Source: Stentor roeselii (lineage: Eukaryota > Ciliophora > Heterotrichea > Heterotrichida > Stentoridae). From it: a DNA stretch of 64,000 nucleotides. Location of the stretch: positions 62,001 to 126,000 of the forward strand of contig RSEH01000054.1 of NCBI GenBank assembly GCA_006503475.1. The letters are read 5' to 3'. The position numbers were made by a program, and so were the translations under genes. Below, piece by piece: positions 1 to 64,000 of this stretch (position 1 is its first letter; each line of letters starts with the position of its first letter). A model generated the notes under the pieces. That model was not told the origin of the DNA. It was given only the letters and a program-made list of their open reading frames with translations, and made no database searches.

Positions 1-3000
1 GCTGCTGGACTTGCTCAGGCGAATCCTGCTATTAAAAAGGCGAGTCAGGCTTTGACGTTGATTGTTTATAGCTATATTGGAGATAAACTCACACCGTTGT
101 TGACTGATATTAAGGAGTCTACCATGAAAGTACTTCAGGATGAGTTTGCAAAAGTTACGCCTAATACTAATACGACCTTCAAAACCTACAAAGGCGCCGT
201 AGAGGTAAAAGTCGTAGATGCCAAGAAAATGCTAGACGAAGCCATGCCAAGGGCGAACATCGAGAAGCAGCTTCCCCCCTTACTAAAGAAACTCGGTGAC
301 GGTAACTGGAAAGTACGAAAAGAAGGTCTCGACGAGTTCGAAGCCTTACTAGAAGCCAGCAAAATGAGAATCTACCCAATCGGTCTAGAAGGAATCGTAA
401 AGGCCATTTCTCAAAGAATCCTCGATTCAAACAAAAGTCTTGTCAGGCAATCACTTCTTCTAAGTGCAAAGTTCGCGACAGCTCTAGGAGGCGAGAGTAA
501 AAACTTCGCAAGAAACCTTCTTCCAACAATTCTAAGTTGTTTAGGTGACAAGCAGAACCTTCTAAGGGCCGACGCGGTGACCGCTATAAACAAATGGGCA
601 GAAGAAGCAGGAACCGAAGTCGTGATCAGTTTCATGGCGACTCCCTTGGGGCAGGAGAACCCTGAGCAACGAACTGAGTTATTAAACTGGCTCATTGATC
701 ACAAAGACAAATTCAAAGAAGTCGACATGAAGACCTTTATTCAACCCACTCTTTCATGTCTTCAAGACAAGTCAGCAACAATTCGACAGAAAGGAGAAAC
801 TTTCTTTGCTGAAGTTGTGGAAATTGTGAGATTTGAAGCTTTTCAGCCTTTTCTTAAAGATATCAAACCTGCAGTGATGAACACTTTGAATGTCATTTTT
901 GATAAGTATAAACATCGCGGCCCTCCTGAACCTGCCCAAAGCGAAAGTGTGACAGGAACTCCTAAACTCCCGAGAGTCCCTCGCCCTTCGAAGGACTCTG
1001 AACCCAGTGCTCGCTCCGGGTCAAAAGAAAACCCAAAAGGCAAGACCGCCAGTGAAAGCAACTTAAAAGCTAGTCTAAAAAAACCAGAACCCAGAGGCAA
1101 AAACGCTCCATCTGTGGAAATCGCGATCAATCCTCCTGGAAATAAAGCGAAAAGACTGGACCTTGAATCAAAATGCAAATGGAATGTAGAAGAGATCAGA
1201 AGTGATTATTTAGAAAAGGTAAGAGAACAAATGCGGGCTTGTTTCAGCAATGACTTATTTACTTTAATGTTTCACGCTGACTTCAAGAAGCAAGTAGATG
1301 GAATCTCTTTCATCAGCAATCTTCAAACGTCTTCATTGCAGACGATCATCGACATCCTCGAGATCCTCTTCAAGTGGATCTGGATCCGAATGCAAGAAAA
1401 CACGAACACCCAGCTTTTAAAGGCAATCCTCGAGTTTCTAGAGTCCGCAATCAACAACCTACACGAAGAAGGCTACTTTTTACATGAAGTCGAAGCCTCC
1501 CTGCTGCTTCCAATCATGTGCGACAAATGTGGTCACAACAACCCTCAAATAAAATCAATGATCCGCGGAATAATCCACAACTCTTGCAAGATTTACTCAC
1601 CTGAAAAAGTTTTTGTCTTCGTTGTCAATGGCTTCAACTCGAAAAACACTCGAAGCAAAGTAGAAAACTTAGAAGAAGTCTCAGAACTCATCAAAACTCA
1701 CGGTCATGAAATCTGCGCAGTTAAAGACGTGAAAGCCATCGCGAAACAAGCTGAAAGTACTGATAATGCAGTTCGTAATGCAGCAGTGGCCACCATGGGC
1801 GAGCTTTTCCGCCTTGCAGGTGACAAAGTATGGCAGATGATGGGGAAAGTTCCTGATAAGGTGAAAGAAGCTTTTGAATTGCGTTTTAAAGCAGTTTCAG
1901 GAAGTACTGGAAGGACTTCTTCAAGGCAAAACACTTCGTCGAAAATAGCAACTCCGAAGGCGAGTAGTGTCGGAAACAGCTTTGAAGGGTCACGGTCCAC
2001 TACACCCAGCATGGCGAAAGAAGAGCCGCATGAGGTGAAAGAACCAATGCGAGAGAGCTTGAAAGACTTCACAAGACCTCCTCTTCACAGCGAAACTCAT
2101 AAAACTCTTCCTCCACTTGATGTAAGTAAAAGTTCACCTGTTCCTGAAGCGAAACTTGTTACTGTAGAAAGTGCGAAATTCCCGAGAGATAGTGATATTA
2201 CTGAAGAAACTGCTGGAAAAATGAAACATGACCATGATCTTGATATTCCTGGCGAAAATTTACTTTATGACCCGAAAGAACCGAATGAAAGTCTTCTTGC
2301 AGAGCCTATTAAGTATGATGAGTCCAGCTCGGAACTTGATAAACACATCGAAACTTTAAGAAGTGGAGACATGAGTGCAAGGGTTGACGCTCTTGTCTTT
2401 ATCAACGATTTCGTATTGAACTGTCTTGAAACACATAAAGAAGAACTGCAGAGAAAAGCGAATATCTTAGCTGACTCTTTAACAAGAGTAATAATCATCA
2501 CTTTTGACAAGCCTGTCGCTGACATTCCTCTGAGATTCGCGAAGTACTTTTTAAACGTAGTCAACAAAATCTGCTGTACCAAGCTGATCATGAAAGAACT
2601 CAATGAAAGTTCCCTTTTAGCCCTCGTCGAGCAGATCCTCATCCGCCTGCTTATCGAAGAACTAGAAAAACTCGGTGAAAAAGGCGAAGGAGAAGCGATG
2701 CTCAAGTCCTTAAACGGTACAATGCTTCGAATTCTAGAACATTGCAAACCCACTTTAATCTTAGTGGTACTCATCCGCTTGTTAACCAAGTACAAGTCAG
2801 GAACAAGTCTTCAGAAAATGACAGGACTTATCATCAGATGTCTTTTAAAACTCGCCAAAATCATGCCGAGTCTCATTCGACAAGTAGAGATCGGAAAGAT
2901 CTTAATTTCAATGCACGAGTACCTCATCGGGTCAAAACTTTCAAGTTCTGAAGACGTGGGCAGCAAGACGATTAAAACAATTTTAACTGAAATCGTCAAG

Positions 3001-3567
3001 TTACAGGGGCCGAGCATCTGGGAAGCTTATGAAGACATCAGAAAACATTCAGTTCCTGATGTTCAGATTGAAAGATGGATCAATGACATGGTGAGAAGCT
3101 CTTCATATTCCACAAACCCTGCAACTTTAGCTCCACCAAAACCGGCAAGTTCACCTTTAAATGATATTTTCAGTGTTATTAAGCAGGACTACCAGAAAGG
3201 CTTAGCCCAACTCGTTGAATTCATGCAAAAAAACCCGGGAACTGACTTGAAAACTGCTTTGGCTAATGTTGGGGAAGACTTGGCTAAAAGGATCAGCAGT
3301 GACTTGGAAAGAGGAGAAAATAATGCCACGGAAACTGGGGAAACTTTAGATGGGACGAAAAGTTATAACTTTGATGACTTTAGGAAAAGACTTTCGATGA
3401 TGAAGGAAAGATATGGAATCGCCAAGCAAGAGTCACCTGCTGATGGGTCGCAGTTGCTTGAAACTCTTCGTAATAAGGCCAAAGGACTTACAAAGCAGGA
3501 TAGCGTCGAATTTAATGACTTGAACAATCAACCGAAAAGCAGGATTCAGAACTTCAGAAGTAAGTAG
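1..3567 (+). CDS. XMAP215/ch-TOG/MOR1-family microtubule polymerase, 5'-truncated by window edge
   Basis: The frame is open from base 1, so the N-terminus lies outside the window; 1,188 residues are visible. Three TOG-type HEAT arrays are readable: residues ~84-303 (starting near EKQLPPLLKKLGDGNWKVRK), ~389-627 and ~779-1020. They are separated by Ser/Pro/Lys-rich linkers. The end (DIFSVIKQDYQKGLAQL) resembles the C-terminal helical segment of CKAP5/XMAP215. Family proteins bind tubulin through TOG domains and speed plus-end growth, acting at cortical, ciliary and spindle microtubules. By order the arrays correspond to TOG3-TOG5, so two TOGs should lie upstream. No intron is needed; the stop is TAG. 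Confidence 0.9.
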   Translation, partial: AAGLAQANPAIKKASQALTLIVYSYIGDKLTPLLTDIKESTMKVLQDEFAKVTPNTNTTFKTYKGAVEVKVVDAKKMLDEAMPRANIEKQLPPLLKKLGDGNWKVRKEGLDEFEALLEASKMRIYPIGLEGIVKAISQRILDSNKSLVRQSLLLSAKFATALGGESKNFARNLLPTILSCLGDKQNLLRADAVTAINKWAEEAGTEVVISFMATPLGQENPEQRTELLNWLIDHKDKFKEVDMKTFIQPTLSCLQDKSATIRQKGETFFAEVVEIVRFEAFQPFLKDIKPAVMNTLNVIFDKYKHRGPPEPAQSESVTGTPKLPRVPRPSKDSEPSARSGSKENPKGKTASESNLKASLKKPEPRGKNAPSVEIAINPPGNKAKRLDLESKCKWNVEEIRSDYLEKVREQMRACFSNDLFTLMFHADFKKQVDGISFISNLQTSSLQTIIDILEILFKWIWIRMQENTNTQLLKAILEFLESAINNLHEEGYFLHEVEASLLLPIMCDKCGHNNPQIKSMIRGIIHNSCKIYSPEKVFVFVVNGFNSKNTRSKVENLEEVSELIKTHGHEICAVKDVKAIAKQAESTDNAVRNAAVATMGELFRLAGDKVWQMMGKVPDKVKEAFELRFKAVSGSTGRTSSRQNTSSKIATPKASSVGNSFEGSRSTTPSMAKEEPHEVKEPMRESLKDFTRPPLHSETHKTLPPLDVSKSSPVPEAKLVTVESAKFPRDSDITEETAGKMKHDHDLDIPGENLLYDPKEPNESLLAEPIKYDESSSELDKHIETLRSGDMSARVDALVFINDFVLNCLETHKEELQRKANILADSLTRVIIITFDKPVADIPLRFAKYFLNVVNKICCTKLIMKELNESSLLALVEQILIRLLIEELEKLGEKGEGEAMLKSLNGTMLRILEHCKPTLILVVLIRLLTKYKSGTSLQKMTGLIIRCLLKLAKIMPSLIRQVEIGKILISMHEYLIGSKLSSSEDVGSKTIKTILTEIVKLQGPSIWEAYEDIRKHSVPDVQIERWINDMVRSSSYSTNPATLAPPKPASSPLNDIFSVIKQDYQKGLAQLVEFMQKNPGTDLKTALANVGEDLAKRISSDLERGENNATETGETLDGTKSYNFDDFRKRLSMMKERYGIAKQESPADGSQLLETLRNKAKGLTKQDSVEFNDLNNQPKSRIQNFRSK

Positions 3568-4489
3568 ATAGTAAATAATATTGAGGAAAGGATAATAAAT
3601 GGTAGAAGAAATGAAGTAAATGGAATTACTGTCGAATTAAGGAATCTTCGAGTAAAGTGATTAGGAGTACTGAGAGCTTAATGGTGATAATTAATAACTG
3701 AATTGTGTTCGGTATTGCAGCTCGATCAATAATAAAGGTCTGGAAGGACTTTTCACTGATCGCGAATTCCAAGATACTGATATTTTCACGGAAATTTACT
3801 AAAAACTGGTAAATCTTCTAATTTTGTTTTAGATAACTCAAATTGGACTACGTCATCGCAATCCATATCCAAGACTACTTGATTAAGGGAAATAAAAAAT
3901 TTATTCCGAGGATCAGATAGATTTTTGCAAGGAGATGTTTAGGAAATAGATATAATAACTCTCAATGCAAAAAATGATTACGAAATAGAAAAATTGGCTT
4001 TTATAAGTGCTTTTAAAGATTGGACAATTTGTAAATGAAAATCGTTTGAAAATTGAAATGATTATTTTTGAATCGGTTGAATGTTTGATACTGGAGGATT
4101 TAACAAGGATTTTATTACTTCATAAAATTGTTTGGAGGATTTAACAAGGATTTTATTACTTCATAAAATTGTTTGGAGAATTTAACAAGGATTTTATTAC
4201 TTCATAAAATTGTTGAAACTCTTGGCCTTGAAGCCAAGCAGATTATCTGAAAAATCAAGGGTTTATATATTATGGCTAATTAAAAAAATCTTGAGATCAT
4301 TGCAGAAAAGACCAGATATCAAAAGCATTTAGAAAATGTTGATTTACTCATTCTCTGCGATAAATATCTGCGTCTCAGAAATCTACTTAAAAAAAAAATC
4401 CTCTTTGAGGGGTAACCGAAGATCATAAGATAACAACGAAGAAATAGATCTAAGAATGAAATAGTGTCTGAAATAAAAAAAGTCTACTA
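3568..4489. other. Gene-poor AT-rich stretch
   Basis: No intact gene is visible. Short coding-like patches exist on the plus strand, for example one near 3846-3917 reading DYVIAIHIQDYLIKGNKKF, but they are broken by stops. They may be older parts of the anoctamin relic that follows. The stretch also holds a 41-bp tandem repeat. Confidence 0.5.
4092..4214. repeat. Tandem repeat, three copies of 41 bp
   Basis: Three nearly identical head-to-tail copies start near 4093, 4134 and 4175. The core reads GGATTTAACAAGGATTTTAT and continues to CATAAAATTGTT. The third copy has GGAGAA where the others have GGAGGA. The period is not a multiple of 3 and no open frame spans the array, so it is probably noncoding. 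Confidence 0.9.
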
Positions 4490-4996
4490 CTTTAATAGAG
4501 ACACGGAATTAACTAATCAAATTTTCTCAAAATCGCAATTCAGCCTGTTTACTCTTTTCGCCATTCTTTTCCAATGTCAACTATTCTGGCGTTTATTGGC
4601 TCCTTGCTCGAGATGTTTACTGATAAGTTTAAAATTTTAAACCTCAAAAAGCGATCTGTTCCTTTTTAGACTAAAGATGTGGGAAGGTGGCTTAGATTTA
4701 GAATATCTCTGCTTTAAATATTTCTACAAATTCTGCATGTTTTGCTTTACTGATGAGCTTTGAAGGATACTAAAGACTCAATCAAGTTTATTATTAAAGT
4801 GCTTTTTGCTGTTACTCTGATTATTTTCAGGACTCAGGTGCATCGGATGATTCCTGATACGTTACCGAAGTATAAGATTATTTTTGCAAGAGATGAATTT
4901 GGTATTTCTAAATTAATGCATCAAGTAGAAAAAATTGAAGGAGAAGCTGAGGATTATGATGGGAATATTTATATACTTAATACTAGGTTTATTTAA
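4490..4996 (+). pseudogene. Decayed 3' end of an anoctamin/TMEM16-like gene
   Basis: Conceptual translation gives patches in the order of an anoctamin C-terminal half. QFSLFTLFAILF recalls the QFGYVTLF segment. After a frame change comes STILAFIGSLLEMFTDKFKI (cf. NNIIEIRxDAxK), then RSVPF, a stop, and TKDVGRW (cf. KDIGxW). The last 237 bases are open and end with a hydrophobic helix and MIPDTLPKYK, recalling the IPDVPxxV motif after the last membrane helix. The frame carries several in-frame stops (TAG, TAA, two TGA) and lacks the large extracellular loop. Intact relatives are lipid scramblases or chloride channels. The family call is by motif order only. Confidence 0.5.
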
Positions 4997-5027
4997 TTCG
5001 TAAAATTTCGAGAAATTGCTTGGATTG

Positions 5028-5384
5028 TCAAGTGCTTGAGTTAATTTTTTCGATAAGGTTTACACTTTTGACTGACAAGTTACTCGAAAATATTCTTGTC
5101 TTAGAAGAGTGTTTCGGATGCGTTTCTTCTTGAGCAGAGGAAGGAGAAAGATTAATACAGGTGAAAACTGGAGTCGAATTCGAGGTAGTCAATTTAGAAT
5201 TCGGTAGTGTTTTGAATGAAAAGTCCTGTTTAGAAATCCTTGATTTTTGAAGTTCCTCTAAGTAAATCGAGCTAGCTTGAGCCAAGAATTCAGTTTTTTC
5301 CCCGTCTGTGTAAGATTTTTCTAAGTTACTTTCAGTCAAAGTGGGTAGCAGAGAGCTATTTAAACATGAAATGTCCATGCCCAT
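5028..5384 (-). CDS. Uncharacterised small Ser/Thr-rich protein, 118 aa
   Basis: An ATG-initiated frame begins MGMDISCLNSS and ends NSST before a TGA stop. It is polar, rich in Ser, Thr, Glu and Lys, with no recognised domain, signal peptide or membrane helix. It is divergent from the YCII gene, sharing a ~196-bp AT-rich upstream region with it. The clear start and upstream context make it a plausible gene, but no family support exists. Confidence 0.45.
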   Translation of the reverse strand: MGMDISCLNSSLLPTLTESNLEKSYTDGEKTEFLAQASSIYLEELQKSRISKQDFSFKTLPNSKLTTSNSTPVFTCINLSPSSAQEETHPKHSSKTRIFSSNLSVKSVNLIEKINSST

Positions 5385-5580
5385 TGGTTTATAGTGTAAT
5401 TTAGTTAATCATTAGTAAATCCATTTCAAAACCTACCCCAAACGATCCAGTTCATCTTATCAAATCCCTGAAAATCATTCAGGAGGTTCAACAAACAGTA
5501 AAAAAAACTCATCAAAAAATAAAACCTTTCAAAATCCTTCTCAATTCCTTATCCTTCAAACATTTAAATATAAGAAATAA

Positions 5581-5886
5581 ATGCTTAGAAATCTCTTAAG
5601 AAATAAGCACTACCTGCTCACTTACAACTATGTCCCTGACATGGTCAACAAGCGAGCTCCTCATCGAGAAGCTCACATCGCCTACGCCAAGGCATTCGAG
5701 TCTAAAGGTTTACTTCTCGGAGGAGCCCTTCAAAACCCGGTGGATTCAGGAGTTCTTTTATTTGATTCAGATGAAACTTCAGTGAAGACTTACGCTGAAA
5801 ACGACCCTTACATGAAGAACGGTCTGATTACTTCTTATTCAGTTCGAGAAATAATGTTAGCCTTCGGATCAATCAAGCCGAATTAA
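5581..5886 (+). CDS. YCII-domain (YciI-like) protein
   Basis: This 101-residue protein is close to the usual ~95 aa of YciI-related proteins. LLTYNYVPDMVNKRAPHREAH matches the N-terminal strand and helix with the conserved R-xxH, GLLLGGALQNPVD the central GGAL-P signature, and DPYMKNGLITSYSVRE the DPY-xxGL end. The family adopts a dimeric ferredoxin-like fold; the eukaryotic members are poorly characterised. The ATG follows an AT-rich leader (ATAAGAAATAA). The basic start MLRNLLRNK could be a short organelle-targeting extension, which is inference. Confidence 0.85.
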   Translation: MLRNLLRNKHYLLTYNYVPDMVNKRAPHREAHIAYAKAFESKGLLLGGALQNPVDSGVLLFDSDETSVKTYAENDPYMKNGLITSYSVREIMLAFGSIKPN

Positions 5887-5894
5887 TAACTATC

Positions 5895-6383
5895 TTAAGG
5901 GTTGTTATTCAATAAATTAAAACTTTGAGTGCTTATTTTAGACAACACGATTCTTCTCTCTGTACGCATCTTGCCGTAACTCAGTAAAATGTCCTCGCAT
6001 TTTTCACCTGGAAGTGAACGGTCAGTCATTTCAACCTCGACTGAAGGCGACTTGATCTTCGGCAGCAGGCAATATTTTTTTGAATTGAACCAAGACTCGT
6101 TTTTCGTGTGTTTTTGAATGATTTTATTTGTGGAAATTTTAGGAATTTTGTATTTTTCTAGTCCGGATTTCCTGGCCTGGATCATTTCAAGAATTTCTTT
6201 GATTTTTGAGTTGTTGCTGAAAGGTGAGGAATGTCTCGACCTTTGAACACTTGTAGAAAAATTTGACAGGACTGGTTTTACAATTTTTTCCCTGAACAAG
6301 ACATGATCTCTAATTTTCCGTGGAAGTAAAGTAGAGTCATTTACATTCAATTCTGAGTAAAAGTTCATTTTTCGATAAGACAT
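5895..6383 (-). CDS. Uncharacterised basic protein, 162 aa
   Basis: The frame starts MSYRKMNFYSELN and ends LLNNNP-TAA. It is Lys/Ser/Asn-rich, mostly polar, with a short helical stretch (KIKEILEMIQARKSGLEKYK). No domain is recognised. It lies just 11 nt downstream of the bromodomain gene on the same strand, so the two may share a transcription unit or overlap promoter and 3' UTR. Confidence 0.55.
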   Translation of the reverse strand: MSYRKMNFYSELNVNDSTLLPRKIRDHVLFREKIVKPVLSNFSTSVQRSRHSSPFSNNSKIKEILEMIQARKSGLEKYKIPKISTNKIIQKHTKNESWFNSKKYCLLPKIKSPSVEVEMTDRSLPGEKCEDILLSYGKMRTERRIVLSKISTQSFNLLNNNP

Positions 6384-6394
6384 CGATTTATCTA

Positions 6395-6982
6395 CTAAAT
6401 TATTCTGACCTTCTTGGTCTTCGGCTGTTCTTCAATCACAGAGTTGAGTTTATCATAAAGAGTTTTGTCGATTTTATCAAATTTGATTTGCAGGAACTTG
6501 TTTCCAATTTTTTCAATTGAATTTTTCCCGTTTGCCTCCATTAACTTGATGACTTCGACAAGACTCTCTGGGGATGCAAGTCGGTATTTCTCGGCAAGGT
6601 CGACAAGCATGTCGAATGTCACTGAATTTCTATCGCGCTTTTCAGGAGCTGTTAAAATTATTCCTAGCTCTTCGCAGGTCGATTTCAATTTGGATTGCAT
6701 TGAATTCGCACTTGATACTATCGCCTATCTGGATTTTACTGAACCTGCCTGGTTGTAGGTCCTGCAGTTTTCCCACATTAGTTGGAAGTCGTCGATTAGT
6801 TCTTCAATTGTGGAGTATTTTTCTTGTTTTAACTTTTTGCGGATTGTTGACATGTCCATAGGCTTTTTTATTATTTGAGGGTAGTCGGAAAGACCGAGGC
6901 CTTTGTAGTCGACTGGCTTTAGGAAATTCACTGCTTCGGGTAACTTTTCTAGAGACTTTATCAGGGATGAGGCTTTTTCCAT
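6395..6982 (-). CDS. BET-like protein: single bromodomain plus NET domain, one 15-nt intron
   Basis: Exons 6982-6740 and 6724-6395 join across a 15-nt intron to give 190 residues. The bromodomain occupies ~1-100: YPQIIKKPMDMSTIRKKL is the ZA loop and WENCRTYNQAGS contains the acetyl-lysine-binding Asn (YN). The second half (~115-185, ending KFDKIDKTLYDKLNSVIEEQ) resembles the BET NET domain. BET proteins bind acetylated histones in the nucleus and recruit transcription factors. Animal BETs have two bromodomains and long tails; this is a minimal one-bromodomain form, like plant GTE proteins. The splice restores the helix-C reading frame exactly. Confidence 0.85.
6725..6739 (-). other. 15-nt intron of the bromodomain gene
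   Basis: On the minus strand this reads GTAAAATCCAGATAG. It has GT-AG ends and A at position 10. Retention puts an in-frame TAG at its end; removal joins YNQAGS to AIVSSANSMQSK without a gap in the bromodomain. Confidence 0.9.
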
Positions 6983-7203
6983 ATATTTTAGTTTATTGAT
7001 GAACTGGCGGTAAGTTAGAGTTTTTATATGGTTTACTTTAAAGTGAATTTAATAGTTTATATTGGAATTATTGTTAAAGTTTCAATCTTTTGATCTGAGA
7101 ACAGAATATGGATGTTTAATTTCATTAAGGCTTGCTTAGAACTTCTTTAGTTTTAGTTCCAGAATCGATTGATTCAGTCTAATTTCAGATTGATAGAATA
7201 ATA

Positions 7204-7650
7204 ATGGTAGAAAAACTTACCCAAGATCAAATTTCTGAAATAAAAGAAGCTTTTTGTCTCTTTCAAGAAGATCAAGATGGAAAGATTCCAAACAATATGC
7301 TAGGACACGTTTTCAGGACTTTGGGGATGAATCCAACCGAAGTTGAACTAAATGAAATGATTAAAGAAGTTGATACTGAAGGAAGTGGAAATTTTGGTAT
7401 ATCAGAATTATTGAATATCATGGCAATTAAAATGAAAGATGATGACCTTGAAAATGAATTAATTCAAGCGTTTCAAGAACTTGATAGAGATGGTGATGGG
7501 CTTATTAGTATTGCTGAACTCAGAAATATGATGTCGGAACTCGGAAAAAAATTAGTTTGTAGTGAAGTTGAAGAGCCTATAAAAGAAGCCAATTTTGATT
7601 GTGATGAGTACATCAACCTTGAAAGTTTTCTTAAAATAATTAAAGGCTAG
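7204..7650 (+). CDS. Divergent calmodulin-like protein, 148 aa
   Basis: It is calmodulin-length and aligns end to end with calmodulin (LTQDQISEIKEAFCLF, ELIQAFQELDRDGDGLIS). EF-hand 3, DRDGDGLISIAE, is canonical. EF-hand 2 (DTEGSGNFGISE) is plausible. EF-hand 1 (QEDQDGKIPNNM) has lost the residues at loop positions 1 and 12, and EF-hand 4 (NFDCDEYINLES) lacks Gly6 and Glu12. It therefore probably binds one or two Ca2+ and acts as a specialised sensor or light chain. It stands 39 kb from the calmodulin cluster and diverges from the bromodomain gene. Confidence 0.85.
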   Translation: MVEKLTQDQISEIKEAFCLFQEDQDGKIPNNMLGHVFRTLGMNPTEVELNEMIKEVDTEGSGNFGISELLNIMAIKMKDDDLENELIQAFQELDRDGDGLISIAELRNMMSELGKKLVCSEVEEPIKEANFDCDEYINLESFLKIIKG

Positions 7651-8028
7651 GTTAAAAGAAGTAAGAATAAATACAACTCTTTGGTGCTAAATATTAGAAA
7701 ATGGTATTATTAGAGAAATAGCATCAAATATTTTAAGTTAACTCCCTAATAAGAATTGTACTTTATATAATCCCTTATATCTTTTCTCTAAAAATAAATA
7801 TCATAATAAAAATACCTAATGAATAAATTCAAAGAAATAATCATAAGAAAATTCTTTCTACTAAAAACATGATTCCTAACTGATATATATTCATTTATCA
7901 TAAAATTAAAATGATAAGAATCCCTCAGTCCTAAAATAGTAAATCAAAACTCGGCCTAAGATATTTAAAATATTTTAGCCAGACTATAAAAATTAGCCGT
8001 TTTGCTTTATATTCTTAGGAAAGAAAAA
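7651..8028. other. Intergenic, AT-rich
   Basis: No coding signal is seen. An imperfect 28-bp palindrome at 7953-7980 (GGCCTAAGATATTT followed by AAAATATTTTAGCC) lies about 50-75 nt upstream of the next start and could be a regulatory site, although chance is likely in such AT-rich sequence. Confidence 0.4.
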
Positions 8029-8322
8029 ATGCTTATTAAATTCATGGGCTGCATTGAAATAGTTGATGTCGATAAAGGTCGGACCATTTTTTCAAATTCA
8101 AGTCGAGAGTCTGAGAGTAACTTGGATACAAGTGCTCAGTCGGCACAAGGCCCAGTTAAATTTGACGGCCTTAAAGCTGAATCTGACCTGGACAATGAAT
8201 CAGTATCAAAAAATCATAAAAGTCGAAATTTTTCAGTTCTAAGCCAAACCCAAGAGCTAAATTTGCCTGATGTTTCACAAGCCTCAAGTATTTTATCTTG
8301 GAAGAATGCGAATGCCAACTAA
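8029..8322 (+). CDS. Uncharacterised small protein, possible MGC lipid-anchor start
   Basis: The frame is open upstream without ATG. The first ATG is at 8029 (MLIKFMGCIEIVDVD, 97 aa) and the second at 8044 (MGCIEIVDVDKGRTIF, 92 aa). If the second is used, Gly2-Cys3 would be a candidate N-myristoylation and palmitoylation site, though position 6 is Ile rather than the preferred Ser/Thr. The rest is polar and Ser-rich, ending SILSWKNANAN. No domain is recognised. Confidence 0.5.
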   Translation: MLIKFMGCIEIVDVDKGRTIFSNSSRESESNLDTSAQSAQGPVKFDGLKAESDLDNESVSKNHKSRNFSVLSQTQELNLPDVSQASSILSWKNANAN

Positions 8323-8537
8323 ACTAGTTAATTTTTAATCCTTAAGCCCAACGTATTGTACCTATTCAAGTCAAACCTAAATTGATCTCACACCACAAAC
8401 CATTCAATGATCAAACCAAGAAAATTAAATCCAAATAGAAAAATATCGATTTTTTCCTAAAAGCCTAGCAAATCATCTAGAAATTATAATTTTATGAAGT
8501 TATGAGTCCTCAGATCATTCCAATAAGTAAATAAATA

Positions 8538-9065
8538 ATGCAAAGTCAATTCACCCAGAAGAACAACTATCTAAACCTACTGCTTCTAACAGAAAATCAA
8601 CTGATTTTCAAGAAACCTAAAATCAAAATCACGTCTCCATCAATAAAAAAGAACCCATCAATGCGAAAATCCTTAGATTTCCAGCCTAAATCAATCACAT
8701 CAAAAAACATCAAAGAAAAGCGAATTATTTTAAGAAAAATCTTCGACAGCAAAACCCTTCCAACAAAAAACTCTTCAAAAGGAAACAACTTACAAATAAT
8801 CGGCAAGTCTGAAAGTCAAGAACCATCTCGATGCCCATCAGTCCATCGAAAGTTGAACTCAATATCCCGTCCATCAAACAAAACCTTGAAATCATTAGGA
8901 CCGAGTCCTCAACCGAGTAAATCAAACCAGTTAATTTTTCCCTTCTCCCAAAAGAAACCTCGTCGAACCATCATTCAAGTTGTCCCACTTCTAACAAAAA
9001 ATCAAGAAACAACTGAACTAGATGACCTTGAAGACAGCATGATAATCAAGTCACGTTACTTCTAA
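8538..9065 (+). CDS. Uncharacterised basic Ser/Lys/Pro-rich protein, 175 aa
   Basis: The frame starts after a typical ATAAATA leader (MQSQFTQKNN). It is low-complexity and basic with many Ser-Pro and Lys-Pro sites, probably disordered, and ends with an acidic patch (TTELDDLEDSMIIKSRYF). It carries the peptide RKSLDF, which recurs as HKSLDF in the next gene 42 nt downstream. No known domain. The composition suggests a cytoskeletal or phospho-regulated linker, which is only a guess. Confidence 0.6.
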   Translation: MQSQFTQKNNYLNLLLLTENQLIFKKPKIKITSPSIKKNPSMRKSLDFQPKSITSKNIKEKRIILRKIFDSKTLPTKNSSKGNNLQIIGKSESQEPSRCPSVHRKLNSISRPSNKTLKSLGPSPQPSKSNQLIFPFSQKKPRRTIIQVVPLLTKNQETTELDDLEDSMIIKSRYF

Positions 9066-9107
9066 ACTTCCCTCATTTTTCTAATAAGAATTTAATTTAT
9101 ATTCACT

Positions 9108-9467
9108 ATGAATGAAAAGAAAAGAGGCAAAAAGCTGTTTGATATCGATGAAAACAATGAATTCATCGGAAAAAACCTGGTCCCTCCCTTGAAACTTTGT
9201 GAGTCCCCCAAGAGGCCTGACCCTCAGCCTTCCAGTTCTTCTCTGACGTTCAGACTAAAAAAAAGGAACCAAGTACACAAGTCTCTTGATTTCAAACTGA
9301 ATTCAAGTCAGATCTTAACACCTAGAGTCATCAAGGCTGATCATCAAATTCCTACGCTTCAAACACCGAAAGCTCTCACTTGTAGAAAGCCCGGGTCGAA
9401 CTTGACCATTACCTTTAACAATCGAAGGGTTGCTAGAAACTTGCTACTTGATAGCTTTCCAGTGTAA
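9108..9467 (+). CDS. Uncharacterised basic protein, 119 aa
   Basis: The frame starts MNEKKRGKKLFDID and ends RNLLLDSFPV. It is basic and Ser/Pro-rich with no recognised domain. HKSLDFKLNSSQILTPRVIK shares the KSLDF core and the following basic/Ser context with the upstream neighbour. The two may be diverged tandem copies or ligands of a common partner. The intergenic gap is only 42 nt. Confidence 0.55.
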   Translation: MNEKKRGKKLFDIDENNEFIGKNLVPPLKLCESPKRPDPQPSSSSLTFRLKKRNQVHKSLDFKLNSSQILTPRVIKADHQIPTLQTPKALTCRKPGSNLTITFNNRRVARNLLLDSFPV

Positions 9468-10772
9468 TTTAGAACTAGATCTACTTAAGACTTAAGAATA
9501 AGTATTAAGGAAAATGTTAGATGCTTTTGAATGAAATTATTCGAATTTTTTTGGGTTGTTGATTGGTTTGATTTTAGGTGTTTGGGTTTTGTTCAGGAGT
9601 TGATTGGGTTTATTTGGATTTTACTTTTGAAGTAGAGAAAAATAATTAGAAATAGAGTGAAAAAAGTATTTATCTCTAGTTTTAAATCGGGAATTTCTTA
9701 GAAAGAATAATCCTCTTTTAATTATGTTGTTTCATGAAAATTATGAATTTTCAGGTAAATTTTATCTTAGAAATAGTTTAAAAAATATATAATTAAATTA
9801 TCCTCAAATAAGAAACTATAAAAATTTCTTAGCATTCTGATTATATTTATTGATTCCTCAAACTGAAGATTTCAAAATTTTTTTAGATCAAGACTTTATT
9901 GAAGAATAGTAAAAGTATGATGAATATATATATATTTAATTAAAATAATGAAGATTAGATATTAATTAGTTTTCATTTTCTACCTTGAACCCAAATTATT
10001 CATTATATTTTATATAAATAGAAATATTTAAACAATTTTAAAAACATTATCATTTTGATAATTTCATATATTTTTCACCGTCATAATGGCTTGCATCTTC
10101 ATTCAAAAATTCGATTCTTAACTGAAAATCTTTCAAATATTGTTTTAAAGTTATCCTTAATAATTTTGATAGATTTTCTGCTCCATCATTATTGATTCCT
10201 GAAAGTTTCAATATTCAGTTTTTTAAAGAAGATTTTTTTTGTCAAGCGTGTGAAGATCTCTCTATTCTGAGATATATTTTATTATAAACAAGTTTGAATC
10301 GATAATTTATTTACAAGCATTTAGAAGAAAAAAATCCAATATATCGATCTAAGGATATATCCAAAGGTCTTTTTGAATGTAGTTGGATTTTTAATGAATG
10401 ATTAAAGTATCTAAAGCGTTAATAATACGAGAATAATTTGATGTTTTTGTATTATTTACATGGTATAAATTATAAAACATAAGTATTATACTGATAAAAT
10501 TTCTAAAATAACGTCAAATCGATAAAATATTATAATCAATGCTTTCGTAAATTTTTTGTATTCAGTTTAATCTTAAAGTTTCTAACTATTTCTAATAGCT
10601 AATACAAAAATCATTATATATCAATCTTATTTTGAATTATATTCCTTTTGAATATATCAACCCTAAAATATTCTAAATAATTCAATTCAAGACGGCCATG
10701 ATAATAAAAATCCCTGAGATATTTCCTATAAAACTACCAATTCAACTCTAATTCAATCTAAGCTTATCTAAA
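9468..10772. other. Longest gene-free stretch (1.3 kb)
   Basis: It is very AT-rich. The first ~170 bases are T/G-rich on the plus strand. No frame above ~60 codons and no tRNA or snRNA signature was seen. A coding-like patch lies on the minus strand near 10050-10280 and is listed separately. Confidence 0.6.
10050..10280 (-). pseudogene. Possible decayed leucine-rich-repeat gene fragment
   Basis: Read on the minus strand, 10214-10050 gives a ~54-codon frame with protein-like composition. It starts LKLSGINNDGAENLSKLL, which fits an LRR strand-turn-helix, continues through LKDFQLRIEF and ends at TGA. It has no start codon. A second coding-like patch in another frame (REIFTRLTKKIFFKKL) lies just before it. 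The arrangement suggests a broken remnant of a host gene. Composition and repeat-like pattern are the only support. Confidence 0.25.
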
Positions 10773-13700
10773 CTAATTAATATCAGCCTTGCTCATTGGA
10801 CTTTCACAGAGTTCACATTTCACAGCACTCGAGTCATTAAACGTAGTACAATTAGGACATTGCACCTGAATTCCAGTTCCCCTGATATCATCATCACTGA
10901 CATTGACAGCGACATCATCACTATACTGTTGAATTCCATTATCATAAAACTGTTCATCCATTCTTTCATATTCTCTGTTCTCAATCTCAAATCGATACAA
11001 AAGTTCAGGCCAAGGCAAGGTAGGCCTAATTTTACTTAAAATAATGACTTCCTTGCTCGTCAAAGGCATGACTTCAACAGTGACAAGACTAGCAGGACAC
11101 CAAAAGTTTTGCTCATCACGTCTATTGAAGCAAACATTGACCTTAATAGTGTAGTTGTTTTTATTCATGACTTCAAAGATAGTCTGAGTCATTTCCTGAG
11201 GATGATCAGAGATCTCTTCTCTTTCCATGACTTCCTCTTCAGTATCAGCATCTCCATTTTCTAGAGTTTTATAAGGAATAGTGACTGAATAGCTGACAGT
11301 TTCCGATTTCAGCAACTTATTAGGAAGCGCTTTGTTAACCAGTCCATCAGGTTCACTAATCAAAAATTCAGTTTTATATTCAATGACTCTGAGTAAAACA
11401 TCATCAACTTCTTTTTCCTCAATCAAGTTCTTATCAACAGTCCTCATTACAACAAAAGACTCTCCTTGTCTAAGTCCATAATTTTCTCTAAGTGATAAAA
11501 GTGACTGAAGTGACTCTTCCCCTTCTTCATCCTTTGAACTTGAGTAGTTATTTCCCCGGTTTTTATGTACAAAGTCTTCAACCCAATGAAGAAAACTCGC
11601 GAATTGATAAGTTGGAGGAGGTAAACTTTTCGCCCAGTCAGCAAGAGTCTGGTTCAAGTTAAAAATGCGCAGCAAGTATTTAATATACATCAAGCAGTAA
11701 CTTTCCCATCTTTTCTGATACTTCCAGATAAGTGAAAGAATGCTGTCGTTTGAGTTCCAAGAGTTAAACAACTCTAATGTACTTGGAAATGAAAAAACTT
11801 CTTCGTCTATTGAACTTATTGTTGCACTACCGAACATTGGAAGAGGAACTTCGGATGAACCGATTTTACTTATTTGGGGAAAACCGAGAATCCACTCAAT
11901 TCGATGATATACGAATTTGTCTTCGATTGTTAGGAAAGCTGAAATCACCTCGAATAGACCTTGGATGTCTGTTAGGTCTCTGTCGTTTAAGGCTTTTAAG
12001 AGGATTTTTGCTATGCTTTCGGAATAGCTTAAGTCGTCTTGTGACCAGTACTGGACTATCCTTCCGAGACTTTTGCAGTCGTAGGAATTTGCTAGGGTTT
12101 TTTCGTAGAAAGCTGGGCAGAATAAACACTTCTTGTCGGTTTCGGTTAAATTGTAGCCTTTTTGTTTGGATGATGTGCTGCAGTGAGATATTAGGACTGA
12201 TATGGTCTGGATCAAAGGGTCATAACAAGGAGTCCACATCTTATTCCCAATAGCACTTCTCTTATCACTAGCCCTAGCCAAAGGCGATTTTTCATAAAGA
12301 TAAAAATCAATAAAAATTCCTAAAACTCCCTGATTCAGCAAAAACAAGCTCTGACTTTCACCTCCAAGTGCGAAATCCCTGAAAAACTGCCAAAACTGTT
12401 GAAAGCGAGTCCAATGTTTCGCAACATCCTGAGGAATAAGCATCAACAAATGCGACACAAAAACCTTCACATCCGAATTTTCAGAAAAATCAACTTCAAC
12501 CTGTCGATTCAAGCAAAAAGCAAAAAAATCAGCCATAGCTTCCCTGGTTGTTTTTTCAGTGCAAACAAGTAACAAAAGCGAGACCATTTCCAGATTATCC
12601 TTAAGTTGATCACTAACAAAAGCTTCAGAACTTTCAGGAAACATTTCAAACAGTGACTTAAGATAACTGAGTATATCTGGAAGTATTTTATTATGAAAAG
12701 ACCTACAAAGTACTCCAAAGACATAAGAAATAACAGTTCCAGAGATATTGACTTTTGAATTAATAGCACATTTCAAGAGTTCCTGCAAGAAAATAAAGAA
12801 ATCCTGATTGTAAATATTTTTCTGAAGCAAGTACCGGTCGTTATCACTCATGACAGCCTGATAGACCTCATCAGGCATGGTGCGGTAGTACGAGTCGAAG
12901 TCACGTTCTTCAGTTCTAGGCGAGGCGGTACTATCGCCTTCTAAAACTTGCATTTTAAGACTATGCTTGACTTTTTTCTCATATACCAACATGTAAGCAT
13001 TCCTTGAGTTATCTTTATAATTTTTCATCCAGTGAGTGTCGTCGTCTAACGACCCTCCGAAACATTCGGCTTCTATTCGGTTGGTGCTGTTTAAAACTTA
13101 CTTGAAACTCTTGACGACTGAGTCGTTGAACTCGAACCACTTGGTAGGTTCAGTCTTGATGAAAGAATAATAATGACCGATTTCAGCTGTTCCTTTATGG
13201 ACCACGATTCCTACAAGGTCGTAAGTGAAATCATCACTTTTTGAATCAGGATCAGCAAGTCCTGCTTTGGTGTAAGGGTAAAGATCAACAGTCATCGGAA
13301 ATTCCAGTCTTGTGTTAATCTTTTCATTTGCGAAAGTGTCAAAGTTAAAAACGATTCTTTGCAAGTGAGCGATGAGAATATTCGGCACTTTTTCTATCAA
13401 AGTTCTTTTCGTGATTTCTACTTTTTTATTGCAGTTGTCACATTGGTAGTCACTGATACTGTCTCCTGAAATGAACCTGGCAAGTGACTCTGAAAGGGTC
13501 TTCGAGTGCTTCACGTCCAAGGAAAGGTTGTAAAAGTCTTCCAGGTTTTCTTTGACAGTGCCGCAGACCTTGCAAATGCATTGACTCACAGTCTTCCCCC
13601 CGAAGACCCCTTGCATGAGGTACTTGTAATCAGTGTCTTTCAAAGCGGTTTCAAGCCTTTCAAAGATGACCCCGAGGAACTCTTGAGCGTCTTGTTGAAT

Positions 13701-16700
13701 TGAAATGTTTGTAGGGCTGCCTGAGAAGTCTTTGAAAGAGTAACAAAAAGCTGCAGGGTGGTAAGCTTGCCGTTCACTTAGTTCTAAAAAGCCGAACATT
13801 CTTTGAAGCTGGTGAATCACGTTGTCGTCGATGTCGTTTGGCCCTGGATTTGGAGGCTTCTTGTCGTCGACGGCAAGTAAGGAGTATCTGAATTGTGGAA
13901 CGTAGAAAAACTGTTGAAGCATCGCGTTCATGTAACAGATGCAACCCAGATTGTAGATACCCACGTAGTTTTGACGCGAGTCAGTTAGAGGAGAGTAGTT
14001 CCAGGACTTTACTGGGGAGATCTCGTTTTTTAGCTCGTCTACTAGATCTAATATTACTCCAAGGTTCTTTGAGTGGTGAGCCATCAGTGTTGAGAGAAGA
14101 CGGTAACCTGCAGTTCGAGAGTCTCGGCACTTGGCCTTGGGCGGCAGTAGCTGGAAAGTCTCCTGCACATACTGCAAAGAGTATTTCTGCCCTTCGAAGT
14201 TGATCAAAGATGGAAACAAAATTTGCATAAAAACTTCTCCTGCGAACCCTGCCTCATAAGCCAAATCCTTAAATCGCTCTTCATAGCGGAAGATGATTTC
14301 AGCCATAGATAAAAGACCTACCAGAACCTTATCACTCAGATATGACGTTCGCTTTTCACTTGCTGGGTGAAGAAGAATCGCTCTCATCAACGTCTTTATT
14401 AATTTTTCGTAGTCTTGGGTTGGGCAAGACATGTCCAGCTCCAGAAGTTTGCAGAAAACTTCGAAAAATTGGGAATAGTCTTTATCTGACTCTTGCTTGT
14501 CTGTTGGGATTTTTTTCATTAGAAGGCTTAAAAAGTAAGGAATCGGCATTTTGGACTCGAAGATCACTTTTTCGCAGATGTTTGCCAAGGATTTCGAAAA
14601 AATACTGCGCACGTGGAAAAGCTTTGGGTGGGTCAGAGCTGTGAATGTCAAAGTCTCTAAATCCATGGACCCCTGGAAGTTATAAACCGATTCAATCAAA
14701 GAGCTATTATGCAGCAAGCAAGTAACCCAAAGTTCGAGAGCCGATTCAACAATATGTTTATCCTCAACTTCACTTTCATTACAATTGAGTATTCCAGCCA
14801 TAATTTCCATAATCTTCGTGATCAACTTAGAAAAATCCACAATTCCAATCAAATGATCCTGCAAGTTATGTTTAATAATCTCATCTCTCAAGTCATTAAT
14901 AATCTTCGACCCTTTTTCCTGATCTTCCTTCTCAGTTTTCGATTCCTGCCCTTCAACCTCTTCAATGCTAAGCTTCCTTACAAGTTCAACAGCTTCAAAA
15001 ATTTCAGGCGTCATAGAAGCGAATCCAGCAAGAATAAACATTCCAACAAGATCTAAAACAAAAGCAAGACATTTCTTCTGAAAAATTCCTTCAGACTTCT
15101 GAAAGTCAATCAAAATATTGAAAAGTTTTTTGAATCCTCCAGTTAAAATGAACTTAATTTTCCATTCTTTTTTATTCATCCCATCAACTTGAAGACTTTC
15201 ATTAGACTCCTGCAAGTCCTGCATGAAAAACTCGATAATTTGCAAGTTATACAAAAGTTTATAAAAACAATTCGAGTCTAAAAACGAGTTCCAGTCGAAA
15301 TCATTAGGAATAGTTTGAATCATTTCCTTTACCTTAGGATCTGTGGGTAGTTTAATTAGAAGATCCCAGGCAGGATTTGCAAGTTCTTCAACATTTAAAG
15401 CTGAGAAGAGAAGTTCATAGTTTTCCTGGTTCTGCATAATGATGAACCCTGGAAGAGTCTCGATATCAGCAGGTTCTTCTCCATCGTCATACCTTCTCAA
15501 GTCGCCTCTGTAGAAGTGCGAGTTAAGGTTAGACCAAACAGTGATCAGCTTGTTTTGACAAGACCTTTCATAAAAAGACAGAAAATTCTCACGTGTTAAA
15601 AAACCATCTCGATCATCATCGTAAATATTAAACAAGTCCTGAATACTCTTGTCAGTCCCTTGACAGGTATCACCAGTGCAAGAAGAAGTAAAAGCCGCGC
15701 ATCCTGCAGGACTCATTTTATCTCCTTTATCAGCGAATTTGTTGAACCACGACGAAAAAATCCTTCGTGCCTGAGGAATAAGTTTTTCATTATCGTCTAA
15801 CAAAGCAATTCTCGGTACTTTCGAGTATCTTTTTTGAAGAGTAAAAGTTTCATTAAGCCGAATTCGAATTTCACTGAGAGTTTTTCCGTTTTCATTGTCT
15901 TTTACCTCTTTTCCTGAGAAGGTTCTGTAGATTTTGAACTGGTCGTTTAGACATTTAACGTGTTGACCTACTTGATTACGAAGTTCCCAGATTGTAGTGT
16001 TGCTGTGAACTTTTAACTCGAATTTCTTTTGAATGTCGGAAGGGTGAGGGTAGTAGTTTATTTGGTTTATGAAGTTCAATGTGTGAAGGTCGCCTTTTAA
16101 CATTGAACCGTGAGGCTGAAGACCTGGAGTTCCTTGTTTTTCGCACTCGTCCATGAAGTTCTTTAAGACTAACATTGAACGCTTTTTCACCTCCGGGGAA
16201 CCATTTTGAATGTATTTTAAAGCGAATTCGATGAATTCGCTTCGGATTTCTTTGGCGGTTTCGAGGATTTGGCTGTAACTCACGTTGTCGTAGAGCTCGT
16301 GGAATAGCTCAGAAGCGTTTGAGAGAACTAGCTCTGAATCTACTTCTATCATTATTTTGCGCAGGCAGAGCATTCCTTCTAGGGATGTTGGAGGTACTAG
16401 AACTTGGTATTCGAAGTCTCGCACGTATTCGGAATGGTAGAAACTGGAACTGGTCATATAGTTCTGTTTAGGAGTTTGCTGCATTTTACGAGCACTAACA
16501 TTAACAAGTAAAAAATAGCTCTTAAAGACTCCAAATCCTTCAAACTGCATATCCTTATAATTATCTTCCACATTAGCGACTTTTTCAATAAAAAAACTGT
16601 AAATATCAGAATCATCAAAAACCTTTTTCCCTTGACTCTGACTTTCAGTAGCATCAGCAAGCCACTTAAGATAATGTTCTCTTTCCACAGCACAAAGCGC

Positions 16701-19037
16701 CCTTTTCAAGAATGTTTCCCAAAGAGTATCCATCTGACTTCGAGTCAAAGTAATACTAAAAGCTCCACTAACAAGAGTCTGAAGCAACGAAAGTCTTTCT
16801 TCAATTTCTTCTTTATACTTGACCCTTTCAAACAAGACACAATTGCTGATATCTTCTTTTTTATTTTCCACTTTTTTCAAACACTCTTCTTTGAAATAAA
16901 CAAGATTTTGAAAGAAAACATCAAGCAAATTATGCTCGTTTACTAAAAATTCAATTGCTTCTGCTTTACTTGTCGGGTCTGTATTATTGCTGGTCGCTGG
17001 GAAACTTAAAAGCAAGTTTTTAATGATTTGGATGGCGAGAGTCACTGACTTGTTTTCCTTTATTTTTTGAACACAGTCAACCATTACGTCTTTTCGGTTC
17101 TTTCGAAGTTCCCAGCTCTTCATTAGTCCTGTGTAGGTCTCTAGAGCCAAGTCTATTATTGAATTCGAGTAACCAGCGTTGTCGATAATCGCGTGCCATA
17201 AAAATCCGCATGCTCTCTTTGCTGCAGCTTCTGCTCGAATTGCATATTTGGTGATTTCTTGGACTAAGGTGATGTCGTCACGTTGAAGCTTGCTTGGTGG
17301 GATTGCTTCAATAAACTCAACAATAACTTCTAAATGTTCAGGTCTCATCGAAGAGTTGATTTCAGCGAACATCTTATAAACACTTTGCCTCATATCTTCA
17401 TCCTGCTTCTGCGCACTGGTCCATATGAATTCAAGTTGTTCACGCGTGAGATCTCCAGAATTAGAAAGTAAAGTAATAACTTCTCCACAACGCTGAACCA
17501 ACTGAAAGTGTCCCTTAGGTCCAAAGACCTCAGAGATGATATCTTGTTGCTTGACCCAAGAAACCAATTCCTGACTTTGATTAGAAACTTCTTTTGAGAA
17601 CCTTGCCCTAGAAATCGCATCAGAGATCCCCCGAAGTCCTTGAATTTTCCTTTCTAAATAAGGAGTTTGGAAACTTTTCAAAGAAATCTCAAGGTTAAAA
17701 CTCTCAATTTTTTCAGTTTTTTCCTCAATCGAATTCACTCGTTTAAGTAAATTTTCAAGATGATAAATCACATTATCCAACTTTTCCTTATTAAAATCTC
17801 TATAAGTAGCTTGTGGAGAATCAATAAGTTTTTTCATAATGGCCTCAACGAAAGAAGGAATGAATTCTTTTGCGAATTTTTTATGGAAAAGACTATGAGC
17901 TTTGCCAACATAATAAACAATTGAGTAGATCAGGTCGAAACTTGGCCAAGGGTCGTTTTTATCGATCAGGTCTTTGAAGAACTGAAAAAGTCCAGAGGCT
18001 TTAGCGCGGTTTAAACTTCTGACGAGTAAAATGCTGTCGGATTTTTTGGTACGAGTCACAAATGAAGCCCATTCTGATGTTTCGATGTTGTCGTTGCTGT
18101 CGTCGACGATTTTTTCCTCGTTGAACTTGTCTTGGCTTACCATCGTTTTACGTGCACAGGTGTTGTGAGGCATTATTCGAGGGGATCCTGCTGAGATCCA
18201 CTCATCGAACTTGCTGCTCCAACCTCTGAAGTTACCGATATGGTCGCATTTTTCACCACCTTCTTCATAGACACGGTATCCGACAAGGACCTCGATGTGA
18301 GTCCAGTGCTCGCCACTGGTAGTTCTAGTATCTTGAATCGTGCTATGGTACCATATCCCAACAGTATCACAAACATCCACAATACTCCCCTTACAAAGTT
18401 TCCACCTCCACTCATCTCCCCAAGACTTCAAATTAAAAGGTGCGATTTCATGAGAATCTCTAGAAACAGTACGGAAACAGTCACTTCCTTCATTTTCAAA
18501 AGCGAGTGACAAGTCACTATTATTGATTATTTTAATAACTTTCGCCTTTGCCCAAGTCTTTTTGTCATACTGCACGTCTATCTTGATAGCATCAATTAAC
18601 ATATTTTCCGATATCGACCTTCTCCATTCTTGGCTCATTTCTTCCTGTTCTTCTGGCGAGACTCCCCAGGACCCTCCCCTTCCATCCTGCAAGAACTGTT
18701 CATAAAGATAAGACATCGGCTCGGCGCATGACCGGAAGGCCTCCAGGTACTTCGCAGACGAGAAGAAGAGTGGAAAGAGTGAAATGATTTCGTCGACTGT
18801 GTCAGCCGCGATTCTCGCTGAGTCATCTGAAGAGTATTTCTTGTTGTTTAGCAGGAACTGCGCGATGCCTGACAAGTTTCCCATTAAGAAGTTTCTGTTG
18901 TCTTCTGAATCGCTAGTTCTTAGCTCTTTGATGTAGTTTTGCAACGTTTTCAAGTCGTCGAGAGGCTCTTGCTCACTGTTGTAAGATACGAGTCTTGCAC
19001 AGAGTGCTTTCAGATCAGATGTGAAATCACTAGCCAT
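10773..19037 (-). CDS. Giant ubiquitin-specific protease of the USP9X/USP24/USP34 type, one 15-nt intron
   Basis: Exons 19037-13102 and 13086-10773 join to 2,749 residues. A long helical N-terminal half precedes a ubiquitin-like segment (IWELRNQVGQHV...SGKEVKDNENGKTL) and an EF-hand-like loop (DDDRDGFLTREN). The USP catalytic domain follows: Cys box YNLGCICYMNAMLQQ near residue 1640, zinc-binding CKVC and CDNC pairs, and His box GHYYSF. The intron falls inside this domain; splicing yields NTNRIEAECFGG then NAYMLVYEKK, the domain's normal end. The C-terminus has a RanBP2-type zinc finger (CPNC-x10-CELC). It removes ubiquitin from substrates. Its start codon is ATG (MASDFTSDL). Confidence 0.93.
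13087..13101 (-). other. 15-nt intron within the USP catalytic domain
   Basis: The minus strand reads GTAAGTTTTAAACAG, with GT-AG ends and A at position 10. Retention creates an in-frame TAA directly after the His box. Removal restores VKSFNTNRIEAECFGG and the rest of the protein. Confidence 0.93.
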
Positions 19038-19406
19038 TAAATTATAAGCATGGAAAGATTAGAACTTCTTGAATTGGTTTGGAAATGGAAGATTGATTTG
19101 GGGTTAAGTTTGATGATTTGGGGGAAGATTTAGCTGGATTGGATTTTTTGGAAGATTTGAGATTTATTTGGGTTTGGTTTGTGGGTTGGAATGATGAGAT
19201 GAAGAAGGAAGGATATTTGTTGGGTGGGATTGAGTTGATTAGGTATGAGGGTGACAAGATGTGGGTTAAAACATTAAATTAGTGAGAAAATAATTTACTT
19301 TAGGTTTTATTCTAGGTGTTAAGGCTTTTTGCACACTAACTGATCTGATGTAATGTGGTTCAAGTTATCAAAGTTAGAGAAATCCAGTCAGAACTGATAC
19401 AAATAA
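19038..19406. other. Divergent upstream region between the USP and MGKC genes
   Basis: The part next to the USP start (19040-19260) is strikingly strand-biased: T/G-rich on the plus strand, so C/A-rich on the sense strand of the USP gene. It contains a 71-codon minus-strand frame with no protein-like pattern, which I treat as noncoding. The distal part next to 19407 is ordinary AT-rich DNA. Confidence 0.5.
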
Positions 19407-22055
19407 ATGGGTAAATGCATCTCTAAAGAAAATAAGTCAGAAGAGAAGTCAGTTGACGACTTAGCTGATGAATATGATGACCTTCCTACCATGATTTTTA
19501 CGACAAAAATTTCAAAAGTTAAAATATCTGAACTTAAATGCTCATTAAAAGACAACTCAGCTTCGATTTCCTTTAATTTGAAAACTTTTTCTTATACTTT
19601 CAAAGAAGTGCAGATGTCTGATGACTCTTTAATATTCCCAGACTCGTTTTCTATGAAGTATGAGTCGACTATTTCGAGAATGAACTTGGATAAGGTTGAA
19701 ATTCAGGTTTTTACTAAAAAAAAACATTTGTGCTCGATTGATATCAGTGTTAAGTCGATTATTGACGGACCTATTCATCAGAATATGGGAATGGTTATTA
19801 ATGGGATTATTGTTGGAAGAATCAGCTTAGATATTGAAATGTTGGAGATGTCTAATCTCGTCATTACTCCTGTAGACCTGGCTTGTGATCTAGGCGATCA
19901 TGGATTAGGCCAATTTTCTCTTTCCTTAAAATTTGCAAGTGACTCTTGTCTAGAGTCAAAGCATTCAGAAATTTCAGATGACGCGAAATGGCATTTTTCA
20001 TCTGCCAGTGATGACCTTCCAGAACTTCAACTGCCAGTGACAATGAAGATGATCCGAGACGCAGCACTTCAAATTCGAGTGTTCAAACACCATAAGTCGA
20101 CTAGTGAAATAACAGCGGAGTGTTGGATAAGTTTTACAAAACTATTCGCTGAAGACATGGAAGCGATTTACCGAACAGAGAGTTTTTTAGAGAGTAAAAA
20201 CAAAGAACACGGCACAAAACTCGATTTTGAAAAGCTAATCCGTAGTTTAAAACGAGTGCACCACAAGAAATTCAATGAAAACTTATGGCTCTGCGGGCGA
20301 AAAGTAGGAGTAGTAAACGGAAGTCTGAAACTTTCAGGAATTCCTACATTCGTTCAACTAATATCAGGTACCAACACCGAGAAAGGCTACCTAATCCAAA
20401 GCAACGTATACATGAGTGAAGAAAACGGTAAAGGAAAAGAGAACCTTCCAAAGAAAATCCAAGACATCTCAAGAATCACTCAAGAACTTCAAGATTCAGT
20501 GACATACAAGCCAGGCAAAGGTGGAATAAACTACGAAAAAGAGATGCTTCGAAAGAAAAAAGAAAATTTCGAAGAACTTTACAAAATCCTTCAAAGCAGT
20601 CAAAAAGACTCAATGATTAGTTTTATTTACAAAAACGAGAAGTCCTTGATGAAGTCTCAAGAAGTCCTCATCGGTCTCGGCGAGCATCTTGTTGAATACT
20701 CGAAACTAGTGAATTACGATATCAAACCTTCTTACTTCAAATGTCTCACTTTTCTTATTAAAAGAGGAGAACTCGACATCGGCTACCTTTCAGAAGACAA
20801 GCCTGATGCCAAGACTAAAGAAAATAAAGTAAAAATCGCTGAAAGATATTTAAAGTTCTTTCAAAGTGTCTGTAGCTTGTCACTTTCTCGAATGGCTTTT
20901 AAAGGGGTTGATAAAGTCACTGAAGAATTTGTTTACTCGTCTTTAGCGATCTCATGGTTTAGAATTCCTCAATTTCAGGAAAAAATGATTCATGTGTTGA
21001 AGGAAAAGTCTTTTTACACTATTGAAGAATGGAGAAAAACTGATATTGACCTGGATGACGAGCATGCGAATGACATTTCTAGGATTTTTGACTGGAAAAA
21101 CTTTTACCTGTTGATTTCTTCGAGTTTCAACCAGGACTGTTTAGAAGCTGCTCTTTTTTCTGACATCTGGAAGCAGAAAATGCAGAAAAGGGGTCTTGCT
21201 TTTTTTAGTTTTTTGAAACAGTGGGTTTTTCACACCCTTGGACAAAATAACTCAGGGCAGATCCTCTGGTCAAGTATTCCAGGATATAAGATCCTGTTAA
21301 AAGCATTTTTAGTGGAGTTAAAAGACAGAAAAATCCCGGAGTACCCTGAAGCCCTTGTTGAAACAGGAAGCGTTTTACTTAACAACTCGAAACTTTTGAA
21401 TGTTTTTGTGAGAATTATTTTCACTAAAACAAACATTTATGACTTTGCTTCGGTCCAGGAGTGCTTCAAAGTCCTGAACATTTTTTTCACATCAGTTTAT
21501 TCTTATCACAGGGCCTTGCCTCCTACTTTTGACAGTGAGTTTTTCTTATTAGGTATAAAAATCATCTTCAACGATGAAAACGGTCTGAACGTTGCGAAAT
21601 GTTTAAGTTTTATTTACAATCAATACCATTTGTTCCGAGGAAGTCTCAGACAAAAGCTGATTTCAGGTCTTTTAATCAAGAAAAAGCTAAAAAAGTTCTT
21701 TTTTCACTGGTGCAGAGATTTGAGAAACATGCTTTTTCACCTGATTTTTTACAGAATTTTTTCTTTAAAAGTTCTGAACTTTGAGCCAGAAGGCGACTTG
21801 GAGCTTGACCTAGAAATCAAAAAAACCATAAAGAAAAAAATCCAAGACTTTAAAAATGAAGAAGACCGAGTTTATTACCGTCCAGCTTTCGAGCAATACG
21901 AGAAGGTGAAGCAAGAATTTAAAACCTGGAAAAAAAGTCTTTTACCAACTTGTGGAAAACTGTTTGGAAACAGTGACAGTTTTCCTTTCCCAGCAGTTAA
22001 CATCAACTTTAAATTCGAAGACCTGAGTGAAAAGAAACTTGAAGAGCAATGGTAA
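19407..22055 (+). CDS. Large lipid-anchor candidate with C2-like N-terminus, 882 aa
   Basis: The N-terminus MGKCISKE fits the N-myristoylation consensus (Gly2, Ser6) with Cys4 available for palmitoylation, predicting attachment to a membrane. Residues ~30-165 alternate beta strands in the manner of a C2/NT-C2 domain. Residues ~400-800 are helical and recall fungal DUF1765 proteins (a stretch around ILWSSIPGYKILLKAFLVEL), but that likeness is weak. A basic tail follows (KKTIKKKIQDFKNEEDR). Stop TAA; 33 bp separate it from the convergent HECT gene. Function unknown; cortical or membrane scaffolding is a guess. Confidence 0.75.
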   Translation: MGKCISKENKSEEKSVDDLADEYDDLPTMIFTTKISKVKISELKCSLKDNSASISFNLKTFSYTFKEVQMSDDSLIFPDSFSMKYESTISRMNLDKVEIQVFTKKKHLCSIDISVKSIIDGPIHQNMGMVINGIIVGRISLDIEMLEMSNLVITPVDLACDLGDHGLGQFSLSLKFASDSCLESKHSEISDDAKWHFSSASDDLPELQLPVTMKMIRDAALQIRVFKHHKSTSEITAECWISFTKLFAEDMEAIYRTESFLESKNKEHGTKLDFEKLIRSLKRVHHKKFNENLWLCGRKVGVVNGSLKLSGIPTFVQLISGTNTEKGYLIQSNVYMSEENGKGKENLPKKIQDISRITQELQDSVTYKPGKGGINYEKEMLRKKKENFEELYKILQSSQKDSMISFIYKNEKSLMKSQEVLIGLGEHLVEYSKLVNYDIKPSYFKCLTFLIKRGELDIGYLSEDKPDAKTKENKVKIAERYLKFFQSVCSLSLSRMAFKGVDKVTEEFVYSSLAISWFRIPQFQEKMIHVLKEKSFYTIEEWRKTDIDLDDEHANDISRIFDWKNFYLLISSSFNQDCLEAALFSDIWKQKMQKRGLAFFSFLKQWVFHTLGQNNSGQILWSSIPGYKILLKAFLVELKDRKIPEYPEALVETGSVLLNNSKLLNVFVRIIFTKTNIYDFASVQECFKVLNIFFTSVYSYHRALPPTFDSEFFLLGIKIIFNDENGLNVAKCLSFIYNQYHLFRGSLRQKLISGLLIKKKLKKFFFHWCRDLRNMLFHLIFYRIFSLKVLNFEPEGDLELDLEIKKTIKKKIQDFKNEEDRVYYRPAFEQYEKVKQEFKTWKKSLLPTCGKLFGNSDSFPFPAVNINFKFEDLSEKKLEEQW

Positions 22056-22088
22056 CGATATTTAAGCAATAACGATAAGTTTAAAGAA

Positions 22089-25000
22089 TTAGCTTAAATG
22101 AAAAGCTTGTCTTCCTTCATTAATCGCCAGAACGAGTTTCATTCTTAACACCTCAACAGTAGAATAATCAGGTATTTTCAAATAGTTCTGACAAGTCATG
22201 ACACTCGGCAAGCATTTATCAGGTTCATCAAAGTCGTCTTTTTTAACAACAGAAAGTTTCGGCTGGAGTTTCTCAAACCCTCCAAGAGGAAGTCTTGGAA
22301 ATCCAGTCACGAATTCTAAAAACCGTTTCCTGTCTTCAGACTCGAATTCACTCATCACATTTAAAAGATTGTTGAAAGTTTTAGAGTTTTCATTAAAACC
22401 ATGAGAAGGTAAAATGTGTTGTTTTAAAACTTCGACTTCCCAGTCTGAGTCATTTTCTCCTAAGAGAAGGTCTTCGATTTCACTGATTGTTAAAAGGGAT
22501 AAAATGTCGACTGGGATTATTGAATCCATTCCTTTTCGAAGAGCTTTTGATTGAGGGATTTGGTTCAGGGTTGATGATGCGCTGAGGAAGATGTAGTCGT
22601 CCAGGTTTGACTTGTGAACTGAGATTAAAGAACCCCCGGGTTTTAATTCGATGTTGTCGTAACCGGGAAGGGTGAAGACGAGACCAGCCTTTTCGACTTC
22701 GTTCGGGTGAAGAGACATCTCGACTAAGTGCTTTCCGATGTTCTTGTCTACTGATTGAAGGTCTAGAAGACTCACTGGATGGTTGAATATTAACTTCCAG
22801 AAAGCTGGACTTAGCTGGAAGTCGATGTGACGCTTGTCGATTATTGCTTTTCCGATTATTTTTCCGATGAACTCAAATAATTCTTCCCAATTTGAATCAC
22901 TTTCACAGAGAGGAGCAGGAAAAAGATCAGAACTTTCACACATTTTCCTCCAAATCCTGAGTGACTTGACTTGAGTAGAAACAAGAGTAAAAAACTCAAT
23001 AGTGGGTCCAAGTCCAGTTCCAACTTCTCCTTCATACTCAACTTCCAAGACAGTTTCCATATGAAGTCCAGAGTCCTGAAGAGTTCTAATCGAGTCCATC
23101 AAGATTTCATTCCTGTTAACTTTAACTTTATGTTTTTTTTCAATCTGAGAGATGCTAGCAAACCCAAACCCTTCCAAGTAACTAAGACGAGATTCCGTCG
23201 AAAACAAGTATTGAGATTTAACAGGTAAACTTTTAATCCAAGTGGCAGGCGTGTTGCCTTCAGTCGAGACTGAGTCTTGCATCTGCCTTGAAAGCAGCGC
23301 TGAAAGCTTAGAACAATGAAAAGTTTCAACAGAAGTCGGAGGCAGGTTAGGAGCATTGAGGAGATATTGAAGGGCAGGGAAGTAGTCACTTATTAAGTAC
23401 ATGTATTTGGTTAGGCGAAGGTAAGGGTACGACTTATCTTTAACGTCAATGCCGACATTTGTGCTTTCATTAATAACATACTCAAAAATATCAGAAGGAC
23501 TTTTCATGTACTTAAAAACGAGATCTGGCGAAACTCTCTTCAAAATTCGAAACTTTAAAATAATTCCTGACTTTTTACTTGACATGTTCAAGACAGTTGA
23601 ACTGCGATGCACTTCTTTCGACCCGTTAAAAAACACGATCTGGTAAACAGAAGTATAAGGACGGTCAAGAAACATATGAACTGTCGTTTCACTGATGATT
23701 TTCTGCTGAACTAACGTATAAAGGTCAGTTTCACTAGAAAGGCGATTCAAAAGTTCCCTTAATTTCTCGAAAGTAAGTAAAAGTGAGGAGTGAAACTGAA
23801 TTTTATTGTGCACTGCAAATAATTCATGACGGACTCGGTACTCCTGGTCTTCTAACCAAGCTTCATTCCCTGCACCTCCAACGTACTCTAACACAATTTT
23901 CGCTTTGTGATTTCTTTTTGAAGACAGAGCTTTGTGATCATGGAGCAAAATCCTGAAATGATGCACGAAATTCGCAGTTCCTATAAGGTACCTGGCCAAA
24001 ACTGCAAAAAAAGTCTCACCATGACTAGAGTCCTTTGCAAAAATCCTTAAAAATTCAGTCATTCTAGGAAATAACTTGTCAGGAGTGGCTTCAGCAAGCC
24101 ATTTCCAGAGACTTTCAGCGATACTTGAATTACTGATTTCATAGAAACTCAGTTTATCATTTGAATTCAGCAAAGAAGTGATTTTTACAAGTAACTCATG
24201 AGCACTTTCTCCGAAACAGTTGGTGAGCTTCTGTGAAATTGTCTTGATTTCTTTTCCAATTCGAGGAACTTTTTTATTTTCAAAGGTTTTGTGTTTTTCC
24301 AGGATTTTTTTCGCATAAATCTGAAGTTCTTTTTTGTAGTCGTCTAAAGTCGCTGGTTTCAAGATTTTCATTTTCATTTTGTTGATCATTGCTTCGATTT
24401 GATAAGGATTTTTTGATTCGTTTGGTCGAAATAAGATTTCTTCAAAACCTCCGAATTTCTTATCAGGAAGTTTTTTAAAGTCTTTTAAACGGTCCTGGTC
24501 TTTTAATGCAGAAATCCTTGAAATCACTCCTTCCCTTGTGAAGTTTCCTGAGATCTTTGAAGGGATTTTCTCGTAAAGAGCTAGGGAAATACGTAAAGCC
24601 GCTCGCACTGTTGATAGATCTTTCGATGCCATCAGCTCTGAAAGGAAAGTTGAGAAGCTCTGGCAGGTGAGGAAGTGACTGATGTGTTCGATATTAGAGA
24701 TTTTTAAGATTTTCTCTAGAATGCTGATAATTATCGCCTTGTCTTCCTTGCTAAGGAACTTTTCAGCGATTGACTTGGTTCTTGGAAGGATCAATTCACT
24801 GATTTCTTGCATGTATTTCGGGTTTTTACTGAAAAATAAAAACTTTTCTTTACTCCAGGAATCACTTGAAGGGGACCTGGGGAGGATCGAGTCGAGTAGT
24901 TCCAGAATTCCTGTAAAACCTGAACTTTTCAATGAATGGCCTTCGATGCCGCTTTTTATTATACTGAAACCTCCAATTGACATGAACTTTTTCACTATTA

Positions 25001-25847
25001 TTGAAGATCGTCCACATAAGGTGTAGAGAAGACGCAAGATATACTCACTGTGGTTTGGAAATATTTCAAGTAACACATTTAAAAGTCCAAATTCTATAAA
25101 TGCTTTTGCATAAGTTTTAAAAGAATCTCCCTTAGTCGAGATGACCATCATCAAGTTTTCAATGTAAAAAGTAACAAATTCCATAACTTTTTCTATCCTT
25201 CCAGGGAAATTCGCTTTGTTTTTCATAAGTTCCAAGACCTGTGGAATAACCTGTAAAATAGAATCAGCTGACTCTTGTGTCTGAAGAGCCTTAATCGAAT
25301 TACACAAGACATTCAAGATTTTTTTCTGTATCTCAGTGTCTAAAAACTCCATCACGCCCAAGCAAGTCTCAACAGCGCCGGCTTCAAGTACTTCAAGTGG
25401 AAACTCAAGAGAAATTTTTTCAAGAGCCCTGATGCCCTGATCACTGACTTCAATGCAAGTCAAAGTACTGATTTTTTCACAGATTGGCTTCAATCCGCCA
25501 CATTCAACAATAACTTCTGATAACTCTGGAAGTGTATCAAGAATCAATGTAATGCAAGTCATGCTCTGAAGCAAGAGCTCTGAATGTGACTTGCTGAGAC
25601 AGTCAAGCAAAAGACTTAAAATTCGGTCGAGGGGCTGAGACATCAGAATCTGCTCTTCGGTCATCGTGAGTTCTTCTGATAAATTTATCAGCGACTGGAT
25701 TATTTCTTCTTCTTCTCCGGAATTCATTGCAATGAAAAACTTTTCTATGCCTGGCGAGCATTGACCTGGCGAGTCTGAACCGTATTGGTCTATTTCTTCG
25801 ATTTCTTCGCTGCTCTCGTTTCTAGAAACGTGTCGAGGTTTTTTCAT
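22089..25847 (-). CDS. HECT E3 ubiquitin ligase, TRIP12/UFD4/UPL3-like, 1,252 aa
   Basis: Residues ~30-480 form ARM/HEAT repeats, with an acidic Ser-rich start. The HECT domain fills ~880-1252. EVEYEGEVGTGLGPTIEFFT is the N-lobe hallmark of TRIP12-type HECTs. LPSVMTCQNYLKIPDYS carries the catalytic Cys (about residue 1219), and the end is EGRQAFHLS, with the terminal hydrophobic tail typical of HECTs. TRIP12/UPL3 ligases act in N-degron/ubiquitin-fusion degradation and chromatin-linked turnover. No WWE domain is visible, as in UPL3 and UFD4. It starts at ATG 25847 and lies convergent to the MGKC gene. Confidence 0.93.
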   Translation of the reverse strand: MKKPRHVSRNESSEEIEEIDQYGSDSPGQCSPGIEKFFIAMNSGEEEEIIQSLINLSEELTMTEEQILMSQPLDRILSLLLDCLSKSHSELLLQSMTCITLILDTLPELSEVIVECGGLKPICEKISTLTCIEVSDQGIRALEKISLEFPLEVLEAGAVETCLGVMEFLDTEIQKKILNVLCNSIKALQTQESADSILQVIPQVLELMKNKANFPGRIEKVMEFVTFYIENLMMVISTKGDSFKTYAKAFIEFGLLNVLLEIFPNHSEYILRLLYTLCGRSSIIVKKFMSIGGFSIIKSGIEGHSLKSSGFTGILELLDSILPRSPSSDSWSKEKFLFFSKNPKYMQEISELILPRTKSIAEKFLSKEDKAIIISILEKILKISNIEHISHFLTCQSFSTFLSELMASKDLSTVRAALRISLALYEKIPSKISGNFTREGVISRISALKDQDRLKDFKKLPDKKFGGFEEILFRPNESKNPYQIEAMINKMKMKILKPATLDDYKKELQIYAKKILEKHKTFENKKVPRIGKEIKTISQKLTNCFGESAHELLVKITSLLNSNDKLSFYEISNSSIAESLWKWLAEATPDKLFPRMTEFLRIFAKDSSHGETFFAVLARYLIGTANFVHHFRILLHDHKALSSKRNHKAKIVLEYVGGAGNEAWLEDQEYRVRHELFAVHNKIQFHSSLLLTFEKLRELLNRLSSETDLYTLVQQKIISETTVHMFLDRPYTSVYQIVFFNGSKEVHRSSTVLNMSSKKSGIILKFRILKRVSPDLVFKYMKSPSDIFEYVINESTNVGIDVKDKSYPYLRLTKYMYLISDYFPALQYLLNAPNLPPTSVETFHCSKLSALLSRQMQDSVSTEGNTPATWIKSLPVKSQYLFSTESRLSYLEGFGFASISQIEKKHKVKVNRNEILMDSIRTLQDSGLHMETVLEVEYEGEVGTGLGPTIEFFTLVSTQVKSLRIWRKMCESSDLFPAPLCESDSNWEELFEFIGKIIGKAIIDKRHIDFQLSPAFWKLIFNHPVSLLDLQSVDKNIGKHLVEMSLHPNEVEKAGLVFTLPGYDNIELKPGGSLISVHKSNLDDYIFLSASSTLNQIPQSKALRKGMDSIIPVDILSLLTISEIEDLLLGENDSDWEVEVLKQHILPSHGFNENSKTFNNLLNVMSEFESEDRKRFLEFVTGFPRLPLGGFEKLQPKLSVVKKDDFDEPDKCLPSVMTCQNYLKIPDYSTVEVLRMKLVLAINEGRQAFHLS

Positions 25848-26596
25848 TTACGGATTAATTATTAACAGACTTGCTGGTTTCGAGAATTTGTGAAAATTTT
25901 AGAGGGTCGAGGGATTTGGGTTGTTTGGATGATTTTAGGGTTTTGGTTTGTGAGAGGTTTTGATACTTGGGAGGGTTGAGGGTTGTTTTAGGATAGATTG
26001 GGTATAATAAACTGCATTATTACAAGCAATGTCCTTCCAAGAAAAGATTATTTAAAGCTCTATTTCTGGTGATATCTTATCTCAAAAAGATTTTTAAATT
26101 GCATGATAAAGAATCATAAACTTTGTTCTAAAATTAAAAATATTTAGGAAACTTTAAGTTTCAGTGCATGTTTAGTGAGAGTTTTTACTTTAATTTTGAT
26201 TTTATTTAGATAATTATTATTGAAATATTTAACCCTTTAGATATTCAATACACATAAGCTTACAGCATTGAGCTAACATACTTTTTTAATTTCGATTACT
26301 ACTAAAATACAAAAAAATACACTATGCCAAAAAAATCTCCATCTAAAAAATCATTCAAGCATCCATTATTAATTTTGAACTCCTAGAAATTTTCCAATGA
26401 CCATATTGATAAGATTATTATATTCCTAGTCCTAATCTTATACTGCATAACACAAATCATTCAATCATTCTTAAAACTTAATCCACAGATATAACAGTCT
26501 CAAGGAAGGAAACCAAATCCTCTACTAAAAATGATTATTCAATAACATCCCACTTCCGCGAATCACAAATTTCGCCAGTATGTTTTTAATCTTTAA
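25848..26596. other. Intergenic, 0.75 kb
   Basis: The ~150 bases before the HECT start are C/A-rich on its sense strand (T/G-rich on plus), similar to the USP upstream tract. The rest is AT-rich, with short unsupported frames only. Confidence 0.5.
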
Positions 26597-27151
26597 CTAT
26601 CTGAAAAAAAATTCTAGCTCAGACAATTCCGCCAAGCTAATTTCTTCAATTTCAATCACCTCTTCTCCATCAGAGTGGTTTTCATCGCTTTCCAAGCCTT
26701 TAACTTGAATTCTAAAGGTTTTCAAAAAGTCCAAAACTTGAGGATACCTAAAAAACTTGAGTTTCCAGGTAAAATAATTTAGTAAATCATTTTCCATAGT
26801 AACTAAACTTCCGTGCTTTAAACTTCCAACCTTCTCCAAGTCTTTATTAGCGACCCAGGACCCAATGACGAATTTTAACGCGAGTGAAATTGAAGTAAAG
26901 ACAAGATAATGAACGTTGAAACTACAGACAAGTGCATTGTTGAGATACTTTTCAATCAAAATAAAGGAAAAAACCAGGATTTCTTCTGGAAGGTTCAAGT
27001 TGTCAAGAATGTGGTCTACGTACAAGTCAAGTCGAATCGGCATCGGCCTATTTAAAGTAAAATTCGAAGTAAGTTGACTAACCACCTTGTTTTTTCCTTG
27101 GTAGAACGGGTTGTGAACTATACAGTCAATATAACTTTGAATGAGCAACAT
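26597..27151 (-). CDS. PHO80/U-type cyclin-like protein, 184 aa
   Basis: A single cyclin box spans ~35-150: LYVDHILDNLNLPEEILVFS and YLVFTSISLALKFVIGSWVA match the PHO80-type helix pattern (RxxxIVxxL...SSLxIAxKF), and the late helix reads LVTMENDLLNYFTWKLKF. The acidic tail (DGEEVIEIEEISLAELSELE) is unusual. Such cyclins bind and activate small CDKs such as PHO85/CDK5 relatives in growth and nutrient signalling. The length is normal for cyclin U/P. The TAG stop follows a run of Phe codons. Confidence 0.8.
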   Translation of the reverse strand: MLLIQSYIDCIVHNPFYQGKNKVVSQLTSNFTLNRPMPIRLDLYVDHILDNLNLPEEILVFSFILIEKYLNNALVCSFNVHYLVFTSISLALKFVIGSWVANKDLEKVGSLKHGSLVTMENDLLNYFTWKLKFFRYPQVLDFLKTFRIQVKGLESDENHSDGEEVIEIEEISLAELSELEFFFR

Positions 27152-27417
27152 TTATTGTGGCTTCATATTCATTAAAAAGTTCTAGAATGTTGAATCTGAA
27201 TATCAAATGCAAATGGCTCTAAAAAACCTCCAAAATCAACTTTCCACAAATTTTCCTAAAAATTCTCTCCATTCAACCATTTTTCATCTAAAGTTCTAGA
27301 TTAAATCTCCAAGCCATTGAAAATCAAACAAAATTAAATCAAATCTCCAAGCCATGAATACCAATCACTATTATTGCAATCTTTAGAAATTGAACCAATT
27401 TTCCTTATATTTGCATC

Positions 27418-28548
27418 ATGGCTGAAACTGCTTGGTTTTACCTTGACAGAGAAAACAACACCCTAGGTCCTCTGACCTTCAGAGATATGGAAGTTCTTCT
27501 AAGAACCAACGAAATCGAGCTTTCCACCTACGCCTGGAACGAATCAATGGAATCCTGGCAGCACATCGGCCAAATCGCTGAGTTCATCACCAGCATCGCT
27601 GAGTTCGACATGGAGCAAGCCCTTCACATGAAGCCTTCAGAAATCTCAAATTTAGTCCAAAACGACTCAGAAAAGGTAATTTTTACCAAAGCAAACTTCA
27701 GAGTTAAAAAAAGCGAAGCAAAAAAAACTCCAAGCAAAACATAAAAGACAAAAAATCAAGAAGTTATCAAAATGGTACAAACCTAAACTCAACACGAACC
27801 TTTACATCTCAGGCCTTCCGAAAACAATCACAATCGAGGCAATCAAAGAGTTTTTCTCAAAGGCTGGAGTGATCAGACTTGACAAGTTCACAGGCGCGCC
27901 GAAGATCAAAGTGTACCAAGACGAGTCCGGTCAATGCAAAGGTGACGCGCTGGTTTCTTACATGAACAGCGAAAGTCTCTCACTGGCAGTCACCATGCTG
28001 GACAAGCAAGAAATAGAAAAAGGCCACATCATCCACCTTGAACCTGTAAGTCTGAAGCCTAGGCCGAGTTCTTCCAGAAAGGCGAGTACAAAGCAAGAAA
28101 ACGTGTTGAAGTTAATAAAGTCGAGTTGATTCAGGCAAAGGCGAAACAAGAGGAGTTGACAGGTTGGACTGATGATACTAAAGGACTCAGAATTGTTATT
28201 ATTTCAGGACTTTTTAATTTAGACTCGTTTTCTGAAAGACTTTCAGAAAGACTCAGAGATTTACTTGAAACTCGCATTGGTGAAGTTGAAAGGGTTAAAA
28301 TTTTCAGGTTCAATCCGATGGGGGTTGCTGAAGTCAAGTTTAAAAAACATTCGAATGCTGAGAAGTGTATTAAAGAGTTTAATGAAAAGGAAATTTTAGA
28401 GAAAATTGTTAGGTGTGAGTATTGGGATGGAAGGACTGATTATCGAAGGGTATCTGCTGTGTAGGTTCAGGAGAGTAAAGAAGAGGAGATGATCAGGGTC
28501 AAGGAATTTGGAGATTGGCTTGAAGCCTCTGATAGTGATGGGAATTAG
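27418..28548 (+). CDS. Tat-SF1/Cus2-like U2 snRNP splicing factor with GYF-like N-terminus; introns of 16, 17 and 15 nt
   Basis: Four exons (27418-27675, 27692-28045, 28063-28449, 28465-28548) give 360 residues. The N-terminus (WFYLDRENNTLGPLTFRDME) is a GYF_2-like fold. RRM1 starts at NLYISGLPKTITIE and is followed by AEFFQKGEYKARKRV, which closely recalls the HTATSF1 linker (FQLKGEYDxxKKK). RRM2 ends EYWDGRTDYRR, matching WDGTTDY, then a Glu-rich tail like EREERLRGWEAFL. The RxF loop of a canonical UHM domain is absent (NEKEILEKIV). Tat-SF1/Cus2 helps U2 snRNA and SF3b assemble. Two of the three introns break the frame. Confidence 0.92.
27676..27691 (+). other. 16-nt intron 1 of the Tat-SF1-like gene
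   Basis: Sequence GTAATTTTTACCAAAG; A at position 10. It shifts the frame, and removal joins SEK to QTSELKKAKQKK and leads into KWYKPKLNTNLYISGLP. Confidence 0.9.
28046..28062 (+). other. 17-nt intron 2 of the Tat-SF1-like gene
   Basis: Sequence GTAAGTCTGAAGCCTAG; A at position 10. A removal of 2 modulo 3 is required here to connect HLEP with AEFFQKGEYKARKRVEV, a highly family-specific junction, so the odd length is well supported. Confidence 0.88.
28450..28464 (+). other. 15-nt intron 3 of the Tat-SF1-like gene
   Basis: Sequence GTATCTGCTGTGTAG. The 5' site is GTAT rather than GTAA and there is no A at position 10. Without splicing the protein stops at YRRVSAV. With it, the protein gains 27 residues resembling the HTATSF1 tail. 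It may be inefficiently spliced. Confidence 0.7.
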
Positions 28549-28578
28549 ATAGATAACTAGTTTGTATTGAAACACTAA

Positions 28579-29454
28579 CTACTGCTGACTTAGCTTCTTG
28601 AATAGTTTGTGCACTTTTCCTGAGTTTTTTGCTTTCGGCTGGTCTTCGGGTAATATGTAGTACTCATCACCGAGTTTGATTACCCCATCACTCAAATTTT
28701 CAGGCCTGAGGTCAATCCTGGCACTATCCAAAAAATTCGCCATAGGAACCAATAAATCATCATAATAATCAAAAAAATTATGATCCATATCCTTCGGCAG
28801 TACCAACTGAGTAATACCAGCACAGGCGACCTGAAGTTCCTGAGAATGACTATAAGGAATCAAAGTATCAACAACTCCATGAATAATCAAAGTAGGACAA
28901 GTAATAAAAGGCATATTATCAATATTCCTAAACCTTTCCGCCACAAGTTTCTTCGCAAATTTTCCAGCAACATTTTCCACAACGTCTTTAATGGACGTAT
29001 AAGGTGACATTAAAAAAAGACAGCCAAGGCCTTTGGCCTTGGCAATTTCAGTGGCAGGTCCAGATCCGATAGACCTGCCGAATGCGAAAACATCAGAAGG
29101 CCCGAATCCAAGGACATTACTGACGAAGTCGTAGACTGAGTCCGCATCCATTAAAATAGTTTCAGCTCGAGTTTTTCCCGCGTAAAGGCCGTACCCAGGG
29201 TACTCCATTACAAGAACATGAATCATGAGAGAAGTGCGGATAAGGTCAGTCATCTCATAGGCAAGGCCGATGTCTTCAGCGTTTCCATGAAAGTAAATCA
29301 AAATTTTACTTGAGCCTTGAACACTTTTGAGTAAAAGACAAGGAATTTTTATCTTTGGGTGACTTGTTGAAGGGACCCAGATTAACTCTTCTGGGAAAGT
29401 TTCGGGTGAATAAGATGGAGGAGGGGATGGAAAAAGGATGCTATTTATTTCCAT
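28579..29454 (-). CDS. Alpha/beta hydrolase, ABHD17/BEM46-like (candidate depalmitoylase), 291 aa
   Basis: Fold landmarks appear in order: LIYFHGNAEDIG (oxyanion loop), VMEYPGYGLYAG, nucleophile elbow GRSIGSGPA, MSPYTSIKDV, IHGVVDTLIP (catalytic Asp) and MDHNFF (catalytic His). The set FHGNAED, EYPGYG and GRSIGSGP is characteristic of the ABHD17 family, which removes palmitate from membrane proteins such as Ras and PSD-95. The N-terminal Cys cluster that anchors ABHD17 is absent (MEINSILFPSPPPSYSPE, though the PPxxY segment is kept). A basic ~40-residue tail follows the fold. Confidence 0.88.
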   Translation of the reverse strand: MEINSILFPSPPPSYSPETFPEELIWVPSTSHPKIKIPCLLLKSVQGSSKILIYFHGNAEDIGLAYEMTDLIRTSLMIHVLVMEYPGYGLYAGKTRAETILMDADSVYDFVSNVLGFGPSDVFAFGRSIGSGPATEIAKAKGLGCLFLMSPYTSIKDVVENVAGKFAKKLVAERFRNIDNMPFITCPTLIIHGVVDTLIPYSHSQELQVACAGITQLVLPKDMDHNFFDYYDDLLVPMANFLDSARIDLRPENLSDGVIKLGDEYYILPEDQPKAKNSGKVHKLFKKLSQQ

Positions 29455-29520
29455 GATTATTAGATTGTTGGTGAATCTTTTTGGGAGGATTAAATACTAA
29501 CTTTACAACGACAGGAAAAT

Positions 29521-31080
29521 TTAACCTGTGAAGTCGAATGATTGTCTTTTTGAGTTTTTGCAGGATTCTGATTGAATCGAGCTTTTTCCTTTTTTACCTG
29601 CAACCCATTCTTCGTTCATTGCGTCTTCTGGGGATATTCTGTGGTTTGGGTTCCATACTAGACACTTTTCAACTAGGTCTATGAAGGATCTATCGGCTCC
29701 TTGCAGAAGTCTTTCAATTTTTCGACTAGCTGGCATTCTGGGTCTTCCTTTCGAGTCACAAGTGACCTTCAACCTATCATCCTGATCAAAAAACATTTTC
29801 TTCCTCGTAGCTTTCACCAAGACATCACTCGAAGGACTTCCAAGAACCTCAACAATAAGCAAAAGTTGTTGACTTTCATTTTCTCCAGGAAAAATAGGAA
29901 ACCCTAAAAAAAGTTCACAAAGTATACAACCAAAGCTCCACATATCAATAGAAGTAGCATAAGAGATTCCTAAAATAACTTCAGGTGCTCTATAAAACCT
30001 ACTCTGTATATAAGTATAAATCTTCTTATCCGAAAAGCAAGAACTTCCAAAGTCAATAACCTTTATCGCAGACCTATTCGAAGACTTAAGCAAAATATTC
30101 TCAGGTTTCAAGTCACAGTGAATGACCTGAGTTTTTTTAAGCACCGCCAAAGCCTGCAAGATTTGCATTGCAAAGCGACGAATGAGACCCATGGAGAGTC
30201 CTTGGAACTTGTTAAGTTTTAAGAACTGGTATAAGTTGATGTTCAGAAGTTCAAAAGCGATGCAGACGTGATTCCTGAACATGAAACTTGATTGAATTTG
30301 AACTATTGTCCCGAATTCGTCTTTTTTTCTTAGTAGTCTTAAAACTTCTACTTCTACTGCGGCTTGTTGGTTGAATCTTTTCTTGTTTTTTATGATTTTC
30401 ATTGCGCAGAATGAATTGTGCTTGTGGTCAAATACTTTAAATACTTGACCGAAACTTCCCTTGCCTAGTAACTCGAAGGTCTCGAATCGGTAGGCGATGT
30501 GGTCGTGGAGAACTACTCGGAAGTCTCCTGCTTCGTCGTCAAAGCCGTAGTTTTCATTTGAATTTCCGTTACTTTCTGACTTTTTTACCCCGAGACCGAT
30601 AAACCAGATTTGAGGGAACTTCAAAATTTCACCGAGTTCGAATTTTGAGAGTTTTTCGTTGAACTTTCCGATGACGACTAGTGGACTTGCTGGCAACTGC
30701 ATATCAGTCCAACTGGGCGAGTTATGAACCTGGTCCATGCTCGAAGAAACAGTGCTGAAGTTTGCCGATGTATCTTTAAAGAGTTGACTTTGGTTAGATG
30801 ACGAGTTTAATCGAGTAAGTGAGTTGTTACATTTGCCAGTTCGCGTCGAATTCATCGAAACATGCTTCTGCCCCACTTCCAACGACACATTTCCTCGACG
30901 CGACGTTGGAAAAAATTTGCTTTCAGGAAGCTTAGGAATTCTTTGAGCGATGGTTCCAGTCTTGACGACTTGAATTAGACCGAGACCTGAAGGATTTTCT
31001 TCAATTTCGAGAGTGTTCAGGTTGATTAGACTTGGTCGTTTTAAGTCTTTTGATGATGTGGCTTGAAGAGGTTTTTTCAT
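29521..31080 (-). CDS. DYRK-family dual-specificity protein kinase, 519 aa
   Basis: The first ATG is at 31080 (MKKPLQATSSK); the frame is open a little further but without ATG. A Ser/Thr-rich regulatory segment covers ~1-185. The kinase domain runs ~198-495: LGKGSFGQVFKVFD, catalytic Lys in AMKI (~228), HCDLKPENILL (Asp ~323), DFGSSCF, and activation loop IYTYIQSRFYRAPEVILG with the YxY (Tyr ~355/357) autophosphorylated during synthesis in DYRKs. DHIAYRFETFELLGKGSFG is the class 2 DYRK signature. DYRKs phosphorylate Ser/Thr targets in cell-cycle exit, polarity and ciliary regulation. Confidence 0.93.
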   Translation of the reverse strand: MKKPLQATSSKDLKRPSLINLNTLEIEENPSGLGLIQVVKTGTIAQRIPKLPESKFFPTSRRGNVSLEVGQKHVSMNSTRTGKCNNSLTRLNSSSNQSQLFKDTSANFSTVSSSMDQVHNSPSWTDMQLPASPLVVIGKFNEKLSKFELGEILKFPQIWFIGLGVKKSESNGNSNENYGFDDEAGDFRVVLHDHIAYRFETFELLGKGSFGQVFKVFDHKHNSFCAMKIIKNKKRFNQQAAVEVEVLRLLRKKDEFGTIVQIQSSFMFRNHVCIAFELLNINLYQFLKLNKFQGLSMGLIRRFAMQILQALAVLKKTQVIHCDLKPENILLKSSNRSAIKVIDFGSSCFSDKKIYTYIQSRFYRAPEVILGISYATSIDMWSFGCILCELFLGFPIFPGENESQQLLLIVEVLGSPSSDVLVKATRKKMFFDQDDRLKVTCDSKGRPRMPASRKIERLLQGADRSFIDLVEKCLVWNPNHRISPEDAMNEEWVAGKKGKSSIQSESCKNSKRQSFDFTG

Positions 31081-31234
31081 TATTTTATTAGGAATTAGGA
31101 AATGATTCAAGAAATTATAAAAATTTTAGTGATTTATAGAGTTTCGATTGGTAGGGTTGGGGATTAGTGGAGTGGATTAGGAAGGGTTGGCTTTGAAGGG
31201 GATTTCATTGTTTATTGGAAGATTCGGAGAATTA

Positions 31235-32188
31235 TTAAGGAATAGGCGAAACTCGCTTCCGGTGCATTTGAGGTAAGACCAAGTCTCTGCTTGACTTTGA
31301 ATTTTTTAATTTCTTTTCTAATTTTTCTTGCTTATTGTTATCATCTCTTTCTTTCAGTCGTTTACACTCTTGATGATTTTTCATTCTTTTATTTATTTGT
31401 TTTTTTTTTATCTCATCAAGAAGCTGCTTATGCATTCTTACCTTGACCAGCGATTCTTTTTCCTTTTCAACGAAATCCTGATAATTTACGTCAGACTCAC
31501 TTGAACTTTCCAGACTATTTCTCCTAATAGAAAAAAATTCTTTCCTAATAAATCTCAAATTTCTCCCTCTGCCATTTTCTCTAAATTTTTCTTCAGCCTG
31601 ACTAAAAAAATCAATCGAGTTGTTTTTTAAACTCTCAAACTTTTTAACCTTCTTTTCCTCATCCATCGAAAATTTTTCAACTTTTTTGAAATCCGACTTT
31701 TTTTGAAGACTTGAGTTTCGATTAAAAATCTTCAAATTAATTCTTCTGAAATTTTTCAGATTATCTTTTTTCTCATTTTTTCTTTTTTCCCTAGTTTTTT
31801 TAAGCATTTCGTTTAAGTTTGCGTAGTCGACTTCATCTTCAGAACTTGTAAAAATTTGATATTTTTCTTCATCTAACGTTTGGACCAGTCTTCGTCTGAA
31901 GTTCTGAGGCAAGGAGGACAAATAGTTAAAATTGTTTAGTTTTGATTTGGAAGCCAAAGAAATCGCTTGTTTTCGTGAGCAGCCGATGTCTCTGAACATT
32001 AAAAATTGATAAGCTTCTTGAATTTTAAGAGATTCTTGACTGGGTAAAGGAGAAAGAGTTGAACTGTGGGAAAAGCCAAGAGGTTTTAAGGAAATTCGAC
32101 CAGAAACCACAGGTGATTGACTTTTATGGAAAATTTCAACTAGTGAAGATTTTTTCTGTAGTTGTTTAAGTTTTTCTGGAGATTTCAT
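31235..32188 (-). CDS. Uncharacterised Lys/Glu-rich coiled-coil protein, 317 aa
   Basis: It starts MKSPEKLKQLQKK after a 15-nt gap from the upstream gene. The first ~115 residues include a compact segment (SLKIQEAYQFLMFRDIGCSRKQAIS...LPQNFRRRLVQTL). The rest is highly charged and helical (EMLKKTREKRKNEKKDNLKN; KMRM-x-LLDEIKKKQINK), probably coiled coil. No catalytic motif. Such proteins are common among cytoskeletal and basal-body components of ciliates, but nothing specific identifies it. Confidence 0.65.
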   Translation of the reverse strand: MKSPEKLKQLQKKSSLVEIFHKSQSPVVSGRISLKPLGFSHSSTLSPLPSQESLKIQEAYQFLMFRDIGCSRKQAISLASKSKLNNFNYLSSLPQNFRRRLVQTLDEEKYQIFTSSEDEVDYANLNEMLKKTREKRKNEKKDNLKNFRRINLKIFNRNSSLQKKSDFKKVEKFSMDEEKKVKKFESLKNNSIDFFSQAEEKFRENGRGRNLRFIRKEFFSIRRNSLESSSESDVNYQDFVEKEKESLVKVRMHKQLLDEIKKKQINKRMKNHQECKRLKERDDNNKQEKLEKKLKNSKSSRDLVLPQMHRKRVSPIP

Positions 32189-32203
32189 GATTTTATAAGT
32201 AAA

Positions 32204-33484
32204 CTATGCATTAAAGACTAGAATGTTACTTGATTGTCTTCCATTTTGAATCGCGAATAAGGTGGTGACTGTTGGTTGATGATTGAGGATAATTGAGGAA
32301 CTCTTGCCAGGGTGAAGATCTTGATCAACTCTGAAAAGATTCCGGATTGATTCAGGACTGACGATTTCGATGCCAGTCATCACGACTTGACTCATGTTTA
32401 ACAGAGAAAATTTCAGTCCTTCAGTGAGATCCTTGTCTTTTTTTACTTTTAACGGGAAAATCAAGAAGGGGTCACAAATGACTGAATTCCCTGAAAACGC
32501 GATGAGATGATTATAAAAAAACTCTTCATTCAATTTGGTTTCAATGGTGACTGAAGAAAGCTTCTGAATGAAAGTAATAGTCTCTAGTTCTTCTTGACTT
32601 TCACATATGAAAAGTTTGACTCTCTTGAAGTTAAAATGAGTTTCATTCTTCAATTTTACTAACATTTTTCCTGGACTTCGACTTAACCTGACACTTTTAA
32701 TAACAACCTGCAAGTCCGGCGGGCAATATTCATCCAATACATACAACTGTGTGAGTTGATAAAAACTATCCACAAAACAAGCCAAATTTTCAATTTTACT
32801 CAAAACACTTTGGGACTCACTACAAGTCTTTCGAGTACTTTCCAGAAAATTCTCTTGTTTTGTTTTAAATTTGCCATCAAGTGACTTGCTGATGATTTTT
32901 ATTTCTTCAGGAACTCTTAAAAGTAAATCCTTTACTTTTTCAAACTTTTCAAAGACCTTCTCGACTGAGCCTTGACAAGACTCTTGAATTTTTAAAAGTT
33001 CTGCCTTTGCATGTTTTTTTATTTTGGAGCCTGAAGGTCTTTGATCATCTTCGATTTGATACTCGTGGTAAGTTGACTGCTCGTATCTTCGGGTTATTGA
33101 CTTCACGCCTAAGTCTTTGAAGACTTCTTCGTCGAGAACGAGGATGATTAAATCATAGTCTTTTTTGAAGAAGTTTATGAGTTTACTCGGCTTTGATATG
33201 GATAAGGACGGGGGCAACTCTGCGAAGTCTTGATGAAAATGGTTCTGGGTTAAGTCTTTGGCTATGTCTGGAGATGATAGTCGCTTTTGGGCACCTTTTA
33301 AGTTTGATGAAAGCAAAGAGGCGAAGTGCATGCATAGGAAAAGCTCTTGGGATATGCAGACTGTTTGGGTCTTGTTGTAGCTTTTTAGGTAGGTAGTGTA
33401 AAGGTCTACTTCTTTTTGGTGATTGGAATCGAAATCGGTACTTTCTGGATCGGCTAGCCCTATGTAGATTAGTTTAGCTTCCAT
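32204..33484 (-). CDS. Uncharacterised protein, 426 aa
   Basis: It starts MEAKLIYIGLADPESTD. The first ~120 residues mix strands and helices. A helical coiled-coil-like middle (~130-240) is rich in Lys and Glu. A C-terminal beta-rich region (~265-426) reads like an Ig-like or adaptor-appendage sandwich (VVIKSVRLSRSPGKMLVKLK; LHPGKSSSIILNHQPTVTT). No family is recognised. Only 15 nt separate its stop from the next gene's start. Confidence 0.65.
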   Translation of the reverse strand: MEAKLIYIGLADPESTDFDSNHQKEVDLYTTYLKSYNKTQTVCISQELFLCMHFASLLSSNLKGAQKRLSSPDIAKDLTQNHFHQDFAELPPSLSISKPSKLINFFKKDYDLIILVLDEEVFKDLGVKSITRRYEQSTYHEYQIEDDQRPSGSKIKKHAKAELLKIQESCQGSVEKVFEKFEKVKDLLLRVPEEIKIISKSLDGKFKTKQENFLESTRKTCSESQSVLSKIENLACFVDSFYQLTQLYVLDEYCPPDLQVVIKSVRLSRSPGKMLVKLKNETHFNFKRVKLFICESQEELETITFIQKLSSVTIETKLNEEFFYNHLIAFSGNSVICDPFLIFPLKVKKDKDLTEGLKFSLLNMSQVVMTGIEIVSPESIRNLFRVDQDLHPGKSSSIILNHQPTVTTLFAIQNGRQSSNILVFNA

Positions 33485-33744
33485 TTCTATATATTATCAA
33501 TCGGATTTCATTTTAGTAGCTTTTGTTTAGAAGATAGAGAAAAATAATCTTGGTTGTTTATGGAGGTTAAGGATTAAGTATATGGGACTTTTAATATATA
33601 TAATTTTTAAGTTTTTGTTATACTTTAAAAAATTTGATTTCATTTCATTTTTGCCTATTTTATCTAATAAATAAGTGATTTTACCTTAATTAAATATTCT
33701 TCTTATCTTTCTTATCAAATCCTCGATAAACTATCATAATAATT

Positions 33745-34497
33745 ATGAATTTAACCACTTCAATAAACAACCTATCAAAATCCGAAGACCTGCTTCTCAT
33801 AAAGATAATCCCTGAAAATCTTTCCCTAGAAGCAGGTTTTATCATCGGTCTCCTCTACATGTCTACCAAACAACCTGAGCACAAAATGATAAAATTTAAA
33901 CTCTTCAAAATCCTTTCCGGTTCCAATTCAAGTCTTTGCAACATTCTATCAACTTTCATCCAAGACTGCCAAGTATTAAACTTCGAATCAACAATAAACG
34001 ACAGTGAATTCCTAAAATGTCTTCCTTTTTCAATCGATTTTATCAAATCAACAGTTCAAGAAAATTTCCCAGAAGATGATTTCATTGAAGCTGGATGTAA
34101 GTTCTTTAAAGTAAGGTTGATGGTTATTCAAGATTATTCATCGTTGTCTTTCTTTGGAAGTGGAAATTTTCCTTGTTTTAGATTAGCGAAAATTGAGAAT
34201 CAATACTTTTTGGCTGTTGAGAAGGAAAGTCTTGCTGAGAAAGTTATTAAACTTGTTAATGATTTGGATGAGTTTAGCGATAGGAGAAAAGCGAAAATTA
34301 AGGAAATTATTAGGAAGTATCAGGGAGTTGAAGAGGAATGTGGACATCCTGATGTACGAATTGTTACTTTGTGTGGAAAAAATCATTGTAGAGAGTGCTT
34401 GAAAAGGAAGGTACTGGGATTTGATTTTAAAAAAGCGAGGTGCTTGTGTGGAGGAATGATTAGCCCGAAGAATTTCTTTGAAATAACTAAGAATTAA
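33745..34497 (+). CDS. Uncharacterised protein with C-terminal RING-like zinc-binding motif, 250 aa
   Basis: Residues ~15-170 form a compact domain of unknown family (LSLEAGFIIGLLYMS; FFKVRLMVIQDYSS). The C-terminus (~195-245) carries a Cys/His array: ECGHPDVR, CGKNHCRECL, RCLCGG. That fits a degenerate RING or B-box-type zinc fold, so a role in ubiquitin transfer is possible. The ATG follows an AT-rich leader. It is divergent from the 426-aa gene across ~260 bp. Confidence 0.65.
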   Translation: MNLTTSINNLSKSEDLLLIKIIPENLSLEAGFIIGLLYMSTKQPEHKMIKFKLFKILSGSNSSLCNILSTFIQDCQVLNFESTINDSEFLKCLPFSIDFIKSTVQENFPEDDFIEAGCKFFKVRLMVIQDYSSLSFFGSGNFPCFRLAKIENQYFLAVEKESLAEKVIKLVNDLDEFSDRRKAKIKEIIRKYQGVEEECGHPDVRIVTLCGKNHCRECLKRKVLGFDFKKARCLCGGMISPKNFFEITKN

Positions 34498-34567
34498 GAT
34501 TTTATTTCAAAAAGATTATACATTTTTAATAAGTACCCCCACCCATTTCCAGCCCTTAAAACCATAA

Positions 34568-35587
34568 ATGTCTCTAACCAAACTATTAGAAGATCTTTCC
34601 CTATCAGAAATCCAGCTAGTAAAATTCATCTAGATCTCCCAACTATTCCAATCCTGCCTTTCTGCTGAAATCGACCAAAAATCCCTATACAATCATCTAA
34701 TATCTCCAGTAATGTCATTCAGTTTCTCTATAAAAAAGTTAATAATAGGCTACAAACTATCATCCTCAAGTCTTTCATTTCTCCATTCCTCAAAAATTTG
34801 CATTCTAGATCTTGAAGGTCATTTCTTTGAAATAAAACCTCCAGGCATGACAATAGCGTCATTTAAAACTGAGAAACAAGCACCTCGTATTCATTTTTCA
34901 TTCAGTAAAACTGACGATAAAGTCATTATCTTCGGCGGGAAAAGTGAAGAATCTTTTAATTTCCTTTCAGAAATTTTAATTTTTGACTTAAATGAAAAGG
35001 TTTGGATGTCTTTTGAACTTGAAAATCCTCCTGTGGCTAGGTTTCTTCATTGCTCTTGTGCTATTGGCGAGTATCTGTTTATTTATGCCGGGTTCAGTAA
35101 AATAGGCTGGCTGAGAGACCTGAATGTTGTTGAACTCAATTCTTTAAATGTGGAAAAAATCAGGGTTTCAGGGTTTGTTTCAAGACCTCAGACCTCGATG
35201 GTTTCAGTTGCAGTCAATAATGATATCTTCATTTTTAGCACTTCAGAGAACTCGGATTTCAAACAAAATCAGTTCTTATTAATGGAGATCAGAAATTTTA
35301 CTGCTAAAATATTTGAATTGAGCATATTAACTGATTTTATTGTTGATAAGGTTGTTTCAGGACAGGTTTCCGGAAATTTAATTGTTTTTATTGCGATTGT
35401 TAATGAGTGTTTTTGTGTATTGTGCTATGATTTCGTGTTTAGATCTTGGAAAAGAGCTTGGAATTTAGAGGACTCAGATATTGATATAAGGGCTGAGAAA
35501 AAGGAATTAATTCCTGTTATTTTTGGAGGTGATGTTTATGTGATTGGCTTTTATAACAACTTTTATGTTAAGGGTGATTTGGATTAA
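34568..35587 (+). CDS. Kelch-repeat protein, 334 aa, one 15-nt intron
   Basis: Exons 34568-34618 and 34634-35587. The first exon supplies the only sensible start (MSLTKLLEDLSLSEIQL); the second continues ISQLFQSCLSAEIDQKSLYN. Kelch blades follow: KVIIFGGKSEESFNFLSEIL, WMSFELENPPVARFLHCSC, YLFIYAGFSKIGWLRDLNVV, and a last blade with VIFGGDVYVIGF. Probably four to five blades forming a propeller, with a short helical N-terminal segment. Kelch propellers are protein-interaction modules; the partner is unknown. Confidence 0.8.
34619..34633 (+). other. 15-nt intron of the kelch gene
   Basis: Sequence GTAAAATTCATCTAG; A at position 10. It ends with an in-frame TAG. Without splicing the kelch frame has no upstream ATG-initiated N-terminus. 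Confidence 0.85.
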
Positions 35588-36117
35588 GGTTCTAAATGTT
35601 GATTTTATTTAATTTCATATTTATTGATATAATATTATCAAAGATATAAAAGGTCATCAGATTTTTAACTGTATTGTTAATTAATAGTAGCAAGGTTATT
35701 TCAATCAGGTTTTTAATTAGTTGTTTAAAAATATCAAGAAAATTATGAGTTTAAAGTTTTGACTTTTTAAGGTTTCTTATTATTATAAACAGATTTAAAC
35801 ACCAAATTTCATATTTTGGAACTCTTAATTGATATATTTAAGCATGACCTTTTAACTTACAACATCGATCTTCTTTTTAATTTTAAGTAAAATCCGCCTA
35901 CTCAATCACTTTGAACTTTAATTTATCTCTAAATTCCTAAAAAAATCAATTCTCTGTCCAAGTAAATTTCTTCAAAAGATCAATTTATTAACATCATAAA
36001 AAAATTCAATCCAAATACCCACGAGCCATGAAAGGTCTTAAGCTGCAATTAAACCCCTAATCAACCAAGTCCTCCAAAAAACCAATAAAATTCTAATCCA
36101 ATCATAAACTACCTAAA
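35588..36117. other. Intergenic between convergent kelch and GPCR genes
   Basis: AT-rich, with no supported frame or RNA signature. It is unusually long for a convergent (3'-3') gap in this window; others are 33-260 bp. Confidence 0.5.
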
Positions 36118-36954
36118 TCAATTAAGTGCTTCAACATCTTCATTTCCTCTCCTAAGACAAATAAAAATATTTTTTCTAACTTCCCTCGAGAACCCATATA
36201 CCAGAGCATCTAAAAACCCGATAAGCGACATAGAAATTCCAGCAGCCATAACAAGCCAAACTTCCAAATGCTTAGGCCAGAATAATTCAAATATTCTTTT
36301 AGTCGACACTCCGGCATAACTAACAAAAAGCACAACAGGGTACATTTTGAGTCTCGTGATCATATCTCTATTAATTTTATTGATTTCATCATCAACAACA
36401 TTTCCCAAAACCTCTTCACGTATTTTTTTCCAAACCACCCAATAAACTCCACAATTATAAACAAAAACAACAACAAGTACTAAATAAAAGCAAAAAATCC
36501 TATAAAGAACATTAAACCCGTCATTAGTTATCCAGCACCAGCCTTGTGAATACCCATAAGCCGAAGATATTTCAGGTAAAACTGAGACAAGCACAGGAGC
36601 AGCGAATCCAAGAATTAAATATTTTTTCTCATAACTTTCAATATTTGTATTTAACTTGATGACTGCCTGATACAAGGAAAAAGACATGATTGCAGTCCAC
36701 AGAATACTGCTCAATGAAGAGTACTGCAGCAAAAAACCTTGAACATGGCACCAAGGGTCTGACACTGGAAGCATCAAGCATGCAGAGTGGATAATGTCAG
36801 CCACTGCGATGTAGACTACCAGCCTATAAGCTAGAATCTTCAATTTTAAGCAGAAATAAGCTGAAATAATGAAAAAACAGCCAATCAAGCTAAGACTGCA
36901 TCCAATAATCAAGGCGAAATAAATATTTTCTTGATCTTTGGAATCTTTATTCAT
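36118..36954 (-). CDS. Seven-transmembrane cAMP-receptor-like GPCR, 278 aa
   Basis: Seven hydrophobic segments are readable, from YFALIIGCSLSLIGCFFIIS to LVMAAGISMSLIGFLDALVY. The extracellular Cys pair (DPWCHVQGFL and GYSQGWCWIT) could form the usual TM3-ECL2 disulfide. The end YGFSREVRKNIFICL is typical of the Dictyostelium CAR/Crl family (class E). The N-terminal domain is short and there is little cytosolic tail, so ligands are probably small molecules sensed within the bundle. The stop is TGA. It is divergent from the sorting-receptor gene across 63 bp. Confidence 0.8.
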   Translation of the reverse strand: MNKDSKDQENIYFALIIGCSLSLIGCFFIISAYFCLKLKILAYRLVVYIAVADIIHSACLMLPVSDPWCHVQGFLLQYSSLSSILWTAIMSFSLYQAVIKLNTNIESYEKKYLILGFAAPVLVSVLPEISSAYGYSQGWCWITNDGFNVLYRIFCFYLVLVVVFVYNCGVYWVVWKKIREEVLGNVVDDEINKINRDMITRLKMYPVVLFVSYAGVSTKRIFELFWPKHLEVWLVMAAGISMSLIGFLDALVYGFSREVRKNIFICLRRGNEDVEALN

Positions 36955-37017
36955 TGTTTTTAATCATTTTATATTCTTTTTTTCAACACCTCTGAAATAA
37001 GTTCTTTTCTCTTTATA

Positions 37018-38388
37018 ATGATTCCATATCTGGCCTTAGCAGGTCTCGCCTGGGCTTCAATAAAAGTAAACTCGCCCTACCAGCTTCGTGAGCAGTACTC
37101 AAAAGGAATTCCTTCTTCCTTAGGCAACTTCGGCAACCCTCCATACGGTTCCTCCATCATCGGGTCTCTTTGGTATGATTCAACAATAGACGGATGCTCT
37201 CCTTTCTCACTCGACAGCAACTACGAAGAAACAAACCCGTTGATAGTAATGTTTGACAGAGGGGACTGCGCCTTTGTCTTGAAAGTGAAACACGCTCAAG
37301 ACGTGGGCGCCAGGGCAGTGCTCATCTCGGACAACATCCCAGGCCAGGACATTTCAAAGATCATCATGAAAGACAACGGCCTGGGAGGCAACCTTTACAT
37401 CCCTGCGATGCTCATCAGTTATGAAGATGGAGAAAAACTTAAAGAATTCGTTTCTGAACCTGGAGTTTCTCTTAGTATCGGCTTTGATATTCCGAAAAGT
37501 AAAGAAAGTATTAAAATTTCACTTGTTTTAACGTCGTTTGGATACGAATCATTGGAACTTATGAAACTTTTTAAGGAATTGGAAAATAAATTAAATGCGA
37601 AAAATACGAATTTAGAAGCGCATTATGTTATTATTGAATGTTTTTCGTGTAAAAAGGAAGGATATTTGAAAGAACATGATGATTGTCTTGGAGGTGGCAG
37701 GTACTGTGCACCTGACCCTGATGGAATTGTAGGAAAACTTACAGGGAGGATGGTGGTTGAAGAGGATTTAAGGCAGTTGTGTGTATTGCAGCATGTGAAA
37801 AGTGAAAAGTCAAATTATAGACTTTTTTTTGAGTATGTCACTGGCTTTGGAGACACTTGTTTCGGGAAAAATTTCGACAGGTCTTGTGCGGAAAGTGTTA
37901 TGAAAGATAAAGGGATCAATGTGGACACTGTTAATAAATGCATTGATAACAGCTTTACTGGCGCAAAAAGTTATGCCTTGCAAAATAACTCAAAACTTCA
38001 GGAAGAGGTCGCTTATTGGAAAAATTACGGAATGGGACCTTATCCTGCTGTTTTCATCAATGATCAGCCGTTTAGAGGGGATTTAGAAGAAAGCGCTGTT
38101 GTTACTGCTATTTGTGCTGCTTACTTCTCTGATACTAAACCGGAGTTCTGCTCTGAGGAAGAAGATGAGGAAAAAAGTGAGAAGGGGATTGAAACTAGCA
38201 CTGTTGTTATTGGACTTATTGTTTTCTTTGGTATTCTTGTTGCTCTGCTACTGGTTTATAGGGTTTATGCTAAGAAAGAACTACAGAGGGATATGAGAGC
38301 TCAGGTTAACTCGGCTGTTAATCAATACTTTGCTTTAAGTGATACCTCAGGATTCAAGAACAAACAAATGAGAAGATTAGATCATTAG
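37018..38388 (+). CDS. Vacuolar/lysosomal sorting receptor-like (VSR) type I membrane protein, 456 aa
   Basis: A signal peptide (MIPYLALAGLAWAS) precedes a protease-associated domain (~20-165; VMFDRGDCAFVLKVKHAQD). Next is the Cys-rich luminal domain of plant VSR/BP80 (RYCAPDPDGIVG, DLRQLCVLQHV, CAESVMKDKGINVDTVNKC, PYPAVFINDQPFRGDLE). One transmembrane helix (TSTVVIGLIVFFGILVALLL) and a ~40-residue tail with a YFAL (YxxPhi) adaptor signal follow. VSRs carry hydrolases from Golgi to vacuole. The EGF repeats of plant VSRs are missing here. Confidence 0.88.
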   Translation: MIPYLALAGLAWASIKVNSPYQLREQYSKGIPSSLGNFGNPPYGSSIIGSLWYDSTIDGCSPFSLDSNYEETNPLIVMFDRGDCAFVLKVKHAQDVGARAVLISDNIPGQDISKIIMKDNGLGGNLYIPAMLISYEDGEKLKEFVSEPGVSLSIGFDIPKSKESIKISLVLTSFGYESLELMKLFKELENKLNAKNTNLEAHYVIIECFSCKKEGYLKEHDDCLGGGRYCAPDPDGIVGKLTGRMVVEEDLRQLCVLQHVKSEKSNYRLFFEYVTGFGDTCFGKNFDRSCAESVMKDKGINVDTVNKCIDNSFTGAKSYALQNNSKLQEEVAYWKNYGMGPYPAVFINDQPFRGDLEESAVVTAICAAYFSDTKPEFCSEEEDEEKSEKGIETSTVVIGLIVFFGILVALLLVYRVYAKKELQRDMRAQVNSAVNQYFALSDTSGFKNKQMRRLDH

Positions 38389-38434
38389 GTAGTTAATTCA
38401 TGAAATGTTTGAGAAAATTTAGGATTTTCACTTT

Positions 38435-38776
38435 TTGATTTCAAGATCTGTTCTCGTAGAGAAATCTGAGTTATTAGACCTACTCAGCTTCAAGAATTCT
38501 AGAATCCTCTTTCCTAATAAAATTAGAAATGTTCTTAGAAATCGAATAATTGGAAAATTAATGGTAACTCTAGTTCTAGAATATATTAAAATGTCAGAAT
38601 ACTGTGGAAACTTTTCGGATGAATCATTAAACTTAAACGACCTTTTCAAAGCAATGAAATTCGAAATGAGCCAAAAAGTAATTCAAGCATCCAGTCTTTA
38701 CGAATTCGATTTTGTAAATGTGAAGCCTAACAAGGATCCAAAGAAGTTTCATTGGCAAGACTTCAGTAATAATTAA
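38435..38776 (+). CDS. Uncharacterised small protein, start unresolved
   Basis: The frame is open from 38423 to TAA at 38776, with codon choice like its neighbours (from LVEKSELLDLLSFKN to PNKDPKKFHWQDFSNN). No in-frame ATG lies near its beginning; the first is ~140 bases in (MVTLVLEYIKMSEYC). An upstream exon across a tiny intron was sought and not found. The listed start is just the beginning of the supported open frame. No domain is recognised. Confidence 0.4.
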   Translation: MISRSVLVEKSELLDLLSFKNSRILFPNKIRNVLRNRIIGKLMVTLVLEYIKMSEYCGNFSDESLNLNDLFKAMKFEMSQKVIQASSLYEFDFVNVKPNKDPKKFHWQDFSNN

Positions 38777-38971
38777 TCGATTTTCTATTATTTAATAATT
38801 TTTCACCTCCTAATAAAACTTTTTTCCTGTCCTTTTTCACAAAAACTATTTGAATAAAAATAGTTCCCAAGTCCAACTCTGAAAAAATTCAGTAAAATTA
38901 TCCATTTGCCAAATAAATATTCAAGTTTTTTGATAAACAAACCTTATTGAAACTTTAAATAATACTAAGCC

Positions 38972-39724
38972 TTATGAATGGACATCATCCTGGGCTGAAT
39001 CAGCGTCGTTATTATGATACTTCACATCGCCCTGGACCTTCTTCTTGCAACTTTCACAAATCAAGGAAATGACCTGATCCTTCGGTAAACTTCCCTTGAG
39101 TTTTCCTGTTAAATGCTCAATTTGTGCAAGCATTTCAGTTTTCTTTTCTTTTAATTCTCGAATTTCAATTTTCATTCTTTCGTTTTTTTCTTCATTTTCA
39201 ATGCAGAGTTGGTTTACTTCCTTTTCCTTGATATAAAGTTCTTCAATTTCCTTCTTGGCAGTGTCGATGGACTGATTGGACTTTTGTGTCCTGATTGTTT
39301 CTTCTAATATTTTGTTTTGAAGTTCTTCTTCCTTCGCTTTTTGCATTTTTTCAGTCTTTAGTACTTCTTCTTCGAGTTCTTTCACTATTCTCGTTTTTTC
39401 TACCCTTGAACATTCAACTTTTTCGTAACTTTCTTTGGCAATGTCGATGCTTTGCTTGAGTTTTGAAAGTTCTTCTAAGATTTCTTTTTTCACTTCTTGT
39501 CTGATGTTTTCCATGTCGCAAACATCGCAGATTCGTTTTTTAGTTTCTAGGGTTTCTTCGAATTTCAATGAATGTTTTGCACAGATAAAGTTTTCGCATT
39601 TTAAACACTGGTATTTTTTGCCTAAGCCGAATTTTTTGTTGCAGATGAAACATTTTTTGTCTTTTTTTGGGTCTTGAGAGGCTGAGGATAGAAGAGAGGA
39701 TAATGGGACTTCTTCAGTTGCCAT
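38972..39724 (-). CDS. FYVE-like zinc finger plus coiled coil, 250 aa
   Basis: Residues ~22-68 hold paired cysteines (CFICNKKF, CLKCENFICAKHS, ICDVCDM) spaced like FYVE/FYVE-related fingers, but the basic RRHHCR pocket for phosphatidylinositol 3-phosphate is replaced by ICAKHS. A long coiled coil (~75-210) with very high Glu/Lys follows. A further CESCKKKV pair sits near the C-terminus. This layout recalls rabphilin/protrudin-type effectors, so an endosomal or vesicle-tethering role is possible. Lipid binding is doubtful. Confidence 0.65.
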   Translation of the reverse strand: MATEEVPLSSLLSSASQDPKKDKKCFICNKKFGLGKKYQCLKCENFICAKHSLKFEETLETKKRICDVCDMENIRQEVKKEILEELSKLKQSIDIAKESYEKVECSRVEKTRIVKELEEEVLKTEKMQKAKEEELQNKILEETIRTQKSNQSIDTAKKEIEELYIKEKEVNQLCIENEEKNERMKIEIRELKEKKTEMLAQIEHLTGKLKGSLPKDQVISLICESCKKKVQGDVKYHNNDADSAQDDVHS

Positions 39725-40029
39725 GAATGATTATTAGGGTAATGGAGGAATTTTAACTATTTTTTAGTTGTTTTAGATTATGATCATGGATTTATTTAAA
39801 TAGTTTGGAGAGGCTCTTTTGCAATAGGAATATCTTATGAATAGCTAATTATATTCAAAAATATTTGATCTTAAAAACTTCCAAAGTACTTTAAAATATC
39901 TGAATTGATATTTTAAGCCCATTCTAACCTATTGAAAATTCGATCCTGCAAAACGATCGACTCCTTAATCATTTCTAAATCCATAAATCCCAATTCATAA
40001 CACTCTTACTTTTATATTATCCATAAAAA
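39725..40029. promoter_or_regulatory. Divergent upstream region shared by FYVE-like and mitochondrial-candidate genes
   Basis: These 305 bases separate two start codons pointing apart and are AT-rich with no coding signal. The sequence must hold the start regions of both genes. No specific element can be named. Confidence 0.35.
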
Positions 40030-40869
40030 ATGCTTTCAAGGGCAATTCGTTTATCAAGAAGTTTCTCAGCTGCACCTTACAACCCGATGAAATACCTTCA
40101 AAGTTACGTATCAACAAAGATGCCAACAAAGCAAGAAGTATTCGAAGTGATCGAATCAGCTCATTCATCACCAAACAATGTCGTTCATAACATGCGTCAT
40201 ATAAACCCATTGAGACAGTCAGGTCCAGTGCCTCCATTCGACGGTCCATTCACAATGGAGGATATCCTAAAGGGTGCCTATCAAGAGTACATGCTTCAAA
40301 ACGACCAATGTTACCCAAGCACCGACACTGAAGAACTAATGCGAAGAGTTCCAGGCCTGACTCGAGAAGAAGCCGAATACGTGCGGACCTTAGGCCTGAC
40401 TCCAGACGACGAGGTAGAACTAGCTTACTACTACAAAAACATGGGAATCGACATTTACTACCCAATGAACAACACCTACATCGCGCGTCAAATCGTCACA
40501 AACTCAAAAGGCGAAAAGACAGAAGTAGTCTGGCCTTTCATGGGATGGGAAGACTGCATTGAACTTTCTGTTGATACTGCCTTGCAAGACCTTCCTTATC
40601 AGACCATCAGGCACTGGGAAGCCTATTCGGGAGACGAGTGGTACAAGTACGTCAATAATATTGACTTGGGAATGCCTGATACTTGGTTTGAATATGAAAA
40701 AAACTCAAGATATCAAATCGCACTTATCACTGATCAACTGGAAGAACTGCCGGATAGCAAGAGACCTTGGCCAAGTGTGAAGAATCTTCATTCTAGGAAG
40801 GAACTTTGGAGGTCACAGGAACATCTTCAGTATTTGGAAGATATGAAAGGAGAAGGGTGGAATAAATAA
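40030..40869 (+). CDS. Candidate mitochondrial protein, 279 aa
   Basis: The N-terminus MLSRAIRLSRSFSAAPYNP is a typical mitochondrial presequence (basic, Ser/Ala-rich, no acid, RSFSAA-type cleavage region). The mature part is soluble, rich in Tyr, Trp and acidic residues (ELAYYYKNMGIDIYYP; WPFMGWEDCIELSV; ending GEGWNK). No known domain. Ciliate respiratory complexes and ATP synthase carry many lineage-specific subunits of this kind, so such a role is possible. Its 3' end overlaps a local duplication. Confidence 0.65.
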   Translation: MLSRAIRLSRSFSAAPYNPMKYLQSYVSTKMPTKQEVFEVIESAHSSPNNVVHNMRHINPLRQSGPVPPFDGPFTMEDILKGAYQEYMLQNDQCYPSTDTEELMRRVPGLTREEAEYVRTLGLTPDDEVELAYYYKNMGIDIYYPMNNTYIARQIVTNSKGEKTEVVWPFMGWEDCIELSVDTALQDLPYQTIRHWEAYSGDEWYKYVNNIDLGMPDTWFEYEKNSRYQIALITDQLEELPDSKRPWPSVKNLHSRKELWRSQEHLQYLEDMKGEGWNK

Positions 40870-40988
40870 GTAGTTAGAATTAGTCAGTGGTTTGAGGGTT
40901 TATGGGAGTTGGGTTGATATAAAGGAAAAGGGAATAATAAGTAGTTAGAACTAGTCAGTGGTTTGAGGGTTTAACGGAGTTGGGTTGA
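40840..40988. repeat. Two-copy tandem duplication of ~73 bp at convergent gene ends
   Basis: Copy 1 (~40840-40915) and copy 2 (~40916-40988) share GATAT-AAAGG, AATAAGTAGTTAGAA, TAGTCAGTGGTTTGAGGGTT and GGAGTTGGGTTGA, differing by a few substitutions and small indels. Copy 1 contains the last codons and stop of the plus-strand gene. Copy 2 contains the last codons and stop of the minus-strand gene at 40951. Confidence 0.85.
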
Positions 40989-41571
40989 ATTGGTTTACTG
41001 TGGATATGTCTGGGTTTTGGGATGAGGAATTGAGATTTTTTGATTCGCTTATTGACTTCAACTGGATGGAGTCACTAATTGACTTATTTTTGCAATTTCT
41101 TTCAATTGGAGGAAGTTTTTTCAATTGAAACTTCGAAAACTTCGGTTTATTTTCAAGAAGTTTTTTCAATTTTTTCGTTTTTTCATAGTCCTTAGCCATT
41201 CTTTCTGAAGAAATTTCACTTTTGACATGAGAAAGGGATTCAGTAATAGCTAAATTTCGTAAGACCAGTTCATAGTTCTTAATGTTTTGCTGTTTCTGGT
41301 TCAAAGGTTTGAGTTGAGTCTGTGAGCAGAACCGTGGCTTGATTTTAGAGACTTCAGTAATTCTTTTAAGGAAATTCTGATTTTCTTCATAGATTTCTAT
41401 CGAATTTCTCTTGCGTTTCAAGTAGTTCAGCTCATGATGCAAAAGTAACAAGTCTAAAGATTCAGGTTGTCTGAAGTCGATTCTATTTGTTGACTTGAAT
41501 TGGATATTTTTCAGGTTTTTTTTATGAAGTTTGAAGCAGTACTCTTTATACCATTTCTGTTGATTTTCCAT
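40951..41571 (-). CDS. Uncharacterised basic protein, 206 aa
   Basis: It starts MENQQKWYKEYCFKLHKKN and ends NPTPLNPQTTD-TAG. Lys/Asn/Ser-rich, with helical stretches (LLLLHHELNYLKRKRNSIEI; MAKDYEKTKKLKKLLENKPK). No domain is recognised. Its last ~13 codons lie in the second copy of the local duplication, so the C-terminus may have been created or altered by that event. Confidence 0.6.
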   Translation of the reverse strand: MENQQKWYKEYCFKLHKKNLKNIQFKSTNRIDFRQPESLDLLLLHHELNYLKRKRNSIEIYEENQNFLKRITEVSKIKPRFCSQTQLKPLNQKQQNIKNYELVLRNLAITESLSHVKSEISSERMAKDYEKTKKLKKLLENKPKFSKFQLKKLPPIERNCKNKSISDSIQLKSISESKNLNSSSQNPDISTVNQFNPTPLNPQTTD

Positions 41572-41730
41572 TATAAATATTTCAGGGTTAAAATTTGAAA
41601 ACTTTAATTTAACGTGAAAATCGTGAAATAGTTGAAAATACTGAAATATTGTTTTAAATTTTTAATAGATTGAAGATGATTATAAAGGTTGTGAGTTAAG
41701 CGCAGTTATTAATTAAACATTTTGGGATTT

Positions 41731-42273
41731 TCACCAAATCTTCTTAGAAACTATCTCTAAAAACTTGTTGCGGATCTTCACATTTTCTCTGAAGTCTACT
41801 GGACGACTGGAACTTTTTGGCTTTACTAATTTCCATCCAGCCAAACCCAGCCTCATTGTTGGAGTTGGGGTGGCTGGTTTTATTAGAACATCTTTTGCAT
41901 GTCTAGCTTTTATTGCCACAAGGCCCTTGGGTCTTGCAAAAGTATGAACGATGAATTTGCTTTTTTCTTCTTTAGAGTCCTTAAGATAGTTCTCCAGACA
42001 AGGTTTCTCCTCTAAAGTACAAAGCCTATCAGTAGGTTCAGGTCCTTCAAAAGTTCTAAGATTAAGTGAAACCTCAGTACTAGGATCAAGTCGATTAATT
42101 CCCTTCTGAGTTTCAAAAACAAAGACTTTAGGACTTTCATCCTGTTCTCTAAACATCTGATGTGCATGAGTTTTCGCAAAAGTTGATTTAAACCTTTTTT
42201 TAGTTTTCGCAGATTGTTTATGCTGACTTGACCAAGCCCTGATGATGGAACTTTCCCAAATAATTTCGTTCAT
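41731..42273 (-). CDS. Uncharacterised basic protein, 180 aa
   Basis: It starts MNEIIWESSIIRAWSSQHK and ends EIVSKKIW with TGA. Polar and basic, with several Pro-rich turns (RPKGLVAIKARHAKDVLIKP; TPTPTMRLGLAGWKLVKPK). No recognised domain. It diverges from the next gene with only 20 nt between the start codons. Confidence 0.6.
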   Translation of the reverse strand: MNEIIWESSIIRAWSSQHKQSAKTKKRFKSTFAKTHAHQMFREQDESPKVFVFETQKGINRLDPSTEVSLNLRTFEGPEPTDRLCTLEEKPCLENYLKDSKEEKSKFIVHTFARPKGLVAIKARHAKDVLIKPATPTPTMRLGLAGWKLVKPKSSSRPVDFRENVKIRNKFLEIVSKKIW

Positions 42274-42293
42274 AAATTATGCTAAGATAAATA

Positions 42294-42776
42294 ATGACTG
42301 GAGTACTTATGTCACTAGTATGGAAGAAACTTATAATAATGAACTGCATGAACTTGAAAAACCTTCTCGGAAAAATCAAGAAAAACCAAAAGTCTCAATA
42401 TTCCGCCAAAAAACTTACAAGGCTTCTGATGAATCATCTAAAATCAAGGCTTTATAAGAGAAAATCGTATTGGCCAGGAGAGTTTACAGCTTTTCTTGAA
42501 CATCTTAATGCAAGTGACGCTGATCCTGATGAAAAATTCTGCATGATCAGCGACCCTAGAGGGGTTTTAGGTTTTATTTTGGATTCTGAAATAAAAGAAT
42601 TAACGAATACCAGGAAAAGTATGATTTTCAAATCGTTCTGCTGTGATCACAGCAATCATAATGGAAGTTGTGATGCTTTTTGGGAGCAGTTTTTATATTA
42701 TTTAAAAGAGTTTATTTTAACAAGTTTAAATAACCAGAATGACCTACAGTTTGATTTGTTCCCGATTGAGGATTAG
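42294..42776 (+). CDS. Uncharacterised protein, 160 aa, N-terminal frame uncertain
   Basis: From about residue 60 the frame is clearly coding (SYWPGEFTAFLEHLNASDAD; DAFWEQFLYYLKEFILTSLN), with a His/Cys patch (CCDHSNHNGSC). The first ~55 residues (MTGVLMSLVWKKLIIMNCMN) compete with an overlapping frame at 42242-42457 of equally good composition. No tiny intron linking that other frame was found, so the continuous frame from ATG 42294 is preferred. No domain recognised. Confidence 0.55.
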   Translation: MTGVLMSLVWKKLIIMNCMNLKNLLGKIKKNQKSQYSAKKLTRLLMNHLKSRLYKRKSYWPGEFTAFLEHLNASDADPDEKFCMISDPRGVLGFILDSEIKELTNTRKSMIFKSFCCDHSNHNGSCDAFWEQFLYYLKEFILTSLNNQNDLQFDLFPIED

Positions 42777-43036
42777 TGATGGTTGTAAGAAGGGTAATTT
42801 AAAATTAAATAGAGCTAGAATAAGAATGGACGGGGAAAATAAGAAGAAAGAGAATTAGTATGTTGAAGTGAATAGTATTATAGTATATCTTATAGAAATG
42901 GTACCTAAACTTTAATTGATCATAGTCAGTTAATAAAAATCTAAAATAATGAATTTCTCAATTTTCTTAAAAAACTTCCAACTTTTCATCATCATTCCCT
43001 AAAAAACTCTAAAATCTTTATTAAAATATTAAAATC

Positions 43037-44839
43037 TCAAAGACATCCACAACAATGTGGTTTATGCTCAGCATCACGATAAACTTCAATAAACTCCTTC
43101 AAAGGTGCAGGGGCGAAAAAGGCATTTCGATGAATTTGTTCATCAACTAAAAACACCTGAATAATAGTATCACAAGCCATTTCATGCACGGTCATAAAAA
43201 TGCCAGCGACAATATAAGAAATAACGACAAAAACCCCAACAACAGGAACCGGGTTCTGAACACTTCCCTTATACGGTTCATGATACGCCACCACTAAAAA
43301 CCCAACAAAACTCGTTAAAACCATAATAAAAACCTTTCCAAGTACTTTAAAAATATCTCCAACTGCTCCAAGAGCCAAGAAACTAGCCGCATTTTCCGAA
43401 ATCAAAGCAAAAGCATTTCTCGACCCTTCACAAAATCCATGTCCAGCAAGAGCAGTTTGAATATAAGCATGTTTATCAAGGAACTCCAAAAACCTTTCAA
43501 AAAAAACAACGCAACAAGAAAGACTTCCACAAAAAAACTGAACAAAAGGGTTTCCTTCAAAGCCCGGTTTGAATATTTTTTCTTTAACATACCAGAAAAT
43601 CCACTTCACAGGCCGAATAAAGGCCAGGACAAGTGAACCGAAGGCCAAAGTCCCGAGATGAAAGCGAAGAGCAAAGTAAACTGATTGAAAAATCATTTGA
43701 AAAGATGCAGAATCTCGAGAAAAGTACCAAAAACATACACAACATGATACTAAAAATTGACTTAATGCAATTTTAAAGCTGTTGATCCAAAAGACACTTA
43801 ATAATTCAAAGTAAAAAGAATTTCTTGTTGTTTGGTCCCAGGAAATGTTAGCGATTCCGGAATTTGTTTCTTTTAAAGTGCCGGAGGAGTAGATAAAAAT
43901 AAGAGCAAGGACCCAGTAAATGAAGAAAATACAGGAAAAGAGGTAGACAAGCACTGGTAGAAGAAGGACGAGAGGAGTGTCATTGATGAAAATAGCTCCA
44001 GACTTCATTATCGCAATGGCCAGATGGATCCTCCGATACAAAAACACAATAACCAAAGCAAATACAACAACAGCGCAAAACATCATCAAAGAAGCCAAAT
44101 GCAAAGCTCTATAAGTCCTCTTCTCACTTTCCCTTCCATAATTTTCTTCAGCAATCAAATTAAGATAAATCCCGAAGACAACAATCATCGTCGCACTTAG
44201 AAGAATACTGCTCCAAACAATAAGCTCAGCACAAAACCTCAGCATCAAAAGATACAAAAAAGAAACTCCGAATGAAAGACTCAGAACTATCACAACTGCC
44301 GTCCAACACCTTACCACGTCGCTCACCCAAACCGTTAAACCTGAATTAAAGACCTTGTCAATCACAGCGCTGAAAAAGTGAGAATCTGACTGTGGAATGC
44401 AGAACCTTTCTAAAAGTGACTCACTTTTATAAGCCTCTATTTGAATCCCGAGATTTTTAAAGTAAATTATTGGACGAAGGTCGTCACATCGAAGTTGATG
44501 ATTTTCGAAACATTCAAGATTTGTGATGTTTTCTTTTGGACAGGATTTTAAACAGATTCGGTAGTCGGAAAAGTTGGAAGGGAAAATACCGGCTGCTGGG
44601 TAGTAAAGGTAAGAAAAGGGTTTCGTTTGGTGTGAGGGCCGCCCGCATTGGTTACCTGAAGAATCGTATGGGTAGAGAAGGAGGGATGGGGTACCTTTGG
44701 AGAAACCGATTAGGCCTATTGAAAAGGTGGTCAGGAGAAAAAGGGAAAATATCAGGCAGAAGAATAAGTCGGTGCATTTTCGAGTCATTACTGGACCGTC
44801 TCGTAGTTCTTCATTGACTAGGTATTTGTAGTCGGTCAT
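43037..44839 (-). CDS. Choline transporter-like protein (CTL/SLC44 family), 600 aa
   Basis: About ten hydrophobic segments with the SLC44 arrangement: TM1 (LFFCLIFSLFLLTTFSIGLI), then a large Cys-containing extracellular loop with the family signature YDSSGNQCG and CLKSCP, then the multi-pass core. Family motifs continue with SGAIFINDTPLVLLLPVLVY, RNAFALISENAASFLALGAV and a final helix VVGVFVVISYIVAGIFM. SLC44 proteins move choline or ethanolamine across the plasma and mitochondrial membranes for phospholipid synthesis. The cytosolic end HKPHCCGCL is Cys-rich and could be palmitoylated. Stop TGA. Its start lies 6 nt from the opposing gene's start. Confidence 0.92.
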   Translation of the reverse strand: MTDYKYLVNEELRDGPVMTRKCTDLFFCLIFSLFLLTTFSIGLIGFSKGTPSLLLYPYDSSGNQCGRPSHQTKPFSYLYYPAAGIFPSNFSDYRICLKSCPKENITNLECFENHQLRCDDLRPIIYFKNLGIQIEAYKSESLLERFCIPQSDSHFFSAVIDKVFNSGLTVWVSDVVRCWTAVVIVLSLSFGVSFLYLLMLRFCAELIVWSSILLSATMIVVFGIYLNLIAEENYGRESEKRTYRALHLASLMMFCAVVVFALVIVFLYRRIHLAIAIMKSGAIFINDTPLVLLLPVLVYLFSCIFFIYWVLALIFIYSSGTLKETNSGIANISWDQTTRNSFYFELLSVFWINSFKIALSQFLVSCCVCFWYFSRDSASFQMIFQSVYFALRFHLGTLAFGSLVLAFIRPVKWIFWYVKEKIFKPGFEGNPFVQFFCGSLSCCVVFFERFLEFLDKHAYIQTALAGHGFCEGSRNAFALISENAASFLALGAVGDIFKVLGKVFIMVLTSFVGFLVVAYHEPYKGSVQNPVPVVGVFVVISYIVAGIFMTVHEMACDTIIQVFLVDEQIHRNAFFAPAPLKEFIEVYRDAEHKPHCCGCL

Positions 44840-44845
44840 TTATAA
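44840..44845. promoter_or_regulatory. 6-nt palindrome TTATAA between two opposing start codons
   Basis: The ATG of the SLC44 gene (minus, 44839) and the ATG of the NOL9-like gene (plus, 44846) are separated only by TTATAA. Any promoter for either must overlap the other's coding sequence, or both mRNAs have almost no 5' leader. Confidence 0.5.
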
Positions 44846-45769
44846 ATGGCTTTACTCTTGGTTGGACCTGGGAATTATTCAGAACATTTTTCCTCTGACT
44901 TGCTTCTCGAGACTGACCTAGGCCAACCAACAATAGGAATTCCAGGTACAGTTTCACTATTCAAAGAAAATCAGCCAATTCTTCAATTTTTCATCGGGTA
45001 TTCTTCAGCAAAACACAACACATCAAAATACTTAGAATCAGTTCACAAATGTTACCACAAATACCTAAGTGAACACGGTTTACTCTCACTAATCATCCAC
45101 TGCCACAACTGGAAGTCAGGTACAGGAAAAGTGATAATTTCAGACATCATTAAAATCACCCAACCCATCAAAATAATCGAATTTTTCGATAAAAGTCCTT
45201 CAATCGAGTCAGTTTTATCTGAAAAGTTCAGTTTTTTAGAAGGAAACTTCAACAAACCTCGATGTAAATTCGAGTCACTCAAGATAACTGAAGAGAAAAA
45301 CAGTGATTTTAAAGCTTTTCGAAGTAAACTTCTAATGAATTACTTTGGAGTTACTTCAGAAGGTCCCATATCTTTGATTAGCACCTGCCCGAAAGTTTGT
45401 TTTATTGGAGATGTGAAGGTAAAACTGAATGATGAGGTCATCAGTGAAAGCTTGTTTCGCGTCATGGTTGGAAAAATTGCTGGACTTTTAGATGAAGAAG
45501 GAAATTGTTTGGGTGTTGGAATGATTAGAGACTTTAATCAGGAAAATGGAATGATTTATATTATTAGCCCTGTTAAGGATCTTCAAGTTGTTGTTGAACT
45601 TGAACTTTATTCTGGGGAAGGAGCTATTGTTCTGGAAAAAGGTGATATTTTTAATGATAGGGTCTTGAATTACTCTGAACTTGATGTTCCTTATGTGCTT
45701 CCTTTTGCTATTTTAACTGAACAATGTAGCAAATATCATCCTTCGAGGAACTTGGGAAATAATAAATAG
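44846..45769 (+). CDS. NOL9/GRC3-like polynucleotide-kinase-related protein lacking Walker A, 307 aa
   Basis: LLLETDLGQPTIGIPGTVSL matches the YLExDLGQxEFTPPGxVSL motif of NOL9/GRC3/Clp1 kinases (Walker B/lid region). FFIGYSSAKHNTSKYLESV and a CHNWKSGTGKVIISDII-like NTxGWxxGxGxxLLxDII segment confirm the subfamily. NOL9 phosphorylates 5'-OH RNA ends in rRNA ITS2 processing. Here the start ALLLVGPGNYSEHF replaces the GPKNxGKST P-loop; about ten residues including Gly-Lys-Ser/Thr are missing. ATP-dependent kinase activity is therefore unlikely, and a structural role is possible. The C-terminal domain (~170-300) appears intact. Confidence 0.8.
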   Translation: MALLLVGPGNYSEHFSSDLLLETDLGQPTIGIPGTVSLFKENQPILQFFIGYSSAKHNTSKYLESVHKCYHKYLSEHGLLSLIIHCHNWKSGTGKVIISDIIKITQPIKIIEFFDKSPSIESVLSEKFSFLEGNFNKPRCKFESLKITEEKNSDFKAFRSKLLMNYFGVTSEGPISLISTCPKVCFIGDVKVKLNDEVISESLFRVMVGKIAGLLDEEGNCLGVGMIRDFNQENGMIYIISPVKDLQVVVELELYSGEGAIVLEKGDIFNDRVLNYSELDVPYVLPFAILTEQCSKYHPSRNLGNNK

Positions 45770-46161
45770 ATTTAATTTACTTGATGTTTGGAGAAAGGAA
45801 TTTTTAGGTTTAGATTTAAGTGAGGATGATTATCAAGTGATTTCATTGGATTTTCATAGGATGTCTTTTGGATTAATATGCAAGTCAAATTAAGGAATTG
45901 ACAGTAGAATCTACATGGATGTAAACATTGACCAATTAATAAAACATATAAAAATTCAACTCTGAATGAATTAGGGTAATAATTAATAATACTCTAGCTT
46001 TTAATATGCGAATCTCAATTCAGTCAAAAGTTAAAAATATGAATATTTTCTCGTATGAAACTTTAGACATCCAGTAGATTACTTTCACCAAAATAAAAAT
46101 AAGTCTTCACTTTTCATATATCTATTCAATTCTTTAAATATTGAATATTATAAAGGATAGA
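45770..46161. other. Intergenic upstream of the calmodulin-like cluster
   Basis: AT-rich; no coding or RNA signal seen. The reading frame of the next gene is open back to 46141 but without an ATG. Confidence 0.4.
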
Positions 46162-46611
46162 ATGGTAGATAGTTTTACAGAAGAACAAATTTCGGAATTT
46201 AAAGAAATTTTTAACTATTTTGACAAAGACGGAGATGGAAAAATTCCGATTAAAGACTTGGGAACTGCTATGAGGTCCATTATGCAAAATGTTACTGAAG
46301 TACAACTTCAAGATATCATAAATGAAGTGGCGTCTGATGGGCAAGAATCTATTGATTTTCATGATTTTTTGAAATTTCCTGCAAGGAAAATCAAAGATGT
46401 TGATATTGAAGAAGAATTTATTCAGGCTTTTAAGATTTTTGATAAGGACAATCGAGGAAAAATCGATTTTGATAAGATAAGATGTGTTTTTATTAACTTG
46501 GATGAAAAAATTAATGAAGAAGAGATTGTTGAAATAATCAGAAAAGCAAAAGTTAATGATGATGGAACTGTTGATTATAGAGATTTTATTAAAGATTTGA
46601 TGAATGAATAA
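46162..46611 (+). CDS. Divergent calmodulin-like protein, 149 aa
   Basis: Starting at ATG 46162 ([17 protein letters not shown]) it is exactly calmodulin-length and collinear with it. EF1 ([12 protein letters not shown]) and EF3 ([12 protein letters not shown]) keep most ligands but have Asp or Lys at position 12. EF2 ([12 protein letters not shown]) and EF4 ([12 protein letters not shown]) are degenerate. No loop has the bidentate Glu12, so Ca2+ affinity is probably low or Mg2+-shifted. First member of a four-gene cluster with canonical calmodulin; probably an old tandem duplicate. Confidence 0.85.
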
Positions 46612-46739
46612 TTTATTTTGTTAGATTCAATTGAATATACTCCAAAAAACTCTACAAACCCTACAAATTACACTATTTACTATTAAAACTTCTAAAACCT
46701 AATAAAAATCCTGAAAAACTCTTCTCCAATATGAAATTT

Positions 46740-47216
46740 TTAACGCTTCAAAAAAGGGCTAACTTTCTGTTCAAAATTCTGTAAAACCGGCACCTTATTC
46801 TCAAATTCCAGTGACCTCCAATACCATAACGCAATAACAAAGCAAGCAAAAATATTCAAAATAGTCTGACACAAAACAAATTTAAAAAATGGTAGAAAAT
46901 CTCCATCAAGTCCAAGTTTTCCAAAACTAATACAAACAAAAACAAAAAGTAAAACAAACCCAAAAAACAACATAACCAAATAAACCAGAAGATAAAAAGG
47001 AGAATACCTTATTCGATGCCCCACAAGACTAACAGCTTCAATAAAAATTCCAATAACAATAAAACTTCCATCATTCTCTGCAAAGTGCTGATTGATTTCA
47101 CAACTGTAAAACCCAAGACTAATAAGCAAAAGTCCAATTAAAGTCAATCCAATATTCGCCAACAAATAAAATCCGAAAAGGACTGAATTTCCTCCTTTTT
47201 TATAATCTTCTCCCAT
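46740..47216 (-). CDS. Small four-helix membrane protein, 158 aa
   Basis: Four hydrophobic segments: FGFYLLANIGLTLIGLLLIS, SFIVIGIFIEAVSLVG, FYLLVYLVMLFFGFVLLFVF and FKFVLCQTILNIFACFVIAL. Short polar ends, basic C-terminus. No tetraspanin CCG motif in the loop. Function unknown. It sits inside the calmodulin-like cluster on the opposite strand, 25 bp from the start of the next calmodulin-like gene. Confidence 0.7.
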   Translation of the reverse strand: MGEDYKKGGNSVLFGFYLLANIGLTLIGLLLISLGFYSCEINQHFAENDGSFIVIGIFIEAVSLVGHRIRYSPFYLLVYLVMLFFGFVLLFVFVCISFGKLGLDGDFLPFFKFVLCQTILNIFACFVIALWYWRSLEFENKVPVLQNFEQKVSPFLKR

Positions 47217-47241
47217 TCTTTATCTGAACTTTTATACTTTC

Positions 47242-47697
47242 ATGGTCGAGTCATACGAAAAAACATTGGAAAAAGCGGTTCAAGCTTTTATACTCTTTGA
47301 TGTTGATGGCGATGGAAAAATCACGGCTAAGGAAATTGAAAGCGCGATGGGAGTTCTTGGACAGTTTGTTAATCATGAAGAAGCTCTTGAAATTATTGCG
47401 AAACTTGATAAGGACAACTCGGGGACTATTGACTTTAAGGAATTCTTGGAGTATATCAAAGGACCTCATAGAAAAATATCGAAAACTGCACTTTGGGCTG
47501 CTTTTAAGGCGAATGATGATGATAATACTGGATTTATTGGGAATGGGAGAATTTCTGAGATTTTAAATGAGCTGGGAATTGAATTAAATCAACAGGAAAT
47601 TGAAGATTTCTTTAAAGTTCTAGACCCGGAGGGGTGTGGTAGGAGTCATTATGATTTGTTTGAAAATAGCTCTTTTGAGATTTCTTGGTTGTATTAA
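47242..47697 (+). CDS. Calmodulin/troponin-C-like EF-hand protein, 151 aa
   Basis: The N-lobe is intact: DVDGDGKITAKE and DKDNSGTIDFKE are canonical loops. The C-lobe is degenerate: DDDNTGFIGNGR ends in Arg and DPEGCGRSHYDL lacks Ile8 and Glu12. So Ca2+ sensing is limited to the first half, the mirror image of some other relatives nearby. The C-terminus (NSSFEISWLY) is not calmodulin-like. Probable partner-specific sensor, for example in contractile fibres, but no target can be named from sequence. Confidence 0.85.
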   Translation: MVESYEKTLEKAVQAFILFDVDGDGKITAKEIESAMGVLGQFVNHEEALEIIAKLDKDNSGTIDFKEFLEYIKGPHRKISKTALWAAFKANDDDNTGFIGNGRISEILNELGIELNQQEIEDFFKVLDPEGCGRSHYDLFENSSFEISWLY

Positions 47698-47865
47698 TTA
47701 GCTAGATTTTTTTAATTATTGGATATTTTACTTGATTGTTGTTGAAAGATGTAAAGCTCCTTCACCCCAACTCCCATTCCAATCCCCAACTGCTAAAAAA
47801 GAACTTTTCCCTACCCTCTCGAAAATTCCAACCTTCCATATTGTTTTGGAAAGTGTTTCAGATGC

Positions 47866-47878
47866 TATTATAAAAAGC
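47866..47878 (+). promoter_or_regulatory. TATA-like element upstream of calmodulin
   Basis: TATTATAAAAAG lies ~22-34 nt before the calmodulin ATG, in otherwise less AT-rich sequence with C-rich tracts. Similar TATAA strings precede other starts here. Identification is by sequence only. Confidence 0.3.
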
Positions 47879-47899
47879 CGGGTGAAGTTCCTAAAATAA

Positions 47900-48349
47900 A
47901 TGGCAGAGCAACTCACAGAAGAACAGATCGCAGAATTCAAGGAAGCTTTTTCTCTCTTCGACAAAGACGGAGACGGGACCATCACAACTAAAGAGCTAGG
48001 AACAGTGATGAGGTCCTTGGGCCAGAACCCAACTGAGGCCGAGCTTCAAGACATGATCAACGAAGTCGACGCTGACGGAAACGGAACAATCGACTTCCCT
48101 GAGTTCTTGAGTCTCATGGCCAGAAAAATGAAGGACCAGGATACCGAAGAGGAACTCATTGAAGCTTTCAAAGTCTTTGATAGAGACGGAAATGGACTCA
48201 TTAGTGCTGCTGAACTTAGACATGTCATGACTAACTTAGGAGAAAAACTCACTGATGAGGAAGTCGATGAAATGATCAGGGAAGCTGATCTTGATGGTGA
48301 TGGACATATCAACTATGAAGAGTTCGTTAGAATGATGATGGCTAAATAA
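47900..48349 (+). CDS. CaM: Canonical calmodulin, 149 aa
   Basis: Nearly identical to animal and plant calmodulin over its whole length. All four loops are canonical: [36 protein letters not shown] and [12 protein letters not shown]. The central linker is [13 protein letters not shown] and the end is [10 protein letters not shown]. It binds four Ca2+ and activates kinases, channels, motors and IQ-motif proteins. Codon use is richer in C-ending codons than in the divergent neighbours, consistent with high expression. Confidence 0.98.
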
Positions 48350-48770
48350 GTATTTTTAGAGATTTTTTTAAGGGTTTTTGGGTTTTTGATTTTTAAGGGT
48401 TTTTGATTTTTAAGGGTTTTGTGAGAATTGGATTTTTATTTATTAGGGGTGGTTTTAGATTCCAGTTTTTAAGTTTTAGGAGGTTTTTAAGTAAATATTT
48501 AGAAATTTTTGGGATAATACTTAAGAATTCAAGGATTTACTTTACTTTGAGAATAGAAGAGATTATAATCTTAGTTTTTTACCATTTAAAGTTATAGCGA
48601 AACATTTATATCATTTAAACTTTATAAGATATTAATTTCTTATTATTTTCAACTTCTATCCAACTAAAGAATTTCCATTCATCCTAAGCCTTTCAGAATA
48701 TTCTCCTTGTTCCTAAAATAATTCATCAAAAATCTTAATCTAATCTAATAAAATCAATAAATTTTATTCG
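48350..48770. other. Intergenic, T/G-rich then AT-rich
   Basis: The first ~150 bases are T/G-rich on the plus strand and contain a short 17-bp period repeat (GATTTTTAAGGGTTTTT; starts near 48388 and 48405, with a looser copy at 48361). The rest is AT-rich. No gene seen. Confidence 0.6.
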
Positions 48771-49241
48771 ATGGCTGAATATTTAACTAAACAGCAAATC
48801 GAAGAGTTTTTAGAGGCTTTCTCGATATGTGACTCAAATAAAGACGGTTTAATAAATTTTCTGGAGCTCGATAAAACTCTCAGATCTCTAGGTTGGAATC
48901 TATCTAAGGATCAGATTCAAGAAAAATTAATCGAAATAGACCTTGATGATAACGGATTATTAGAATTTCCTGAGTTTCTTTGTATAATTGCAAGTATTAT
49001 AAAAAATCAGCAAGACTCAGAGAAAATAATTGAAATGTGCCAAGTCAACGATATTAGTGGTGATGGAGTCATACAAACTAGCCTTCTCAGACAATTAATG
49101 ACATCAGACATTGAAAAACTAACAGAGCAAGAAGTCAATGAACTAATAGATGAAGTCAATCACGATTGCGACGGTTCTGGAAACATCAACTACAAAGAGT
49201 TTGTTAACTTCATTCATTACAAAAATAAAAATAACTACTAA
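48771..49241 (+). CDS. Divergent calmodulin-like protein, 156 aa
   Basis: Collinear with calmodulin but with insertions. EF1 (DSNKDGLINFLE), EF2 (DLDDNGLLEFPE) and EF4 (DCDGSGNINYKE, preceded by two extra residues) look functional. EF3 (DISGDGVIQTSL) has Leu at position 12. The linker ASIIKNQQDSEKII differs from calmodulin, and the tail FIHYKNKNNY is basic. Fourth member of the cluster; likely three-site Ca2+ sensor with its own targets. Confidence 0.85.
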   Translation: MAEYLTKQQIEEFLEAFSICDSNKDGLINFLELDKTLRSLGWNLSKDQIQEKLIEIDLDDNGLLEFPEFLCIIASIIKNQQDSEKIIEMCQVNDISGDGVIQTSLLRQLMTSDIEKLTEQEVNELIDEVNHDCDGSGNINYKEFVNFIHYKNKNNY

Positions 49242-49307
49242 GACGAAGAGTATATAATTCAAAAACTCATAAAACTAAACTTTGCATAAGTAAATCTTTA
49301 GTAAATA

Positions 49308-49793
49308 ATGAGAAAAAATAAACCGAATATCAGAAGAGGTAAGATATACGGCAACTCAGAAAAAAAATCAGGTTTTTACAAAAGAAAGCAAATCCATTCA
49401 ACAGAAATAAGTAAATCTTAAACAGTACAAAATTTTCTATGTGTTAAAATCAACAACTTCGAAATTGAGATCTGGGACAATAAAAGCCACTCACTCCTAT
49501 TCAACCTTTCATGCTCACATCCAGCTCGAGACCTAAAAATATTTCCAGAAAGTAAAATCGCGTTGATTTCTTCACTACAAGGCCAGGCGAGTTCATTCTG
49601 GCTAAATACTTCTTTAATAAAGACAGAATTATCAAACTATTCCCCACCAATAAGCATAAAAGATCGAAAACTAGCCTATCGCGATACTTCGAATAACATA
49701 ATAATCATCGACTTCACGAAAGGATCAACTTTCAAACTAACTAAAAAGTGCATCTTTCTTTTAGCTTACAAGAAAAAAATTTTTCTTAGATAA
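49308..49793 (+). CDS. Small beta-rich (WD40-like) protein, 156 aa, one 15-nt intron
   Basis: Exons 49308-49410 and 49426-49793. Splicing joins the basic start (MRKNKPNIRRGKIYGN) to FLCVKINNFEIEIWDNKSH, which reads like a WD40 blade strand ending in Trp-Asp. More strand-like segments follow (KDRKLAYRDTSNNIIIIDFT). It is far too short for a propeller, so it is either a fragment, a half-propeller dimer or an unrelated beta protein. The second exon alone lacks an ATG. Confidence 0.6.
49411..49425 (+). other. 15-nt intron of the small beta-rich gene
   Basis: Sequence GTAAATCTTAAACAG; A at position 10. Retention gives an in-frame TAA (codon before ACA). Removal connects two coding-like frames. 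Confidence 0.8.
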
Positions 49794-49872
49794 ATTCCAT
49801 TTTCAAGCCAGATCAATAAAAGCTTAAAGTATTTAAAAACAAAGATTTTATCTAAAAATTTTATATCTTATA

Positions 49873-51072
49873 ATGAAATATTTTTATATCATCGTTTTTA
49901 CTGTCATCATTCTGGCATTCCCAGTTATTTTCTTTGCTCACTTCTACGAAGCGAATTTCACCGTTGATGATAATTTCAACTTCCTGGTCATTGGCGATTT
50001 CGGAGAATTGAGACCGGCTTGGAATTACTCTGAGTTGCCTTGCAAGGTGGTTTCAAGATCTATGAAAAAATTTGTTGATTCTGAAGATATTTCAATGGTT
50101 TTAACTTTGGGGGATAACATTTACGCAGAGTCGACTCCAGGGTACTTCAAAGACGCGGTCACTATTTTTTGTGAGATTTTTCATGAAATATTAGAAAAGG
50201 TGCCTTTTTACTTGTCCTATGGGAACCATGATTATTATGACAATAAATCTCGTGGAATGATTCTTGATGAACTTAACCAGAACCTGATTTCTCCTGAAGT
50301 TCCCTCGAATAAGATCATTGTGATGAAAGACTTTAAAATTTCTCTCACGTTTCTTCCATGTGATTTGATTTGTCATGGAAAATTTGAATCGAATACAATA
50401 AAGAATGAATGTGTTAAAATGCTTGCTAAAGATGATTACTCGGTTGAATATCTGTGGCTTGAAAATCATTTAAAATTGATTTCAGAGGACTCTTCAATCA
50501 CTTGGAAATTTGTTATTATACACTATCCGGTTTTCTCGATTTCTACTACAGGGATGGACTCTGAAAATCTGAAAACTTACCTTCTTCCTTTGCTTGTCAA
50601 ATATAAAATTGATGTTCTTTTAGCGGGTCATAACCATAACATGCAGTACTTTTACCATAATTTCACCGCTTCTAATAAATACCAGAAACAATCATTTAAC
50701 AAAACTTGCATGAGTGAAGCATCAATACATTGCAACGGCTACAAACTGCATTGCATGAGACAGCAAGACGAGTGTCTCGATAAATCCAAATCATGTCAAA
50801 ACTCTTGGTTCGTCGAAAAAAGTAGAATTTTAAACAAGACTGAAATCTTCCATTTTAAAAAAGGTGAAGGAATCCATCAAGTTATTCAAGGCGCTGGAGG
50901 AGCTGACTTGGATCCAATATGTCCAAAGACTGAGAGTCCGATGGCTGAAACTAAATTTGCTTACTCCGAATACGGTTTCGGATTTATTTCAATAACAAGA
51001 AACAACCTGAAAATTAAATACATCAGATCAGGTGACTTAGAAGTGGTATTTGAGTCAGTTATTGAAAGTTAA
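49873..51072 (+). CDS. Purple/tartrate-resistant acid phosphatase-like metallophosphatase, 399 aa
   Basis: An N-terminal hydrophobic signal or anchor (YIIVFTVIILAFPVIFFAHF) is followed by the ordered metal motifs of the ACP5-type fold: GDFGELRP, LTLGDNIYAES, YGNHDYYDN, VIIHYPVFS and AGHNHNMQYF. These supply the Asp, Tyr, Asn and His ligands of the di-metal centre. Extra Cys residues in the C-terminal part suggest disulfides, so it acts in the secretory, lysosomal or food-vacuole lumen. Such enzymes hydrolyse phosphate monoesters at acid pH. Confidence 0.9.
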   Translation: MKYFYIIVFTVIILAFPVIFFAHFYEANFTVDDNFNFLVIGDFGELRPAWNYSELPCKVVSRSMKKFVDSEDISMVLTLGDNIYAESTPGYFKDAVTIFCEIFHEILEKVPFYLSYGNHDYYDNKSRGMILDELNQNLISPEVPSNKIIVMKDFKISLTFLPCDLICHGKFESNTIKNECVKMLAKDDYSVEYLWLENHLKLISEDSSITWKFVIIHYPVFSISTTGMDSENLKTYLLPLLVKYKIDVLLAGHNHNMQYFYHNFTASNKYQKQSFNKTCMSEASIHCNGYKLHCMRQQDECLDKSKSCQNSWFVEKSRILNKTEIFHFKKGEGIHQVIQGAGGADLDPICPKTESPMAETKFAYSEYGFGFISITRNNLKIKYIRSGDLEVVFESVIES

Positions 51073-51079
51073 CCATTAT

Positions 51080-53497
51080 TTAATCAGAGTCTTCAATTAT
51101 TTCTTTATAGCTCTCAACAGCTGAGACTTTTTCCTCAATACCTTCAATTAACACCTGGGTGACTTGTTGATAAACATCCATAAATCTGCATTTTCTGTAC
51201 CTGCTCCACAAGTAATACCCTTTCCAGCGAGAATAAGGAGTTCTTTCAGTGTTTATCCCTTGCAAGACACAAGTGATGTCTTTCGAGTCAGGAACACCTT
51301 CAAACTGCGTCGCGACACACAAGACATCATTTTTAATTCCATCCACTTTAATAACCGGCATTTCCTCCACAAGTTTCCCTTGAATATACTCTTCAATCAA
51401 ATCAGAAATTTCTTCAAAAACATCCTGACACTGCTGAAAACTGTCCTTCGCAACTTTATCAAAAACTAAAAAACAAGTTTCGATTTTTGTCCTTAAAACT
51501 TCTTCAATTCCTTGAAAAAACTCTTCAGTTTCTGCAGCAAGCTGCAGAAGTTCAATTTCAGAAGGAAAAGATAAACAAGTTAGTTCAAAGCCTTCATCCA
51601 TGAATTCCGCATTGATTTCTCCAGTAGCTGCAAGTCTTTTAAGCACTTTGACAGTATCTCTGATATCCAGTCCTACCTTCTTAGCGAGTTCAGGAAGATA
51701 CACCCTTCGACAACTAGCAAGTTTTTTTCCTGTTGTCAAAACATGTGAAACAATAGCAAATTTTTTACTAAGTTCTTCAGGACTGGTCTTATGAAACGAA
51801 ATATTCGCATTTAAAGGAGAAATGCTGACATTAGAAACAAGTCCTTTTTTTTCAAAGAAGTTTAAAATTTCCAATAAAGTCTCTTTATTAACACCCAGTT
51901 CCTGAAGAAACTGCGAGATTTGAATATAAAGAAACTCGGAAGACTCTTGAGAATCTCGAGTTCTTTTCAAGTTAGGATGAAGGATTTTTCCGAATGATAA
52001 AATGTGACGTTTGTTTATATGGTTTGAGTAGATCAGTGAACGTTGGTAGTAAAGAGTTGAGTCGTTTACTAAAATATGAACTTTTGCAAGGTCGCCATTT
52101 CGACCTGCTCGGCCTGACTCTTGAATGAACTGCTCTAGACTACTGGGAAGGTGCAAGTGAATCACGGAGGATACGTTTGACTTGTCGATTCCCATTCCGA
52201 ATGAAACGGTTGCTACTAAAATTCGGACTTTGCCTGATGTGAAGTCTTCTTGAACTTGCTGACGACGTGAATCGCTTAGACCTGAATGGTAACTTTGACA
52301 TGTCTCGCCTTTTGAACGAAGCCATTGGGATACTGAATCTGTTAGGTATTGAAGGTTGCAGTAAAAAATTAAACTTCCTTTTTTGTAGTTTTCTGATCTG
52401 CAGATTTTTCCGGCGAAGGTCAGGATGTCGTCTTCTCTAGAAACAGTCACCTGTAAATTTTTCCTAAAAGCCCTTCCAAATTTAACCACTTTTTTAATCC
52501 AAAGTAATTTTTCCACATCATCCTGCGACTGTTTATCAATAGACCCAGTAAGTGCCAACCTCGTAAAATTTTTCAAAAACTTAGGCAATATCATATAAGA
52601 AAACCTAGAAGAAGTAGAAAACTTGCTAATACAATGCGCTTCATCAATACAAACAAGTTTAATATTTTGAATCTGAAAAATCGATTCCGAGATAAACCTT
52701 TCAGGAGTGACATACAAAATATCAAGTTTTTCCTTTTTCGCTGCAGTGATAATCTGCTGATACTGAGAGTACTCAAGGCCTGAAACCAATGCAGCAGCTG
52801 ACAAACAAGGCGGCAAACGCATGATCTGATCAGTGATAAGAGAAATAAGAGGACTGATGACCACCGTCAATCCTCCAAGTATCCTCGAAGCCATTTGAAA
52901 AACAAGACTTTTTCCTTCACCAGTCGGAAGAATAGTCAAAGTATTATTTCCTTGAATGACACTTTCAATACTTTCAAGTTGACCATCTTTCCAAGAGTTA
53001 AACTTAAACTCTTCCTTTAAAATCTCGAAAATTTCTAACTTTTCACTTCGAACTTTATTGAAAAATCCTTCGGAAAATACAACTTTTTTACTTTCTTTCA
53101 GGTTTAAATGAGATGAGTTGAAATACTTGAATTTTTTTTTAGGACAAAGAGTTTTTCCCATTTTTTTACTGCTTTTACTTCTGCTTAGATTAGCCCTGAC
53201 GAAATTTTCAGTGTATTTAATCTTCTTTTTTTTCACAGAAACAACACTGCATGCCCGTTCAGGAACTTTTACGAAATTTTTATTAAGAGCGAGGTTTAAA
53301 GCAGAGTCTTTTTCAATTTCATCAACAAGTAAAGGACACTCACTGACAAAATCTTCCCTTTCAACAATTTCCGGTTCTTTTAGGGTCTTTAATATAACCG
53401 ACTGGTACATAAGACGAGGATTGAACTCTTCTTCAACATTTTCATCTTTTTTCCCATCAAAAGTTCCGATTTTATTGATAACCGGGGGTCGGACCAT
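51080..53497 (-). CDS. RecQ-family DNA helicase, RECQ4-like, 805 aa
   Basis: A basic N-terminal region (~1-165) precedes the helicase core: FKFNSWKDGQLESIESVIQG (motif 0), Walker A LPTGEGKSLVFQ, DEAHCISKFS (motif II), LTGSIDKQ (III), YHSGLSDSRR and VATVSFGMGIDKSNV (V), QESGRAGRNGD (VI). Walker A has Glu where most RecQ proteins have Ala or Gly. The C-terminal region has winged-helix-like segments (LPELAKKVGLDIRDTVKVLK) and no clear HRDC. The motif spacing recalls RECQL4. RecQ helicases unwind forks and recombination intermediates in the nucleus. Stop TAA. Confidence 0.88.
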   Translation of the reverse strand: MVRPPVINKIGTFDGKKDENVEEEFNPRLMYQSVILKTLKEPEIVEREDFVSECPLLVDEIEKDSALNLALNKNFVKVPERACSVVSVKKKKIKYTENFVRANLSRSKSSKKMGKTLCPKKKFKYFNSSHLNLKESKKVVFSEGFFNKVRSEKLEIFEILKEEFKFNSWKDGQLESIESVIQGNNTLTILPTGEGKSLVFQMASRILGGLTVVISPLISLITDQIMRLPPCLSAAALVSGLEYSQYQQIITAAKKEKLDILYVTPERFISESIFQIQNIKLVCIDEAHCISKFSTSSRFSYMILPKFLKNFTRLALTGSIDKQSQDDVEKLLWIKKVVKFGRAFRKNLQVTVSREDDILTFAGKICRSENYKKGSLIFYCNLQYLTDSVSQWLRSKGETCQSYHSGLSDSRRQQVQEDFTSGKVRILVATVSFGMGIDKSNVSSVIHLHLPSSLEQFIQESGRAGRNGDLAKVHILVNDSTLYYQRSLIYSNHINKRHILSFGKILHPNLKRTRDSQESSEFLYIQISQFLQELGVNKETLLEILNFFEKKGLVSNVSISPLNANISFHKTSPEELSKKFAIVSHVLTTGKKLASCRRVYLPELAKKVGLDIRDTVKVLKRLAATGEINAEFMDEGFELTCLSFPSEIELLQLAAETEEFFQGIEEVLRTKIETCFLVFDKVAKDSFQQCQDVFEEISDLIEEYIQGKLVEEMPVIKVDGIKNDVLCVATQFEGVPDSKDITCVLQGINTERTPYSRWKGYYLWSRYRKCRFMDVYQQVTQVLIEGIEEKVSAVESYKEIIEDSD

Positions 53498-53597
53498 TTT
53501 CTTCCTAGTCTCGTTTTTTCCTTCAAAGTCACCAGGAGGCTATTTAGATCTTACATCAAAAAACCCCGCGCTAGGAACAAAAGCCATTTATAAAGAC

Positions 53598-54227
53598 ATG
53601 AACAATGATATAGAAGATGGAGAAGTCCTTGAAACAGGAGAAGTCCCTCCAAAGGTCGACTTCAACTACCAGAGGATGAAAAGGCCTCGAGAAGACCTAA
53701 AGGCAAAAAGAGGACGATGCAAGTACTGGCCTGGTTCTTGTCATCGCGCTCAGGACTGTCCTTATCTCCATGAAGGTCATTTCCGTGAGGACTACGGAAA
53801 TCATGGAAAATATCATCAGCCTGAGTTTGTGAAGCCTGAACTTCTTTTTCATTATGATAGAAGAATGCCTTGTAAGTACTTTCATGGAACTGGGGTTTGC
53901 ACTTTAGGAGACTCTTGTAAGTTTTCTCATGCCAGGCTTAATTTGAATACTATTCCCAGGTTTATTAGAGATAATGAAGCGTTTTTGCAGGAATTGCAGG
54001 AAACTCAGGGATATACTAACTTAGGAGACCATTACTTGAACTACCTCAGGAATAAAATTCAGCCTTTGTTGCCTTCTCCGAGTCATTTTCCGCATATTTG
54101 GATTCCGCAACCTCCTCCTCCGGATATCAGCTCGAGACTTCAGGCGAGTGGGATTATTAAGAATAGAAGTATCACTGTACCCAAGGTTGATCCTTGTAAG
54201 TTAAAAAGATATCCTACGAGAAGTTAA
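53598..54227 (+). CDS. Double CCCH zinc-finger protein, 209 aa
   Basis: The start is taken at ATG 53598 (MNNDIEDGEVLETGEV); the frame is open upstream but there overlaps the opposing RecQ gene. Two CCCH fingers follow: CKYWPGSCHRAQDCPYLH (C-x6-C-x5-C-x3-H, a short variant) and CKYFHGTGVCTLGDSCKFSH (C-x8-C-x5-C-x3-H). A Pro-rich tail (PQPPPPDISSRLQASG) follows. Acidic/basic flanks and the finger pair recall ZC3H4/6/8-type RNA-binding proteins. Probably nuclear RNA metabolism; no further resolution. Confidence 0.82.
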   Translation: MNNDIEDGEVLETGEVPPKVDFNYQRMKRPREDLKAKRGRCKYWPGSCHRAQDCPYLHEGHFREDYGNHGKYHQPEFVKPELLFHYDRRMPCKYFHGTGVCTLGDSCKFSHARLNLNTIPRFIRDNEAFLQELQETQGYTNLGDHYLNYLRNKIQPLLPSPSHFPHIWIPQPPPPDISSRLQASGIIKNRSITVPKVDPCKLKRYPTRS

Positions 54228-54331
54228 GGATTTATAAATAATTCTAACTTGTTACATTGTGGTGAATTTTCATTTCCAAAGGTCAAAAAACATAATAAAC
54301 AGCTTGCATCAAATAATAAGCAGTTATAAAA

Positions 54332-55504
54332 ATGACCACTCACGATGAATACATTTCTCGTCACTTGAACCCAATCTTACACCAACTAACTCTTGAGCTG
54401 GTACGTGAAAAGCCATCAAATCCTACAGTCTTCCTCATCGATTTACTTCAAAAACGCTTAGGAGTATCTTCAGGAATATCTGAAAAAGAAGAGCTTCGAC
54501 TTCTCCGTCAAGAAATGGCCCGTTTGAAGCACAAAGCACATCATCATGGTTCAGAAGAAGAGAAAAGTGCCAGCGATAGTGAGGAAAGTTTTGTAGAAGA
54601 GGAAAAGTTGAAACCGAAAAAGGAAAACCAAAGAAGCGGGGTCTCAGCTGAGGTCTACGGCACATGGAACAAAAAAGAAGATTTCAAGCCAGTTCTAATC
54701 AAAAAGACCGACGACCAAAAAGCCCGCTTAGAATCTATCCTAGGAAGAATCTTCATGTTCGCCGAGCTAGACGACAAAGAAAAAGAAATCGTGATCGACG
54801 CGATGAAAGAATGTAATTTCCCATCAAACTCCGAAGTGATAAAGCAAGGTCAAGACGGTGGCGAGTTATTCGTGATAGACTCAGGCCACCTAAGCTGTTA
54901 CAAAAGAATCAACAACGAAGAAAAACTCTTAAAAGAATACGAACCAGGTCAATGTTTCGGAGAACTTTCTCTATTATACAACGTTCCAAGAGCAGCAACA
55001 ATCATAGCAAAGACCGACTCATTACTTTGGAGTCTTGACCGAAGCACATTCAACCACATCGTAAAAGACGCTGCTGTTAAAAGAAGAGACCGATACGAAT
55101 CCTTTTTAAGTAAAGTCGACCTTCTCTCCGACATGGACCCTTATGAAAGGTCTCAACTTGCTGATGCACTTGTCTCTAAAAAATTCGAAAAAGACGCTTT
55201 TATTATCAGGGAAGGCGAAGAAGGCAACGATTTTTTCATCATTGAAGAAGGAGAAGCCCTTGCAACGAAAACAATTCATCCTGGCCATCCACCTGAACAA
55301 GTCAAAAAATACTCACCTGGAGAGTACTTTGGAGAACTTTCACTTATCAAAGGACAGCCTAGAGCTGCTAATGTCATCGCGTCAACTGCAGTAAAATGTG
55401 TCTCTCTCGACAGGTATTCGTTTAAAAGACTTTTAGGCCCGTTGGAAGGCATACTTGAACGAAATGCCAAGAAATATGAGGAAATCATTGCGAAGTTAAT
55501 TTAG
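54332..55504 (+). CDS. cAMP-dependent protein kinase regulatory subunit, 390 aa
   Basis: The N-terminal docking/dimerisation helix pair (HLNPILHQLTLELVREKPSN) is followed by an acidic linker. The pseudosubstrate region NQRSGVSAEVYGTW aligns with RI-type RRGAISAEVY. Two cyclic-nucleotide-binding domains carry intact phosphate-binding cassettes: GELSLLYNVPRAATII and GELSLIKGQPRAANVI, both with the key Arg and Glu. It binds two cAMP and inhibits the catalytic subunit. The inhibitor site has Gln instead of Arg at P-3 and Gly at P0, weaker than in animals. Only 19 nt separate it from the next gene. Confidence 0.94.
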   Translation: MTTHDEYISRHLNPILHQLTLELVREKPSNPTVFLIDLLQKRLGVSSGISEKEELRLLRQEMARLKHKAHHHGSEEEKSASDSEESFVEEEKLKPKKENQRSGVSAEVYGTWNKKEDFKPVLIKKTDDQKARLESILGRIFMFAELDDKEKEIVIDAMKECNFPSNSEVIKQGQDGGELFVIDSGHLSCYKRINNEEKLLKEYEPGQCFGELSLLYNVPRAATIIAKTDSLLWSLDRSTFNHIVKDAAVKRRDRYESFLSKVDLLSDMDPYERSQLADALVSKKFEKDAFIIREGEEGNDFFIIEEGEALATKTIHPGHPPEQVKKYSPGEYFGELSLIKGQPRAANVIASTAVKCVSLDRYSFKRLLGPLEGILERNAKKYEEIIAKLI

Positions 55505-55523
55505 GAATTCAAATAAATAATAA

Positions 55524-57095
55524 ATGGACTGTAATTTTGGCGATTGCCGAAAACCTGCAGAGGATCAGTACACATGTGACAATTGCTACATTCCGAAGTA
55601 TTGCTCTGAGAAATGCTTGAAGGCTGATAAGGATAATCACTTCAAGTGGTGCTGTCCGAGAACTTTCGTGTTGAAGGACTTTGTCCCTGCCAGGACCACT
55701 CGAAAAGTTCTTGATGTTGGGACTTATGGAGAAGTGCAACTCATGCAAAATATGACTAATCATAAGCTTTATGCTATGAAAGTCATTCGTAAGGCTTTGG
55801 TCAATGAAATCATTCCTCTTAAAATATTGTTCAAAGAAATTATGATTCATAAAAAACTTGTTCATCCTAATATTGTTAGGCTTGTTGATCATTTCGAGGA
55901 TACTACTCGACTTTATATTATATTAGAGTACCTCGAAAAAGGAAGTCTATTTGACTTACTAAGAAAAAAAATCAAGCTTCAAGAGCCAGAAGCCTGCGAC
56001 ATTCTAATCCAAACACTAATCGGTCTAAACTACCTCCATACAAACGACATAATGCACCGTGACATAAAACCTGAAAACCTTCTAATCTCCCGTCACGACT
56101 ACATAAAAATCTGCGACTTCGGTTGGAGTGCGACAGGTCCCGAAAAAAAATTAACCTTTTGCGGTACTCTTGACTACATGAGTCCAGAAATGTTAAACTC
56201 TGAGCCTCACACTCCAAAAATCGACATCTGGGCAGTAGGGATCCTTTTATACGAGATGCTTCACGGCTCTCCACCTTTTCGAGGTAAAAACCCAAAAGAG
56301 CAATACCGACTAGTGAGCAACAACAGCTACTCAATAAATCAAAATGTTTCAAAACCAGCAGCGAGTTTAATCCGATCAATTCTTCAACTTCGGCCTGAAT
56401 CTCGACCTTCTATTCTTGAAATTCTTTCAAGCGATTTCGTTAAATTTCACTCAGAGTCCAAGTTGAGACCTGGCCAAAGAATAGAAAATTCAAGTAACGG
56501 GTCTGGAGTCATCACTCTTGTATCTGGAAAAGTCGTCACTGTTCAGTTTGAAGCTAGTCAGTTGTACCAGGGACAAAGAGGCTCTGTTATTCGATTGATT
56601 GAAGCGGATCTTTATCGTAAGTTCTTTGTTTATGATGAAAATGGAAACATGGTCTTTCAACCACCTGAAGAAGAAAATTTGAATCCTCGGAATTTTGCTG
56701 AAAATCCTAATGTGGCTGTTAATACTTTGTATAGGAATCTTGGAATTGACTCTGGAAGAGTTACTCCTATTAGTGGAAGGGCTACTCCTATTTCTTCTGG
56801 ATCACATTCTAGGAATAATTCGAGGAAAAGTGGATTGCTGCAACCGGAGTTTAATGTTAGAGACTCTAGATCTTCTAATGCACCTAGAACTCAGATTGAA
56901 ACTTCACCTCCTTTAGCTGATAGGCCGCCTAGGAATTCAAGAAATCTTGAAGAATTTAAAAGAAGCCACCCAGTTCTTCCAAAGCCAAAAGAAGACTTCA
57001 AAAGAATAAACCTAAGCCCAGATCCATTCTCCCCATCAGGTGCTCAAGTGAAGCAAAGAAGCAGCTTTTTAGCTAGATTCAAGGCCAATAGTTAG
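55524..57095 (+). CDS. MYND zinc finger fused to an Aurora-like protein kinase, 523 aa
   Basis: Residues 3-43 form a MYND finger (CNFGDC, CDNC, YCSEKC, H and C in DNHFKWCCP). The kinase domain starts ~60 (GTYGEVQLMQ; AMKVI; HRDIKPENLLIS; DFGWSA) and has the Aurora T-loop KKLTFCGTLDYMSPEML with the activating Thr conserved. A beta-rich segment (~315-390) and a Ser/Arg-rich low-complexity tail with a repeated RxTPIS motif follow. Aurora kinases act in mitosis and cilium disassembly; MYND fingers bind Pro-rich peptides. I know of no Aurora kinase with an N-terminal MYND finger in well-studied organisms. Confidence 0.9.
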   Translation: MDCNFGDCRKPAEDQYTCDNCYIPKYCSEKCLKADKDNHFKWCCPRTFVLKDFVPARTTRKVLDVGTYGEVQLMQNMTNHKLYAMKVIRKALVNEIIPLKILFKEIMIHKKLVHPNIVRLVDHFEDTTRLYIILEYLEKGSLFDLLRKKIKLQEPEACDILIQTLIGLNYLHTNDIMHRDIKPENLLISRHDYIKICDFGWSATGPEKKLTFCGTLDYMSPEMLNSEPHTPKIDIWAVGILLYEMLHGSPPFRGKNPKEQYRLVSNNSYSINQNVSKPAASLIRSILQLRPESRPSILEILSSDFVKFHSESKLRPGQRIENSSNGSGVITLVSGKVVTVQFEASQLYQGQRGSVIRLIEADLYRKFFVYDENGNMVFQPPEEENLNPRNFAENPNVAVNTLYRNLGIDSGRVTPISGRATPISSGSHSRNNSRKSGLLQPEFNVRDSRSSNAPRTQIETSPPLADRPPRNSRNLEEFKRSHPVLPKPKEDFKRINLSPDPFSPSGAQVKQRSSFLARFKANS

Positions 57096-57120
57096 AAAAA
57101 GTTAATGACTAACTACTAAT

Positions 57121-57267
57121 CTATTCTGATTTCCTTATCGACTTGCTATTCAATCGAAAGTACATTTCCCAGTTTAATAAAGGAGCTTTAAAAGCAAAAG
57201 CAGTTCCAAACAAGATAACCATTCCAGGAAACCCCGAGCCATGAGTAACATCTTTCAAGAACTTCAT
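57121..57267 (-). CDS. 48-aa single-span membrane protein, candidate mitochondrial subunit
   Basis: A short but well-formed gene: GGCTATAATAAAT leader, ATG at 57267, then MKFLKDVTHGSGFPGMVI, a hydrophobic span (GMVILFGTAFAFKAPLL), a basic/aromatic end (NWEMYFRLNSKSIRKSE) and TAG. The shape matches the small single-helix subunits of respiratory complexes or ATP synthase. It precedes on the same strand no other gene closer than ~60 bp and lies beside two candidate mitochondrial genes. No specific family can be assigned. Confidence 0.65.
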   Translation of the reverse strand: MKFLKDVTHGSGFPGMVILFGTAFAFKAPLLNWEMYFRLNSKSIRKSE

Positions 57268-57325
57268 ATTTATTATAGCCAAATAATTACTGAAGTCCAG
57301 GACCTTGCAATATATTTAAGATAAA

Positions 57326-58366
57326 CTACTTAGATTTGAGATTCATGTACTCATCATACAATCCAGAGTACTCTGTCTTGATATTCAAATCATATTCCCA
57401 GTACCACTTCGGCAAGCTGTGCTTGATCATCTCTTCTCCTTCCTGCCAAGTGATGTCATTCGGGGTGTCTTTAACTCTGTCAATCATTTCTTCTATTGTG
57501 AAAAATCTTTTTTCATCTAGTTTGTACTTCCATTTATGGTCTGGGTGTCGATTAAACATGTTTTCTAGATGAACTAATGATTCATTTAAATCAACTCCTG
57601 CGCAATTTTTTATCTCCTCAAGGTTCAGCTCGTGAATCGTCCTGTAAAACACTTCCCAGACGTCGATGTCGCCGAATTTCTTCTTTTTTACGATTTCATT
57701 GATTTTTTCCCAGATCCATGGCTCGAAGTACTCGGCTTTTGATAGTAAATTTATAAACTTCAGTAAATAACTCTCGATGTGAATAAATCGGAATTTGTTG
57801 AATCTTTTTCTTAGTATTGGCATCAGATGCTCATGCATGTAGTTCATTGCGTCGAACTTGTCACCTGGGCTTAGACAGCAGGCTTCTATTAGTTGGAATA
57901 ACTCGAATGGCGCAATTGTTGGAAGTGCTTTTGAGTTGTACTCTTTAATCACTGATTCTAAAACATTTAATCTGCCCTTTCCTAACTTAATCAATCCATA
58001 CAGGCATCCAAACAACATTCGATTTGTCATTTCTGAAAACTTTACAACAATATGAAAATCGATTTCCTTCCAAAGATTTTCATCCTGAAGATTATCCAAG
58101 GCAGCTTGATATGCCATATAAGAAGTAGTTCCAGAGGAAACATCTAAAGTAGGATTGAGTTGAAGATGATTAAAAATAGTTTCAACAGGGTTCTGCTCCC
58201 CATGCACACAGTCAATAAAACCTTGGAAATTTCTCCTATCAATAGGATCAGTGATATAACTAATCTCATTGATTTTCGCCCTTTTTGACAAAAAATGCTT
58301 TTTGTAAATCCTTTCATAGCCAGGATGTCCAGGGTACCAGTACCTTCGAAATATCTTGGCAAACAT
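57326..58366 (-). CDS. Candidate mitochondrial helical-repeat protein, 346 aa
   Basis: The N-terminus MFAKIFRRYWYPGHPGYERI is basic and aromatic and could be a presequence. The body is helical throughout (LFGCLYGLIKLGKGRLNVLE; YLLKFINLLSKAEYFEPWI), recalling FASTK/PPR-like or mitoribosome-associated helical proteins. It lacks a RAP domain, which the adjacent upstream gene has. Its ATG is only 5 nt after that gene's stop, suggesting joint expression. Family not recognised. Confidence 0.65.
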   Translation of the reverse strand: MFAKIFRRYWYPGHPGYERIYKKHFLSKRAKINEISYITDPIDRRNFQGFIDCVHGEQNPVETIFNHLQLNPTLDVSSGTTSYMAYQAALDNLQDENLWKEIDFHIVVKFSEMTNRMLFGCLYGLIKLGKGRLNVLESVIKEYNSKALPTIAPFELFQLIEACCLSPGDKFDAMNYMHEHLMPILRKRFNKFRFIHIESYLLKFINLLSKAEYFEPWIWEKINEIVKKKKFGDIDVWEVFYRTIHELNLEEIKNCAGVDLNESLVHLENMFNRHPDHKWKYKLDEKRFFTIEEMIDRVKDTPNDITWQEGEEMIKHSLPKWYWEYDLNIKTEYSGLYDEYMNLKSK

Positions 58367-58371
58367 TTTTA

Positions 58372-59490
58372 TTACTTAAGTAAAGACTGGATAAAAACCT
58401 TCCGATCTTCACTTGATTCAGGCCAGTCGAAGTACGCGATAGATTTAACTGAAAATCCTAAAAACTTGAGAAATTCTCTTTTTTTTATAGTCCTTCCTAG
58501 TTCTTTTCTCATTGGGTGGAGGTAGTGAAAAGGACCTTGAATCTCAATCACTTTATTTTCTGGAAGAAGAAGGTCGACTAATGTGCTGAAATCGGTTGGA
58601 AGAAGACATTGCTCGGATTTAAAAGAAATGTTCATTGACTTGAGGACATCTTCCACACTTGAATGTAATTTTGTCATTTCTCGAAGGGATGAAGGGGAAA
58701 TTTCTTTTTTTTCATATAAAGTGAGAGTTTTATTGGCAACTGAAATATTTTTAAAGAACTTTAAGTAGTTTTTCACAGTAATAGCTTCTTTTTTGATGTT
58801 GTCATCGACTTTCGAAAAATTAAAACTTTCAAAGTCGTTGATAAGGTTTTTTGGAATCAAGTAATTGTCGATCATTGTCAAGGAATGCATGATTGAAATA
58901 AAGTTTTCATATGAAAAGTGAAAAAATCTGCAAGTTTCTAGCTTTTCCTGAAGAAGACTCCAAAGACTTTCATCGAGTTCTTGAGTATTCGAAAACCATT
59001 TCAAAAGTTGTGCCATCAGCTCTTGATTCAATCTTCCACAGGGAAGATTAGACGAGAGTATTGCAAAAGTAATGAAATCGAGAATTGACTTACTGTGAAA
59101 TCTTGCTTGTTCCATACTTTTTAAAAGGAAGATCATCTGAGTTATCGTCATTTCAAATGGATGAAGACTGTCCATAAGTGACTCGATAGGTTTTATCACT
59201 TGAATCACGGAAGCGTAGTCGATAATTGAAAAGTACCTCAAAATTTTAGATAAATTTTCTAAGTCTTTGATTCCTCCCTGATTTGATTTTGAAAGCAAAT
59301 AAGAGACTATCTCAGGGTCTGTAAATTTCCATTTCGAGTAAGCTTGGGTCAGTTGAGAGGCGATTTCTTCGTATTTTATTCTTCGTGTTTTCAGGGTCTC
59401 TATGGTTTTAATAAAGTCTGCTTTTGAGTTCAGTACCAGAGAAGATTCTAAAGAACGTTTCAAGCTGGATAACAAAAAAGTGCCAGCCAT
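58372..59490 (-). CDS. RAP-domain protein, probably mitochondrial RNA-related, 372 aa
   Basis: Residues ~20-290 are helical repeats (ILRYFSIIDYASVIQVIKPI; MTITQMIFLLKSMEQARF). The C-terminal ~70 residues form a RAP domain: VDLLLPENKVIEIQGPFHYL, then LGRTIKKREFLKFLGFSVKSI and a YFDWPESS end, matching the endonuclease-like IEVDGPxHF...LGxTxLKxRxLxxxGW pattern. RAP proteins (FASTK, OPR) process or stabilise organellar RNA. The usual Asp in VDGP is Gln here (IQGP). MAGTFLLSSLKRSLESS is a plausible presequence. Confidence 0.82.
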   Translation of the reverse strand: MAGTFLLSSLKRSLESSLVLNSKADFIKTIETLKTRRIKYEEIASQLTQAYSKWKFTDPEIVSYLLSKSNQGGIKDLENLSKILRYFSIIDYASVIQVIKPIESLMDSLHPFEMTITQMIFLLKSMEQARFHSKSILDFITFAILSSNLPCGRLNQELMAQLLKWFSNTQELDESLWSLLQEKLETCRFFHFSYENFISIMHSLTMIDNYLIPKNLINDFESFNFSKVDDNIKKEAITVKNYLKFFKNISVANKTLTLYEKKEISPSSLREMTKLHSSVEDVLKSMNISFKSEQCLLPTDFSTLVDLLLPENKVIEIQGPFHYLHPMRKELGRTIKKREFLKFLGFSVKSIAYFDWPESSEDRKVFIQSLLK

Positions 59491-59584
59491 TTAGTTAACT
59501 CTAATTTTATATCTAAAACTCTTCATAAATCCAGGATCCTAGTTAAATTTAAAATTATCTAAAATCATGAAAATTAACTCCACC

Positions 59585-60598
59585 TCAAAAAATCAAGCAA
59601 TTATTACAAGCAGCTTCACCTTTAATAACCTTTTTCTTAACTTTTTTCCCTTCTAAACCTTCAGAAACTTTTCCATCATGACCAATTTTCCCTTGAGTTT
59701 CATTTTTCATTTCATTTCTAAATTCCCGTGAATCTTTTCTTTCTTCTTTTCGACTTCCAAGTCGAGTATCAAGATTACTTTTCCCAGTAGACCAGGTAGA
59801 CCCAGTTGAAAAATCGACAATAAACTCATCTTTAGTGACACTAAAATTCGCATTACAAATAGTGCAAAGTTCTAAGCACTTCTCACACAATGCATGTCCT
59901 CGACTACAAGTGCCGATAACGACAAACACAAAGCAAGCCATGCATCGATTTCTTGGAGTTGAGTAAGTCAAGCAAAGCCTGCAACCTTCTTCGAAGCAAG
60001 AACTACAAACATCATGTTGATCTTCAGGACATCTGGAAAGTGTTTCAAAAGCATGACAATAATCACAATATTTTATAGAATTTGAATATAAAGACTCAGG
60101 CCGCTCTATCATAAGACAAAGCGGGCAGCTTCCTTTAAAACAATCGTCACAAAGACTGTGACCGCAATTTTTTTTATCGATTTCAGTAAAAGCCTGGCAA
60201 TAACAACATGATTCAATTTGAGAAGTTTCAATATTACAGATCGGGCAGTTGTTTTGAACTGAAAAACAATCATTGCAGATTTTATGACAGGAAGAAATTA
60301 AATTTTCTGATGGTTTCGTGCAGTAGTCGCAAAGTTTTAATTGGATTTGAAAGGAAATGGTTTGTGAGGAACTAAAAGTGGAATGTGTTAAGTTGTTTGA
60401 AACTTGTTTTCCTTTGAAGGTCTCGCTTTTTTCACTGAGTACTGAAAAAATCACGGGAACGGTACTTTTGCAATGGATGCAGTAGACGAATTCTTTTAGG
60501 TCTAAGTGGTCTGGACAAACACCGTGGATTTTTATAAAGTTTACTTTGAACTGTTGTTCTGATGAGCAAGTGATGCAGAGAGTCCTGCAGTTTGACAT
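59585..60598 (-). CDS. Cys-rich tandem zinc-binding protein with C-terminal CaaX-type end, 337 aa
   Basis: From ~10 to ~265 the protein contains a long series of CxxC pairs (CDYCTKP, CNDCF, CPICN, CCYCQAF, CGHSLCDDCF, CPLCL, CDYCHAF, CSSCFEEGCRLC, CMACF, CEKCLELCTIC). These read as several degenerate RING/B-box-like units in tandem. A charged tail leads to EAACNNCLIF before TGA. CLIF fits a CaaX box with Phe as the last residue, which favours geranylgeranylation, with an extra Cys nearby. This predicts a membrane-bound scaffold or ligase. The claim depends on TGA being a stop. Confidence 0.75.
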   Translation of the reverse strand: MSNCRTLCITCSSEQQFKVNFIKIHGVCPDHLDLKEFVYCIHCKSTVPVIFSVLSEKSETFKGKQVSNNLTHSTFSSSQTISFQIQLKLCDYCTKPSENLISSCHKICNDCFSVQNNCPICNIETSQIESCCYCQAFTEIDKKNCGHSLCDDCFKGSCPLCLMIERPESLYSNSIKYCDYCHAFETLSRCPEDQHDVCSSCFEEGCRLCLTYSTPRNRCMACFVFVVIGTCSRGHALCEKCLELCTICNANFSVTKDEFIVDFSTGSTWSTGKSNLDTRLGSRKEERKDSREFRNEMKNETQGKIGHDGKVSEGLEGKKVKKKVIKGEAACNNCLIF

Positions 60599-60747
60599 TT
60601 ATAATATTCTTCAACTTTATAAGAGAAAGTATTTCCCTTCAATGAAATTTCAAAATTCTAAGATTTTTCTAATATTTATTTAAAACTGTTGAAAAATTTT
60701 CTTCCTTTTTCGAATTTAGATCTAATCCACCTTCGAACCAATAAAAA

Positions 60748-62460
60748 ATGAATAAATACAGCGATTTTTCTATAAGACAAAACCTGTTAAACACCTCGAA
60801 ACTTGCTAAAAGCTTGAGTCCGGAGATATGTGAGTCTCAAAATCGGTTACCGCAACTAAAGCTCGTGCCTCGAACACATGCATCAGCATCTCCAGAGCCT
60901 TCAAATTCAGTTTATTTTTTGACACCTGATTACTTTCCAGGTCATTCTCCGATCTACCAAAGTCACTTTTCATCTTCCAAAGCCTTAGACCCTGAAAGTT
61001 ATAAACCCTGTCAAAAGACCTTAAAACTTCCTAACCTTGACTCAAAAAACTACAAAAAAAGCGACTTTAGTTTAATTTTAGATCAAATCGAAAGTGTTGT
61101 AAGTCCAAAGGTGAAGTTTCAGACATTTCTTCTAAGAGAAGACGACCCGATCACAGAAGCGATTTCTCCAAAGCACCCGGTTTACTTTAAAATTTACACG
61201 AAAAGTAAAAAAACTCCTCTTTCAGTTACAGTGAAAGAATACGGAGCGAAAGTCGTGATTTATTTGTCTTTTTCTGACTCACAGCCAAAGTCGTCTTCTT
61301 ATGATCGTGTTTACTTTAAAAGTTACTTCGAGGTCAGTGACCAGGCCTTTGAGTTTAAAAGTGAAGTGGTTTATCTCGGAGTCTATGCTGAAAAAGACTC
61401 AAGGTTTAAAATTCAGGCAAACTTCGGAAAGATCAAGTCATTGAAACAACTTCGCACTGCACGGAATGAAGAGGCTTTAAGTGATAATTATGAAGAATTT
61501 TACTCACATCGGTCACTTAAAGAAAAAAATAGCTTGAAAGATTTTGTTAAGGCAAATAAAGATGTTAATTACCAACTCGGTGTTTCTAAACTTAGAGACT
61601 TTCAGTTAGAACATGAAAAATGGCAAAAAAAAAGAGCGGAAATCGTGAAACGTAAAAAGTCCTTCGAAAAAGCAAAGAAAGTTAAAGCTATTCAAAGTTT
61701 AAATCGACAGGCACGAAGACTTGAACTAGAAGAAAAGTTAAAAAATGACTTGGAAGTCAAGACTTCATTAAAAAAATCCCAAAAACATCTGATTATCCTG
61801 ATATTCCTTATCAAGTCCTTAAACGTGATGAATCAAATGATTACCATCAAACGTCGGAACACTTTCAGAAGAATTTCTACAAACATAAAAGCAACCCTTC
61901 TACAAAAATACATAAAAAAAAACCTTCTAAAGCCAAACAACCAGCTTTCAAAACATCTTGCCTCTTCATCATTGCTCCTCTTCAGAAACTCTTGCAAACC
62001 TCTTCTTCTTCAAAGTTCCAGTCAAATATTAATAAAGTTCATCACTCAAAAGGCCAAAGCCAACTTATTAGTCCATCAAGTCGGGAACTTCGGTTTCAAA
62101 ATCTTGAAAATTCAAAGAAACTATCGTCGACATTTAATACTAAAACGAATTAAACTCAAAAGACTGAATGATTTATGGAAAAAATGCATTGAAAAGTTAG
62201 TCGCTGGCAGTTCTGACTCGAAATCAAAGAAAAATCGTTCGATGAAGTACAAGGCGATTCCGACAACTGCGAAAAATCGTGTTTTGGGTGATTATTATCA
62301 GAGTTGTTGGCTGGTTTTCAAGATGCAGCTTCGTGATTTCCTGCAGAACAAGAAGAAAGTAGTTCAAGGGAAAGACCTGCTGATGCCAAGTTTTAACTAC
62401 ATGCCAAGTGAAGTGAAAATGAAGGAAATGATTCAGCATATGTTGAAAAAGAAGAGTTAA
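60748..62460 (+). CDS. IQ-motif, Lys-rich coiled-coil protein, 570 aa
   Basis: Residues ~115-235 are beta-rich (VYFKIYTKSKKTPLSVTVKE; VVYLGVYAEKDSRFKIQANF), C2- or PPC-like. A charged helix (~270-345; KWQKKRAEIVKRKKSFEKAK) and a basic helical region follow with an IQ-type calmodulin-binding site at ILKIQRNYRRHLILKRIKLK. The C-terminus is basic and helical. Likely a cytoskeletal calmodulin target; this architecture is common in ciliate proteins, but no named family is recognised. Stop TAA is 5 nt before the next ATG. Confidence 0.72.
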   Translation: MNKYSDFSIRQNLLNTSKLAKSLSPEICESQNRLPQLKLVPRTHASASPEPSNSVYFLTPDYFPGHSPIYQSHFSSSKALDPESYKPCQKTLKLPNLDSKNYKKSDFSLILDQIESVVSPKVKFQTFLLREDDPITEAISPKHPVYFKIYTKSKKTPLSVTVKEYGAKVVIYLSFSDSQPKSSSYDRVYFKSYFEVSDQAFEFKSEVVYLGVYAEKDSRFKIQANFGKIKSLKQLRTARNEEALSDNYEEFYSHRSLKEKNSLKDFVKANKDVNYQLGVSKLRDFQLEHEKWQKKRAEIVKRKKSFEKAKKVKAIQSLNRQARRLELEEKLKNDLEVKTSLKKSQKHLIILIFLIKSLNVMNQMITIKRRNTFRRISTNIKATLLQKYIKKNLLKPNNQLSKHLASSSLLLFRNSCKPLLLQSSSQILIKFITQKAKANLLVHQVGNFGFKILKIQRNYRRHLILKRIKLKRLNDLWKKCIEKLVAGSSDSKSKKNRSMKYKAIPTTAKNRVLGDYYQSCWLVFKMQLRDFLQNKKKVVQGKDLLMPSFNYMPSEVKMKEMIQHMLKKKS

Positions 62461-62465
62461 TAATA

Positions 62466-63899
62466 ATGTCTGTTTATAATTGTAATTGCGGCGCTGAAGC
62501 TGGTTTCTTTTGTGCTGAGGATCAGGTGCATCTTTGCCTTTCTCATAAAATTCAGCACCCTGGACACAGCCTGTACTTTAACCAGTCTTTCATCAAGGCA
62601 AAAGACAAAAATAGCCTCATCAATGAACTGAAAACACTTCAAAAGACCTGCCAAGCAAGTGCTGATCAATTACAAAACCTTGTAGAAAAAGTTTACAATG
62701 AAATCAACCAGGTCTTTCAAAAAGAACACGAAAAAATCATGAACTCACTTTCATCATTACAGAACATTCTTGATATACTCCAAAGTCAAGAACAATTTCC
62801 AGTAGCTTTAAACATTTTTTCGAAAATAATGAATAACCCTAAACTTCTGATTGAAAGTTTGAAGCACAGAGCGAATTTGTTTATAAATGAAAAGATTTTA
62901 AAGAAAATACAAAATGTTGTGAAATTTTATTCAAATGTAGAAGATCTTATTTATGAGTCTCTTGAATTTGACCCTCCTTCGGATCAGTTAAAGGAAGAAA
63001 TGGAAGCAAAGTACAAAGTTGTAAAAAATGCGAATTCTTTTCGACTTCCTAGTGAAGATGGACTACTTGGTGAATGGATTAATTCTTTGTCAGTGATGAG
63101 AAATGTTGATAACTTCAGAGCGCTTACTATTGGTGGAGAGGAAATCGATGATGAATCAATTGACGGGTATTCTTTGTTACCTGCTGTTTTTTTTATTAGA
63201 GAACTCGCTTTAGTTAAATTTGAAACTCATCAACTTGAACTTATTTCAAAACGTGTTTTATCAAAATGTAAACATTTAAACAAAGTGATGTTCCTTGAAT
63301 GCGACATTCAAGAACTTACAATAAAAGCAATCAAGGAAGCCTTGAACCAAACTCATGATTTAAAAGAAATGATTTTCAACAAATGTGAAAATGGAGACAT
63401 TTTATGTTCAATCCCTGAATCCCTTAACTTGAAGTACTTAACAACCCTCGCTTTTTCAGCAGCGATGATATCAGACGAAGGACTAGAAAAAATATCTCTG
63501 CTATTCCCAAGAATGCCTTCTTTAAAATACCTTTTTCTAGACTCCAACAGTTTTGGATTACAAGGATCAGTATACCTTATAATTTACTTACCTTTTCTCC
63601 AAGAATTAATAGAAATCAACTTAAGCAACAATAAAATCGGCGGGTGTCTTGGAGGAATCTGGAAAAGTTTATCAAAAATCAAAGGCATCAAAACAATGAA
63701 CTTCAGCTCAACCGGCGCAGAAGAAAGTCAACTCGAGCTGATCCAAGCAAGTCTTTCAAGTTTCCAGTACTTGGAAAGTGTTTACCTTGACATGAGCATT
63801 CAAGAAAATTTTTTAAGAATGATGAGAAGTACCTTGCCGAGTTACACTCATATTTATAGAGAAAATCCTGATAACCATGTCAGTTTTGAGTTTAAGTAA
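62466..63899 (+). CDS. B-box-like zinc finger plus leucine-rich-repeat protein, 477 aa
   Basis: The N-terminus (CNCGAEAGFFCAEDQVHLCL, then H-x3-HPGH) is a B-box-type zinc finger. A coiled coil follows (~50-180; LIESLKHRANLFINEKI). The C-terminal half holds leucine-rich repeats: LNKVMFLECDIQELTIKAIK, LKYLFLDSNSFGLQG, EINLSNNKIGGCLGGIWKSL and TMNFSSTGAEESQL, of the RNI/NOD type. It probably acts as a protein-interaction scaffold. The 5-nt gap from the IQ-protein gene suggests coupled expression. Confidence 0.78.
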   Translation: MSVYNCNCGAEAGFFCAEDQVHLCLSHKIQHPGHSLYFNQSFIKAKDKNSLINELKTLQKTCQASADQLQNLVEKVYNEINQVFQKEHEKIMNSLSSLQNILDILQSQEQFPVALNIFSKIMNNPKLLIESLKHRANLFINEKILKKIQNVVKFYSNVEDLIYESLEFDPPSDQLKEEMEAKYKVVKNANSFRLPSEDGLLGEWINSLSVMRNVDNFRALTIGGEEIDDESIDGYSLLPAVFFIRELALVKFETHQLELISKRVLSKCKHLNKVMFLECDIQELTIKAIKEALNQTHDLKEMIFNKCENGDILCSIPESLNLKYLTTLAFSAAMISDEGLEKISLLFPRMPSLKYLFLDSNSFGLQGSVYLIIYLPFLQELIEINLSNNKIGGCLGGIWKSLSKIKGIKTMNFSSTGAEESQLELIQASLSSFQYLESVYLDMSIQENFLRMMRSTLPSYTHIYRENPDNHVSFEFK

Positions 63900-64000
63900 T
63901 TAGGTTAATGATAGAAGAAGAGACTTTAAACCTGTTAAGTTGAATTCAGAAGGTATTCCGTCACTTTTACCGAAAAGGGATAAAACTGAATCTTGTGTTG

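Follow-up and report, generated by a model that had tools for sequence, protein, structure and literature searches.

The gene at positions 55524..57095 (+) of the window, the 64,000-nucleotide stretch of Stentor roeselii DNA analysed here, encodes a protein of 523 amino acids that joins a MYND zinc finger to an Aurora-like Ser/Thr kinase domain, followed by a segment that is likely a Tudor-like docking domain of the UvrD/PcrA type. Nine further genes of the same genome carry the finger and the same kinase in one frame, and the fusion is therefore a real gene family, not a chance fusion. We consider it reasonably probable that the protein is an active Ser/Thr kinase belonging to a lineage-expanded Aurora-like subfamily, with the MYND finger and the Tudor-like domain as built-in docking modules.

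Open reading frame and genetic code

Read with the standard code, positions 55524-57095 (+) yield 523 amino acids plus a TAG stop codon (57093-57095, +) with no internal stops, which is where an earlier sequence-only reading had placed the frame. The codon directly 5' of the ATG (55521-55523) is an in-frame TAA, so the gene has no in-frame 5' extension. The first in-frame ATGs after the start codon stand at codons 74 and 77. By then the glycine loop has already begun, at about codon 66, and a complete kinase begun at any ATG must therefore carry the MYND finger. Ciliate code 6 was ruled out, as the kinase genes of this genome end in TAA, TAG and TGA and the standard code gives long frames. In-frame introns of 15 bases ending in TAG are present in two other kinase genes of the genome (L028 and L038). 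Stentor introns are described as unusually small in a passage of PMC9371601, and a passage of PMC9942806 reports introns of 15 and 16 bases in Blepharisma, where TGA encodes tryptophan. A single-sequence structure model of the whole protein had a mean pLDDT of 34, too poor for judging the fold.

The MYND finger

The finger spans residues 3-43 (55530..55652, +), with the zinc ligands C3, C8, C18, C21, C27, C31, H39 and C43. The Pfam profile PF01753 (zf-MYND), with a curated cut-off of 22.7 bits, scored the window gene at 25.7 bits in a six-frame search of the genome and the window protein at 20.8 bits, slightly below the cut-off, in hmmscan. All ten MYND-kinase members exceeded the cut-off in the six-frame search and seven of the ten did so in hmmscan, the window protein being joined below it by L012 (19.1) and L013 (20.0). 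Because of this borderline score, the finger was additionally tested with shuffles and with a genome-own MYND profile, made from ten hand-trimmed fingers of other genes of the genome. Against that profile the window finger scored 28.6 bits, and the top of its 500 shuffles reached 8.7. For each of the ten members the real score was higher than that of every one of 500 shuffles, the narrowest margin being that of L018 (18.6 for the real finger, 17.7 for the best shuffle). The eight zinc ligands are conserved in MYND order and spacing in all ten members, and Y26, S28 and D35 are likewise invariant in the ten fingers.

The first zinc pair of the window finger is C-x4-C (C3 and C8) rather than C-x2-C, and this is why the MYND matches begin inside the profile, that of Pfam to the window protein at profile position 3. 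When the family MYND profile was compared with the PDB, the top match was DEAF-1 (E 9.9e-5), and 20 of the 23 rows up to E 0.1 were MYND proteins (DEAF-1, ETO/CBFA2T1, an ETO2 fusion construct, ZMYND12 and SMYD2); the other three were the zinc proteins PRDM9 (twice) and a nucleocapsid protein. DEAF-1 and ETO gave the best hits of this profile. The well-formed MYND finger proposed from the sequence alone is thus borne out, with the spacing of the first pair as a differing detail. It shares its zinc ligand pattern with ETO/CBFA2T1, DEAF-1, ZMYND12 and SMYD2, which are its nearest solved relatives, but departs from them in this C-x4-C pair, in the attached kinase and in contact residues for proline motifs that are mostly absent.

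MYND domains bind peptide motifs with specificities that vary between domains, and Met512, Glu514, Thr516, Gln529 and Trp533 are reported as important for corepressor binding by DEAF-1 (passages of PMC3555993). We confirmed the DEAF-1 letters from the PDB and placed the contact positions by a gapless match from C18 to C43. With the residue numbering that we take to hold for Thr516, Gln529 and Trp533 of DEAF-1, the window protein has Asp19, Leu32 and Lys36 in their place, and the contact residues for proline motifs of the ETO/DEAF-1 type were absent from these three positions of its finger. In the family alignment of ten members, Ser or Thr occupies the first position in one member, Gln the second in none and Trp the third in four. 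Since the DEAF-1/ETO contact residues are mostly absent, a PPPLI-type ligand is not expected for the window finger, and the earlier suggestion that the finger tethers the kinase to proline-rich partners is doubtful.

A family of MYND-kinase genes

We searched the genome (44.4 Mb in 522 contigs) with the window protein, obtaining 1242 first-look candidates and scoring 82 places. The nine additional genes with finger and kinase (L012, L013, L014, L015, L016, L018, L019, L021 and L022) encode proteins that are 32-67% identical to the window protein in the alignment. Together with L017 and L020, which have the kinase and no MYND in frame, the clade comprises 12 genes, ten of them with MYND. Across the whole genome, 21 of 24 MYND matches lie above the cut-off, and ten of those 21 belong to this Aurora-like kinase family.

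In the window protein, six residues (44-49; the linker starts at 55653..55664, +) separate C43 from the L-K-D-F at the kinase start. This spacing is nearly constant in eight of the ten members, and the linker is far longer in L021 and L022. Between the window gene (L011) and L012, dN is 0.24 in the finger, 0.23 in the junction (residues 44-62) and 0.20 in the kinase; synonymous sites are saturated, so dN alone is given, with no ratio. By these low values, amino-acid change is suppressed in the finger and junction as it is in the kinase. Two members lack the MYND finger (L017 and L020) and two others lack a detected Tudor-like domain (L016 and L018), so neither module is indispensable.

A second MYND-kinase fusion was found on contig C476 (L001:1489-2652, +), where the finger again immediately precedes a Ser/Thr kinase within a single frame. 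No MYND finger in the genome is stronger than this one (46.3 bits by six-frame search, 42.1 by hmmscan), and the kinase looks PDK1-like by its motifs. Unlike the window kinase, that of L001 belongs to another family and has no DFGW. In the tree it lies apart from the MYND clade on a long branch, so that L001 probably represents a separate fusion event. Six further frames (L004, L005, L007, L010, L049 and L053) appear by eye to combine MYND with a following stretch resembling ubiquitin-specific proteases, the finger of L053 falling below the PF01753 cut-off.

Reiff and Marshall (2017) reportedly describe novel domain architectures in the kinome of Stentor, and the MYND-kinase family may well be among them. 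Among the papers listed in literature searches, none on a MYND-Aurora or other MYND-kinase fusion was seen; PMC2394772 and PMC2536677 mention both kinds of term, and their passages on these describe no such fusion. Viral contigs gave 82 kinase matches, and among the 80 kept none extends into the finger beyond query residue 38.

The kinase domain

The kinase domain extends over about residues 48-308 (55665..56447, +), with a PF00069 match of 240 bits at residues 63-305. The ATP-binding lysine Lys86 (55779..55781, +), Glu105, the catalytic base Asp180 of HRD (56061..56063, +), Asp198 and the T-loop threonine Thr211 (56154..56156, +) are invariant in all 12 clade members, and Thr211 aligns with the T-loop threonine of human Aurora A. 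The DFGWS motif at residues 198-202 (56115..56129, +) and the CGTLDYMSPEM with its T-loop threonine, T211, are present as the sequence-only reading had described them. The window protein thus has the D-F-G-W, the activation segment of the C-G-T-[LA]-[DE]-Y-x-[AS]-P-E type and the threonine that together served as our Aurora motif. Throughout the clade the former motif is kept as D-x-G-W (12 of 12), with L019 deviating in that it reads D-L-G-W and C-G-S. In three members, L011-L013, the window gene among them, Asp takes the place of the glycine loop's first glycine, and this might reduce kinase activity.

The best 60 of 1130 PDB matches of the window protein are all Aurora, as are the best 60 of 1704 for the family kinase profile. 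Leu50 and Asp52, invariant in the 12 members, line up with the L-E-D-F that human Aurora A has just before the N-lobe. Human Aurora A, B and C therefore provide the nearest solved kinase domains, sharing D-F-G-W-S, C-G-T-L-D-Y, the T-loop threonine and the L-x-D-F kinase start. The MYND-kinase group differs from them in forming a clade of its own rather than a set of orthologues, and in having the MYND finger in front and the Tudor-like domain behind; we know of no Aurora with either. D-F-G-W, which we applied to the window kinase as a presumed marker of Auroras, is confined neither to Aurora nor to the MYND clade: a second clade, described below, has it in 10 of its 11 rows.

The segment following the kinase

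The sequence-only reading had noted a separate beta-rich segment behind the kinase. Residues 312-366 (56457..56621, +) indeed align with a segment present in 10 of the 12 clade members. Profiles built with one member left out recovered the omitted member in all ten cases at E 3e-6 or better, these values being calculated for a set size put at 500 and for segments that were trimmed and already aligned. In the PDB the family segment profile matched the UvrD Tudor domain 7egt_B at E 3.5e-5, the single significant hit among 13 matches up to E 10. Five of the 13 are helicases of the UvrD type, the four besides 7egt_B having E-values of 0.009 to 0.2, and the remaining eight are unrelated proteins (HypC, ATP synthase beta, a hydrogenase subunit) at E 0.15 to 2.1. 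The Pfam profile for this type of domain, PF21196, matches three of the ten members up to E 10, at best with 9.3e-4, and the window copy on its own is weak, its sole Pfam match being Tudor_1_RapA at E 0.08. Several members show the pattern G-x-x-V-x-H-x-x-F-G-x-G-x-V of the UvrD/PcrA C-terminal Tudor domain. By profile and pattern, the segment is likely a Tudor-like docking domain of this type, differing from its counterparts in being attached to a kinase and not to a helicase. The Tudor domain of PcrA binds partner proteins: it recognises a beta-hairpin motif carried by RNA polymerase and by UvrB (passages of PMC8318588). Polo boxes were also considered for the beta-rich segment and dropped, Pfam giving no polo-box matches up to E 10.

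The Tudor-like domain is the fastest-changing part of the protein, L011 and L012 being 40% identical there and 75% identical in the kinase. At the C terminus, residues 510-523 (57051..57092, +) form a basic-hydrophobic tail. Its pattern occurs in 11 of the 12 clade members, L015 being the exception, compared with 11% of shuffles and 1 of 16 control kinases of the genome. These figures describe the tails rather than test them blindly, since the pattern was defined after the tails had been seen.

Phylogeny of the kinases

For the phylogenetic tree, 70 of the 82 kinase places were fetched in addition to the MYND loci; 83 kinase stretches were found there and 52 were used. The selection dropped same-gene duplicates, L046 as a false fit, four stretches that were split or partial, the whole but divergent L054 and L089, and 14 of 22 PLK-like rows; four human references brought the tree to 56 rows. 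The 12 MYND-clade kinases clustered together with support of 100/99. With 70 of the 82 kinase places covered, L032 grouped with human Aurora A/B (100/99) and the MYND clade remained outside this group. The PLK rows formed a clade of their own (100/98), as did the 11 rows of the second, largely DFGW-bearing clade (100/97). The latter consists of L023-L027, L031, L034, L037, L070, L081 and L084, several of which carry long tails resembling coiled coil on visual inspection.

Seven constrained groupings were compared with the free tree. Four of them improved on it: Aurora with the second clade by 1.05 log units (p 0.512), MYND with Aurora and the second clade by 0.87 (p 0.519), MYND with the second clade by 0.69 (p 0.528), and MYND with Aurora alone by 0.45 (p 0.517), the unions of MYND with Aurora, alone or together with the second clade, being neither rejected nor supported. 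Three were worse: MYND with PLK by 3.3 (p 0.334), Aurora with the second clade and PLK by 3.4 (p 0.362), and MYND with the CAMK-like set by 15.0 (p 0.141). As none of the seven was rejected, these tests do not decide the branching order of the MYND clade, Aurora, the second clade, PLK and the CAMK-like kinases. The Aurora type assigned from the sequence alone therefore holds as similarity and fails as orthology: on these comparisons "Aurora-like" is a fair name for the MYND kinases, and "Aurora", as a statement of orthology, is not. Identity as a PLK was considered and set aside, the window kinase lying outside the PLK clade and its protein lacking Pfam polo-box matches up to E 10; a union with PLK was itself not rejected.

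It also seems rather unlikely that the kinase is not derived from Aurora at all and instead represents a separate branch near the Aurora, PLK and CAMK-like kinases, with DFGW shared or regained. The order left open by the tree is compatible with such an origin, neither the union with PLK (p 0.33) nor that with the CAMK-like set (p 0.14) being rejected. Yet the nearest solved relatives are Aurora throughout, among the best 60 matches in both PDB searches, and D-x-G-W is retained in every member of the clade. The constraint tests point the same way, in that joining the MYND clade to Aurora and the second clade improves on the free tree while joining it to PLK or to the CAMK-like set carries a cost.

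Proposed function and alternatives

If the protein is an active Aurora-like kinase with docking modules, phosphorylation of Thr211 would switch it on, as in other kinases with such a T-loop. The finger, which lies six residues ahead of the kinase start, and the Tudor-like domain would serve as protein-docking modules, a role suggested by the kind of domain to which each belongs; they would recruit the kinase to partners or substrates and keep it there. Animal Auroras are directed by the separate partner proteins TPX2, INCENP and Bora. The built-in modules may replace the separate partners that serve canonical Auroras, and the paralogues would then differ mainly in their address, that is, in targeting.

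The finger might, instead of docking, act within the molecule, packed on the N-lobe as an internal activator or inhibitor. The site proposed for this packing is the one at which canonical Auroras are bound by TPX2 or INCENP, and both the nearly constant spacing from C43 to LKDF in eight of ten members and the invariance, in all 12, of the Leu50 and Asp52 that align with the Aurora A L-E-D-F would suit such packing. Against it, the far longer linkers of L021 and L022 imply that a fixed packing is not general, and L017 and L020 keep the kinase without a finger; we regard this arrangement as improbable. Much less credible still is the idea that the family is degenerating or driven by dosage, its extra modules contributing little function. 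The very large kinase set of the genome, with its 1242 first-look candidates and 82 scored places, and the members without a MYND or Tudor-like module would agree with such decay, but the zinc ligands (10 of 10) and catalytic residues (12 of 12) are invariant, dN is low in the finger and junction, and the tail pattern recurs in 11 of 12 members.

Apart from the docking-module reading that we prefer, there is a bolder one, which we hold to be doubtful: that in a lineage-specific Aurora-like subfamily covalent modules have replaced the Aurora partners, the MYND finger sitting on the N-lobe and, together with a Tudor domain of the helicase type, acting as activator and address, with MYND apparently fused once more to a PDK1-like kinase. 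Were this true, a large cell would gain a set of separately targeted Aurora-like kinases. A kinase family that has docking modules built into its own chain would offer a natural test of the share of targeting in Aurora control. Lin et al. (2020), as cited in a passage of PMC9371601, reportedly found that inhibiting Aurora kinases in Stentor brings forward or holds back later stages of regeneration. If the organism studied here is close to the Stentor of that regeneration work, the MYND-clade kinases would be candidate targets of Aurora-inhibitor drugs, and an analysis restricted to Aurora orthologues would overlook them.

Neighbouring genes in the window

A gene at 54332-55504 (+), encoding two cyclic-nucleotide-binding domains (PF00027, 131 bits), ends 19 bases before the start of the kinase gene. 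An operon-like link between the two was rejected, as the protein of the upstream gene had no match at E 1e-3 within 1500-base flanks of 10 of the 11 other family loci; the lone exception, L015, is flanked by a match of only 27% to that protein, on the opposite strand. On the other side of the kinase gene, the frame at 57326-58375 (-) has no Pfam matches at E 0.01. The same holds for the frame at 59585-60598 (-), which encodes a Cys-rich protein of 337 amino acids whose repeated C-x2-C arrays appear RING-like on visual inspection. Between these two frames, positions 58372-59490 (-) encode a RAP-domain protein (PF08373, 35.4 bits).
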